Source of the DNA: Xestospongia bergquistia
Taxonomy: Eukaryota; Porifera; Demospongiae; Haplosclerida; Petrosiidae
Assembly (NCBI GenBank): GCA_963965975.1
Contig: OZ014411.1
Span: 1,783,001 to 1,847,000, forward strand
DNA: 64,000 bases
Reading direction: 5' to 3'
Shown here: in pieces, positions 1 to 64,000 of the stretch
How the letters are laid out: each line of letters opens with the position of its first letter
Position numbering within the stretch: the stretch's first letter is position 1
Notes under the pieces: model-generated
Seen by the model: only the letters and a program-made list of their open reading frames with translations
The model's database searches: none
Told to the model about the DNA's origin: nothing
Made by a program: the position numbers and the translations under genes

Positions 1-245
1 TTCTGTTGTGGGGTGGAGTCTCTGTTTGTAAATGATGTGACTATTATTCTTCAAGCTAGGTTTTAGACCTTTTCAAACATAAGCCTGCAGCCAAAAGCTT
101 GCTTAAAAAACGTTAAGATTTTGCAAATGGTATGCTTTGTTAACTAAAATATCATCCTGGTATAGTGAGATTCTTTGAAAACTTAGGAATATGCTTTCTG
201 TGCACATTTGAATAGTGGTAGGATGCAGCAAATACAGCAAATGGT
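1..245 (-). mobile_element. Old Gypsy-type pol fossil (reverse transcriptase part), cut by window edge
   Basis: The minus strand carries a recognisable reverse-transcriptase signature (YQDDILV-like) near 150-175. The stretch is nearly the same as 37827-38075, where more of the fossil is kept. It is broken, with many breaks, and no terminal repeats are visible, so I regard it as old. It lies at the left end of a large segmental duplication and probably continues left of the window. Confidence 0.6.
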
Positions 246-1843
246 AATCAATTATATCGAAATAAGCCCTTGTGGGTGTTTATAATTACAGGTTATAGTG
301 ATGTTTTATTAACTTGGACATGGAGATATACTTGTGAGAGGTCTAACTTTAAGAAATACTTTCAATATACCCTTTTGTGACACAGTAATGAATCACAAAG
401 ACTGTTATAACTGTAAAGATTGGATTGTATGAACATAACTATATAGTTCATTTTTATATCTGAATTTGGAATTTATACATTATTTGTGAGAAATTGATTA
501 TATTTATTGTTTCTAGTTTCTTAACTTATGACACGTAGTAATGTTATCACTAAGTATATGTTTTGATAATCCTTAGTTAGTGAGTAATATCTTGTCAAAC
601 AATCAACCACTATAGTGGTAAATTTACGTTTCATTTTCAATGTTTAATGTATTATACACTAATGTATACTACATATACATACTATATAAGAGCAATGAGG
701 TATCATGTTACCAGTATTCTAATTATACAACACAATGTTCCTTTTAAAGAATTTTGAAAAGTCATTGTAGTCAATGATATATTATTGTATTAATATTATT
801 TACTATTAATATAATTAACATATAATAAGAGTCATAATAAGTATCTTGTATAAATTATGTAATATTAAATAATAAAAAAGTTAATAGCATTATGTACAAT
901 TTTTTTATGTCCTACTTGATCATATGTAATAATATTAGAACTTAATTATATTCACATTACATTAATAGAATGCATTTATCACTTTTTTAAAATCTATTTT
1001 ATATTTTATAATAAAGAATGGGACTAAAATAAGATTGATAAGAATGAAATAAAATATTTAAACCTCTTAATTCCAGTAAATTATATTTCTTTTATACAAA
1101 TCTTGATTAAGTATATTGGTGACATATATAAAGGAGAGGTGTATTTTGTAACTCCTAAAAGACAATATGTATCATTATAAAAACTGAGTTATTGATAATA
1201 ACCAATATATTGAACATGATATTTGAAAATGACCACTGTTAAAACACTTCAAATAACAGTTTTGTATACATACAGTTATCATAAATAGTTGGACATATAT
1301 ATAGAAACTATATGTATACATAACTGTTTTTTGAGAAGTTTTAATTAGTGGTCTCAATTTTGCAAATCAGGTCACTAATGTTTGCAAGAAGTGGTCTCTT
1401 ACTGCAAATTCAATTACATATGATAATACAGGTTGCATTTAAAGTATATATCACAATATTGTTTTCATTTATAATGTATTATCAGATTAACTTTATGAAC
1501 AATAGTTTAGTCATATCTTATATCTTATAGTATATTAGAAATAAAAAACAATATGAGATTTACTAGAAATGTACTTCTGTATAGAACAAGTATGCATTAG
1601 AAAATAAATAATGAAATCTAGAAAGTAAAAACTGCTAATACAGATATTGTATTAATAACTTCAAAGACTGTCAACCCTGTATATAGATAGTCATAATGTT
1701 TACTAGGGGTACATTTATGATTGAACAGATGCCTGATTGACATGTTGAGTAAAAGGAAGAATTTCTTTGTGAATATATATAATCACACAATGGCAATTTT
1801 CGTGTAATTAGATTATATACGATACCATATTCCCTTTGGAAAT
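245..1843. other. AT-rich upstream region of dispanin gene A
   Basis: There is no supported coding sequence. Short ORFs here are chance or antisense. The stretch is shared with 38080-42340 (apart from the Gypsy insert there), and its right half also with 9260-11120 and 33380-34530. It contains a hairpin repeat at 1231-1353. The bases just before gene A hold the promoter-like block. Confidence 0.6.
1231..1353. repeat. Hairpin MITE-like repeat (first of about nine)
   Basis: Left and right halves are inverted copies: the left arm begins GACCACTGTTAAAACACTTC and the right arm ends in the complementary AGTGGTC. Both arms contain the ACAGTTxTGTATACAT core. A fold-back of roughly 40-bp arms is possible. 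Related copies are at about 9480-9595, 10132-10225, 33577-33690, 41742-41869, 48823-48949, 48985-49097, 49132-49243 and 60995-61095. The last one, in an intron of the sushi gene, suggests a mobile element rather than only cluster duplication. Confidence 0.55.
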
Positions 1844-1850
1844 ATCCCTA

Positions 1851-1861
1851 TGCGCATGCGC
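1851..1861. promoter_or_regulatory. NRF1-like palindrome upstream of gene A
   Basis: TGCGCATGCGC matches the NRF1 consensus (YGCGCAYGCGCR) and lies 83 bp before the ATG of gene A. A TATA-like TATAAAAT follows at 1913-1920. The element stands out because the surroundings are strongly AT-rich and nearly free of CpG. It is kept in genes B and D and decayed in E and F. Confidence 0.55.
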
Positions 1862-1943
1862 GATTTTGCAAGTGTCTTCACAGAACTGATTGTTTCTCTC
1901 TCGAGACAAGTCTATAAAATTTGGATCACCTCTGTACTATATA

Positions 1944-3490
1944 ATGGAAGGTACTTATTTTTTTTATGTCGATTTCTTTAATATTGTGATAGTTGTGCAA
2001 ATGATTAATCTGTTTAATTGTGATACTTCATGCGCTCTGTACTGATAAACGACAAATCGCAACATAATTGATCTATATTCCTTGACTGCAAAAGTGTTCT
2101 AAAGTCTCAATGACTAAAGTTTATACTTTACGAGACATGCACGCATACATAATATAATAATGTAGAACAATGTACTAATATAACTCACCACAATAGGTCA
2201 CTAAATATTTGTTTATGATGGTATTGTGTCATTATTAGTGAGCTTAATTATATCAGCACACACTATAAGGTCGGGACAAAGCTGAGGGCTAGATATCTTA
2301 TTGTTCATGACAAATTAGTTGCCTAATAAAATAGGCAACAGGACTTGTCTAGGTAGGGCCTATAACAATATATACAGATATGGCACTAGATAGAGAGTAT
2401 TTGTACCAAGCACATGTCCACTGACTGTAATGAGTTAATATCCAGATGTAAAAAAAACATTGACACAACTGTTAGAAAACTAGACTATCGCATGAGTAAA
2501 AATACTACATTAACAAAATATTACAAATTTTAAGTAACATCTCTTTTCTTTCTTAATTTGTGTAGCCCCAAAAAATCCTAAACAGGTAAAGCTAGTTTAC
2601 ATAACTTGTCACCAACATATAAAATTTTTATGTATGGTTCATTACACTATATGATTATATAGCAAGGTTATTACCCTCTACAAAAACAAATCACATATTC
2701 TCCAGAACAGCAATACCCACCACAGGAAGAACACACTCATAAGGAGAGATATGAAAGTATGCACATAATAACATTTGTAAGTACCAAGGCCACTCATTAC
2801 TGATCAACAGATGTTACTTCTTATCCACTCGATCAACAGCAACTTTACATTCCTTCCATCCAGGCTGTTCCTGTCACACAGCAGCAAACTGTAATTAAAT
2901 TTTTATTTAAAGAAAACAATTTTGTTCTTAGTCAAATATAGTTGCTGTACAGTCACAACCAACTTCAATGAGTGCAAATATTGTGATTCATCCTACAAAA
3001 GATCACTATTTGACATTGTCCATTGTGCTAACATTCATATGCTTGTTTGTTGGATTGCCCACCCTTCTGTGTACCATAACAGCCATTATATTGGCCATAA
3101 GTGTGAGTATAGTTTTGTAAATAAGATGTATTGTTATTATAAAGAGAAATATTTGTATGTTTGTGTGTGTAAATATTATCTATATAGGCTCGTAATGCTG
3201 AGACACACGGTCATCTACAACGAGCTCAATTAACTGCTCGGCTTGCCTTGATACTTAATATTGTTGCGTTTGTGCTTGCTATGATAGGTGTCAACTATTA
3301 TATTATGTATATAGTTGCAACAATTGGAGATGACATTAAACGAGCTAGCTACTACAGGTACTATTATGATTATTATTGTTACAATTCCGCTTGTTATTGT
3401 TTTGCTTTTTATACTTACTATTCTTATTTTTACTACAATATCAGCTACATTTGTTATACAAACACTTATTCAAATTATACATGCTACTAA
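1944..3490 (+). CDS. Dispanin/CD225 (IFITM-like) gene A
   Basis: A predicted two-pass dispanin-family membrane protein. Exons by frame and GT-AG sites: 1944-1950 (ATGGAAG), 2566-2585, 2663-2756, 2811-2890, 2932-3102 and 3188-3490, giving about 224 aa. The N-terminus is Gln/Pro/Tyr-rich. The first hydrophobic segment follows HPTKDHYLTLS. The loop reads HGHLQRAQ, then a second hydrophobic segment (LALILNIVAFVLAMIGV) and a Tyr/Cys-rich tail of about 46 residues. The CD225 hallmark GDxxGAQ of the sister genes is altered here to GHLQRAQ, so this copy may be diverging. A donor at 3358 (CTACAG|GTAC) and an acceptor at 3639 could replace the Tyr-rich tail with a short end, CNDNI. The IFITM branch of this family restricts virus entry in vertebrates; other dispanins have other roles, so function here is unproven. 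Confidence 0.75.
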
Positions 3491-3960
3491 TAAATTTAGA
3501 GCTACCTTTGTGGGAAACACTGTAATTTTATCAATGCTTTTGTTCATTATCATTTTTAGTATATTATGTAGCATGCAGGATGTTAAATCATTACAAAATA
3601 AGAATGTTAGGTTTTCATCATTATCATTCTCTTTACAGATGCAACGATAACATCTAAAACTAAACACACTGGCTATTACAGATACTATTATGATTATTAT
3701 TGTTACTACACTACTTGTGCCCGTTCTGCTTTTTATGCTTTTTATTTTCATTTTTACTACAATATCAACTATATTTATTATACCAGGAGCTCTCCTGATT
3801 ATACAAACCACTTATTCAAATTATACATGCTACAACAAACTTAGAGCTACCTTTGTGGCTTTCACTATAATTTTATGAATACTTTTGTTTTTAACTTCAT
3901 CGATTTTATTTATAGTGTACAGGATATTAATTCATTACAAAAAAAGTATGGTATTCAAAT
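3310..3960 (+). repeat. Tandemly duplicated tail module of gene A
   Basis: The segment coding the Tyr-rich tail plus its 3' flank (about 3310-3610) is repeated at about 3640-3960. Both copies have TATTATGATTATTATTG-like cores and end in a phrase related to ACAGGATATTAAATCATTAC. A strong acceptor (TCTCTTTACAG, ending at 3639) opens the second copy. B, D and E share this layout; C and F have a single module. Confidence 0.7.
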
Positions 3961-4190
3961 ATATTAATATTTTTTGTATGTGTTAAGATAAAACTTGAGT
4001 TACTATCGCATGTGATAATCTGTTTATAATTTTTGTTCTAAACACAACAACAACTAGATTTACATAAATAGATCAAAACACATTACATTACTAAACAATT
4101 CATACATATATAGTTACTATAATCTTTCACCTTAAGTTTTTTCAGTATATTATAGTGTGATTAATATAGTCAGTTGACTATACTTTATCC

Positions 4191-4720
4191 ATGTGGATGA
4201 ACAGATTAATTAAGGAACGTCCTTGCATTCAAGATGTTGTCACAATATTTGCCAACAATTCATACAACATCAAGAGCATAAGAATTGCTAATGATCATCA
4301 AAGTTTCTCTTTATGGGTTGAAATTATAAAGACTAAACCTGATGATAATAATGATTGTTGTATTCAAGCAGCAAGAATAGAAAGACGATATAGATGAGTT
4401 ATTTAATGATAATTGAAATCTAAGCTACTTTTCAGAGAGATAACTTTAAACAAATTGGCAGCACAGCAGTGTACATGGACATTCACCATGACATTTATAT
4501 GTATTACATTTTTCTTATAACAATTCTTGCTTTTGATGAATAAGTAGAAGTACTACCAGTGGAATCGATCTTATCCAATTGTGAAGATGCTGCTGTAATT
4601 TTATGAGACTCTAAGAAGCTGAAATGAATATTTTTACTAACGTTCTTACGCGAGGTGATGCTAAGAATTTCTAGAATGCTTTGAGAGGAGTCTTTATTGA
4701 ATGTACCTTTACTCACTCAG
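4191..4720 (+). pseudogene. Unidentified decaying gene fragment (family member 1)
   Basis: An open stretch of 68 codons (4191-4397) encodes a hydrophilic protein including KERPCIQDVVTIFANN and EIIKTKPDDNND. I do not recognise the domain. Related sequence is at 44670-45210, 56634-57190 and 19550-20705. A second conserved patch follows, clearest elsewhere as DDxENFYNxxxGVF; in this copy it is interrupted by stops. I read this as remnants of a once-spliced host gene copied with the cluster. The antisense ORFs over 4504-4716 are shadows. Confidence 0.4.
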
Positions 4721-5340
4721 AGAAAATAATGAAATGAATATCAATGGAAAACAATGTTGTCAGTGATATACTGTTAAAAAATTTGTACCAATAATAAATG
4801 ACATAATTTAGTATGAATGACAGTAGAAATGTATAGTACAAACTTCAATACTGTACAACACATACAAAATTATTATGAGATTATAATATTTATGTTAAGA
4901 CCAGTAAAGACATGTGCTATATATAATTGCATGCATTCTAACACCTAAGTATGCTCTACAACAAAGTAAGTTGTTCATAATAAAGTTGATTAACAAGCTA
5001 CATAACTGTTATAATGCACATGTAAATTCAGTATACATACAAATGACATGATTACACAGATAACACTGTTTTGAATTAATTAGTCTAGGCTTGATACATG
5101 TGTAAAGGTTACAAATATGACAGCATATGATATATTCCTGTTATATATACTTTGACATAATAATGATATTATGTTATTTTTTGAGTATATTAAGAAAGCA
5201 CAAATATAAGTACAGGTTAAAAGTAATAATGTATACATTGTTGTTACAACGTTGTTCACATATTTACTGTGAACATTGGAAGAAATTTAACAATTACTCC
5301 ACCCTAGTAATTTATGGCAAGATGAGTGACATATTTATAT
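4720..5340. other. AT-rich gap, no gene seen
   Basis: Duplicated at 45210-45830 and related to 20710-21250 and 57190-58250. The short ORFs have no recognisable content. Confidence 0.5.
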
Positions 5341-5343
5341 TGA

Positions 5344-5927
5344 TTATATTAGATTGATATAATGAATTGAATATTGGTAGTTAACAATTAGTAGAAAAAC
5401 ATGTATAAAAATGATTGTAGAATTGGTGAATGGGCAAGCATTGATTAAAAGATCGATGAAATTACAATTGTTCGCATAGGGACGTGAATAAAGAACTTCA
5501 CAAAAGTCATTATTATGTTTTCCACATACACCATTTTCTAAAAAATTAATTAAATAAGTCAAAAAGTCTCCTGTATAATTGCAGCAATAATAACTTATTA
5601 AAGGGTCAATGATTTATGAACACAGAACTGGCTATATGCATTGTTGAGAGCAGCAAGATCATTCACAGATGGAACACTGGATATATTACCAGCTAGTAGA
5701 GTAATATTGCATTCTGTTGGGTAGTTGTCTAAAATAGAAGAACAAGATTGACGAAGTGTTACTGATAAACTTCTTTTATTGTTAATATTTTGGCAAATGC
5801 TTTTGTGAATGAATTCAATTGGATCTTTTGATTGCGTTATCTTAAGCTTTGGATTGTTACCTCCATTTGAGATAATAATCAGGAAACTAACAAGTAACAA
5901 ACAACAATTGCAAAATATAGTTGCCAT
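5344..5927 (-). pseudogene. Small secreted Cys-containing protein, frame broken (copy 1)
   Basis: The first ORF (5598-5927, 109 aa) starts MATIFCNCCLLLVSFLIII, a convincing signal peptide, followed by a mature part with several cysteines and the phrase SVNDLAALNNAYSQFCVHK. Directly downstream, in another frame, comes a Cys-rich stretch (about 5400-5590: NGVCGKHNNDFCEVLY, then NNCNFIDLLINACPF). In the paralogue at 45900-46409 both parts and the same frame break are present, so the break predates the duplication. Either an intron with weak sites joins the two parts, or the ancestor was already a pseudogene. I do not recognise the family; a secreted or extracellular role is inferred from the signal peptide. 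Confidence 0.5.
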
Positions 5928-6139
5928 TTTTGATTTCTATAAACAAAATATGAAATTTAATAAGTCTAGCTTACAGGAAACCAGTTTGCAGAGTGATTTT
6001 TTGGAAAAACAGATTATTATGTTAATTGATATATTCATTGGAGATCTTTCATATAAAGTAGTAATAACATTTTTCCTAAATTGCTAACTATACTCTAGTT
6101 AATTTTGTTGGCGCTTTAGTATAATATGTATGTCATTCT

Positions 6140-6831
6140 GTTAAAGGATAATAGACTTTGACCTTGGTAGTGTTGAATATGTACAGCGTATATACAGCTG
6201 CTACCAAAGCATAATGAAACATAAAGTTAAAAACAATGAAGTCTAAAATGCTATCACAAATTAATTCATTGAACATTTCTGAGCACAGCAATTATAAGTT
6301 TCCTAATGGATAACTAGGTCCTGGAGACTATCATCATGTGAATCATAATCTTTTAGGAAAAGTAACTGGTTACACTCAATTTAGTTTGCATCTGCCTCTT
6401 TTAGGGTAATAGACTTTGATCTTTGTTTTCAACTTTGTACATGTACTTTCTGTACTACAAAACTAGTTCAAAGTGCATACAGAATGCATACCATATAATC
6501 TTTGTTCATGCAGAAGTGGCTAAGGCTAATAATAACAGCAAATAGTTTGTTATATGTCTGTCTGTTACAGGGTAGTGCACTTTGATCTGCAAAGAGTGGA
6601 AATATTAGCAGAGAAGCAATCTCAAGAAGATACTCGTAGATTAGAAGAAAAAGTGCAGCAACTTGAATATGCTAATTTAGTTTTGTCACATAAACTGTTT
6701 GGATTATAAAACATTATTGTGGCCACTTTTAAGTAACAATGCCATATATGGTATGACTGTCTTTATTTTCAATATAGGCTGATGTTCGTAATTTAAAACA
6801 ACAAATAACTACTGGGAAGGATTGTCTGTAA
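6140..6831 (+). pseudogene. Coiled-coil gene remnant
   Basis: After TCTGTTACAG an open exon (6571-6709) encodes a heptad-like helix, DLQRVEILAEKQSQEDTRRL then EEKVQQLEYANLVLSHKL, ending in a stop. A following piece (6778-6831, after AATATAG) encodes ADVRNLKQQITTGK. Two earlier phrases resembling the exon start (near 6146 and 6405, TAATAGACTTTGAxCTT) suggest decayed duplicate exons. The partner block at 46440 keeps only the second piece. No start or other domain is visible, so this is probably a fragment of a larger coiled-coil protein. Confidence 0.4.
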
Positions 6832-6839
6832 AACTGGCC

Positions 6840-7890
6840 AGTCTGATATTGAGAATCAATCTTTATCATTGATGAAAATTTTTGACATCAAATTGCTTTA
6901 TTTTAATCATTTATGCATGTCAGATAATATGCATTATGCATATTCATATTGTAAAAATGATTGTTTTTCATCATTATAGGATTATACAAATTGTTAGTAA
7001 CAAAATTAGTTAAAGCAATTTGAAGTAAATGTTTTAGTTACTAATTTACTATGAAAATTGACTGTTTATAGGATCTTCTTTTGTCTAAGATTACAATTAA
7101 ATTTTAATATTTGTTAAACATTCCATTCCATAAGACAATAGTTTGTACGTTTACTTTTAGTCTTCACTAAATAATTTTGTTACATGAAAAAAGTATAAGT
7201 GATTAAATCAGCCAAATAGTTTTGATGGTGACATGTCAAATAAGAAATATTAGAATCAATACAGAAGGCCCATCACCTGATTTGTTTGTTACCCTTCACC
7301 ATGCATCTTTGTATTGTAAAAGATCATAGTACTTGATCTGCATGCAAATTTAGAATAGCCAAGATAGAAAAGTTGATCACTTTAAAAACCTATTTTTTGC
7401 CCAATCATAAATTTTCTTTTAGGCAATATTATTTTTAAACAATCTTCTACATTTCTACTATTTTCTTTGCCACCAGTTGTAGCATTAAGTTGATATATCT
7501 GGAAATACTGTTCATGTCATGATAAAAAACTACTATATAGTATATAGTAGTACTATGATTGCATATCTAAGTATGCAAACTTATAGCTTAGCTAAAGAAT
7601 ATAGTTTTAAAACCAGTATTGGCGATATACTAGTTTAGCAAGCTAGCTCCTCCTACTTTTATATAAGCTGATAGACAGAGGATGATCTAGAAATGAACTA
7701 GGCTTGACGTCTCATTAAAATGTATTGAATGTGGGGCACTACTGCAGTGTCTACACAGAGGATTTAAACTGTATGGACCCATACATGAGTTCTTTTGTGT
7801 ATGTTTGTTGTCCTTCAGAATTGGGATCCTAACATAAAATAATTAATTATTTAATTAATAACTTGCTTAAATAATTAATTAGAAATTTGA
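6840..7890. other. AT-rich gap, no gene seen
   Basis: Up to about 7840 this is shared with 46570-47730. I see no ORF or RNA gene that I can support. Confidence 0.5.
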
Positions 7891-7899
7891 GCCCTTGTT

Positions 7900-8205
7900 G
7901 ACTGTTATGTCAGTATGATTGTATTGAGGTGAACAGTGATCAATTTACAAGGCCTAGGGGAGTTACATCTATTATCATTCTAGGAAAAGAAAAACTTTGT
8001 CTTTAAAAGAGAGGGTAGCTGTTTTGAAAAATATTGATCTTGCCATATCTTGTCATAGTGTTGCACAAGAGCTTGGTGTGGGTAAGACCCAAATCCAGAA
8101 TATTGTTAGTGGAACCTCTAGTGGAAGTCCACCACTTTTTGAGACCACTTTTTGTTGGATATTAGGGTGGTCTCTCAAAAGAGGGACTATACTGTATAGA
8201 CTTTA
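7900..8205 (+). mobile_element. Internally deleted pogo/Tigger-like DNA transposon fragment
   Basis: A 69-codon ORF (7997-8206) begins SLKERVAVLKNIDLAIS and continues with a helix-turn-helix, VAQELGVGKTQIQNIV, typical of the N-terminal DNA-binding part of pogo/Tigger (CENP-B-like) transposases. The coding similarity stops abruptly. The right edge reads GGTGGTCTCTCAAAAGAGGG and then ACTATACTGTATA, which looks like a terminal inverted repeat next to a TA target. The catalytic domain is absent, so it is non-autonomous. Confidence 0.5.
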
Positions 8206-8209
8206 AAGA

Positions 8210-9260
8210 TTAACTTAACTTGTCAAAAAAAGAAGTTGGTAATGTTTCCAATAATGAATGCCATACTCAATGTAAAATTGATATATATATATAGACAGAT
8301 ATATGTTCCTAGGTTTAAATACATGTGGTCTATTAAGCATTAGTAATATTAAATTTCCATTGCACTGTATATGGAAATAGTCTATCATTTGTTGGATAGT
8401 GTAGTATATCTGATATAAATTAGTTTGCAAAGTATTAGTATGATTTATAGGATGTAAGTATTAATTAATATGATAAATTGTCACTGTCCCTCTCTTTTTA
8501 TAATTACTTCTATACTTGTAATGTAGTGATATGTTTGTTTCACAATATCATGAGTCAATAATCACTTTATTTTTGGTTAAATAACAAAAAATTAAGCACA
8601 GAATATTCAACAATTACATTATTATGATTTCCCAGGCAGAAAAATTTAAGTTTGATTTGTTTATCACTAAGCAATCTATCATATACCTACATGATCAAAA
8701 AGGAATAAAATGAAAATTATAAAATCTAATAAATTTAAGTTTTTGTTTAATCAGTAGTATAATACATTATTTTGTAAGCATGACTGTATATATGTATAGT
8801 ACATATTTGTATAGCACTAAGCATACAAAATTTTTGCAAAAGAGAATTAAACTACAAGTTTGTAAATTAAAATGACTTTTTATTCATTTTGTTTCAAGGG
8901 TCAATCTATAATTATACTTAGTTGTATGTATAATATACCAGCAAATATTATCTACTCATGTACATAGTTCCTCTCTCTCACCTCCACCAAACTGAATAAT
9001 TAGAATTGTTACTTATATGATGTAAGTACAGTTCTCTATATTTGTGTGCATACTTACTGGATCATATAAACACAATTGTATAATCCCTACTTGTAGCTGA
9101 TTTAAATATTATACATTTTTAGTCAAAGCATAATTATTTTTATTGTTTCTTGTTTCTTTATTATCAAATTGTTTTCTTTTATTGGTCATATAGTAATACA
9201 GAATGACACAAAGAAATTCCCATAACAATAATTCACCCTACTAATACCCTTACAGTTTTA
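8210..9260. repeat. Duplicated non-coding block (partner 31215-33370)
   Basis: Starts with TTAACTTAACTTGTCAAAA and runs parallel to 31220 onward with many small differences. It contains only AT-rich sequence and no supported gene. The partner is longer because of unrelated inserts or expansions. Confidence 0.5.
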
Positions 9261-11120
9261 AAAACTATGTCATAATAGCAAGTATTAATAAGAATAAAAT
9301 AAAATATCAAAAAATCTTAATTCCTGTCAATTATTATTGTATTTATATAAATCTGGATTAAGTATATTGGTGACATATATAAGGGGAGAGGAGTATTTTG
9401 TAACTCCTAAAAGACAATATGTATCATTATAGAAACTGAGTTATTGATAATAATATATTTGACATGATATTTGAAAAGGAGCACTGTTAAAACACTTCAA
9501 ATAACAGTTTTGTATACATACAGTTATCATGAATAGTTGGACATCTATATAGTAACGATATGTATACATAACTGTTTTTGAGAAGTTTAAATAATGTCTC
9601 CTTTTTAACCTTTAATGCAAATCAGATCACATATTGTTATACAGGTTACATATTATACTGTTTTCATTCATAATGTATTGTCAGATTGACTAAACATTTC
9701 TTATGTACAATAGTTCATTCAATCTAATAGTATGTTAGAAATAGAAACAATAATATAAAAAAATATATGACATTTACTAGAAATGTAACCAAAATATTTA
9801 TGAAATCAACCATTCAGATTTACAATGGGATAGTATTGTCTAGAGGCAAATTGGACAATATTAAAATATTTAATCTTCAGTAAATAGAAAGTTACATTCA
9901 CTTCCTACAGGTGAACATTGCTATAGTAATTTCTACATAATTCACTATTAGGAAATAAAAATCACTGTTGATTTATTTTTATTCTTTAATAAATATAGTG
10001 GCTATTGGTACAGCTTTAAAAGTACACACTCCATATGCAAATTTAATAAAGTCAGGTTTTATTTAATGTTAGGGTTAGGGTCTACGTTATAGTATAAATT
10101 TCCCAGTAAAACTTCCTCTAATTTTCGAAAAGACCACTGTTATAACACTTCAAATAAGTTTTGTAAAGAAACAGTTACATATATATAGCAATTCTATGTA
10201 TACAAAACAGTTGTTTGTCAATAGTTTTATCTTTACAATTAGGTCGCTAATGTTTGGCAAGAAATTGTCCTTTAATGCAAATCAGATCACATATGGGTAA
10301 CATGTAAAGTATCTATCATAATGTTTTATTTATAATATATTATTGGATTAAGTTAACATTCCTACATTCCTTATGCACAATAATTTTAGTCAATTTAATA
10401 TTATGCTTGAAATGAAATAAATATGACATTTATTAGAAATGTGTAACCTAGATATTGATGAAATCACATTTACATTGGTGATATTGTCCAGAAGCAAATT
10501 GGACGATATTAAAATATTACCTTCTATAAATAGAAAGTGAGATTCACTTCCTACCAGTGAGCATTGGTATAATAATTTCTATATACATCATTCATTATTA
10601 GAAAATCAAAATTACTGTCCATTTTTGTTTTTATTTTTAAAAAATGTAGTGGCTATTTATACAGCTCTAAAAGTACATACTCCATATGCAAAATTAATAA
10701 AGTCAGGTTCTATTTAATGTTATAGTGTTAGAGTCTAAGGTATAGTATAAAAATCTCAATAAAGTATGACCATGGACACTACCAGTAAAACTTCCTCTAA
10801 AACTATAACTGTATTGTTAGAAGTTAGAACATTGGTCCTTGTTATTTATACTGTCATCATACTCTGTATTGAACAAACACGTATTAGAAAATAAATAATG
10901 AAAGTGAAAACAGTGAATTCAGATATTGTATTTGCAAATTTCGAATTTTGTTGACCCTATATATAGATAATCATAAGGGGTAAATTAAATTGCACAGATC
11001 ACTGATTGATCTTTGACGTGTTGAGCAAATGGAAGATTTTTTTTGAATATATTATATAATCACAATACCATTTTCGTGTAATTACATTATATACGTATCG
11101 TATTCCATCTATTGCAAGTA
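9260..11120. other. Upstream region of dispanin gene B with an internal tandem duplication
   Basis: The left part matches the upstream regions of A, D and E. Within it a block of about 640 bp is repeated in tandem (roughly 9590-10130 and 10230-10790). Both copies share GTGGCTATTxxTACAGCT and CTCCATATGCAAA phrases. Hairpin repeats lie at 9480-9595 and 10132-10225. No coding sequence is supported. Confidence 0.55.
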
Positions 11121-11126
11121 TCCCTA

Positions 11127-11137
11127 TGCGCATGCGC
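11127..11137. promoter_or_regulatory. NRF1-like palindrome upstream of gene B
   Basis: TGCGCATGCGC, identical to the copy before gene A and 83 bp upstream of the gene B ATG. It sits in a conserved block ending with CTCTATATAATTTGGGTCAC-like sequence. Confidence 0.55.
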
Positions 11138-11219
11138 GACTTTGCAAGTCTCTTCACTAAACTGATTTTCTCTCTCAATTCTATATAATTTGGGTCACTT
11201 CTGTACTTACGGATATATA

Positions 11220-12994
11220 ATGGAAGGTATACCTATTTACTATATACAATATCTTTCATATTGTGATAATTGTGCAAATGATGAACTGTTTTAATCGCAA
11301 TACCCCAATGCAGGGGCGGATCTAGGTATGCAGGGGCGGATCTAGGAAAAAGTTCTTAGGTGGGCCCTGAGGCTAATTATTCATAGAGGTGCAGTTAATC
11401 TTAACTAAGGCCTGGTTTATCAATCATCACTAAGTAACGTGGGTTGGACAAAATTTTAGGGTGGGCCTGGCCCCCCCATAGATCCGCTTCTGACCTCATG
11501 TGCTTGTGTACAAATAAACGAAAAATCGCAACATAACGATCTATATTCCCTGACTGCAAAAGTATTCTAAACACTCAATGACTAAAGTCTATATTTTACT
11601 AAACATATGCATATATAATATAAACATGTAGAACAATGTACTAATATAACTCACCACAAATATATGTTATAATAAATAGGTCTCTAAATATTTGTTTATG
11701 ATATATTGTGTCATTATTAGTAAGCTTAATTGTATCAGCACAAACTATAAGGTCAGGGCAAAGCTGATGGTTAGATGCATTGTGCTTCATGACGAATAGT
11801 TGTTAATAAAATAGGCAACAGGACTTGTCTAGCTGTAAATATATATACAGATGTGGCATTAGATAGATTATTTGTTCCACTTATGAAAGCAGTTGTCCAA
11901 TGACTGCAATGAGTTAATATCCAGGCATAAATAAAACAATGAGACAACTGCTAGCAAACTAGACACTCACATAAGTAAAAAATACTATACTTAAAATTTC
12001 TTTAGCAAAAAATATTACATAAATATTTAAAGTAACATCTCTTTTCTTTACTAATTTCTGTAGCCCTAAGAAATCCTAAAAAAGTAAAGTTTACATAGCA
12101 CCAATACACTTGCTACCAAGATTCAAAATATGTGCACGGTTCATTATACTGTAATATGATATTATGAATATATAATTATAATTATGATTATATAGCAAGG
12201 TTATATCCCTCTACAAGAACAAATCACATATTCTCCAGAACTGGAATACCCACCACACGAAGAACACACTCCTAAGGAGGGATATGAAAGTATGCACATA
12301 ATAGTATTTATGAGTACAAAGCCATTCCTTCCTTACTTATAAACAGATGTTACACCTTGTTATCCATCTGGTCAAGAGCAGATCAACCTTCCTGCTGTCC
12401 AGGCTGTTCCTATCACACAGCAGCAAACTGTAAGTAAATTTTTATTAAGGAAAACATTTTTTTCCTTCTTAGTCAAATATGGTTACTGTACAGTCACAAC
12501 CAACTTCAATGATTGCAAGTACTGTGATTCGTCCTACAAAAGATCACTACTTGACATTGTCCATTGTGCTAACATTCCTATGCTTATTTGTTGGAAATTT
12601 GCACATCCTTGTGTGTACCATACCAGCCATTATTCTTGCCATAAGTGTGAGTATATTTGTAAATAAGATATATTATTAATGTAAAGACAACTTTGTGTGT
12701 GTAAATGTATCTATATAGGCTCGTCGCGCTGAGACAAACGGTGATCTGCAAGGGGCTCAATCTAAAGCTCGTGTTGCCTTGATCCTTAATATTGTTTCCT
12801 TTGTAGTTGGGATGATAGTTATCAACATTTTGATAACAGTACAAATAACAGCTACGTCTAGACACAACAGCTATTACAGGTACTACTATGACTACTGTTG
12901 TTATTTTGTAGCATACAGGATATTGAATCATTCCAGAATAAGCATACTGTTGGTAATATTTTTTTTTATCATTATCATTTCTTTACAGTTGTAA
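11220..12994 (+). CDS. Dispanin/CD225 (IFITM-like) gene B
   Basis: Exons: 11220-11226, 12064-12083, 12196-12289, 12347-12429, 12473-12646 and 12719-12994, about 217 aa. The first hydrophobic segment follows RPTKDHYLTLS (FLCLFVGNLHILVCTIPAII). The loop is NGDLQGAQSKAR, a good CD225 match, and the second hydrophobic segment is LNIVSFVVGMIVINILI. The Tyr-rich tail is cut short compared with A, D and E, leaving YYRYYYDYCCY then a hydrophobic end. The donor at 12880 and acceptor at 12988 bound an intron of only 109 bp; splicing there would give an Asn/Ser-rich end (SCNDNINNSSYI). Intron 1 carries a hAT-like MITE, and a pogo-like transposon sits just downstream. The intact signature makes this copy likely functional. 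Membrane or antiviral function is family inference. Confidence 0.8.
11311..11492. mobile_element. hAT-like MITE in intron 1 of gene B
   Basis: The left end CAGGGGCGGATCTAGG and the right end CCATAGATCCGCTTCTG are inverted repeats of the CAGxGGCGGAT type common in hAT elements. The first 20 bp are duplicated (11311 and 11331). The flanks CCCCAATG and ACCTCATG could be a diverged 8-bp target duplication. The genes A, D and E lack the insert at this position. There is no coding capacity. Confidence 0.6.
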
Positions 12995-12999
12995 CGATA

Positions 13000-13456
13000 A
13001 CATCAATAATAGCAGCTACATCTAGACACATTGGCTATTACAGTTACTTACAGTTACTACTATGGTCATTTTTTTTTCCACTCGTATCTGTTCTGCTTAT
13101 TATTCTTATTCTTACTACAATATCAACTACATTTATTATACAAACTTTTATTCAAATTATAGATGCTACTAACAAACTTAGAGCTACCTTTTGTGGCTTT
13201 CACTGTAATTGTGTTAATACTTTTGTTCACTATCATTTTTACTTAGTGACTTTTCTATAGTGTACAGGATATTAAGTCATTACAAAATAAGTATAACATT
13301 GAAAAATATACATATTTTTTGTATGAGATACAGATAAAACTTGATTTATTACTGTGATAATGTGGTTATAATTTTTATTCTAAATACAACAAATATAGAT
13401 TTACATATACAGATAAACTATCATAACACAATACATCACTAAATAAACGGTGTATA
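13000..13456 (+). repeat. Second tail module and 3' flank of gene B
   Basis: Starts after the acceptor TTTCTTTACAG and repeats the Tyr-tail module seen in genes A, D and E (GACACATTGGCTATTACAG). As an alternative last exon it would contribute 12989-13025 only. The rest is AT-rich 3' flank, interrupted by the pogo-like transposon at a TA. Confidence 0.55.
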
Positions 13457-13458
13457 TA

Positions 13459-13858
13459 GAGTAAATTACACAAGATCGGGCGGATCACTTTCGGCCGCCT
13501 CCCACAGGACAAACGTGCGAAAGAACGAACTTCTTTACCCTGCTACCATAAAGTATAATCCTTTACTTGTTTATTCTGATACCTTTGATAATTTCTTATC
13601 TTTACTGTGCGGAGCAACAAAGTTTATAAAAAATATTTCGGGCACATGCGTAGGCGGACAACAATAATGTCAATTCGTACGAGTGGCAAAACTCTTCTCA
13701 CGATCAAGCAAACTGAGAAAGCTATGGCTGGCAGGATTGATTGATGACTGAACTACAACACCATAGCCAAACCATTTCTTTCAGCAAGGAGTTCACGTCT
13801 CCAAAGAGCAAAAGATCTGAATGGGTGTGGACATGAGTATTCGGACACACCTTCATCA
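13459..13858 (+). repeat. Left terminal inverted repeat of the pogo-like element
   Basis: Reverse complement of 18227-18626 over about 400 bp. It includes GC-rich terminal sequence (CGGGCGGATCACTTTCGGCC), unusual against the AT-rich host. Confidence 0.9.
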
Positions 13859-14081
13859 ATGATGGTCTAGCTCTATAATTATTCAACTGGTACGTTTATA
13901 GTCGTAATGGACACAACTGTCTTCTAATGGCTTTTGAAATGTAGAACTTTAGACATCAAATAATTTAGAGTTTGCATGCAGTGCGCTGTGGTGTTAGAGA
14001 TGGTGTATCTCAGTGATGTATGCAAGTTGAATGGCAATGCTTGTCATTTGAGACTGCAGTCAAAAACCATTAATACAAAAA

Positions 14082-17000
14082 TTAACAGTTTTCACAAACA
14101 TAATTAAAGTCTTTTCTCTTGGCAACAGTGTATAATACATTGACACAACTGCAATGGTACCACTGCAGGCAATTCGAACAATTCACCCAAGTGGTTGCCC
14201 TTGGATGAGCACAAGTTTTATGTAGGCAATTACTAACTAGAATAGAAACTATTAATGATAACTGGCCAATAAAATTCATTTCACCTCTAACACTTTTCTT
14301 CATTTCCTTAGATGTAGCTTTAAGAGTACAAGTGCCATAAGTGCCTAGATAGTAATAGCAATTTGTGACAAAAACACTGACAAGTTAACATACCTGTTGA
14401 TGAAGGTTCAGCAGTAGCTTTAGCACGTGTGAGACTACAAGTGCTATTAGTGCCTAGATAGTAATACCAACTTGTGACAGGAACACTGACAACTTAACAT
14501 ACCTGTTGTTGAAGCTGTAGCTTTAGCACGAGTGAGACTACGAGTGCTATTAGTGCCTAGATAGTAATACCAATTTGTGACAGGAACACTGACAACTTAA
14601 CATACCTGTTGTTGAAGCTGTAGCTTTAGCACGAGTGAGACTACGAGTGCTATAAGTGCCTAGATAGTAATACCAATTTGTGACAGGAACACTGACAACT
14701 TAACATACCTGTTGTTGAAGCTGTAGCTTTAGCACGAGTGAGACTACGAGTGCTATAAGTGCCTAGATAGTAATACCAATTTGTGACAGGAACACTGACA
14801 ACTTAACATACCTGTTGTTGAAGCTGTAGCTTTAGCACGAGTGAGACTACGAGTGCTATTAGTGCCTAGATAGTAATACCAATTTGTGACAGAAACACTG
14901 ACAAGTTAACATACCTGTTGATGAAGGTTCAGCAGTAGCTTTAGCACGTGTAAGACTACAAGTGCTATCAGTGCCTAGATAGTAATACCAATTTGTGACA
15001 GGAACACTAACAACTTAACATACCTGTTGTTGAAGCAGTAGCTTTAGCACGTGTGAGACTACGAGTGCTATTAGTGCCTAGATAGTAATACCAATTTGTG
15101 ACAGGAACACTGACAACTTAACATACCTGTTGTTGAAGCTGTAGCTTTAGCACGAGTGAGACTACGAGTGCTATAAGTGCCTAGATAGTAATACCAATTT
15201 GTGACAGAAGCACTGACAAGTTAACATACCTGTTGATGAAGGTTCAGCAGTAGCTTTAGGACGTGTGAGACTACGAGTGCTATCAGTGCCTAGATAGTAA
15301 TACCAATTTGTGACAGAAACACTGACAAGTTAATATATTGTACCTGTTAAAGAAGAACGTTCGGTAACAGCTTCAGCACATGTGAGAGTAGTGGTAAATA
15401 TATCAGAAAAAGTAGAGTGGTAAAAACCTACAAGTGCAACTTTCCAGTACATGATTATTTATATAATACCGTAAATCTGGAATATTTCATGTTGAAAAAT
15501 ATTCACGTATTAAATTTTTTCTTTGATTTATTTTCGTATATTCCATTGTTCCACCATATTGCACATGCGCATAAATTAATATTTGCTTAAATAATTTTTG
15601 TACATCATCACAAGTACAAAAAATTACGTAATGACGAAATTCTCCTGATTTACGGTACCTTCATTAGAAATGTTTCCCAGTGATTGATTATCTCCAAAGA
15701 TAGGAAGAAGCAAGCTACATGTACCAGTGCATGTTGTATGGTGTTACTTGACACTCACAATGCTTACCATCATCAAAGCTAGAATGCAATTGAGAACCTC
15801 TTCTACATGTTGAAGACTTTTCAAGGGGTGCACTTCCTATTATTAATAATACTAACATAAAAGGTCCTTTTTCTTACGTTTATTCAATTTTTTAATCCTG
15901 GCTTGATCTAATGAGATATAAATGCGATTACATGTATTGGGATATCAACAATCTTACTTCTCTTCTCCTTTCGTTCATCCCTTTTTCTCAGTTCTTCCTG
16001 CTTCTTCCTTTCCTTTTCTTCTATAGCTCTGAGATTCTCTTCACTAGTCAAAACTTTTCCACTATGTTTTGGTGGTATAACTGGAAGCTTACAAAAGGGT
16101 ACAGGTCTTTCTTCATTTATGACTTTTGAAAGAGTAGACGATCGTTGGAGATTGGCAGGGTGTTCAAATTGTTTTGGAGGAACATAGAGAAATGGAAGCA
16201 TAGTATAGTCATTGCAAATACTCTTTTGAGACTGACAATTGAATACAGGTACCACTACTTGAAAGGTATCGGGAGTGCAGGATGGATACATGTAAGGATT
16301 AAATGCAGGAACCAATGAATGTGTAGCCATATCACTGTTAACAAGTGTGATATCATGTGACAAAGGAGAACCTAGATTGGCCTCTGGATTAACATCATTA
16401 GATGACTGATGCATTTCTTTCCATGAATTGTAACGATTATCAGAATCTATATCATAACCTTCTTCAAATCTTCTCTGAAAACGTAACTCTTCTTCCTGTG
16501 TGAATTCAGGAACAGCAGATCTGCGTTGTTGCCGCACAGGGCTATACAGTGGTATAAACTTCAACCCAGTGCGCTGTGCAAGAGTACTGGTGGTTGTATC
16601 TTTCACCAGTGGAACAATCATATCCCTCTTCAAGGGGTAAATCCCTGTACACTTGAAACCAGCCTGAATATTTTTTAAAGTCATTGAATGCATCCATGCT
16701 TCACCAAACAATTTGGAAAACGTGAACCTGCTAACAACCTTCCCAGGATTGTCAGCCAAAAACTTCCGACACACTTCTTTCCAAGAGGTTTTTAATGGAC
16801 CAAATGGGCCCTTATCTAGTGGTTGTGTTTCATGTGATGAATGAGGTGGTAGACAGAAAATTATCACTTTCTCCTCAGCAGCTTTACTGATAACTGAAGG
16901 ATTGTAATGTGATGAGTGGCCATCTAGTAATAGGAGTAGAGGACGAGCAGCAGGAGCATGAGGCAAAAAGTGATGTACAAACCATAAATCAAATAATTCA

Positions 17001-17987
17001 CTAGTTATCCACCCTGAATCTGAGAGACCATACATAGTCCCAGGGACCTCACCATCACACATTGCTGGTCTAAGACATTTCCTGTCAAACAGCACAAAAG
17101 GTGGCAAACAATATCCAGCAGCATTACAACAAGCAAGGACAGTCATCTGGGTTTTATTTCCCGTTGTTACTGCTCTCGGATGTTTGATACCTTTAGCCAC
17201 TATGCCCTTTGGAAACTTTGGATTGAGAGGCATTCCCGTTTCGTCGCAATTAAATATCTGATTAGGTTTTGAAACAAGGTCATTATCCAGAACTGTCTGC
17301 TCTAGTAAATCAAAGTAATTACTTAATACATCAAGAGTGCATGCTGCTGCACGATTATTGGCAAGTTGCTCAGTGGTCCGAAGTGAAATTTCGGAATGCC
17401 GCTTCTTAAAACCTTCCCACCACCCACTGGACACTGTTACATTTTTGCCTTTTTGGTTAACTGCAATTTGAACTAATGACAAGACTTCCTTTCTTGTTCG
17501 TGGGAATCCAATCTTTGTTGTTTCCAAAATAAAGGATACCAACTCTTCTTCTTCACTTTCTGTCAAATACCTTTGACCACTTTTACTACCACTTATTACC
17601 TTTCCGGACACGTGATCTTGTAGCGTAGATTTAGGTATTTGGTACTCCTCTGCTGCTTGTCTAATAGATATGCCATCTTTAACAGCACTGCATGCAAATT
17701 CTAAATCGCTTAATGTCCAAGTCCTATATTTTGTAGGCCGAGTAGAAGACGATGGAATAATAGATGTTGAGCAAAATATACGTTCACATAAGGGAAGTGT
17801 TTTGTCCTTTACGACTAGATAAAATAATTATAATAACACAAACATTGACAAGTTAACATACTTGTTGATGAAGAAGTAACTTTAGCATGAGTGAGACTAT
17901 GAATGCTACTAGTATCTAGATAATAATTAATAGTAACATAAACACTAGTAAGTTAAACATACCTGTTAATGTATAACCTTCAGCCAT
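14082..17987 (-). CDS. Pogo/Tigger-like transposase with C-terminal PHD finger
   Basis: Proposed exons in transcript order: 17987-17963 (MAEGYTLT), 17915-17862, 17814-15958, 15901-15878 (uncertain), 15427-15344, nine mini-exons between 15289 and 14394, 14344-14285 and 14236-14082. All junctions are phase 1, giving about 920 aa. The large exon has a helix-turn-helix (TWTLSDLEFACSAVKDGISI then RQAAEEYQIPKSTL), a CENP-B/Tc5-like second DNA-binding region (SSGWWEGFKKRHSEISLRT) and a DDE catalytic core with the three acidic residues in NCDETGMPL, LLLDGHSSHYN and ETQPLDKGPFGPLK. The last exon encodes a C4HC3 PHD finger: CLHKTC, WVNCSNC, WYHCSC, YVCENC. The long exon is open throughout. A contiguous ATG at 17611 would lose the first helix-turn-helix, so I prefer the spliced start. 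The element may be active. Confidence 0.8.
14285..15427 (-). repeat. Minisatellite whose repeat unit is a whole exon plus intron
   Basis: About ten tandem units with a period of 103 or 109 bp. Read on the minus strand, each has an acceptor (ACTATCTAG), a 54- or 60-nt exon and a donor (ACAG|GTATGTTAA). Mini-exons: 14394-14453, 14503-14556, 14606-14659, 14709-14762, 14812-14865, 14915-14974, 15024-15077, 15127-15180 and 15230-15289, flanked by a diverged first unit (15344-15427) and last unit (14285-14344). The introns are 49 nt (the first is 54). All exons are multiples of three and phase 1-1, and stay open in the frame that continues into the PHD exon, encoding an 18-20 residue Ser/Thr/Arg-rich repeat such as TNSTRSLTRAKATASTT. 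Confidence 0.85.
17862..17915 (-). repeat. Isolated mini-exon unit on the other side of the DDE exon
   Basis: This 54-nt exon (minus strand, ACTAGTAGCATTCATAGTCT and on) is homologous to the mini-exons of the array, with 47-nt introns on both sides, yet lies upstream of the long transposase exon. It keeps phase 1-1 and an open frame (TSSIHSLTHAKVTSSST). Confidence 0.7.
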
Positions 17988-17999
17988 AGCTTTAGAGAG

Positions 18000-18220
18000 T
18001 GACCACGTTAAGAGACCACGTTGACAGCAAAGGCTAGCAAAGGCCACAATGAGAGCAACAACCACGTTGAGAGCAAATGCCACAATGAGAGTGAACACGT
18101 TGAGAGTAAAGACCACAATGACGTTGAGAGCAAAGTTAAAGGTGAGAATGAGAGCAATAATGAGAGCAATAGCCAATTTGAGAGCAAAGTGCAAACACGT
18201 TGAGCCACGTTGAGAGCACG
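18000..18220. repeat. Short-motif array (CACGTTGAGAGCAAA-like) before the transposase start
   Basis: Eight or more imperfect copies of a 12-15 bp motif, (C)ACGTTGAGAGCAAA or ACAATGAGAGCAA, lie between the right inverted repeat and the transposase ATG. ORFs across it are repeat artefacts. It could be promoter or transposase-binding sequence. No equivalent lies inside the left terminal repeat. Confidence 0.5.
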
Positions 18221-18226
18221 CTACAC

Positions 18227-18623
18227 TGATGAAGGTGTGTCCGAATACTCATGTCCACACCCATTCAGATCTTTTGCTCTTTGGAGACGTAAACTCCTTG
18301 CTGAAAGAAATGGTTTGGCTATGGTGTTGTAGTTCAGTCATCAATCAATCCTGCCAGCCATAGCTTTCTCAGTTTGCTTGATCGTGAGAAGAGTTTTGCC
18401 ACTCGTACGAATTGACATTATTGTTGTCCGCCTACGCATGTGCCCGAAATATTTTTTATAAACTTTGTTGTTCCGCACAGTAAAGATAAGAAATTATCAA
18501 AGGTATCAGAATAAACAAGTAAAGGATTATACTTTATGGTAGCAGGGTAAAGAAGTTCGTTCTTTCGCACGTTTGTCCTGTGGGAGGCGGCCGAAAGTGA
18601 TCCGCCCGATCTTGTGTAATTTA

Positions 18624-18626
<3 letters not shown>
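18227..18626 (-). repeat. Right terminal inverted repeat of the pogo-like element
   Basis: Partner of 13459-13858 with about two mismatches. It adjoins a TA run, consistent with TA target choice. Confidence 0.9.

Positions 18627-18672
<46 letters not shown>
18627..18672. repeat. (TA)n microsatellite at the transposon edge
   Basis: About 23 TA units directly outside the right inverted repeat. The unoccupied paralogous site (36860-36870) has only a short ATATATA, so the run may have expanded after insertion. Confidence 0.8.
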
Positions 18673-18673
<1 letters not shown>

Positions 18674-18989
18674 TACACTCTTCAACCTTTAGCTTGTTCA
18701 GTATGTAATACGGTGATTCAAACAATCAGGTGAATTGCATATTGCATATTCAGAACAACACTCAGTTGAGCATTCCCAATGTGAGGTGTGGCTTCTGATT
18801 GTGTGGCAGGTGACTCTACAATACTGGATGGTACATAGTCATATACTTCAGGTTCCACATGTTTGTCCTGGTGTTGATTAAGGTTATTAGTTATTACGTA
18901 AAGATGATGAAGGTTCTGTCTAAGAAATATGGTCAAAATGACAGCAAATTTCATCATTATTAGACAATTTTATAAGATAATATAAAGGA

Positions 18990-19540
18990 CCAATTGATCA
19001 GATAATTTCCCCACTAAACCAATTAGGATTAGATGATGTGAAATTTCAGCCAAAATTTTATCTCCAAATGTTATCAATGTTTCACTTTTATCATGGTTTT
19101 TCTTTGTTTAATTTAAGATCTTTCTACCCATTCACTAATGTCAGGAAATCCAAACAAGATCTATAGGACATCAATTAGTCAATTATTCTGCTGGCAAAAC
19201 ACCAATAGTTGTATGTGGGATAATCTAGTGCTTAAAGAAAATATTAGAGAGCTTATCTTGAATGACATTTTTCTTTAATACACTTTATTCGTTGTTTAAC
19301 AGTTTTTCTACTGACTCATTAGAAGAGGGATAATATGGTACTTTAGTCACATGTTTGATACCATTTGCTTTCTAAAATTGTTTATACTCTTGACTGATGA
19401 ATGAGGATACATTATCCATCATAACTTTGCCAGGTAGTCCATGAGTTAAAAATTATGATCTGAAGTTCCTCAATGGTTTTGGCTGTTGCTATTGACTGCA
19501 TAATGTAGTCTTAATCGACTAGTAAAAAAAAAGATGCATC
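18990..19540 (-). mobile_element. Old Gypsy-type integrase fossil
   Basis: On the minus strand, patches of a Gypsy integrase core are recognisable (NGIKHVTKVPYY-like, near 19330-19370). It aligns with 36930-37345 and is part of the same duplicated fossil. Broken, with many breaks; old; no terminal repeats seen. Confidence 0.55.
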
Positions 19541-19549
19541 CCATAAGTG

Positions 19550-20705
19550 GTCCTAGTTCTTCCAACTGGTTCTTTATCTTCATTGATGTTACAATTTTCT
19601 CTAAAGCAATGAATGAGTTATGTGTAAAACTAGTAAATGCATTTTTTTTCCAAGCTCGAACTCAGTAATGGTGTTACAATATTTGCTATACTTGATTCAG
19701 GACCAAACCTGATAATGGCAATGACAACCCAATTTTTGTATTATGCAGTAACATCAACAGCAGAAAGATAATATAGATGACTTATGATGATTGGAATGCA
19801 AACTTCTTTTTAGATAGATTTCTTTAAAACTTTGGTATTACAGCAGTGATATAATATATATGACTTTGTTCTCATAACAATCATTGCTTTAGGTGAACTA
19901 GGAAAAGTAGTACTGGTGAGATTGATCATGTCTAACTGTGAATATTCTGCTGTAATCAATAATTATAAGTCTATAGGAAAGTCGAAAGGAAATGTGAAGA
20001 CATTCATATATACTAAGATTCTTATGAGTGATGATGATGAGAATTTTTATAATGCTTTGAAAGGAGTGTTTACTGGATCCACCATGTGTTCTGTCAGTGT
20101 GTAATGAAATGGATTAATGGAGGGCAATGTAGGTAGCTATAGTTTGATTGAATATTTCAACCACTAATAAATGACATAATTTAGTATGGATGACAGTAGA
20201 AAAGTATAATACATGCTACAATAAGGAGCTTCTTTGTCACAAGATTTGCTAATCATCATCATATTATGTCCTCATAGGTTGAAAATATAGGGACAAAACG
20301 TAATAATGTTGATGACAATCCAATTTATATATTCAACAGCAAGATCAATAGCAGAAAAATGATGAGTTATATAATGATGACTGGGAATCCAAACCTACTT
20401 TCAGAAAGATAACTTTTGAAAATTTGGCAGCATAGCTGTGTACATGTATAGTACACAAGAAACTAATATTTACTACTTTAAACCCATAACCTTCCTTGCT
20501 TTGATGAACTGGGAGAAGGAGTACTGTTGGGATGGTTACTATCTAACTCTGAAGGTGCTGCTATAATTCGTCGAGCCTTGAAAGAGCTGCTAGGAAATGT
20601 GGATATTCATTCTAAGATTTTATGACTGATGATACTGAGAATTTCTATAATGTTTGGAGAGGGGTCTTCATTGAATGTACCATTACTCACTCAAGAGTGT
20701 AATGA
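19550..20705 (+). pseudogene. Unidentified decaying gene fragments (family members 2a and 2b)
   Basis: Two tandem pieces of the family seen at 4191, 44670 and 56634. The first (19550-20105) includes a 62-codon ORF (19916-20104) ending MSDDDENFYNALKGVF. The second (20220-20705) has an open patch EGAAIIRRALKELLGNVDIH followed in another frame by MTDDTENFYNVWRGVF. The shared DDxENFYN phrase shows that the plus strand was coding. The domain is not recognised. Frames are interrupted, so I call these pseudogenes. Confidence 0.4.
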
Positions 20706-20709
20706 AATG

Positions 20710-22070
20710 GATACAATGGAGAATAATAATTATAAGTAATGAAATGATATCATTAAATATTTGTAGAATTAAACTACAAAATTGAAATGCCTTCCATGTT
20801 AAGACCAGTAAAGACATGTGCTATTAGTGCATGCATTCTTATATTCAAGTATGCTCAACAACAAAATAAGTTGTTCATAATAAAGTTGATTAACTAGCTA
20901 CATGACTGTTGGAATGTTCATTGACCAGATGTAAATTCAGCATATACACAAATGGCATGATTACACAGAAAATATCGCTTTAAATGAATTAGTTTAGGTT
21001 TCATTTGCTTATATATATATATATAGAGGTTAAAAATAGGATATGATATGTTCATGCTATATATACTTTAACATAATAAAATTATGTCATATATTTTAAA
21101 TTATGTAGAAGGGAAGGTACTGTTAATTAAAGAAAGCATAGATATAAGTATATAGATGTAAAGTGATAATGTATACATTGTTCATACATTTATTATAAAC
21201 AATGCAATAAATTTAAAAATCACAATTCATCCTTATATAAAAGATATGACAGGATCAGTGACATATTTACAAATTGGTATCTTGAATTGTATACTGGTAA
21301 CTAACAATTAGTAAGCAAAGCAGAGCATGTATAAAAATGAGTGTAGAATATTATACCAACATTAGGGATTATACAGCAAGGTGTGATTTATATGCCTGTA
21401 GTATGAATAGTTCATACATATAATGTACTAGCCAACAGTATCTTTTCATATTTACACTCTTAATAGCTCTCTGTCTCACCTATACCCCAGTCCAATAAAA
21501 TGAGTAATTTTAGATTTATTGTTAATTGAATGATGCAAGTACAGTTTCAATAGACTTGTAATTGTATTACTGAATTGTATAGGCATACATAGTCCCTATT
21601 GTTTCTTGTGTTTTCATTTAATTTTTAATTTTTGAAATCTATTTATTATTTAATAATAGAGAATCTCAGTAAGAAAATTCTCATAATAATAATTCACTCT
21701 ACTGCCCCTACAGTTACAAATAGTTATGTCTCACGTCAACTATTTGGATCTTCTAGTATACATTTTATTTATATCAGTTCTGTGTGTGTACAAAATAAAC
21801 TTTCAAAATGAACAATATTTGCTTGCTAGATGCATTCAATAAGTTGACTTTGAAACTAATACTTTGAAACTAATACTTTAATAAGTTTAAAATTATCATC
21901 GAACAGACGATCTAGAAGTCTGCATGTGTTTAAGAATACAAATATGTACATATATATAATATAATTCACAGGCAATATAGTACATTTATAAACTACCACT
22001 GAAATGTTATAATAGGCCATAAACGATATTCAAGATTTACCAAGGGTGTGTTGGAGGGTTATTAATTATA
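20710..22070. other. AT-rich duplicated stretch, no gene seen
   Basis: Runs parallel to 57240-58880. No coding support. Where the promoter and exon 1 of gene C would be expected, the conserved ATGGAAG|GTA phrase is missing. Confidence 0.5.
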
Positions 22071-22079
22071 TTATTCATG

Positions 22080-22190
22080 TATATGTGAGCCAAGACTATC
22101 ATGTCGAGGCAAAGCTGCAGCTGAGGGTTGATATCCTGATCTTCAGAATTAAGTAGTTGTCTAAAAACAGGTAATATGACTTGTCTATTT
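22080..22190 (+). other. Intron-1 homology block of gene C
   Basis: The phrase GAGGCAAAGCTGCAGCTGAG through ACAGGTAATATGACTTGTCTA corresponds to the intron-1 block found about 330 bp after the ATG in genes A, B, D, E and F. It shows that gene C once had, or has, the same intron 1. The matching exon 1 is not visible upstream. Confidence 0.5.
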
Positions 22191-23072
22191 TATTGTATTG
22201 TAGCAGTTCTGTACTAACAAACATGAAAATAATTGTAAATTTCAATACTATCTATAGGCTCTAAAACAGTTTTTGGGGAATTTTGCATCTGTGAAAAATT
22301 GGAATTTGTACACAGTACAGCTGTTTTAAGTCATCACGTTTTGTCTGTGCTATTTTTAAAGGTCTTTCCATTTTTCGAATTTTCTCATCCTTTTAATTGG
22401 TATCTATTTACCTATATATAGTTGACCATTTGTTTTTTAAAAAAAAGTTATGTAGTGGCAGTAGATTTTAAAAGCATTTGTTGGATAAGAACTAAACACG
22501 CAAACTCACATTTATAACAAGTACTATAAGAATTATTGCAGATTTGCTTGTTTGAAATAAATATGATGATAACTTTAGTTATATTTGTGTGAAAATATCT
22601 TCAGCTGTATTATATGGTACTAGATATAAGCAAACTAACCACTAAAAATTGACTATAATTTACTGTGCATATAGGCAACAAAGTAAATAGCTTATGTTTT
22701 TTGTAATTTATAGTACATGCAATATTAGGCATATAGTGTATATAATGTTGTTAGCAACTTAGCATGATCATTCTATAGATGGATAGCTTTAATATGAATT
22801 GAGTAATTACCAAATTTTGCTCTCAAAGCATCAAATTCAGAACATAAAACTATACCATTCATTCCTTTAAAGGATTGTTAACAAAATTTAATGACATTCT
22901 CTGTTATCAAGTGTTGACCTTGTGCCTTTTAGACACTTATCATTATTACCATCTAAGTACAGCATTAAACTCTTTTTTATTTGATTGAATGAAGTAGTTA
23001 TTTTAACAGAGTTTGTATAATTAATAATAACAAAGTTGAACTAACATCATGTTTCTTTGTTTATTTATGTAG

Positions 23073-26000
23073 GCATAAATTATCTAAGACAGGTAAAGCT
23101 GGTTTACACTAGCCCACTACACTTGCCACCAACATTAAAAATTATGTTACAATGTAGTATAATATAATATCATTAATGTAACTAAACAAGTCTATGATTA
23201 TATAGCAAGCGCAAGGATATCACCCTCTACAAGGAGAGATTACATATCCTCCACAGCAGCAATATCAACCACCACAGGAATATCAACCACAGCAGCAATA
23301 TCAACCACCACAGCAATATCAACCACAGCAGTATCAACTGTAATATAATATTCCTCAACAAAAACAATTTACAAAAACAATCAGTTCTAAACAACATGTG
23401 CTCTAGTTTATTAACTATTAATGTTAATTGATGTTAATTAATGTTAATTACTATCCTACATAACCTCCCTCTCTTCAAGAGCTCGTCTCGAGCGACAATG
23501 TGACATAGGGGGCATATCTATCCGGAACTCTGCGTGTGCGGGTAGGTCGAGAAGTGGAAGGTTCTTCTGATGGGTAATTGTTAGATAATTCATCTTCAGA
23601 CTCACAAACAGAATGTTCAAAAGAAGGTGGCTGCCAATATGTTGGAGAATGCCGTGGCATTCCTTTAGGAACTGATCTAAGAGTATGGAGCCGTAAACGA
23701 TTTATATGAACTGTCTTCTTTCGTCCATCTGAGTGTGCAATTATGACAGTTGGTTGACCTGAATTGTGTTCCAAAACAGTCCATCCACTCTCCCATCTTG
23801 AACAGAGCTTTCCAGCTGTTGGTTTGGATAACCAAACATGATTACCCACTTGAAATGGTGACCTAGTATGAGCCCGAGTGTCATATGTCTTCTTCTGAGT
23901 AGATGCTGCATCGATAAGGTGCAGTTCAACTAATTCATACATCTGACTTAACTGACGTTGGAGTTGTTTAGAATAAACATATGTGTCTGTGGATAGTCCA
24001 GGTAAATCAGATGGAAGTGTGGGTTCTCTACCAAACATTAAAAGATATGGTGAGCATTTAGTAGATGTGTGCGTTGAGGATCGGTAGGCATATAGGAGAA
24101 GAGGCAGCCATTTCTCCCAATCACTGGATTTAACACAATATGTCCTTAACATCTGCAATAAGGAGCGATTGGTGCGCTCCACTAAACCATCACCTTGGGG
24201 ATGATAGGGTGTGGTTCGTGATTTATGAATTCCAAAAGCCCGGCATGTCTCTTTTAAAAGTGTGCTCTCAAAATTAGCTCCCTGGTCAGAGTGAATATAA
24301 GTAGGTATGCCATAAATACTAAAGGTTTCAACGAGAGCTTTAACTGTACCTTCTGCTGTTTGATCCTTCAGGGGAATGGCCACAGGCCATTTAGTGAAGT
24401 AGTCTTGTATAACTAAGATATAAGAATTGCCCTGACACGACATAGGTACTTTTAGAATATCCACTCCTAACATTTCCCAAGGTTTACCCATAGGCATATT
24501 TACCAATGGGACCGGCTGGGGTAGTGCTGGTTTTGCTTGATTGCAAGCATCACAAGAGTCGCAGTAATTTTGAGTATCTGTTGCCATTCCAACCCAGTAC
24601 ACATTTTCTTGTAATCTCAGTAATGTTTTCATATACCCTTGATGAGCACCTAAAGGAGCATCATGAAATTGTTGTAGATAAGTTGCTTTGAGACTTAATG
24701 GTGCTATTGGCACTAGACGCTGCTCTTTACTAACAGGTTTAATAATACAGCGATAAAGAACACCATTCTGTAACTTGAGTTGGGGCCATAGTTGAAGCCA
24801 CCTTCTGTATTGTGGGTGTTTCCATTCTGTACCTTGAGGTTTTTTGTTACCGTTTGTCTTGATGTATGAAATGATTTTTGCTAGAATTGGATCATTAGTC
24901 TGTTCCTTAATCAGTTCACTTTCACTAGGTCCACAAATGACTTTTGTAGCAGCTGTACAAGGTTGCCGTGACAAAGCATCAGCATTCGCATTGTGGGTAC
25001 CTTTTCTATAAAGAATTTTAAATTCAAACTCTTGAAGTTGCAAAGCCCAACGGCTTAACTTTCCTTCCATCTTCTGTGCAGACAACCACTGTAGTGGGTT
25101 GTGATCTGTATACACAGTGAAACAATGCCCCAAGAGGTAGTGTTTAAAGTACTTAATAGCATAAACCAGAGCTAAACACTCTTTTTCGATGACGCTGTAA
25201 TTTTTTTCGGCTGGCTTCAGCGACCGACTACTATAAGCGATAACGTTAGGTCCTTGTTGTAATACAGCTCCCAACCCTGAGTCACTAGCATCGGTGTATA
25301 GGGTAAAGGGTAAGGAGAAGTCAGGACATTTTAAAATAGGTTGAGAAATTAAGCAGATTTTAAGTGTGGTGAAGGCTTCTTGACAAGGATTTGTCCATTG
25401 GAATGTTACACCTTTATTAGTAAGATGATAGAGGGGAGAGGCAATGTTGGCAAAATTTTTTATATATCTTCGGTAATATGAAGCCAAGCCCAGAAACCTC
25501 TGCACCTCTGTAACCGAAGAGGGGGTTGGCCAATTCTGAATAGCTTTCACTTTATTGGGATCTGGTATCATACCGTGTTTTGTAAAGGTGTGACCAAGGT
25601 AGGAAACTTCTTGCACCCCAATAGCACATTTTTCTCCATGCAAGGTCAGACCATAATCTACTAATCTCTGAAAAACTTGTCTGAGGTGTTGTTTGTGGCT
25701 TCTTTCATCACTAGAATATACCAAAATATCATCTACATAAACCATTGCGAAGGGTAACCCCCGAAGTACACGGTCCATTAACCGCTGAAATGTTCCAGGT
25801 GACCCTGTAAGACCAAAAGGTAATCGAAGAAATTCAAATAACCCCATACCTGGGCCTGGTGAAAAGGCTGTTTTTGCTTGGTCTTCAGGTGTGATAGGGA
25901 CTTGCCAAAACCCTTTCCTGCAGTCCAACTTAGTAAATACTTGTGCATTCCCTAAATGATCTTGTACTTCATCGGGTAAAGGTAAGGGATAGCTATTTTT

Positions 26001-28519
26001 TTCAGTCTGTTTGTTGAGTTCGCGATAGTCAATACAAATTCTTATTTCACCATTTCGCTTCGGCACGAATACACAGGGTGCCAGCCAAGGGCTACTACTT
26101 TCTTGTATAATGCCTTGTTCCAACATTTCAGCAATTTGTTGTTGAACCTCTTCCTTATAGTGCACTGGTATTCGTCTTGGAGGGACACGTATTGGTTTAG
26201 AGTTCCCCGTCGGAATATGATGGTATATTGCGTCGGTTTTTCCTGGGACAGAGCAAAACAGGGATTTATATTCCTTAATTATATCCATGTATGCATCAGA
26301 AGAGGCAGGTAGTGTAGATTTACCTGGATGAGTGAAACGTGGTATGGCACAATTTTCAGTATCATCTTCGTCTCCTGATAAAATAGCAGCTGTGTGGTAG
26401 GAGTTTTCCCATAGCTTTTTCTTTGACCATGTTGTGTTCTCCCCGTAGTCCACATTTGGAACTACAGTTGTACCATTGACAGTAACAGATTTTGTCTTGT
26501 AGTCTAAACAGACATTGAATTTGGCCAAGAAATCAGTACCCAAAATGACAGGTGCAACCAGTTGAGGGGCAACATACATCTCATGTGTCACAGACAATGT
26601 ACCTATATGAAGAGGTACAATGGTAGTGTTGCATAATTCCATCTCATTGCAGGAAGCTGTGATAACATTTATAGAGGATGCTATTGAGTTATAACTCAAG
26701 CTGGCTTGTTCAAGCAAGTGTTGACTAATTAACGATACAGAAGAACCACTGTCTAATAAAATAGCACAGTGAATATCTCGTATTTTTCCTGATATTTTTG
26801 AGAGTCGTTTAATATTTACAGGCATATCCAATGTCGAGGCCAAGTGTATTACTTCCGGTCGCCTCCCCTGGCCTGTAGAGACGACCGGTTGGCGTTTCCC
26901 CAACACTGGGCATTTGTGTGACCGTATTTGCCACAGTTAAAACATTGAAGGGTATTACGGCAATTCTTTGCAATGTGCCCAAATTGTTGACACCTGTAGC
27001 ATTGCTGGGAATGGATATTGGTTGCTTTTTTCGGTTTATTCTGATATCTGACTGCAGCAATACTAGTGTCTCGGCTGTCACTTTCTAATGAATCAAGTCT
27101 GGCACCAATATCAAGTATCATCTCTTCTAGTTTCTGTAAACCAGGAGTACTGCCAGTAACTGACGAAGTGGTAAGATGTGCTGCTTCCTCAGGTAACTGT
27201 TCATTGTTCATCATGAGCAAGCGTGCTTTTGCTAAAGCATCTTTGGTAGTCGTGATATCAGCTGGCGAAGATCGCATTAGTTTGGCAATTTCCGTTGGGA
27301 GACCGTCAATGAAGTGATGGAGTAACATTTGTTCCTTCGCCTCCCCAGTTAACTCTGGCATGGCTATTTCAAGTAGTCTCTTAAGGTTATACAAAAAAAC
27401 ACGTGGGGGTTCTCCCGGCAAAAGCCTACGGCGTTCGAACTCTCTCATTACCTGAAAACGCGTTTCTTTTGTTCGAAATTCTGCCCTCAATGCTCTCACC
27501 AATGTAGAGTAATCTGTCTTATCTTCGTCCGCCATCTCTAGGTAGGCTACCAGAACTTCTCCTTCGAGAAATGTCGGGATTTTACTTGCCTTTTTGTCAT
27601 TATCCCATCCATTGGAATTAGCACATATATCAAACTTCACTAACCACTCATCTAGTTCATCGCCATCCTTAATAGTTTTAGGTAAGGCCACATGCCTATC
27701 TGCCATCTCAGACTCTGCTACCAGTGTAATATAATATTCCTCAACAAAAACAATTTACAAAAACAATCAGTTCTAAACAACATGTGCTCTAGTTTATTAA
27801 CTATTAATGTTAATTGATGTTAATTAATGTTAATTACTATCCTACACAACCACAGCAGCAATACCAACCACCACAGCAATATCAACCACCACAGCAATAT
27901 CAACCACAGCAGCAATATCAACCACCACAGCAATACCAACCAGAGCAAGGATACACTCCTCAAGAAGGATATGAAAGTATGCTCATAATAATATTTGTGA
28001 GTCTCAATGTCATTCCTAATTACTTGTAAACAGATGCTTCTCCTTATTTGCCACCTGTTCAACAGCAGCCCTATCTTCCTGCTGACCAGACTGCTCCTGT
28101 CATACAGCAACAATCTGTAAGTAATAATTTATCAAGGACAAGCAAAATAGTTTTTCTTAGACAAATGTAGTTGTTGTACAGTCACAACCAACTCCTTCAG
28201 CTGGAAGGGCTGCAATGCATTTTACAAGCAATCACTACTTGACATTGTCCATTGTGCTGACAATCCTATGTTTCTTTCTTGGTTGGCACTCTCTTTTCTG
28301 TACCATACCAGCTATTATATTTGCAATAAGTGTGAGTATAGTTTTCAAAATATGATATAGTTATTATAGGCACATATATAGGCTCGTGATGCTGAGGCAC
28401 ATGGTGACATGGAAGGGGCTCAAACTAAAGCTCGAATCGCCTTAATCCTAAATGTTGTTTCTGTTGTGTGGTGGGTGATACTAATTGTTGTCCTTGTTAT
28501 TATAGCTGTATCGTCATAA
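23073..28519 (+). CDS. Dispanin/CD225 (IFITM-like) gene C, split by a Gypsy insertion
   Basis: Exon 2 is 23073-23092. Exon 3 is 23206-23338 continuing at 27851-27976. The remaining exons are 28034-28116, 28161-28331 and 28382-28519. Exon 3 is enlarged by tandem Gln/Pro/Tyr repeats (YQPPQQ) and is interrupted by the Gypsy element at 23339-27846; the frame agrees on both sides of the target duplication (CAAC). The membrane part has the best CD225 signature of the cluster: loop [12 protein letters not shown], then LALxLN-type second hydrophobic segment ([19 protein letters not shown]), ending AVSS with no Tyr tail. No exon 1 or promoter block is visible. With the insertion, the full protein is probably not made from this allele; an uninterrupted allele may exist in the population. 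Confidence 0.75.
23475..26906 (-). CDS. pol: Gypsy pol: protease, reverse transcriptase, RNase H, integrase
   Basis: A 1143-codon frame with, in order, a retropepsin-like site ([12 protein letters not shown]), reverse transcriptase (YVDDILVYS), RNase H ([13 protein letters not shown]), an integrase zinc-binding region and an integrase core ([26 protein letters not shown]). It begins inside the end of gag in a different frame, the arrangement that many Gypsy elements use with frameshifting. Element gene, not a host gene. Confidence 0.9.
26849..27706 (-). CDS. gag: Gypsy gag with two zinc knuckles
   Basis: A 285-codon frame starting [20 protein letters not shown]. Its C-terminal part has two CCHC zinc knuckles, [14 protein letters not shown] and [14 protein letters not shown], typical of nucleocapsid. 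It overlaps pol by about 58 bp in another frame. Confidence 0.9.
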
Positions 28520-28724
28520 ACTACAACTGGAAGCAGTTGCTATTACAATTATTACTACAATTATTATAGTTACTATTACACTTATTACTTTTTGATTTTT
28601 ATACTTATTATTTTGACTATTCAAATAAACTTGCAAGAAATGTCTTCTAATTAAAATTGTGAGAACGTGCAGGACTGCCTTCAGCAAAGACAGTGTTTAT
28701 ATTTTTAAGCAAGTAAGGATATTT

Positions 28725-28971
28725 CTAGTGTTGTTTAGTTAACTATAACTAAAACTAAAAACCTTTTAGTTTAGCTTATTTGACTTTTAGTTAGCTAACT
28801 ATAACTAACTAAATCTTTTTCATCTGACAATTAGCTATAAACTAACTATAACTAACTAAAATTAATTCTCTTACTGAAAAACTAACTATAACTAACTAAA
28901 ATTAATTCTCTTACAGAAAAACTAATTATAACTAACTAAAATTATAAAAAGCTAAACTAAAACAACACTAG
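28725..28971. mobile_element. MITE with CTAGTGTTGTTT ends and internal ACTAACTATA repeats
   Basis: The ends CTAGTGTTGTTTxAGTT and AACTAAAACAACACTAG are inverted repeats, flanked by a possible ATATTT target duplication (28719-28724 and 28972-28977). The interior is made of AACTAACTATAACTAACT-type repeats and a near-duplicate of about 50 bp (AAAATTAATTCTCTTAC twice). No coding capacity. It lies just 3' of dispanin gene C. Confidence 0.6.
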
Positions 28972-29149
28972 ATATTTCATACATTTGTCATGTATTCATA
29001 AAGAACCTTAGTCTCAAATTTAATCAATATTGATATCTATAGTGGATTTCATTATAAAGTCTTGGTTGTGTCAATTTTATTTTCAAAACTTATTAATATC
29101 GTAATAATTAATACAAGTAGTGAAAAGATTTTTAAATAGGATCATCAAA

Positions 29150-30410
29150 ATCATTATTATACTGTGCCTCCTCCAGAAACTACAGATAACTTTTTCTCAA
29201 CACTGTATTGGTAGTAATTAGAGGTTTAGCAGTGTCCTTGGGTATTGCTGCTATTGTAATTCCACTTTTGGTGTTCATTTTCATTATTAAATATAGAAAA
29301 GTATAGTTAATTGCCAAATAAGGTAAGAAATGTTAATATGGAATTTTACCAATTTACAGATATGAAAAGAATATTGCTATAGTCCATGTTATGTAACAAT
29401 GAATTTCTATACTATATCTTAAGTTTGCAGAATTGTTCTATTAAATCTTGTTACTCGATCACTATAGAAATTGAGCCTCACAATCACTTTATGAGAACAC
29501 TGACATTAAAATATACCTAGTAGTCAGTATACTAATGACACATTAATGATGTATATACTATATCTAGAACTTGCTAGTATAACATATTAACTGGGTATAG
29601 TTAATGTACATTATTAGTATGTCATTAGCATATTGAATACTGGTATATTTTAATCTAACTACTCTCATACAAAGAGGCACTTAATATTAGGAGTGTTGTC
29701 CATCTGATAAGAACTCAACATATATAAGTGTTGTAAGTTATTGTCAGGTAGAACATCCCTCCACAATAGTGCACCATAAGTTAATTTCATGTATGGAATT
29801 AATAATTGGTTGATGATTTTAAATTTCTATGATTCAATTATCTCTGCACAGCTAATTAAAAGACAATCTGTAAATCATATAGTTATAGTAGTATTGTATA
29901 GACATAATTAAATAAGAGCTTAAGTAATGTAACATGACATATTTTAATACAATGCTATCAATCTGATAATGTATCTATTAAAGCAGTATGTAAAAGCTTT
30001 TTAAAAACTTTTTAATATATGTAACTAGAGGAACTGACTTAGGTGTTATGCAGTGATATTTCCAGTAAAGTTAATAGCAAATTAAAACCACATTTACTTT
30101 TTTAGTTCCTAAAGAGGCTATTAACATTCAAGATGAAGACAAGTAAGTCATTTGAATCATTATATCATTTATATATATTGAGTAATACTACTACTTAAGA
30201 GGTCAAACAGCACTTCACAAAGCAGCCTGGTATGGTTATCATGAAATATGTAAAATATTGGTTGAGGCAGGAGCTTCTCTATTTATAACTGATTATCAGG
30301 TAAATAATTATGTGATTGTCCTTACTTTTTGCTCCCTATATCAGGACAATACACCATATCACAAATCAATTTAAGTGAAGATGTAGAATTGCTAAAATAT
30401 TTGAAAAGTA
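29150..30410 (+). pseudogene. Membrane-ankyrin gene fragment
   Basis: Exon-like pieces on the plus strand. About 29157-29311 encodes PPPETTDNFF and a single membrane segment (LAVSLGIAAIVIPLLVFIFI then IKYRK). 30106-30141 encodes PKEAINIQDED before GTAAGT. 30200-30300 encodes one ankyrin repeat (GQTALHKAAWYGYHEICKIL then VEAGASLFITDYQ), ending at a donor. The piece after ATATCAG (30345-30409) starts a second ankyrin repeat (DNTPYHKSI) but shifts frame before LSEDVELLKYLK. The membrane piece also needs a frame change to join its upstream part. The parent was probably a single-pass receptor with cytoplasmic ankyrin repeats. This copy looks broken and lacks a 5' end. Confidence 0.5.
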
Positions 30411-31059
30411 AGTATTTCAAACTATTATAAATTCTTATATTATTGATCATATGATATCATTGTTTAGTGAAAGAAGTATAGAAGACATTTCATACTGTAT
30501 ATAGCTAATTAATAATTATTTACAGCCTCACTTTCTTATATTATCTATGAAATTAACACAATATATCAACTGATTATAATATACAATAATACATAGAAGT
30601 AAACAAAAACAGAGAGATAATTGTACTTACTTTTATTTCAATTTGAATCAGTAATTACTTTAATTTACAGAAAACATTAAAAAAGCTTATATGTTATTAA
30701 TAGCAATTTTTTGAAATACAGACTCAACACATCCATGCATGAAAATGGCATATAGTGCAATATTGTTATGTGTGTTGCAATACGTTATAATAAGACTTAA
30801 TACAGAAGTTGCATGACACAGGAATATATAATTAATATATAATATATAACACAGGAATAAATATATATTTTTTAAAAATTAAAAATCTGTACTTTGTCTT
30901 CTAACCAACTAATTTAGAGTTTGTTATGGTTTTGTAATAGTGGAACAACAAATTTTTATAGAAATTAATTTAAAAGAACTCTAGATTACAAAGAAATTTA
31001 TTGATGAAAATTACAATTTACTTGTTAAAACATTGATGAATTTTACATATCATCACATA

Positions 31060-31104
<45 letters not shown>

Positions 31105-31215
31105 ACATAATGGCCATGTTATAATTGTTAGCATGTTCCTTAATTAACTAGTTTATATAAGAAAAGTACATGTTTTGAATGTTGTATTGAAGTAAATTCA
31201 ATTAATGCAACTATA
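30410..31215. other. AT-rich gap with a (TA)n run
   Basis: No coding sequence seen. A (TA)n microsatellite occupies about 31071-31099. Confidence 0.6.
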
Positions 31216-33370
31216 TACTTCAAGGATTGACTTAACTTGTCAAAATAAGAAGTTGGCAATATTTCTAACAATGGATGCCATATTTGATGTAAAATTGATA
31301 TGTGTATGTTCTTATGTTTAAAGACATTTGGTCAATTAATATTAAATTTTCATTACATAGATATAGGAAATTAGGAATCATTTACTTACTTTTTCATTCT
31401 TACTATATATGGAAATTGTCTTTCATATATTGGATAGTGTAGTATATTGAGTTATAAAATGTAAATTAATTTACAAATTATTATTATGATTTATGAGATG
31501 TATGTATTAATTAATATGATAAGTTGTCGTTGTCTCCCTCTTTTTATAATTACTTATATACTTGTAAGCTAGTGATAAGTTAGTTTTAAAAATCATGAGT
31601 CAATAATCACTCTATTTTTGGTTAAATAACAAAGACGTTCATAACAATATAATTGAGAATTATAGTTTTATATTATTATGATGTTTTTGTACCATGCAAA
31701 GAATATTTTGGTCTTATTTATTTTCATTAAATTAACTTAGCAATCGTTCATATACTAATGTAGTGCAAACTGAATAAAATGTGGTTTATAAATCTAATAA
31801 ATTTAACTCTCTATTTAATCAGTAATACATTACATAATTTTGTAAGTTTGTATAGTTTATATAGCACAAACATATAAAGTTATTTAAAATATAATTAAAC
31901 TACAATACCTTTCATTCTAAGATTAGTAGAGTGACAGTAAATGTTTTTGCATCTGAGTATGCACAGGATCAGTGACTTTCATGCTGCAAACTAATCACTG
32001 TAAAAATTAATTGGTTGATTTACGCAATCCTATTGTCATTTTGGCTCTAAATAATACATAATGTGATACTGACAATTATAGTAACCATCATTATGTTTTA
32101 ATTACTACTATACTACAGTTGCCCACATATAAGTTATAGTAATAGTGTAAACAAAAATTAACAACAAATTACAGTATTAGAGCCAAGACATGAATGCTCT
32201 ATCCTTCTTTTTTACTACAGAGCAAAAACAAGAAGGAAATAGAATACATATATATAGTTTAACATGGCTATTGTCTAATGACATATTATAACTCCTTCCA
32301 ATTTAACTGTAGACTTTCCAATTTTTTCCCTGCCAAATAATGTCAATTTATAGATATTGTAACAGAAAAAAGTCACAAAAATCAACAGATATTAATGCTT
32401 GGTAGTAATTTTAAAAGATTTCTAATTGTGTATAAACTGATTAAAAATTAACATTTTTAAGTGGAAACAAATATTGCTTAATAATAATGTAAATTATAAG
32501 AAATGGTGCAGAAAAATTTTCTAATCTGCAAAATGTTTAGTGTTTATTAACTATTTAGGTACAATGATTTCATTAGTGTCACTATGTCTTGTGGAAGATG
32601 AAATTCTTTGATTGTTGGGACAGTGAAGTTGATAAGTACTTGTCCTCCATGAATTATATCAATCCAAGGCACCACAGAATATTATGACTTTGACAATCAA
32701 CTAGTGCAGTATGTTGAGTTATTAGATAATGGCCATAGAATGAAGTTTATTACGCTCCTTATCATGAATTATGCAATAAGTGATAGATTGGTAAAGCAAT
32801 CAATCTATATATTTAGTGATATAAAACCAACAGTACAGCTTGTGGAGAAATGAGTGTAGAATATTAAGAATTATAGGGATTAATAGCAAGAAACAACCTA
32901 AACACTTGTTTTTATGCATAATATACCAGTAAATATTATGTTTTTATGTGTACATTGCTCCTTTTTCTCAACTATAGTCAACGGATTAATTAAAATTGTT
33001 TTTGGTTATATGATGCAGGTACAGTTTCTATATAATGTGTTTGAATGCTTTACTGGATTGAATGGACATAACTGTATAGTCCTTGTTCATATCTGAATTT
33101 AAAATATTATACATTATTTGTGATAACACAATTATTTCTATTTATACCTGTTTCTATATAATATTGAATTGTTTTAATCTATTTGTTATTAAATCATAAA
33201 AAAAGGCACTAAAATAATAATTCAATGAACTGCTCCTATGCAGTTGCAATAAGTATGTTTTTTATCAAGTGTTAGTGTCTTCTAGTAGACTATAATTTAT
33301 ATCAGTACAATCTATTAAATGTTAAAAATAAACATTATTTGGTGCTAGTTGCATCTATTGAGTTGACTTT
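31215..33370. repeat. Duplicated non-coding block (partner 8210-9260)
   Basis: Shares its start (GACTTAACTTGTCAAAATAA) and later AT-rich phrases with 8210 onward. No gene is supported. The 60-codon ORF near 32914 has no recognisable features. Confidence 0.45.
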
Positions 33371-33379
33371 TAAGCTAAT

Positions 33380-34530
33380 TAATAAGAATGAAATAAAATA
33401 TCAAAAAATCTTAATTCCTGTCAATTATTATTGTATTTCTATAAATCTGGATTAAGTATATTGGTGACATATATAAGGAGAGAGGAGTATTTTGTAACTC
33501 CTATAAGACAATATGTATCATTGTAGAAACTGAGTTATTGATAATAACCAATATATTTGACATGATATTTGAAAAGGAGCACTGTTAAAACACTTCAAAT
33601 AACAGTTATGTATTCATACAGTTATCATGAATAGTTGGACATCTATATAGTAACGAAATGTATACAAAACTGTTTTTGAGAAGTTTATATAATGTCCCCT
33701 TTTTAACCTTTAATGCAAATCAGATCACATATGGTTATACAGGTTACATATTATACTGTTTTCATTCATAATGTATTGTCAGATTGACTAAACATTCCTT
33801 ATGTACAATAGTTCATTCAATCTAATAGTATGTTAGAAATAAAAACAATATGACATTAAATGTAACCTTAAATGTAATATTTATGAAATCAACCATTCAG
33901 ATTTACAATGGGATAGTATTGTCTAGAGGCAAATTGGACAATATTAAAATATTTAATCTTCAGTAAATAGAAAGTTACATTCACTTCCTACAGGCGAACA
34001 TTGCTATAATAATTTCTACATAATACACTATTAGGAAATAAAAATCACTGTTCATTTTTTTTTCTCTAATAAACATAGTGGCTATTGGTACAGCTTTAAA
34101 AGTACACACTCCATATGCAAATTTAATAAAGTCAGGTTCTATTTAATGTTAGGGTTAGGGTCTAGGATATAGTAAAACTTCCCCTAAAACAATATCTGTA
34201 TAGCTAGAGAAATAAAAGTAATATGACATTGATTTACAAGAAATGTACTTCTGAATAGAATAAGCACATATTAGAAAATAATGAATTCTAATAACATCTA
34301 GAAAGTGAAAAACTGCTAATACAGATATTGTATTAATAATTTCAAAGACTGTCAACCCTGCATATAGATAGTCATAATGTTTACTAGGGGTACATTTATG
34401 ATCGAACAGATGCCTGATTGACGTGTTGAGTAAAAGGAAGAATTTCTTTGAGAATATATGTATAATCACACAGTGGCAATTTTCGTGTAATTAGATTATA
34501 TACGATACTGTATTCCCATTGGAAATATCC
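33380..34530. other. Upstream region of dispanin gene D
   Basis: Close to the upstream regions of B (9260 onward) in its left part and of A and E in its right part, with a hairpin repeat at 33577-33690. This mosaic resemblance suggests exchange between units. No coding sequence is supported. Confidence 0.55.
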
Positions 34531-34533
34531 CTA

Positions 34534-34544
34534 TGCGCACGCGC
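34534..34544. promoter_or_regulatory. NRF1-like site upstream of gene D
   Basis: TGCGCACGCGC fits the NRF1 consensus and lies 83 bp before the ATG of gene D. The palindrome of A and B is changed at one base but still fits the consensus. Confidence 0.5.
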
Positions 34545-34626
34545 GTTTTTGCAAGTGTCTTCACAGAACCGATTGTTTCTCTCTCGAGTCAAGTCTATAA
34601 AATTTGGATCACCTCTGTACTATATA

Positions 34627-36192
34627 ATGGAAGGTACCTATTTACTATGTCGATTTATTTAATATTGTGATAGTTGTGGAAATGATTAATCTGTTTAATT
34701 GCGATACTTCATGCGCTCTGTACTGTTAAACGACAAATCGCAACATAATTGATCTATATTCCTTGACTGCAGAGGTGTTCTAAAGTCTCAATGACTGAAG
34801 TTTATACTTTACGAGACACACGTATATATAATATAAATGTGTAGAACATTGTACTTATATAACTCACCAAAAGTTATATTGTAATAAATAGGTCACTAAA
34901 TTAATATTTATATATGATGGTATTGTGTCATTATCAGTGAGCTTAATCATATCAGCACACACTATAAGGTTGGGACAAATCTGAGGGCTAGATATCTTAT
35001 TCTTCGTGACAAAGTAGTTGCCTAATAAAATAGCAACAGGAATTGTCTAGGTAGGGGCTATAACAATATATACATACAGATATGGCACTAGATAGAGAGT
35101 ATTTGTACCACTTTTAAAAGCAGATGTCCACTGACTGCAATGAATTAATATCCAGATGTAAAAAAAACATTGACACAGACTATCGCATGAGTAAAAATAC
35201 TACATTAACAAAATATTACAAGTTTTAAGTAATATCTCTTTTTTTCTTAATTTGTGTAGCCCCAAAATATCCTAAAAAGGTAAAGGTAGTTACATAAGAC
35301 CACTACACTAGCCACCAACATTTAAAACTTTTATGTATGGTTCATTACACTATATGATTATATAGCAAGGTTATTACCCTCTACAAAAACAAATCACATA
35401 TTCTCTGGAACAGGATTACCCACCACAGGAAGAACACACTCCTAAAAAGGGATATGAAAGTATGCAATTAATAGTATTTGTGAGTGCCAGAGCCATTCCT
35501 TACTGATAAACAGATGCTATACCTTCTTATCCACTTGGTCAAGAGCAACTTTACGTTCCTGCTACCCAGGCTGTTCCTATCACACAGCAGCAAACTGTAA
35601 GTCAGTTTTGGTTAAGGAAAACAAAACATTTTTTTTCTTAGTCAAATATAGTTGCAATACAGTCACAACCAACTTCAATGAGTGCAAATACTGTGATTCA
35701 TCCTACAAAAGATCACTATTTGACATTGTCCATTGTGCTAACATTCATATGCTTGTTTGCTGGAAATTTTCACATCCTTCTGTGTACCATACCAGCCATT
35801 ATATTGGCCATAAGTGTGAGTAAAGTTTTGTTAATAAGATATATTATTATTATAAGAAAATATTTGTATGTTTGTGTGTGTAAATATATTTGTCTATATA
35901 GGCTCGTCATGCTGAGACACACGGTGATCTACAAGGAGCTCAATCTAATGCTAGGGTAGCCTTGATCCTTAATATTGTTTCATTTGTAGTCGGGTCAATA
36001 GTTGTCAACTATTACATTATCTTAAAAGCTGTAACAACAGCAGATACAATTAGACACTATAGCCACTACAGGTACTGCTATGATTATTATTGTTATTATT
36101 CCACTCATATGCATTATTGTTTTGCTTTTTATACTTACTATTCTTATTCTTACTACAATACTAACTACATTTATAATACAACCACTTATTGA
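34627..36192 (+). CDS. Dispanin/CD225 (IFITM-like) gene D
   Basis: Exons: 34627-34633, 35260-35279, 35366-35459, 35514-35596, 35642-35815 and 35902-36192, about 222 aa. The N-terminus is Gln/Pro/Tyr-rich. The first hydrophobic segment follows HPTKDHYLTLS (FICLFAGNFHILLCTIPAII), the loop is HGDLQGAQSNAR, and the second is LILNIVSFVVGSIVVNYYII. The tail is Tyr/Cys-rich (YRYCYDYYCYYSTHMHYC). An alternative splice (donor 36072, acceptor 36376) would swap this tail for an Asn/Ser-rich end starting SCDHNINNSSY, with the stop near 36437. All splice sites and the CD225 signature are intact, making this one of the best functional candidates. An antiviral role is only a family-level possibility. Confidence 0.82.
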
Positions 36193-36375
36193 AATTATAC
36201 ATGCAACTAACAAACTTAGAGCTACCTTTGTGGGAAACACTGTAATTTTATCAATACCTTTGTTCATTATCATTTTTAGTTAATTAATATTTATTTGTAG
36301 CATACAAAATATAAAATCAATCAAAATAAGCATAGTCTTGATGATAATAATTTTCATCATTATCATTTCTTTATA

Positions 36376-36730
36376 GTTGCGACCATAACATCAACAATAG
36401 CAGCTACAATAGCAGCAACAATAGTAGCCACATCTAGACACATTGGATATTACAGATACTATGATTATTATTGTTACAATACTACTTGTGCCTGTTCTGT
36501 TTTTTATACTTATTATATTCTCATTTTTACTACAATATCAACTATATTTATTATCAAACCACTTATTCACATTATACATGTTACTAACAAATTAATTTTA
36601 TAGCTACCTTTGTGGCTTTCATTATAATTTTATCAATACTTTTGTTCATGATCATTTTTTACTTAATCAAGTTTTTTTAAAGTGCACAGGATATTAAATC
36701 ATTTCAAAATTAGTATAGTATTAAAAACTA
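36376..36730 (+). repeat. Second tail module and 3' flank of gene D
   Basis: Starts after TTTCTTTATAG and repeats the Tyr-tail module (GGATATTACAGATACTATGA). It includes a short CAGCxACAATAGCAGCAACAA expansion (36400-36435) that would lengthen the alternative C-terminus. Confidence 0.55.
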
Positions 36731-36929
36731 TTAATATTTTTGTATGTGTTAAGATACTATTGTGATAATTTGGTTATAATTTTTATTCTAAACACAACAA
36801 CAACTAGATCTTCATAAATAGATCAAAACACATTACATCACTAAATAAACAATACATACATATATAATTACTATAATCTTCTACCTTTAGCTTGTTCAGT
36901 ATATGATAGCGTGATTAAAATAATTTCCC

Positions 36930-38075
36930 CACTAAGACACTTAGGATTAGATGATTTGAAATTTTTAGCCAAAAGTTTATCTCTTAGTTAAAAAATTTTC
37001 TTATTTATTTGTTTCATCTGAGATCTTTGTACCCTCTCATTATTGTTTAGAAATTTAAACAAAATATAGGGCATTGGTTAATCAGCAAAAAATTAAAGTG
37101 CTTATCCTAATGGCATTTCCTTCAGTATGCCTTAGTCCTTGTTTAATAGTTTGTACCACCCCCTTTACCAACTCAGAGATGACATGGTACTGTAGTCACA
37201 TGTTTGATACCATTTGATTTCATTAATTCTTTAAATTCTTGACTGATGAATGAAGGACTGTTATTCATCACAACTTTGCAAGGTAGTCTATGAGTTTAAA
37301 ATATGAAGTTTCTCAATGGTTTAGTTGATGATATTGACTGCATAATGTGGGCTTCTATACATTTAAGTGACCATCAGCTAGTACCAAAACATGTGTCCCA
37401 ATATGGGACTACAAATTTAAGGGCAGTCGACTCCACGGCTGTGTAGGCCACTCCAAGGGATGCATATTTCTTTCAGCAACTGTTAAAGTTTTTAAAGTAT
37501 AAGCTACTGGATGATCAGTGTCATTTTCTATTGTATGGGATAGGATAGCAGCTATTTCATAGGGTGGAGTATCACAAGTCAGTACTAAGGATTTTAAATT
37601 GTCATAGTGAATGAGCAGTGAATGTGTTTGTAATATGTTATTGCTATCTTAAATGCTGTATCTTGCTTAGTAGTCAAAGACCAAGGTGACTGTTTATATG
37701 TAATAAGTTATATAAGGGAGTTAACTGCTTTGCAACCTTTGGTAGAAACCGACTATAATAAATGATAATACCCAAAAATAATCAAAGCTTTATCATATTC
37801 TTAGGTTTCTGAATGCCTTTAAATTTTCTGTTGTGGGGTGGAGTCTCTGTTTGTAAATGATGTGACTATAATTCTTCAAGCTAGGTTTTAGACCTTTTCA
37901 AACATAAGCCTGCAGCCAAAAGCTCGCTTAAAAACGTTAAGATTTTGCAAATGGTATGCTTTAGTAGACCTGTTAACTAAAATATCATCCTGGTATAGTG
38001 AGATTCCTTGAGAACTTAGGAATATGCTTTCTGTGCACATTTGAATAGTGGTAGGGTGCAGCTAATACAGCAAAT
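36930..38075 (-). mobile_element. Old Gypsy pol fossil (reverse transcriptase, RNase H and integrase parts)
   Basis: On the minus strand, recognisable patches include a reverse-transcriptase active-site phrase (YQDDILV), an RNase H-like patch and an integrase patch. The element is broken, with many breaks spread over its length, no LTRs found, and is therefore old. Parts are repeated at 1-245 and 18990-19540. Confidence 0.65.
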
Positions 38076-38353
38076 GGTAATTAATTATATCTAAATAAGC
38101 CCTTGTGTGTGTTTATAATTACATGTTGTAGTCATGTTTTATTAACTTGGACATGGAGGTATACTTGTGAGAGGTCTAACTTTAAGAAATACTTTCAATA
38201 TACCTATTTGTGACACAGTAATGAATCACAAAAACTGTTATAATTGTAAAGATTGTATGAACATAACTATATAGTTTTTTTGAATTTGGAATTTACTCAT
38301 TATTTGTGAGAAATTGATTGTTTCTAGTTTCTTAACTTATGACACGTAGTAAT

Positions 38354-41035
38354 TGTAATATATTGTAATTGTATATTACTTAGCACTTACGTATTGTGTA
38401 TAATTGTATCTTTTGTTATGTTTGATTTACTGTGTATTTGTTATAGGTGACAATGTTATTTGTGTTAATACTCTTTCTTTTATGCTATGTGTTACTTTTT
38501 AGTTACACCTTTCTTTGTTGAGTTTTCTATATAAACTTGCTTGATGTTGTTATTGAATATAGAGAGATAGAAAGATTTATTTCTAAATCATACTTTGTGA
38601 ATTCAGTGGTTTAAGTTACCACATATTTGGCGACGAGGGTCTCAATGGCTGCTACACATGGTCACCTGGGAGAGTTCGACAGTACTCAGGAAGAATGGGA
38701 GACGTACACTGAGCGTCTAGAGCAATACTTCACAGCAAATGATGTCCAAGATGCGGAAAAGCAAAGGGCAATCCTTCTTAGCTGCTGTGGTGCATCAACT
38801 TATCGACTCATCAAAAATGTACTGGCCCCTAATAGGCCTACAGACGTCCCTTTTGATGACATTGTCACACAAACGAGGACACATTTTCACCCGACTCCTT
38901 CTGAGACGGTACAACGATACCTGTTTTACTCCAGGACCCGAAGAGCAGGCGAATCAGTCTCGATGTATGTAGCTGAGCTGAAAAAGCTGGCTGAGTTCTG
39001 TAATTTTGGAGATACGCTCGAACCGATGCTCCGTGATCGTATTGTTTGCGGAATAGGCAACGAACGCTGGCAGCGTCGTCTACTCGGTGAGGAAGATCTC
39101 ACGTACAAGAGTGCTATGAAAATTGTTCTAGCACTAGAATCAGCAGACAGCCAAGTGAAAGAACTTCAAGGTGCTACAAAGATACACCATGTCCGCAAGC
39201 CTTGGCAATCCCAGAGACCCAAGAGACAAGACACACTTCCACAGATTGTACCGTGTTTTCGTTGTGGCGGAAAGCACGAGCCCAAGGAGTGCCGATTTAA
39301 GGACTCGGAGTGTCACTTTTGTCACAAGAAAGGACACATATCCAAAGTTTGCCGTAAGAAGACATGGAGTCAACAAGGTAAACGTACAGCGACTCCACAT
39401 GGTACAAACACTGTTGCTGAACCCGATGAAGTGGAGTATCCCTTGCATGCTCTCACTACAGGCAAAAACCACCCACTTACAGTGAAAGTGAAGATAAATA
39501 ACGCCGACTTACAGATGGAAGTCGACACAGGAGCTACTCTATCTATAATCAGCAAAAAGACATACGAGAGGCTATGGCCCACACAAAAGCTGGCTCCGTT
39601 GTTAAAGTTCTCTCACGCTACGTTAAAAACGTATACTGGTGAACAGATTAATGTATTAGGGTCTATTGATGTCAATGTGACCTACCAGACTCAAAAGAGA
39701 CGATTACCGCTGTTAGTAGTACCAGGAGATGGTCCATCACTGTTAGGCCGAGACTGGCTACGGCAGATAAAAGTAGAATGGTCAGATCTCCATGCTCTTA
39801 GTACTATAGATCCTCTCGACTCGTGGAAACGGCCAGAACGTCCATGGTCACGATTACACGCAGACTATGCAGGTCCATTTTTAGGTAAGATGTTTCTTAT
39901 CGTCGTAGATGCTTACTCGAAATGGCTAGAAGTTATACCTGTGAGTTCTGCTACATCTCTCTCAACAATTGAACAGTTCAGATCTATATTCTCCATACAC
40001 GGTTTACCTGAAGTGCTAGTTACTGACAATGGCACTGCATTTACAAGTACTGAATTTGCGGAATTCATGAAGAGAAATGGAGTACGTCACGTTAAGTCTG
40101 CTCCATATCACCCAGCATCTAATGGGCTGGCAGAGAGAGCTGTTCAGACATTTAAAGAAAGCATGAGGAAACAGTCAAAAGACTCTCTCAATACTCGTAT
40201 AGCTCGTCTTCTCTTTAGCTACCGTATTACTCCTCATACAACAACTGGCACTAGCCCAGCTGAACTCTTATTCAGTAGACTTCCACGTTCACATTTGGAC
40301 TTACTGAAGCCAACTTTAGCGGGAAGAGTGCTTAGAAAGCAAGAAAAGCAGAAAGAAAACCATGATGTTCGTTCTAAAGAGAGAACATTTCAGGTTGGTG
40401 ATTTTGTATTTATTTGTGATTTTCCAGATCGTAAACATTGGCTCTCTGGAAAAATTATATCTACTAAAGGTCCATGTTCCTATTTAGTGGAACTTGAGGA
40501 TGGACGAATTGTTCGACGACATGTTGACCATATTCGAGCATGTACATCTAATTCATGTTCACCTCCTACTGATGTACCAGCTCCGTTAAATGGTTCTGAT
40601 GATGACTTAGCTGATATCTCTATCCCGACACCTCCTTTACATGAAGATTCATCACCTGTTTCAGTTGAAGCACCCCAACCTACATTACGTCGTTCAACAA
40701 GAATTTCTCGACCTCCTGATCGATATTTTTAATAACTCAATTAGTTCAATTTAAAAAGGGAGGAATGTAATATATTGTAATTGTATATTACTTAGCACTT
40801 ACGTATTGTGTATAATTGTATCTTTTGTTATGTTTGATTTACTGTGTATTTGTTATAGGTGACAATGTTATTTGTGTTAATACTCTTTCTTTTATGCTAT
40901 GTGTTACTTTTTAGTTACACCTTTCTTTGTTGAGTTTTCTATATAAACTTGCTTGATGTTGTTATTGAATATAGAGAGATAGAAAGATTTATTTCTAAAT
41001 CATACTTTGTGAATTCAGTGGTTTAAGTTACCACA
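38354..41035 (+). mobile_element. Young compact Gypsy element, incomplete
   Basis: The 270-bp LTRs (38354-38623 and 40766-41035) begin TGTAATATATTG, end AGTTACCACA and look identical. A GTAAT target duplication flanks it (38349-38353 and 41036-41040). A primer-binding-like TTTGGCGACGAGGG and a purine tract (AAAAAGGGAGGAA) adjoin the LTRs. At 2.68 kb it is much shorter than a full Gypsy element, so it is probably non-autonomous (about one major break). The empty site survives in the partner block near 536-545, so insertion postdates the segmental duplication. Confidence 0.92.
38627..40732 (+). CDS. Gypsy polyprotein (gag, protease and integrase parts)
   Basis: One 701-codon frame. Recognisable parts are a gag region, two zinc knuckles (CFRCGGKHEPKEC and CHFCHKKGHISKVC), a retropepsin-like site (VDTGATLSIIS) and an integrase core (VTDNGTAFTSTEF, YHPASNGLAERAVQTF). 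Not all pol domains of a complete Gypsy element are represented. Codon use and GC content are higher than in the surrounding AT-rich sequence. Confidence 0.88.
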   Translation: MATRVSMAATHGHLGEFDSTQEEWETYTERLEQYFTANDVQDAEKQRAILLSCCGASTYRLIKNVLAPNRPTDVPFDDIVTQTRTHFHPTPSETVQRYLFYSRTRRAGESVSMYVAELKKLAEFCNFGDTLEPMLRDRIVCGIGNERWQRRLLGEEDLTYKSAMKIVLALESADSQVKELQGATKIHHVRKPWQSQRPKRQDTLPQIVPCFRCGGKHEPKECRFKDSECHFCHKKGHISKVCRKKTWSQQGKRTATPHGTNTVAEPDEVEYPLHALTTGKNHPLTVKVKINNADLQMEVDTGATLSIISKKTYERLWPTQKLAPLLKFSHATLKTYTGEQINVLGSIDVNVTYQTQKRRLPLLVVPGDGPSLLGRDWLRQIKVEWSDLHALSTIDPLDSWKRPERPWSRLHADYAGPFLGKMFLIVVDAYSKWLEVIPVSSATSLSTIEQFRSIFSIHGLPEVLVTDNGTAFTSTEFAEFMKRNGVRHVKSAPYHPASNGLAERAVQTFKESMRKQSKDSLNTRIARLLFSYRITPHTTTGTSPAELLFSRLPRSHLDLLKPTLAGRVLRKQEKQKENHDVRSKERTFQVGDFVFICDFPDRKHWLSGKIISTKGPCSYLVELEDGRIVRRHVDHIRACTSNSCSPPTDVPAPLNGSDDDLADISIPTPPLHEDSSPVSVEAPQPTLRRSTRISRPPDRYF

Positions 41036-42340
41036 GTAATGTTATCACTAAGTATATGTTTTGATAATCCTTAGTTAGTGAGTAATATCTTGTCGAACAA
41101 TCAACCACTATAGTGGTAAATTTACGTTTTATTTTCAATGTTTAATGTATTATACACTAATGTATACTACATATACATACTATATACGAGCAATGAGGTA
41201 TCATGTTACCAGTATTCTAATTATACAACACAATGTTCCTTTTAAAGAATTTTGAAAAAGTTATTATAGTCAATGATTTGTTATTGTATTAATATTATTT
41301 ACTGTTAATATAATTAACATATAATAAGAGTCATAATAAGTATCTTATGTAATATTAAACAATAAAAAAGTTACTAGCATTATGTACAAATTTTTTATGC
41401 CCTACTTGATCACACATATGAAATAATATTAGAACTTAAGTATATTCACATTATATTAATGGAATGTATTTATCACTTTCTATCAAATATTAATTTTTTA
41501 AATCTATTTTATATTTTATAATAAAGAATGGCACTAAAATAAGATTGATAAGAATGAAATAAAATATTTAAACCTCTTAATTCCAGTAAATTATATTTCT
41601 TTTATACAAATCTGTATTAAGTATATTGGTCACATATATAAAGGGAGAGGAGTATTTTGTAATTCCTAAAAGACAATATGTATCATTATAGAAACTGAGT
41701 GAATGATAATAACCAATATATTTGACATGATATTTGAAAAGGAGCACTGTTAAAACACTTCAAATAACAGTTTTGTATACATACAGTTATCATGAATAGA
41801 CGTACAGATATATAGCAACTGTACTATGTATACATAACTGTTTTTTGAGAAGTTTTAATCAGTTGTTCCATTTTCACAAATCAGGTCACTAATGTTTGCA
41901 AGAAGTGGTCCCTTACTGCAAACTAGATCACATATGATAATACAGGTTGCATGTAAATTATATACCATAATGTTTTCATTTATAACATATTATCAGATTA
42001 GCTTTATGAACAATAGTTTAGTCATATCTTATATCTTATAGTATATTAGAAATAAAAACAATATGAGATTTACTAGAAATGTACTTCTGTATAAAACAAG
42101 TATGTATTAGAAAATAAATAATAAAATCTAGAAAGTAAAAACTGCTAATACAGATATTTTCAAAGATTGTCAACCCTGTATATAGATAGTCATAATGTTT
42201 ACTAGGGATACATTTATGATTGAACAGATGCCTGATTGACATGTTGAGTAAAAGGAAGAATTTCTTTGAGAATATATGTATAATCACACAGTGGCAATTT
42301 TCGTGTAATTAGATTATATACGATACTGTATTCCCATTGG
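41036..42340. other. Upstream region of dispanin gene E
   Basis: Counterpart of 541-1840, with a hairpin repeat at 41742-41869. No coding sequence is supported. Confidence 0.55.
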
Positions 42341-42351
42341 AAATATCCCTA

Positions 42352-42362
42352 TGCGCATGAGC
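42352..42362. promoter_or_regulatory. Decayed NRF1-like site upstream of gene E
   Basis: TGCGCATGAGC differs from the A and B palindrome at one key position. The spacing to the ATG is the same (83 bp), and the TATA-like TATAAAAT is kept. Confidence 0.4.
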
Positions 42363-42444
42363 GATTTTGGAAGTGTCTTCACAGAACTGATTGTTTCTCT
42401 CTCGAGTCAAGTCTATAAAATTTGGATCACCTCTGTACTATATA

Positions 42445-44055
42445 ATGGAAGGTATTTATTTATTATGTCGATTTCTTTAATATTGTGATAGTTGTGGAAA
42501 TGATTAATCTGTTTAATTGTGATACTTCATGTGTTCTGTACTGATAAACGACAAATCGCAAAATAATTGATCTATATTCCTTGACTGCAAAAGTGTTCTA
42601 AAGTCTCAATGACTAAAGTTTATACTTTAGGAGACATGCATCCATACACAATATAAATATGTAGAACAATGTACTTATATAACTCACCACAAAATGTTGT
42701 AATAAATAGATCACTAAATATTTGTTTATGATGGTATTGTGTCATTATCAGTGAGCTTAATTATATCAGCACACACTATAAGGTCGGGACAAAGCTGAGG
42801 GCTAGATATCTTATTCTTCATGACAAAGTAGTTGCCTAATAAAATAGGCAACAGGACTTGTCTAGGTAGGGGCTATAACAATATATACATACAGATATGG
42901 CACTAGATAGAGAGTATTTGTACCAAGCAGATGTCCACTGACTGCAATGAGTTAATATCCAAATGTAAAAAAAACCATTGACACAACTGTTAGAAAACTA
43001 GACTATCGCATGAGTAAAAATACTACATTAACAAAATATTACAAGTTTTAAGTAATATCTCTTTTTTTCTTAATTTGTGTAGCCCCAAAATATCCTAAAA
43101 AGGTAAAGGTAGTTACATAAGACCACTACACTAGCCACCAACATTTAAAACTTTTATGTATGGTTTATTACACTATATGATTATATAGCAAGGTTATTAC
43201 CCTCTACAAAAACAAATCACATATTCTCTGGAACAGGATTACCCACCACAGGAAGAACACACTCCTAAGGAGGGATATGAAAGTATGCACTTAATAGTAT
43301 TTGTGAATACCAAGGCCTTTCCTTACTGATAAACAGATGTTACTCCATCTTATCCACTTGGTCAACAGCAACTTTACATTCCTGCTACCCATGTTATTCC
43401 TATCACACAGCAGCAAACTGTAATTACATTTTTATTTTAAAAAATGATTTGTTTTCTTAGTCAAATATAGTTGCTGTACAATCACAACCAACTTCAATGA
43501 GTGCAAATATTGTGATTCATCCTACAAAAGATCACTATTTGACATTGTCCATTGTGCTAACATTCATATGCTTTATTGTTGGATTGCCCACCCTTCTGTG
43601 TACTATACCAGCCATTATATTGGCCATAAGAGTGAGTATAGTTTTGTAAATAAGATGTATTGTTATTATAAAGAGAAATATTTATATGTTTCTGTTTGTA
43701 AACATTATCTATATAGGCCCGTCATGCTGCGACACACGGTGATCTACAAGGAGCTCAATTTAATGCTCGGCTTGCCTTGATACTTAATATTGTTGCGTTT
43801 GTGGCTGGTATGATAGGTGTCAACTATTTTATTATGTATATAGTTGCATCAATTGGAGATGACATTAGACATGCTAGCCACTACAGGTATTATTATGATT
43901 ATTATTGTTACTATTCCACTTGTTATTGTTTTGCTTTTTATACTTACTATTCTTATTTTTACTACAATATCAACTACATTTATTACACAAACCACTTATT
44001 CAGGTTATACATGCTACTAATAAATTTAGAGCTACCTTTGTGGGAAACACTGTAA
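42445..44055 (+). CDS. Dispanin/CD225 (IFITM-like) gene E
   Basis: Exons: 42445-42451, 43083-43102, 43189-43282, 43337-43419, 43461-43631 and 43717-44055, about 237 aa. The first hydrophobic segment follows HPTKDHYLTLS, the loop is HGDLQGAQFNAR, and the second segment is LILNIVAFVAGMIGVNYFIM. The Tyr/Cys-rich tail (HYRYYYDYYCYYSTCYC and on) is longer than in A because the frame continues into a more hydrophobic end. The donor after exon 5 sits in AAGA|GTGAGT, a small change from the AAGT|GTGAGT of A, B, C and D. The alternative donor at 43887 and acceptor at 44167 would end the protein RCNDNI as in gene A. Gene E is the segmental-duplication partner of A but retains the GDLQGAQ signature that A lost. 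Confidence 0.8.
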
Positions 44056-44420
44056 TCTTATCAATGCTTTGTTCATTATCATTTTTAGTATATCATATAG
44101 CATACAGGATGTTAAATCATTACAAAATAAGAATGTTAGGTTTTCATCATTATCATTCTCTTTACAGATGCAACGATAACATCTAAAACTGGCTATTACA
44201 GATACTATTATGATTATTATTGTTACTATACTACTTGTGCCCGTTCTGCTTTTTATACTTTTTATTTTCATTTTTACTACAATATCAACTATATTTATTA
44301 TACCAGGAGCTCTCCTGATTATACAAACCACTTATTCAAATTATACATGCTACTAACAAACTTAGAGCTACCTTTGTGGCTTTCACTATAATTTTATGAA
44401 TACTTTGTTCACTATCATTT
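44056..44420 (+). repeat. Second tail module and 3' flank of gene E
   Basis: Counterpart of 3640-3960. It opens with TCTCTTTACAG and repeats the Tyr-rich module (GGCTATTACAGATACTATTA). Confidence 0.55.
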
Positions 44421-44659
44421 TAACTTATTCAAAAATATTAATATTTTTTGTATGTGTTAAGATAAAACTTTAGTTACTATTGCATGTGAAAATTTGTTTA
44501 TAATTTTTGTTCTAAACACAACAACAACTAGATTCACATAAATAGATCAAAACACATTATATCACTAAACAATTCATACATATATAGTTACTATAATTTT
44601 TCACCTTAAGTTTTTTCAGTATATTATAGTGTGATTAATATAGTCAGTTAACTATATAA

Positions 44660-45210
44660 TTTTTTCCACGTGGATGAACAGATTGGTTATAAGGAACGTC
44701 CTTGTATTCAAGATGTTGTCACAATATTTGCCAACAATGTATACAACATCGAGAGCATAAGAATTGCTAATGATCATCATAGCTTCTCTTTATTGGTTGA
44801 AATCATAAAGACCAAACCTGATGATGATAATGATAGTTGTACTCAAGCAGCAAGAATAGAAAGACGATATAGATGAGTTATTTAATGATGATTGAAATCT
44901 AAGCTTCTTTTCAGAGAGATAAGTTTAAACAAATTGGCAGCACAGCAGTGTACATAGACATTCAACATGACATTTATATGTATTACATTTTTCTTATAAC
45001 ATTTCTTGCTTTTGATGAATAAGTAAAAGTAGTACCAGTGGAATCGATCTTATCCAATTGTGGAAGATGCTGCTGTAATTTTATGAGACTCTAAGAACCT
45101 GAATGGGAAGCTGATATGAATATTTTTACTAACGTTCTTACGCGAGGTGATGCTAAGAATTTCTAGAATGCTTTGAGAGGAGTCTTTATTGAATGTACCA
45201 TTACTCACTC
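44660..45210 (+). pseudogene. Unidentified decaying gene fragment (family member 3)
   Basis: Duplicate of 4191-4720. The ORF 44670-44876 encodes DEQIGYKERPCIQDVVTIFA and EIIKTKPDDDNDSC. It is the cleanest copy of the first part, and the start is slightly extended relative to 4191. Function unknown; downstream parts are interrupted. Confidence 0.4.
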
Positions 45211-45880
45211 AGAGAAAATAATGAAATGAATATCAATGGAAAACAATGTTGTCAGTGATATACTGTTAAAAAATTTGTACCAATAATAAATGACATAATT
45301 TAGTATGAATGACAGTAGAAATGTTAGTACAAACTTCAATACTGTACAACACATACAAAATTATTATGAAATCATAATATTTATGTTAAGACCAGTAAAG
45401 ACATGTGCTATAAGTGCATGCATTCTAACATCCAAGTATGCTCTACAACAAAAAAAGTTGTTCATAATAAAGTTGATTAACAAGCTACATGACTGTTATA
45501 ATGCACATGTAAATTCAGTATACACACAAATGACATGATTACACAGATAACATTGTTTTAAATTAATTAGTCTAGGCTTGATACATGTGTAAAGGTTACA
45601 AATATGACAGCATATGATATATTCATGTTATATATACTTTGACATAATAATGATATTATGTTATATTTTTGAGTATTAATTAAAAAAGCACAAATATAAG
45701 TACAGGTTTAAAGTAACAATGTATACATTGTTGTTACAACATTGTTCAAATATAAACTGTGAACATTGGAAGAAATTTAACAATTACTCCACCCTAGTAA
45801 TTTATGGCAATATCAGTGACATATTTATATTGATTATATTAGATTGATATAATGAATTGAATATTGGTAGTTAACAATTA
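45210..45880. other. AT-rich gap, no gene seen
   Basis: Counterpart of 4720-5380 in the partner block. The ORF 45305-45538 has no recognisable content. Confidence 0.5.
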
Positions 45881-45899
45881 ATAGAAAAACATGTATAAA

Positions 45900-46409
45900 A
45901 ATGAGTGTAGAATGGGCAAGCATTGATTAAAGGATCAATGAAATTACAATTGTTAGCATAGCGACGTGAATAAAGAACTTCACAAAAGTCATTATTATGT
46001 TTTCCACATACACCATGTTCTAAAAAATTAATTAAATAAGTCAAAAAGTCTCATGTATAATTGCAGCAATAATAACTTATTAAAGGGTCAATGATTTATG
46101 AACGCAGAACTGGCTGTATGCATTGTTGAGAGCAGCAAGATCATTCACAGATGGAACACTAGATATATTACCAGCTAGTAGCATTACATTACATTCTGTT
46201 GGGTAGTTGTCTAAAATAGAAGAACAAGACTGATGAAGCGTTAGTGATAGACTTCTTTTATTGTTAATATTTTGGTAAATGCTTTTGTGAATGAATTCAA
46301 TTGGATCTTTTGATTGCGTTATCTTAAGCTTTGGATTGATACCTCCATTTGAGATAATAATCAGGAAACTGACAAGTAACAAACAACAGTTGCAAAATAA
46401 AGTTGCCAT
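45900..46409 (-). pseudogene. Small secreted Cys-containing protein, frame broken (copy 2)
   Basis: Paralogue of 5344-5927. The 109-codon ORF (46080-46409) begins MATLFCNCCLLLVSFLIII (signal peptide) and differs from copy 1 by only a handful of residues. The Cys-rich downstream part (45900-46060) is again in another frame, and the possible acceptor ATTATACAG of copy 1 is ATTATACAT here. The near-identity of the first ORF could reflect recent duplication rather than selection. Confidence 0.5.
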
Positions 46410-46439
46410 TTTTGATTTCTATAAAACAAAATATGAAAT

Positions 46440-47730
46440 TTAATAAGTTACATAAACTGTTTGGGTTATAAAACATTATTGTGGTCACTTAAGTAACAAT
46501 GCCATATATGGTATGACTGTCTTTATTTTTATTATAGGCTGATGTTCGTAATTTAAAACAACAAATAACTACTGGGAAGTATTGTCTGTAAAACTGGCCA
46601 GTCTGATATTGAGAATCAATCTTTATGTTTGATGAAAATTTTTGACATCAAATTGCTTTATTTTAATCATATATGCATGTCAGATACATATGCATTATGC
46701 ATATTCATATTGTAAAAATGATTATTTTTCATCAATATAGGATTATACAAATTGTTAGTAACAAAATTAGTTGATGCAATTTGAAGTAAATGTTTTAGTT
46801 ACTAATATACTATGAAAATTGACTGTTTATAGGATCTTCTTTTGTCTAAGATTACAATTAAATTTAAATATTTGTTAAACATTCCATTCCATAAGACAAT
46901 AGTTTGTATGTTTACTTTTAGTTTCCACTAAATAATTTTGTTACATGAAAAAAGTATAAGTGATTAAATCAGCCAAATAGTTCTTATGGTGACATGTCAA
47001 CTAAGAAATATTAGAACCAATACAGAAGGGCCACCACCTGATTTGTTTGTTAACTTTCACCACGCATCTTTGTATTGTAAGCAGCTATAGCACTTGATCT
47101 GCATACATATTTGTGCATCTTCTACCAGGACATACATGCACTTTAAATTGCTCAACTCAGAGATAATAGTGTCAACAGCAACAAAATGTTGCTGAGATTG
47201 CAAAAGTTCATCTCTATAAACTTATCTAGATAAAAGGTTACAAACATATAATTTTAAAAAAGACTAGCCAAGATAGAAAAGTTGATCACTTTTAAAAACC
47301 TATTTTTTGTTCAATCATTAATTTTCTTTTGGACAATATTATGCATTTTGACACTTTTCACCAGTTGTAGCATTAAGTTGATATATCTAGAAATAATTGT
47401 TTATGTCATGATCATAAAACTGCTAGTATACAGTAGCACTATGATTGCATATCTAAATATGCAAACTTATAGCTTAGCTAAAGAATATAGTTTTAAAACC
47501 AGTATTGGAGATATTAAATAAGCTAGCCCCTCCTACTTTTATATAAACTGATAGGCAGAGGAGGCTCTAGAAGTGAACTAGGCTTGCTGTGATGTATTGA
47601 GTACTGCAATGTTTACATAGAGGTTTTAAACTGTTATTATAATTGCTACATGGACCCATGCATGAGTTCTTTTCTGTATGTTTGTTGTCCTTCTAAATTG
47701 GGAGATGAGAAGGCATCCTAACATAAAATA
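46440..47730. other. Duplicated gap with one coiled-coil remnant
   Basis: Counterpart of 6690-7840. It keeps ADVRNLKQQITTGK (46539-46592) but not the preceding coiled-coil exon. A segment near 47110-47260 has no counterpart in block 1. No complete gene. Confidence 0.5.
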
Positions 47731-48820
47731 TCTGAAGTATAGGAAGAAATTTTCATACAGAAGTAAATAAACTTGTTAAAAAAATATTTTTGAAAGAATT
47801 CAAAATGCTACTTGAAAAAGCTTTGAGAGTTCTCTCTTTCAAAAACAATTTTTTACAAGTGGTGAACCATAAAATGAAAAGAACTATCGAAGTTATTAGA
47901 TATATGGTATAAACAACAGTTGAGCTAGCAATAATGAAATAACTGATACAACTGAAAACAAATATGAAAACACTGCAATTATTATTAAATAGATACAATT
48001 AATTTCATATCAAAACTAAACATAAAAATAATGAAGGAATACAGGTACTATAAGCTATGGCATCGGGTACAAGTAAAGAAAGGTAATTTCACAATACAAT
48101 ATTTCTAAGTCTGTCTTATTTTGTTTTGATTATATTAGATTCCCAACAACTGATACATTGATTGAACATTGATGTAATAATCACAACCAGTTAATTAATG
48201 TCACCATAAAAAGGATCTCAAATGAATATAGATAAATTTCTGAAATGGAAAGAGGACTATGAAATTAAATTAGCTTCTTATCTTCATTTGTATTACAATC
48301 TTCTCTATAGCAATAAATGAGTTATGACTATTATTACTGCAATAGGACTGGTAAAGCATTTTACAGGAAGAAGGAAGGAGAGCACACTAACTTCAAGATA
48401 CTTTCAAACTATGTTTGCTTTGTGCTGCCTACATGAGGACAAAGATATGCATATCTGGAGAAGTTGATATTGATATGTGTGATTACCATATACCTGATGA
48501 TGCTTAGCTAGCACAATGTTGTCTTCCTAATACTATATTTTCATATAAACATAACTCCTCTCTCTTAAGTTAAACCTTAAAAAGGAACATTATTTTGTGC
48601 TATTTGCATTTATGGAGTGACTTTGAAGCTATAATTGATAAGAATGAAATAAATTATCTAAACTTCTTAGTTTCATTCAATTAATATTTCTCATAAATCA
48701 GGGTTAATTATCTATAAGTAACATCTATAGAATGAGTGTACTAACAGCAATACGTATCATATCAGTGTAGAAAATGAAAGATATGTTTAACCAATATATG
48801 TGATTTGCTTTATACAATAA
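47730..48820. other. AT-rich gap before the gene F unit
   Basis: The short antisense ORF at 47753-47998 is hydrophobic but has no family resemblance or splice context. Nothing else is supported. Confidence 0.45.
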
Positions 48821-48822
48821 AA

Positions 48823-49243
48823 GTCCATTGTAAAAACACCTCAAAAAACTGTTTTGTGTATGTACAGTTATCATGAATAATTTTGCACATATAAATAACT
48901 GTATACATGCATGTAAAACTGTTTTTTGAGGTAAATTAACAGTGTTACCATTGCACAAGTTTCATGACAAATTGTTTGTCAAAAGTGGTCCTTACAAAAA
49001 ATTGTTTTTTATACATGCAATTAACATGAATAATTGCGTATATATAGTAAATGTATGCATATAAAATTGTTTTGGGGGTGTATTAACAGTGGACACTTTT
49101 CACAAATCAGGTCACAAATTCTTTGCCATAAATGGTCCTCACCAAATAAACAGTTGTGTATAAATACAGTTATGATAAATAGTGTGTATATAGTAATAGT
49201 ATGCATATGGAACTATTTTTGAAAAGGATTAACAGTGGTCCCT
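48823..49243. repeat. Three tandem hairpin repeats upstream of gene F
   Basis: Three successive copies (48823-48949, 48985-49097, 49132-49243) of the hairpin repeat found singly before A, D and E, separated by GGTCACAAATTxTTTG phrases. Antisense ORFs here are repeat artefacts. Confidence 0.55.
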
Positions 49244-49776
49244 TTCACAAACCAGGTCACAAATTGTTTGTCTGAAGTGTTCCTTATCACAAATCAGGTC
49301 ACATAAAAATGTATCGCCAAAAAAAGAGGGACATTCACTTCCTACCAGCGAACATTGCCTTAATAATTGTTACATAATTCATTGTTAGGAAATGATAATC
49401 TTTGTTCATTTATTGTATTGTATACTTTAATAAATATAATGGTTAAAATAATGAAGTCTATAAACTAATGCAGTTAAAAAAGTAGCAAGTTCAGATTCTT
49501 TTGACTCTGTATATACATTGTCGTAGTGTTACTGGTGATAAATTTCTGATTGCATAGATGACTTACTGATCTTTGATGTATTAAAGTAAATGCAAGAATT
49601 ACTATTTTAATACACATTATTAGGCGGTTTATTTCCGGTAATTAAATAATATAAGATTCCGCATTCCATACTATTGGGAAATTTGCGTGAGCAATAGCAG
49701 AAGTGTCTTCACAGAACTGACTGAATTTCTCTCTGGGCTATATAATTTGGATTACCTCTGTCCTTACGGATACATA

Positions 49777-52700
49777 ATGGAAGGTATCTATTTGCTATGT
49801 ACTATTTCTTTCATGTTGTTATGGTTGTGTAAATGCGATACTTTCGTACATAAATAAACACATAAGTCGCACCATTATTGATCGATATTCCCAAGACTGC
49901 AAGTGTTGCAAGCACTCTTCGGTTGAAAGTCAATGCTTTAACGTGTATGTATGTAATATAAATATGTAGAACAATGTACAGTTTAGGTATAGATAATGTA
50001 CCATAAATATGCTATATCGGTCACGAAGTGTGTATTATGATGACGTTGTGTCATCATAAGTATGCGTAATTGTATCAGCACACACTACTGAGGCAAAGCT
50101 GAGGGCTAGATATCTCGACCATCATAACGAAGTAGTTGCCTAATGTAATAGGAAACAGGACTTGTTTATTAATACTGGTATAGCATAGCAAATAACCACA
50201 GCCTATGCCAAATAAACCTGTAACAAGTGTGGCATTATATCACAGTAAAAAGTGATGGGTGAATTAAAATACTAACATTAGTACTTATTTTCAAATGATT
50301 TAAACACTAAATATCTATAGATTGAATGTTTCCTTCTTTCGAAATGTTATAGCATTAAAAATTAAACGAGCCACCAAAGTTATATGAAGTTGTAGTATCC
50401 ATATGTTGCTAAAATATAAATACTTTTGTTGATATGGTAGGCCTGTATGTCTTTAATTGGCAGCTATTTCCATAATTTATCAGCATTGTCAGTGTGATTA
50501 AAACTAGAAAATTGTTTAAGTTGGAAATTAATGATGTTTTAAGTTGTGACTCTAGCTTTAGATATTACATGCAAGATTGCTATTGTTTTCATTAGTATAT
50601 ACTGGTTTTGCAATGATTTATTATCCTGAACACTACACAGTAAAAAGTGATGGGTAGAAAGTACCCAAGCAATTGGGTCAAAATACCTATAACTCAGGTA
50701 ACCCATGTCTTGCGCTAAATAACCCGATAAAATAATAATTAAAACAAGTAACAAATGTACTGGTGATTATAGCCTACATCTATAGTTAAAGTAACATCTG
50801 ATGTAATTAATTGAAGTAACAATTACTGTTACTTTAACTTCATGCACTGTGCTTACTGTAACACTTAATAGGTTATAACATATGTTGCAGTTATCATAAC
50901 TAACAAAATAGATCGTTATAACTAATATTGTTAATGTAAATCAGATTATTAAGACTGAAAGTAGTCATTTGAGGCATATTGAAATGCTGCATGGTGATGT
51001 AAGTAATCATTATTCAAAAACGTATGACATCAATAGACGGTCGTCTCTACTTGATGTTAAGTATTTCAACATGTTTGAGGGTGGTTTACCTCATAACACT
51101 TTACATGATATTCTTGAAGGGATAGCACCTTTGCATGGAGATTAAACTTTTGGTTTCATGGTTTGTTTACCTTGGGCAAATTGAATGATAGACATTTGAA
51201 ATTCAACTTTGGTTATTCTGAAAATGATAAGCCTGTACATATTCTCAGTCAATGTTTAAATACAGTGATACCAACAAAAATTAAGAGCAATTGCATTACA
51301 AATATTACTTGTTGTGCAAATTTTACCTTTCTTAATTGTTCACAAAATCCTGAAAGCGAAGAACACTTGTCATGTTTCTTGTTGTTAAGGAAGATAATTG
51401 ACAATGTTCTTTACCCTTTCAAACAGTCCTTTCGCCTATCTAACTATAAGAACATTTCTTTAAGTCTGGCTTGTCGTCATCAAAGATGGATGTGTTATGA
51501 ATTAGTAGCAGGCACACTTTTACATGCTCCTCTTGAATGGCATGTGGTCCAGCTATATGTGTTAGCAGACTTTAGGCAATGAATTGATTATGAGAGAGTA
51601 TAATATAACAACAATAAATATAATCAGAAATAGCAAGTCTGCAAGAGAGAGATTGATCAGTAGGCATATATATATAACAATACAAAAATCATTCATTTTA
51701 TATAGCATCATTTACAGGAAGTATTACATAACTATGTTTACATAAGTGGTTAACACATTCATACTTATAAATCACTGTTCTCTAACACTCCCACTTGATT
51801 TATCAGTTTGAATAGTGGTTGGTAACGATTCTAGTCCCATTAAATTTCGTAATGTTTCAAATCGATCACGAGGAAGTGGCTTTGTGAGCAAGTCGGCAAT
51901 CATTTGCTCAGTCGAAATATATTCTAATGTAACGTGTCCATCCAGAACTATTTTGCGTACATAATAATATTTGATGACGATGTGTTGGGTATATACGAGA
52001 ATGGGAAACTGATTTTCTTGCTATTGCAATTGTCCCTTGATTATCTTCTTTTATAACTGTTGGTTCTTCTTGACTAAATTTGAAATCACTAAGTAGTCGT
52101 CTTAACCAAACAGCTTCTTGTGTAGCACCACTTAATGACATGTATTCTGCCTCCGCAGTTGATAAGGCCACTGTAGATTGCTTCTTACTGAGCCAGCTTA
52201 CTGGTCCTCCAGCAAGTAAAAATAGATTACCACTTGTAGAGTGACAATCATCGAGGTCACCCACCCAATCTGCATCTGAGTATCCTACTAGAGTACTACT
52301 TTCTAATTTCTCATATTTCAGTCCTAAGTTAATGGTCTTCTGTAAGTATCTTAAGATCCTCTTTATCGCTGTTAGGTGAGCTTCACTTGGATTTGAGCAA
52401 ACTTTGACACTGCTTCCACTGCTTGTGAAATGTCGGGATGTGTGGCTATAGCTGCATACAAGAGACTTCCAACCATAGACTGGTACAGTGTAGGATCCAC
52501 CAATTTGCTGGTTCCATAATCCTTTTTGAGCTTCTCATTAAGATTAGCAGGTGTTGATACCGCCTTAGCTTGTGACAATCCAAACTTTTCTAACATTGCT
52601 GAGATATATGACTTCTGATGTAACCACAAGCACCTCCTGCTCTCATCATACTCAACTGTTATCCCAAGACAGTGATGCAATTTTCCTAAGTCTTTCATTT

Positions 52701-55700
52701 TGAATCTTGATGTTAGATTTCTCTTTACTTCGTTCATCTTCTCATTCATCTTGGCAGCAATTATCAGATCATCTACATATACAGCAACTATTATAATCTC
52801 TCCAGATTCTTCTGTCTTAGTAAAGATGCACGGATCTGCATAACTCTGCTTAAAGTTAGCTGATTTCATATGTTCTTTGAATTCCTTGTTCCAACACCTG
52901 GGAGATTGTTTTAGTCCATACAACGATTTTTTAACTTGCAAACCATCTTTTCTTTTCCTGGTTGGACATATCCTGCCGGTTGTTTCATGTATATATCTTC
53001 TTCGAGTTTTCCATTGAGAAATGCTGTCACAACATCCATTTGGTGTATAGCATATCATTCTGTATAGCCTATGCCAACAGGGTTCGAATCAAGGAATAAC
53101 GTACCACTGGTGCAAAGGTTTCTTCATAATCAATTCCATACTTCCTCTCTTAACTTTAAAAATCCATTTACATTCTATTGGCTTTTGACCTTCTGGTAGA
53201 TCGACCAGTTCCCAAGTATCATTCTCCATTAGGGATTCATACTCTGCATTAGCTGCTGCACTCCAATTTTCAGTGGCAAACGCTTCTTCTATACTTTCAG
53301 GTATTACCACTTCATTCACTATTGCAGCTTCAACATATTCATCAGTTCCAAACCTAACTGGAGGATGTCTCTGCATAATCGACTGATGTATCTCTCCCAC
53401 TGGCCTATTAGGTTGAGTGTCATTCTCATCAGAGTCTACTTGATCATTCACCACAGTTGGGATGATTGTCTCTGCTTCAGTTTTGTTTACCCAAAAATCA
53501 TTTTCATTAAAGATCACATCTCTGCTTATCACAACTTTGGTGGTTTTCTCATTCATCAACCTATAATCTTTGGAGTTGAGCCTATAACCAACAAATCTAA
53601 ACTTCTCAGCCTTTTTGTCTAATTTGTTTCTTTGACAGTCTGGAATGTGGGCATAAGCCATACAACCAAACATCCTCAAATGACTTAGGTCTGTCTCCTT
53701 TGGTACCATTTCTCATATGGTGATACCCTTTCTTTAAATGTGCTGGTGGAAACTCTGTTTTTAATGTAAGCTGCTGTAGCCACAGCTTCACCCCATTAGC
53801 TATCTCTTTAGCAGGTTTTGCATTGTGTCTACCAGTCGGGATTTAGGATTGTGCTCTTGTGGTTTCTTGGGACAGTTCCGTTGAAGATGTCCTGTTTGTC
53901 CATACGTAAAGCACTTTGGTTTCCATTGGCGACGTTACCTGTTACTACCTCTCTCATGATGGTAGAGTGCTGTACCAGAGTCACCTGACCTTTCCCTACC
54001 ATATTCCCAGTTCAGCTTCTTTTCTTCGTGGATCAACGATTGGTGAGCATGGCTCAAAGTGACTGTGTCTCGAGCCTCTAGAGCTGTAACTAACGTCTGA
54101 AAACTTGCAGGCAAACTACTTAGGAGCATTACTACCTGGTCTTAATAGGTGCTCCGAGGGCGGAGAGCTTATCAGTCAATTCCTTCATCCTTTTCATGTG
54201 AGCTTCGACGGAGGTACCTTCTTTCATCTCTAAACGAAAATATTGTTTCTTCAGTAGGAGTTTGTTAGCCAGTGTAGCTCTCTCAAAATGGTTACACAAA
54301 GCATCCCATGCTGGCTTCAGTCTATCATATGAAGTAATAAGGTAAAGTTGAGATGGGCTGATAGCGAGTACAATTGTTGAGAACGCTTTCTGTGCCCTTT
54401 TGTTGTATTCAGCTTCTTCTTGAGCTGTCGCTCTATGCCTTAGCAGAATTTAAGCAATGAATTGATTATGAGAGAGTATAATATAACAACAATAACTATA
54501 ATCAGAAATATCAATGTGCAAGAGAGAGATTGATCAGTAGGCATATATATAACAATACAAAAGTCATTCATTTTATATAGCATCATTTACAGGAAGTATT
54601 ACATAACTATGTTTACATAAGTGGTTAACACATTCATACTTACAAATCACTATTCTCCAACAATATGTAGATAAAGTATTTGTACCACAGATTGTCAAAT
54701 GACTGCAATATAGCTAAATGTCAAAATAACATTGATATAACTGTTTTCAAACAAGACAGTATCCATAGTAACAAAATACTATACCTTTAAAATTTTTCAC
54801 TAGGTATTACAAATTTGAAATAACATCACTTTTCTTTCTAATTTATGTAGTGCCAAGAAATCCAAAACGGGTAAAGATAGTTTGCACAAGACCATTACAC
54901 TGCCACTAACATTCAAAATTGCTATATACAGTTCATTACAATATAATATAATATCATGTACATAATATAACTATATGATTATGCAGCAAGGGTATCTTCC
55001 TCTACAAGAACAGATCACAAATACTTCAGAGCAGGATTTCTCACCACAGGAAGAACACACTCCTCAGGAGGGATACGAAAGTATGCACATAATAATATTT
55101 GTGAGTGTCATGACATTCCTTACTTATAAACAGATGCTCCTCCTCCTTATTATCCACCTGTTCAACAGCAGCCCTGTCTTCCTGATGCTCAAGCTGTTCC
55201 TGTCATACAGCAACAAACTGTAAGTAAGAAAAGTAATAATTTATCAATGAAGACAAGATCATTTTTTTTCTTAGTCAAATATAATTGTTGTGCAGTCACA
55301 ACCTACTCTAGTGGTTGCAAGGTCTGTGTTTCGTCGTACAAGTGATCACTACTTGACACTGTCTATTGCGCTAACATTGATATGTTTCTTCATTGGGAAT
55401 TGCTTCTCCCTTTTGTGTACTATACCAGCTATTGTATTTGCCATAAGTGTAAGCATAGCTTTGTAAATAAGATATTCTTATTATAAATAGATACCTTCCA
55501 TTATATGTGTGTGTAATTATATATAGGCTCATCATGCTAAAATACGTGGTAATCTACAAGAGGCTCAATTTAAAGCTCGGGTTGCTTTGATCCTTAATAT
55601 TATTTCTATTATGTTTGGAGTGGTAGTTGTCATCATTGTTATGGTTGCAAGTGTAAGTGTGCCAATAGCAGTTACAGCTGGAGACACTGGCTATTACAGT

Positions 55701-55850
55701 TATTACAACAATTATTATTGTTACTATTCCACTCGTTACCGTTCTGCTTTTTATACTTATTATACTTATACTGATTATTCTTACACTTACCCTTATGCTC
55801 ACTACAAATATTATATAACCACTACTTCTAATTATACATGCTACAAATAA
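49777..55850 (+). CDS. Dispanin/CD225 (IFITM-like) gene F
   Basis: Exons: 49777-49783 (ATGGAAG), 54851-54870, 54987-55080, 55134-55219, 55275-55448 and 55527-55850, about 234 aa. Intron 1 has grown to about 5 kb through CACTA and Copia insertions. The first hydrophobic segment follows RRTSDHYLTLS. The loop reads RGNLQEAQFKAR, a weakened CD225 signature (GN and EA instead of GD and GA). The second segment is LILNIISIMFGVVVVIIVMV. The tail is strongly Tyr-rich (YYSYYNNYYCYYSTRYRS and on), with a single tail module and no alternative donor. The NRF1-like site is lost (TTGCGTGAGC at the position). F and C look like older branches than A, B, D and E. Expression could be affected by the insertions. 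Confidence 0.75.
50241..51582 (+). mobile_element. EnSpm/CACTA-type DNA transposon remnant in intron 1 of gene F
   Basis: At 50631 a CACTACACAGTAAAAAGTGA end is visible, and a related CACAGTAAAAAGTGATGGGT lies at 50241. Downstream, plus-strand coding patches resemble tnp2-like transposases: FEGGLPHNTLHDILEGIAP near 51075-51130, then (51163-51582) LGKLNDRHLKFNFGYSENDK and SLACRHQRWMCYEL. The frame changes between the two patches and no full transposase is left. The Copia element abuts its right side. The superfamily call rests on the CACTA end plus remembered resemblance. Confidence 0.5.
51560..54662 (-). mobile_element. Broken Ty1/Copia LTR retrotransposon
   Basis: The LTRs (about 51560-51787 and 54439-54662) run TGTTAG...CTAACA-like on the minus strand and differ at a number of sites. 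An ATATG target duplication (51555-51559 and 54663-54667) flanks the element. Recognisable parts on the minus strand are gag with a zinc knuckle, integrase, reverse transcriptase (VAVYVDDLIIAA) and RNase H (STAEAEYMSLSGATQEA). It is broken, with several breaks. LTR divergence makes it older than the two Gypsy elements here. Confidence 0.88.
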
Positions 55851-56630
55851 ACTTAGAGCTATATTTTGTGGCTAACACTACGATTTTATTAATACTTTTG
55901 TTCACTATCATTTATAATTAATCAAGTTTTGTTTTTAGTGTACATGTTACTAATCATTACAAATCAGTATACTATTGAAATAGATTAATATTGTTTTATG
56001 TGCTATACATAAAACTTGAGTGTCAACATAAAATATTATGGTTTCATCTTTTAAAAAACTTAATTTAATCACACTGACCATAAAAAATTATACAAACAAG
56101 TTCCAATTAAATGAAGAAATCAGGTCTTGTCCAATAGCATTTATTGTGTTAATGATTTAAAAATGAGTACTAATATTAGCATTTTTATTTATGTACTGTA
56201 ATAAAAATAGTGCATATTATTACTTGACACATTAAAATGATAATGTCTTTTAATTTTCATACATTATATTACCAGTGGATTCACATTTTTAGAGAAAGAA
56301 ACAAAAACATTGCATTTCTTATTAATTTGTTGCAAGTAATTTCATATCAAAATTGAGCATGAAAAAGAAAGAGAGTACAGGTACTATAAACTGTGGCTTT
56401 AGGTACAAGCAAAGAAAGGCCTTATTTTGTTTTGTTGCTAATATTAGATTCCTAACAATTAAAATGTAAAGAGTATTATGAAACTGGCTCTTTATCTTCA
56501 TTGATGTTACAATTTTCTATAAAGCAATGAATGAGTTATGTGTAGAACTAGTAAATGCATTTTTTTATTCAAAGCTCTAACTCAGTGATGATGTTACAAT
56601 ATCAGCTATACTTGATTCAGAAAGGTAATA
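55851..56630. other. 3' flank of gene F, AT-rich
   Basis: No coding sequence. Only a single tail module precedes it, unlike A, B, D and E. Confidence 0.5.
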
Positions 56631-56633
56631 TGG

Positions 56634-57190
56634 ATGAACAGATTGGTTGTAAAGAGCTTCTTTGTTATCAAGAAGTTTGTTCATAGTATTCTCCAACAAT
56701 GCAACATTGAGAGCATAAGAGATTATACTAATGATGATCATAGTATGTCTTTAATCTCTTTATGGGTTGAACATATAAAAACCAAACCTTATAATGGCAA
56801 TGACAACCCAATTTTTTTATTTAAGCAGCAAAATCAACAGCAGAAAGATAATATAGATGACTATCTAATGATGATTGGAATACAAACTTCTTTTAGATAG
56901 ATTTCCTTTAAACTTTGGTAGCACAGCAGTTTGTACTGACAAGTGATCTACTATGTATGACTTTGTTCTCATAACAATCATTGCTTTAGGTGAACTAGGA
57001 GAAAGAGTACTGGTGAGATTGATCATGTCTAACTGTGAATATTCTGCTGTAAGCAATAATTATAAGTTTATAGAAAAGTTGAAAGGAAATGTGGAGACAT
57101 TCATACTAAGATCTTATAAGTGATAATGATGAGAATTTCTAAAATGCTTTAAAAGGAGTGTTTACTGGATGCACTGGACATTCAGTAAGA
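56634..57190 (+). pseudogene. Unidentified decaying gene fragment (family member 4)
   Basis: The ORF 56634-56900 keeps CNIESIRDYTNDDHSMS and SLWVEHIKTKPYNGNDNP, alignable with 4191 and 44670, but reaches them in a shifted frame. The DDxENF-like second patch follows near 57125, interrupted. Confidence 0.4.
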
Positions 57191-59340
57191 GTGTAATGAA
57201 ATGGATGCAATAGAGAGCAATGTAGGCAGCTATAGTATCATTAAAACATACCAATAATAAATGACATAGAGAATATTTAGATAAGTTATCTAATGATGAT
57301 TGGAATCCAGACCTACTTTCAGAGAGATAATTTTTAAAAATTTGGCAGCATAGCAGTGTACATGTATGGTACACATGAAATAATATTTACTACTTTTAAC
57401 CCATAACAATACTTGCTTTTGATGAACTGGGAGAAGAGTGTAATTAAATGGATACAATGGAGAATAATGTAGGTAGTGAAATCATTAAAATAATTGTACT
57501 AATAATAAATGACATCATTTAGTATGAATAATGACAGTATAAACACAAGAAACACAACTTAAGAACCAACAGAAATAATTATAGTAATTAATAAGTATAT
57601 ACTTCAATAATGTATAACAAATACAAAATTTATTGTAAAGTAGAATTAAACTATAATTTGAAAATTGAAATATCTTCCATATTAAAACCAGTAATGACAC
57701 TGCTATAAGTGCATGCATTCTAACATCCAAGTATGTTCTACAACAAATAAATTGTTCATAATAAAATTGACTAACTAGCTACATGACTGTTAGAATGCAA
57801 ATTGATCACATGTAAATTCAGCATATACACAAATGGCGCTTCATAAATAAGAAGCAAATCAACAATAATTTGATAAACAATGACTTATTTATTATATCAT
57901 GATAATTTTTTCCAATTTTGACACAAACAGCGCCCCATAGATTACACAGAAAATATTGCTTGAAAGTAATTAGTTTAGGTTTCATTTGCTGATACATATA
58001 TATAGGTTTCAAATAGGATAGGATATGTTCATGTATGTTATATATACTTTGACATAACAATATTATATTATATATTTTTAATTATATAGAAGGGAAGGTA
58101 CTGTTAATTATAGAAATCATAAGTATAGATTAAAATGATAATGTATACATTGTGATTTTTCAACAGTGTTCACACATTTACTATAAGCAATCACAATTAA
58201 CCCTTATATATAAGATATGACAGGATCAGTGACATATTTACAAATTGGTAATATTGAATTGTATACTGGTAACTAATAAATTAGTAAGCAAAGCAGAGCA
58301 TGTATAAAAATGAGTGTAGAATATTATAACAACATAAGGATTATACAGTAAGGTGTGATTTATATACCTGTAGTATGTATAGTCATACATACAATGTACT
58401 AGCCAACACTATCTTTTCATATTTATATCGCTCCCCTCTCTTAATAGCTTTTTGTCTTACCTATACCCCAGTGTGATAAAATGAGTAATTTTAGATTTAT
58501 TGTTAATTGTATGATGCAAGTGCAGTTTCAATAGACTTGTAATTGTATTACTGAATTGTATAGATATATATAGTCCCTGTCACATCTGAATTTATAACAT
58601 TATACTTTGTTAATAAGAATATAATTGTATCTGTTGTTTCTTGTGTTAACATGTATTTTTTAATTTTTGAAATTTATTTATTATTTAATAATAGAGAATC
58701 AGAGTAAGAAAACTTCCATAATAATAATTCACTCAACTGCCCCTAGGGTTGAAAATAGTTACGTCTCACATCAACTTTTAGTATCTTCTAGTATACATTT
58801 TATTTATATCAGTTCTGTGTGTACAAAATAAACTTTCAAAATAAACAATATTTGTTTGTTGACTTTGAAACTAATACTTGGAACAAAATAAATTGTCTAA
58901 CCTTCTTACTTCTAGTCGATCAATTTTGTCTTGTATAAATCAACATTAAATACATAATTAACATCTATACATGGAAAATAAAACTGCTATATATTCATAT
59001 GGTACAGGAAGTACAAAGTCCATTGCGGAAGTTAGTTGGTATATATTAATTTCTTAATGAAGCATGCACTTCCTGCAACATACAGCCATTGCTTTTAATA
59101 AATATTTCAATACAATAATATCTGTTTAGTTAGAGCATTGATCATTACTACCTTATACTTTTATCAGGTTTTCTTTCTGTATAACACATTCGTGTATTTG
59201 AGAATAATAAAATGAAATCTAGAAACTTAAAACAACTAATTGGATGATATATTAGCAATTTCAGATTAATCCATATATCATTTGTCACAGTACATACTGG
59301 TGATACGTTCATGATTGTAGTAGATGTCTACTTAACTTAT
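57190..59340. other. AT-rich stretch, partly duplicated from 20710-22000
   Basis: Parallel to the upstream side of gene C up to about 58880. Short ORFs lack support. Nothing else seen. Confidence 0.5.
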
Positions 59341-59366
59341 CTTTGACATAAAAATTATGAAATTAA

Positions 59367-59545
59367 ATTCAGACTGCAGTGATCCAGGTACACCAGATCA
59401 TGGATCACGTAGTCCTGTAGATGGACCTTACATAAATGGTACTACAGTTACTTTTATGTGTAATGATGGCTATAAGCTAAATGATGTATCCAATATGATG
59501 TGTTTGTCAGGAAAATGGAATGAGAATGTACCACAATGTATAAGT
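59367..59545 (+). pseudogene. Stray sushi/CCP exon, copy of the seventh CCP of the receptor
   Basis: After an acceptor-like AAATTCAG, an open module DCSDPGTPDHGSRSPVDGPY through GKWNENVPQCIS forms one complete CCP domain (four Cys, conserved Trp), followed by the donor ATAA|GTGAGT. It is almost the same as CCP7 at 62326-62497, and the similarity continues about 140 bp into the following intron. No neighbouring exons of a second gene are visible, so this is a leftover of a tandem duplication or an unused exon. Confidence 0.6.
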
Positions 59546-59852
59546 GAGTTACATGTAAATTTCTTTTGTTTATAGATTAAAATGACTTATTGATGTTTAT
59601 GTTTCTACCAAAATGGTGTTGATTGTTGATTTAAAAGTATTAATAAGCAGTAACTCTTATTTAGAATAACAAATAAGAAAGTAGGACATACATTGTGCAG
59701 TAAATGTACTAATTACCTTGTAAACATGTTTAGAGAGTTGCTATTATGTTCATTAGAAAAAGTTTTCATGAATGACGTCGCTTGCGCGTCAAAACGTTCT
59801 AAACTCCTCTTAGTTTTTTTTACGTTTGTTGGGTCTTCTTTCTCGAAACAAT

Positions 59853-63979
<4,127 letters not shown>

Positions 63980-64000
63980 GTAAGACTTTGCTAATTATGA

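Follow-up and report, generated by a model that had tools for sequence, protein, structure and literature searches.

Tandem arrays of small exons and expanding repeats that bear introns are already known elsewhere, and our literature search suggests that the transposase setting may be the new part of the locus reported here. A DDE_1 core, an HTH and a TA duplication are features of pogo transposons, and the element that we describe resembles pogo/Tigger transposons in all three. Variation in the number of whole exons is familiar from LPA kringle IV-2, a copy-number variable repeat that contains whole exons and makes protein length vary; unlike the array described here, it is a kilobase repeat that encodes a folded domain in a host gene. 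Davis et al. are said to have described, in 1988, tandemly repeated 81-base exons in a schistosome, and in collagen the Gly-X-Y residues are conserved.

The following comparisons are drawn from excerpts of the papers cited. Fibrillar collagen genes contain 54-bp exons and share with our array the use of tandem small exons, in multiples of three, to make an extended repetitive protein that grows by exon addition (PMC4450265); as far as the excerpt goes, however, they are host structural genes with diverged exons, neither near-identical as in a minisatellite nor mobile. Micro-exon genes of Schistosoma likewise have short exons whose lengths are mostly multiples of three (PMC10526429), but their introns reach about 5 kb, and they are host genes for secreted proteins. 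In the Cryptococcus gene CNN00420, repeats of about 107 nt hold exon ends together with a full intron (PMC2395259). As in our locus, repeat expansion multiplies introns in a gene, the unit size is close and the repeats are polymorphic, whereas CNN00420 is just one gene of a fungus, has gained two introns and is no transposase (PMC2395259). In one listed family of Ginger1 the transposase has a PHD motif towards its C terminus, as in our element, but the excerpted Ginger1 text contains no tandem-exon linker (PMC2836005). A first-pass annotation of this locus held that a linker made of tandem exons inside a transposase is not known to be described, and in agreement with it, a literature search that covered titles and abstract openings, with subscription papers mostly outside it, gave no example of a transposase with such an array. 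Nor does the searched text of the pogo surveys PMC7386202 and PMC7325037 contain any of the words tandem, intron and PHD.

The locus brings minisatellite instability, intron multiplication and protein modularity together in one small mobile gene, and changes of the array can be read from its many near-identical copies. It lends itself directly to questions about the origin of tandem exon arrays, about the multiplication of introns by repeat expansion, and about whether selection acts on the length of a linker that joins a catalytic domain to a chromatin reader.

The Element and Its Ends

The window analysed here is a stretch of 64,000 nucleotides (C1:1783001-1847000) of the 146-Mb genome of the sponge Xestospongia bergquistia, which is assembled in 21 contigs. 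A whole element, assigned to what we call family A, occupies 13459..18626 on the minus strand. Its inverted repeats measure about 0.4 kb and its target duplication is TA; the inverted match between the two ends of this copy exceeds 330 bp, with two differences. Family A copies have the element end GAGTAAATTACACAAGATCGGGC in common, and TA precedes it in 28 of the 30 end rows listed, some of which are duplicated. The TA target duplication is shown by a nested copy (C1:3809447-3814704) that interrupts the DDE exon of a second family A element: when the flanks of the nested copy are joined minus one TA, they match the uninterrupted DDE exon of the window exactly. The two members of this nested pair (C1:3807473-3816314; L020, L023 and L024) lie in opposite orientation, and both have ten array units in the same order of unit types.

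The main exon matches DDE_1 (PF03184; E = 5e-21, 75.5 bits against a cut-off of 22), HTH_psq in its N-terminal part (30.5 bits, cut-off 20.4) and HTH_Tnp_Tc5 (22.8 bits, cut-off 22.2). The element thus combines the DDE_1 domain, an N-terminal HTH of the psq/CENP-B type, the TA duplication and terminal inverted repeats of the pogo/Tigger group, and the relatives of its transposase in the protein collection include those of the sponges Amphimedon queenslandica and Dysidea avara. A plasmid search gave no match. An irregular minisatellite of CTCAACGTGG-like words is located at 18036-18250, in the stretch that separates the left inverted repeat from exon 1.

An Array of Small Predicted Exons between the DDE and PHD Exons

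We built a predicted gene model on the minus strand by splicing at visible GT-AG borders. Its exons measure 25, 54, 1857, 30, 69 and 84 nt, followed by nine units of 54 or 60 nt, and then by 60 and 155 nt; joined together, they would encode a stop-free protein of 945 aa that ends in a PHD finger, with all predicted introns in phase 1. Exon 1 (17963..17987) begins with ATG and, when taken with the 18 bases before it and its intron, resembles a 60-nt array unit (z 18.1), and exon 2 (17862..17915) is unit-like and has the length of the 54-nt array exons (z 26.9). The DDE exon (15958..17814), which carries the three Pfam matches above, is followed by exon 4 (15878..15907) and exon 5 (15768..15836); by eye, the latter has a ...GSAP... 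segment with a similar counterpart in family B.

The array itself extends from 15427 to 14285 on the minus strand, between the DDE and PHD exons, and holds nine complete units. These are preceded by a diverged 84-nt unit exon (15344..15427; z 31), which is followed by a 54-nt intron, and end at a 60-nt exon (14285..14344) whose 5' half is unit-like and whose remainder is unique (z 7.1 and 10.5), followed by a 48-nt intron. From the DDE side, the nine unit exons parsed, each with a 49-nt intron, are found at 15230..15289 (60 nt), 15127..15180 (54 nt), 15024..15077 (54 nt), 14915..14974 (60 nt), 14812..14865 (54 nt), 14709..14762 (54 nt), 14606..14659 (54 nt), 14503..14556 (54 nt) and 14394..14453 (60 nt). 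There are ten CTATCTAG acceptors and nine 49-nt introns of the form GTATGT...CTATCTAG, and TRF reports the array with a period of 103, 9.7 copies and 92% matches (score 1602). The first-pass annotation had described about ten units with 54- or 60-nt exons and 49-nt introns, which is right for the nine units and fails at the edges, where the exon of 84 nt has a 54-nt intron and the last intron has 48 nt. Its statement that the unit exons are multiples of three in phase 1-1, open in the frame that leads from the DDE ORF to the PHD exon, agrees with all nine units in the window. The exons of 30 and 69 nt between the DDE exon and the array, and the two unit-like exons upstream of the DDE exon, come in addition to what had been noted.

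The last predicted exon (14082..14236, 155 nt) contains the stop codon and the PHD finger, which scores 24.4 bits against a Pfam cut-off of 24. In a longer ORF that keeps the last intron, itself a multiple of three (48 nt) and open, the finger scores 22 bits; since the query lengths differ, the rise in score on splicing is weak support for the splice.

Family A Copies Differ by Whole Units

A DNA search of the same genome with the array gave at least 15 element copies, all of which were retrieved. Together they contain 152 complete units, 86 with exons of 54 nt and 66 with exons of 60 nt, and every one of the 152 has a 49-nt intron, a GTATGT donor, an AG acceptor, no stop and an intact frame. 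Within this one genome, the number of units is 6 in one copy, 9 in one (the copy in the window), 10 in seven, 11 in five and 12 in one. The proposal that copy number can change without breaking the frame is therefore borne out, as the copies differ in whole-exon steps and their 6 to 12 units are all in phase and stop-free. Stops or lost phase in other copies, which would speak against that proposal, are absent from the 152 units of family A and present in part of the older family B, described below.

When units that differ at up to two positions are clustered into one type, all 15 copies begin with a unit of one type and end with a unit of another, and the changes in the array are internal. 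Among the nine copies with a full 1857-nt DDE exon, only 0-13 sites of that exon differ, yet these copies carry 9-12 units. Chance does not explain an array that 15 separate copies share, each starting and ending with the same types of unit; an assembly artefact is ruled out by these same types recurring at separate places with differing numbers of units. A dispersed satellite is unsupported, as all 42 array matches coincide by coordinates with copies of the element.

Ten of the 13 copies with a complete model are open throughout, with predicted products of 945-1003 aa; the 13 leave out L013, which is incomplete, and L023, which is split by the nested copy and has its 5' part outside the model. 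In L019, L021 and L022 the DDE exon is frame-shifted and the unit exons are intact. As the family A copies are young, their open frame is weak evidence of constraint, and the comparison of families gives the stronger evidence.

Arrays in Five Further Families

A DNA search with the DDE exon gave further relatives at about 70-77% identity, and 18 loci of a family B were retrieved. TRF found a tandem array in 16 of the 18 loci, with a period of mostly about 115 and 2.2-15.4 copies (some of these arrays run off the retrieved stretch), and returned no row for L036 and L038. Units in family B are composed mostly of 66-nt exons and 49-nt introns, and their sequence is quite different from that in family A: alignment of A and B units shows no clear similarity (z 2.5-2.9), and the DDE proteins of the two families are 69% identical. 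After 15 parsed stretches of 55 nt at the 5' border of the arrays had been dropped, 136 of the 150 exons counted in family B are multiples of three, and stops occur in 9 of the 136; one or two of the 14 remaining exons look like parsing errors. An AG acceptor is found in 142 and a GT donor in 147 of the 150 (8 without AG and 3 without GT). Ten gaps of 85-165 nt indicate that the parser missed some units.

Fourteen loci outside families A and B were also studied, 13 of them hand-picked from the 153 PF03184 matches reported for the genome, chiefly for long open frames, and one (L043) taken from the DNA search. Ten of the 14 have arrays, which form four families, C, D, E and F; as the loci were chosen and not random, this is no unbiased rate. 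No array was found at L043, a degenerate relative, or at L048, L049 and L051. Exons were parsed in L044, L045, L046, L047 and L050, with family D represented twice, and the other five array loci were identified by TRF alone. In the five parsed loci, all 60 exons counted are multiples of three and open, with an AG acceptor in 59 and a GT donor in 60; in L047 the acceptor AG of one unit is lost, and L046 starts its array with a unit-like stretch, 63 nt long and interrupted by two stops, that stands outside the 60. The architecture differs among the families, with exons of 57 and 81 nt and introns of 43-45 nt in family C, exons alternating between 39-51 and 87-99 nt and introns of 52-57 nt in family D, exons of 60-69 nt and introns of 50 nt in family E, and exons of 24-60 nt and introns of 46-49 nt in family F.

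The array lies downstream of the DDE exon in all six families, and this recurrence makes a one-off accident unlikely. A PHD-pattern match follows the array in family A and in loci of families B, D and E (with a stop in that of family E), so that a position between DDE and PHD applies to these four; the retrieved stretches of families C and F gave no match to the pattern. The PHD match of L046 contains a stop, the last exon of L047 apparently runs into a stop by eye, and the stretch of L044 stops short of a full C-terminal finger. In Pfam, the finger of family B scores 21.1, below the cut-off of 24, and that of family D 26.6. The spacing read by eye is C-x-C ... C-x4-C in family B (L027:3740) and C-x4-C ... 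C-x2-C in families A (14082-14236) and D (L045:2462). Since the types of PHD finger differ, the tail may have been swapped between families.

Frame Is Kept While Residues Drift

Exon and intron borders were set by motifs of our own choosing, so the count of exons that are multiples of three is partly a choice; differences between variants within a family are not so affected. In a hand tally of length classes in families A and C-F, multiples of three account for 12 of 12 exon classes versus 1 of 7 intron classes (P = 2.6e-4, Fisher's exact test). Family B was added later, and the result with it is weaker (16 of 21 exon classes versus 3 of 14 intron classes, P = 0.002).

In family A, comparison of the distinct unit variants with their types, over 8604 exon sites and 7448 intron sites, gives 31 nonsynonymous changes (14 of them CpG), 4 synonymous changes and 16 intron changes. 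The ratio of nonsynonymous to synonymous changes, 31:4, or 17:4 without CpG, compared with an opportunity of 108:46, shows no purifying selection on unit residues in family A. Nor is purifying selection seen in family B, where alleles that three or more loci share make up 32 of 136 nonsynonymous changes, 10 of 57 synonymous changes and 20 of 147 intron changes, and are thus no rarer in the first class than in the other two. In these comparisons the frame is constrained and the letters of the linker carry no visible constraint. A kept frame with drifting residues fits a disordered tether, and residue conservation gives the tether no support. Across eight unit peptides, 84% of the residues belong to eleven types (S, T, R, K, G, N, Q, D, E, P and A), and T-R-[S/G] occurs in six of the eight, one of which is from Amphimedon; none of 20,000 shuffle rounds reaches six, for a motif that was chosen after looking. 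Each cassette may thus carry a short T-R-[S/G] motif.

Upstream Units and Related Transposases

Just as exons 1 and 2 of family A, with their introns, resemble the units of their own array (z 18 and 27), two exon-like stretches upstream of the DDE exon in family B resemble the B unit (z 11.4 and 15.5). The upstream copies of either family show no resemblance to the unit of the other. For families C-F, one locus of each was searched in a 2.5-kb stretch reaching about 1.9 kb past the DDE ORF; none gave an upstream copy of its unit, and upstream copies are accordingly rejected as a general feature. The 5' exon may have seeded the array in families A and B, or the reverse.

Searches of the protein collection gave 166 different proteins from the best 120 of 1112 and the best 120 of 684 matches. 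The tree that we built has 39 rows, of which 7 belong to this genome and 32 were picked from the 166 database proteins, some of which may come from this same species (P0060 is nearly identical to family C). Families A and B form one group and E and F another; C and D each fall elsewhere, with database proteins in between, the branches of D, E and the outgroup being long and their placement unsure. Given this spread of arrays over the tree, either the design is old and its units have turned over completely, or it arose more than once.

Among the 166 matches listed, the Amphimedon protein model P0039 is the only evidence from a spliced protein. It is isoform X4 according to its source and belongs to a cluster of 15 members; in this model, the segment that separates DDE from PHD contains four tandem repeats, each of about 17-22 residues. 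A search with the linker and PHD of P0039 alone found nothing else. P0042 and P0160 are the PHD-pattern matches among the 166 proteins listed, and P0027, also among them, has a PHD-like finger at its end by eye, without such repeats.

A Linker Probably Built from Exon Cassettes

We consider it probable, from the sequences described above, that the array encodes the linker of a pogo/Tigger-like transposase, built from separately spliced and translated exon cassettes, and that this linker is a tether. From N to C terminus, the transposase would consist of an HTH, a DDE core, a long linker that is basic, rich in Ser/Thr and probably disordered, and a PHD finger. The minisatellite would supply most of the linker, and its repeat comprises an acceptor, a mini-exon in phase 1-1 with a length that is a multiple of three, a donor and a 49-nt intron. 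The cassettes would be spliced one by one and contribute 18-20 residues each, and unequal exchange, gene conversion or replication slippage could add or remove whole cassettes. As gain or loss of a whole cassette does not shift the frame, the linker would be free to lengthen or shorten. The tether would probably set the reach between the catalytic core and the chromatin reader, and its exact sequence and number of units would matter little. Exon skipping had also been suggested as a way to vary the length in RNA; in the excerpt available for Amphimedon, introns are markedly small and exon skipping is the least common mode of alternative splicing (PMC4432959), which makes this idea less likely than copy-number change. 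More tentatively, the PHD-tailed pogo transposons of this host might all share one design, in which a linker of phase-symmetric cassettes acts as a dial of length or valency that evolves by copy number, with cassettes re-invented or fully turned over in six or more families, which occupy four branches of the tree or more.

Within the same explanation, cassettes could be spliced and translated with a purely neutral length, phase-symmetric cassettes piling up unremoved and no tether being involved. We regard this as a serious, if lesser, possibility: unit number ranges widely (6-12 in family A; 2.2-15.4 in family B by TRF, some arrays being cut by the stretch) and the residues drift, whereas recurrence of the design in six families and at least four branches of the transposase tree, and the similar composition across the eight unit peptides, count against it.

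It is unlikely that the array is a non-coding minisatellite in one large intron, in which case the transcript would run straight from DDE to the PHD exon, with unit exons that are cryptic or rarely used. Because all introns of the model are in phase 1, skipping the entire array by a direct jump from DDE to PHD would also keep the frame, and no purifying selection on residues is seen in A or B. However, a single large intron does not account for length classes that differ by multiples of three in exons and not in introns, for zero stops in 152 and 60 counted unit exons, for intact GT-AG borders in 152 of 152 family A units, or for an Amphimedon protein model with repeats at the same place.

VANC proteins of VANDAL transposons are, in the excerpt available, sequence-specific anti-silencing proteins (PMC10398659). 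An array that acts at the DNA level, with coding secondary, would have these as a precedent (PMC10398659) and would suit the unit-like copies upstream of the DDE exon in A and B, but is very improbable, because one locus each of C-F has no upstream copy in the 2.5-kb stretches searched, the left end of the element (476 bases) has no word longer than 10 bases in common with the units, A and B units are without clear similarity, and exon lengths in multiples of three would be unexplained.

Surroundings in the Genome and the Window

DDE_1 matches on C5, C6, C7, C13 and C15 are regularly spaced, mostly by about 115-225 kb, as exemplified by those at 3304267, 3527981, 3742483, 3947333 and 4151955 on C13, and at C2:15998186-16078744 such matches are about 40 kb apart. 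The regular spacing may reflect tandem segmental repeats of very large size, or else it stems from the assembly.

Elsewhere in the window, ORFs that by eye are like gag/pol of LTR retroelements lie at 23475-27754 (minus strand), 38615-40732 (plus strand) and 51908-53712 (minus strand); two of these appear Ty3-like and one copia-like, in pieces. Two similar 18-bp minisatellites, at 23244-23331 and 27847-27942, flank Ty3-like ORFs and are perhaps part of terminal repeats. A 434-codon ORF at 61225-62529 on the plus strand looks by eye like a run of sushi/CCP domains and is probably a host gene.
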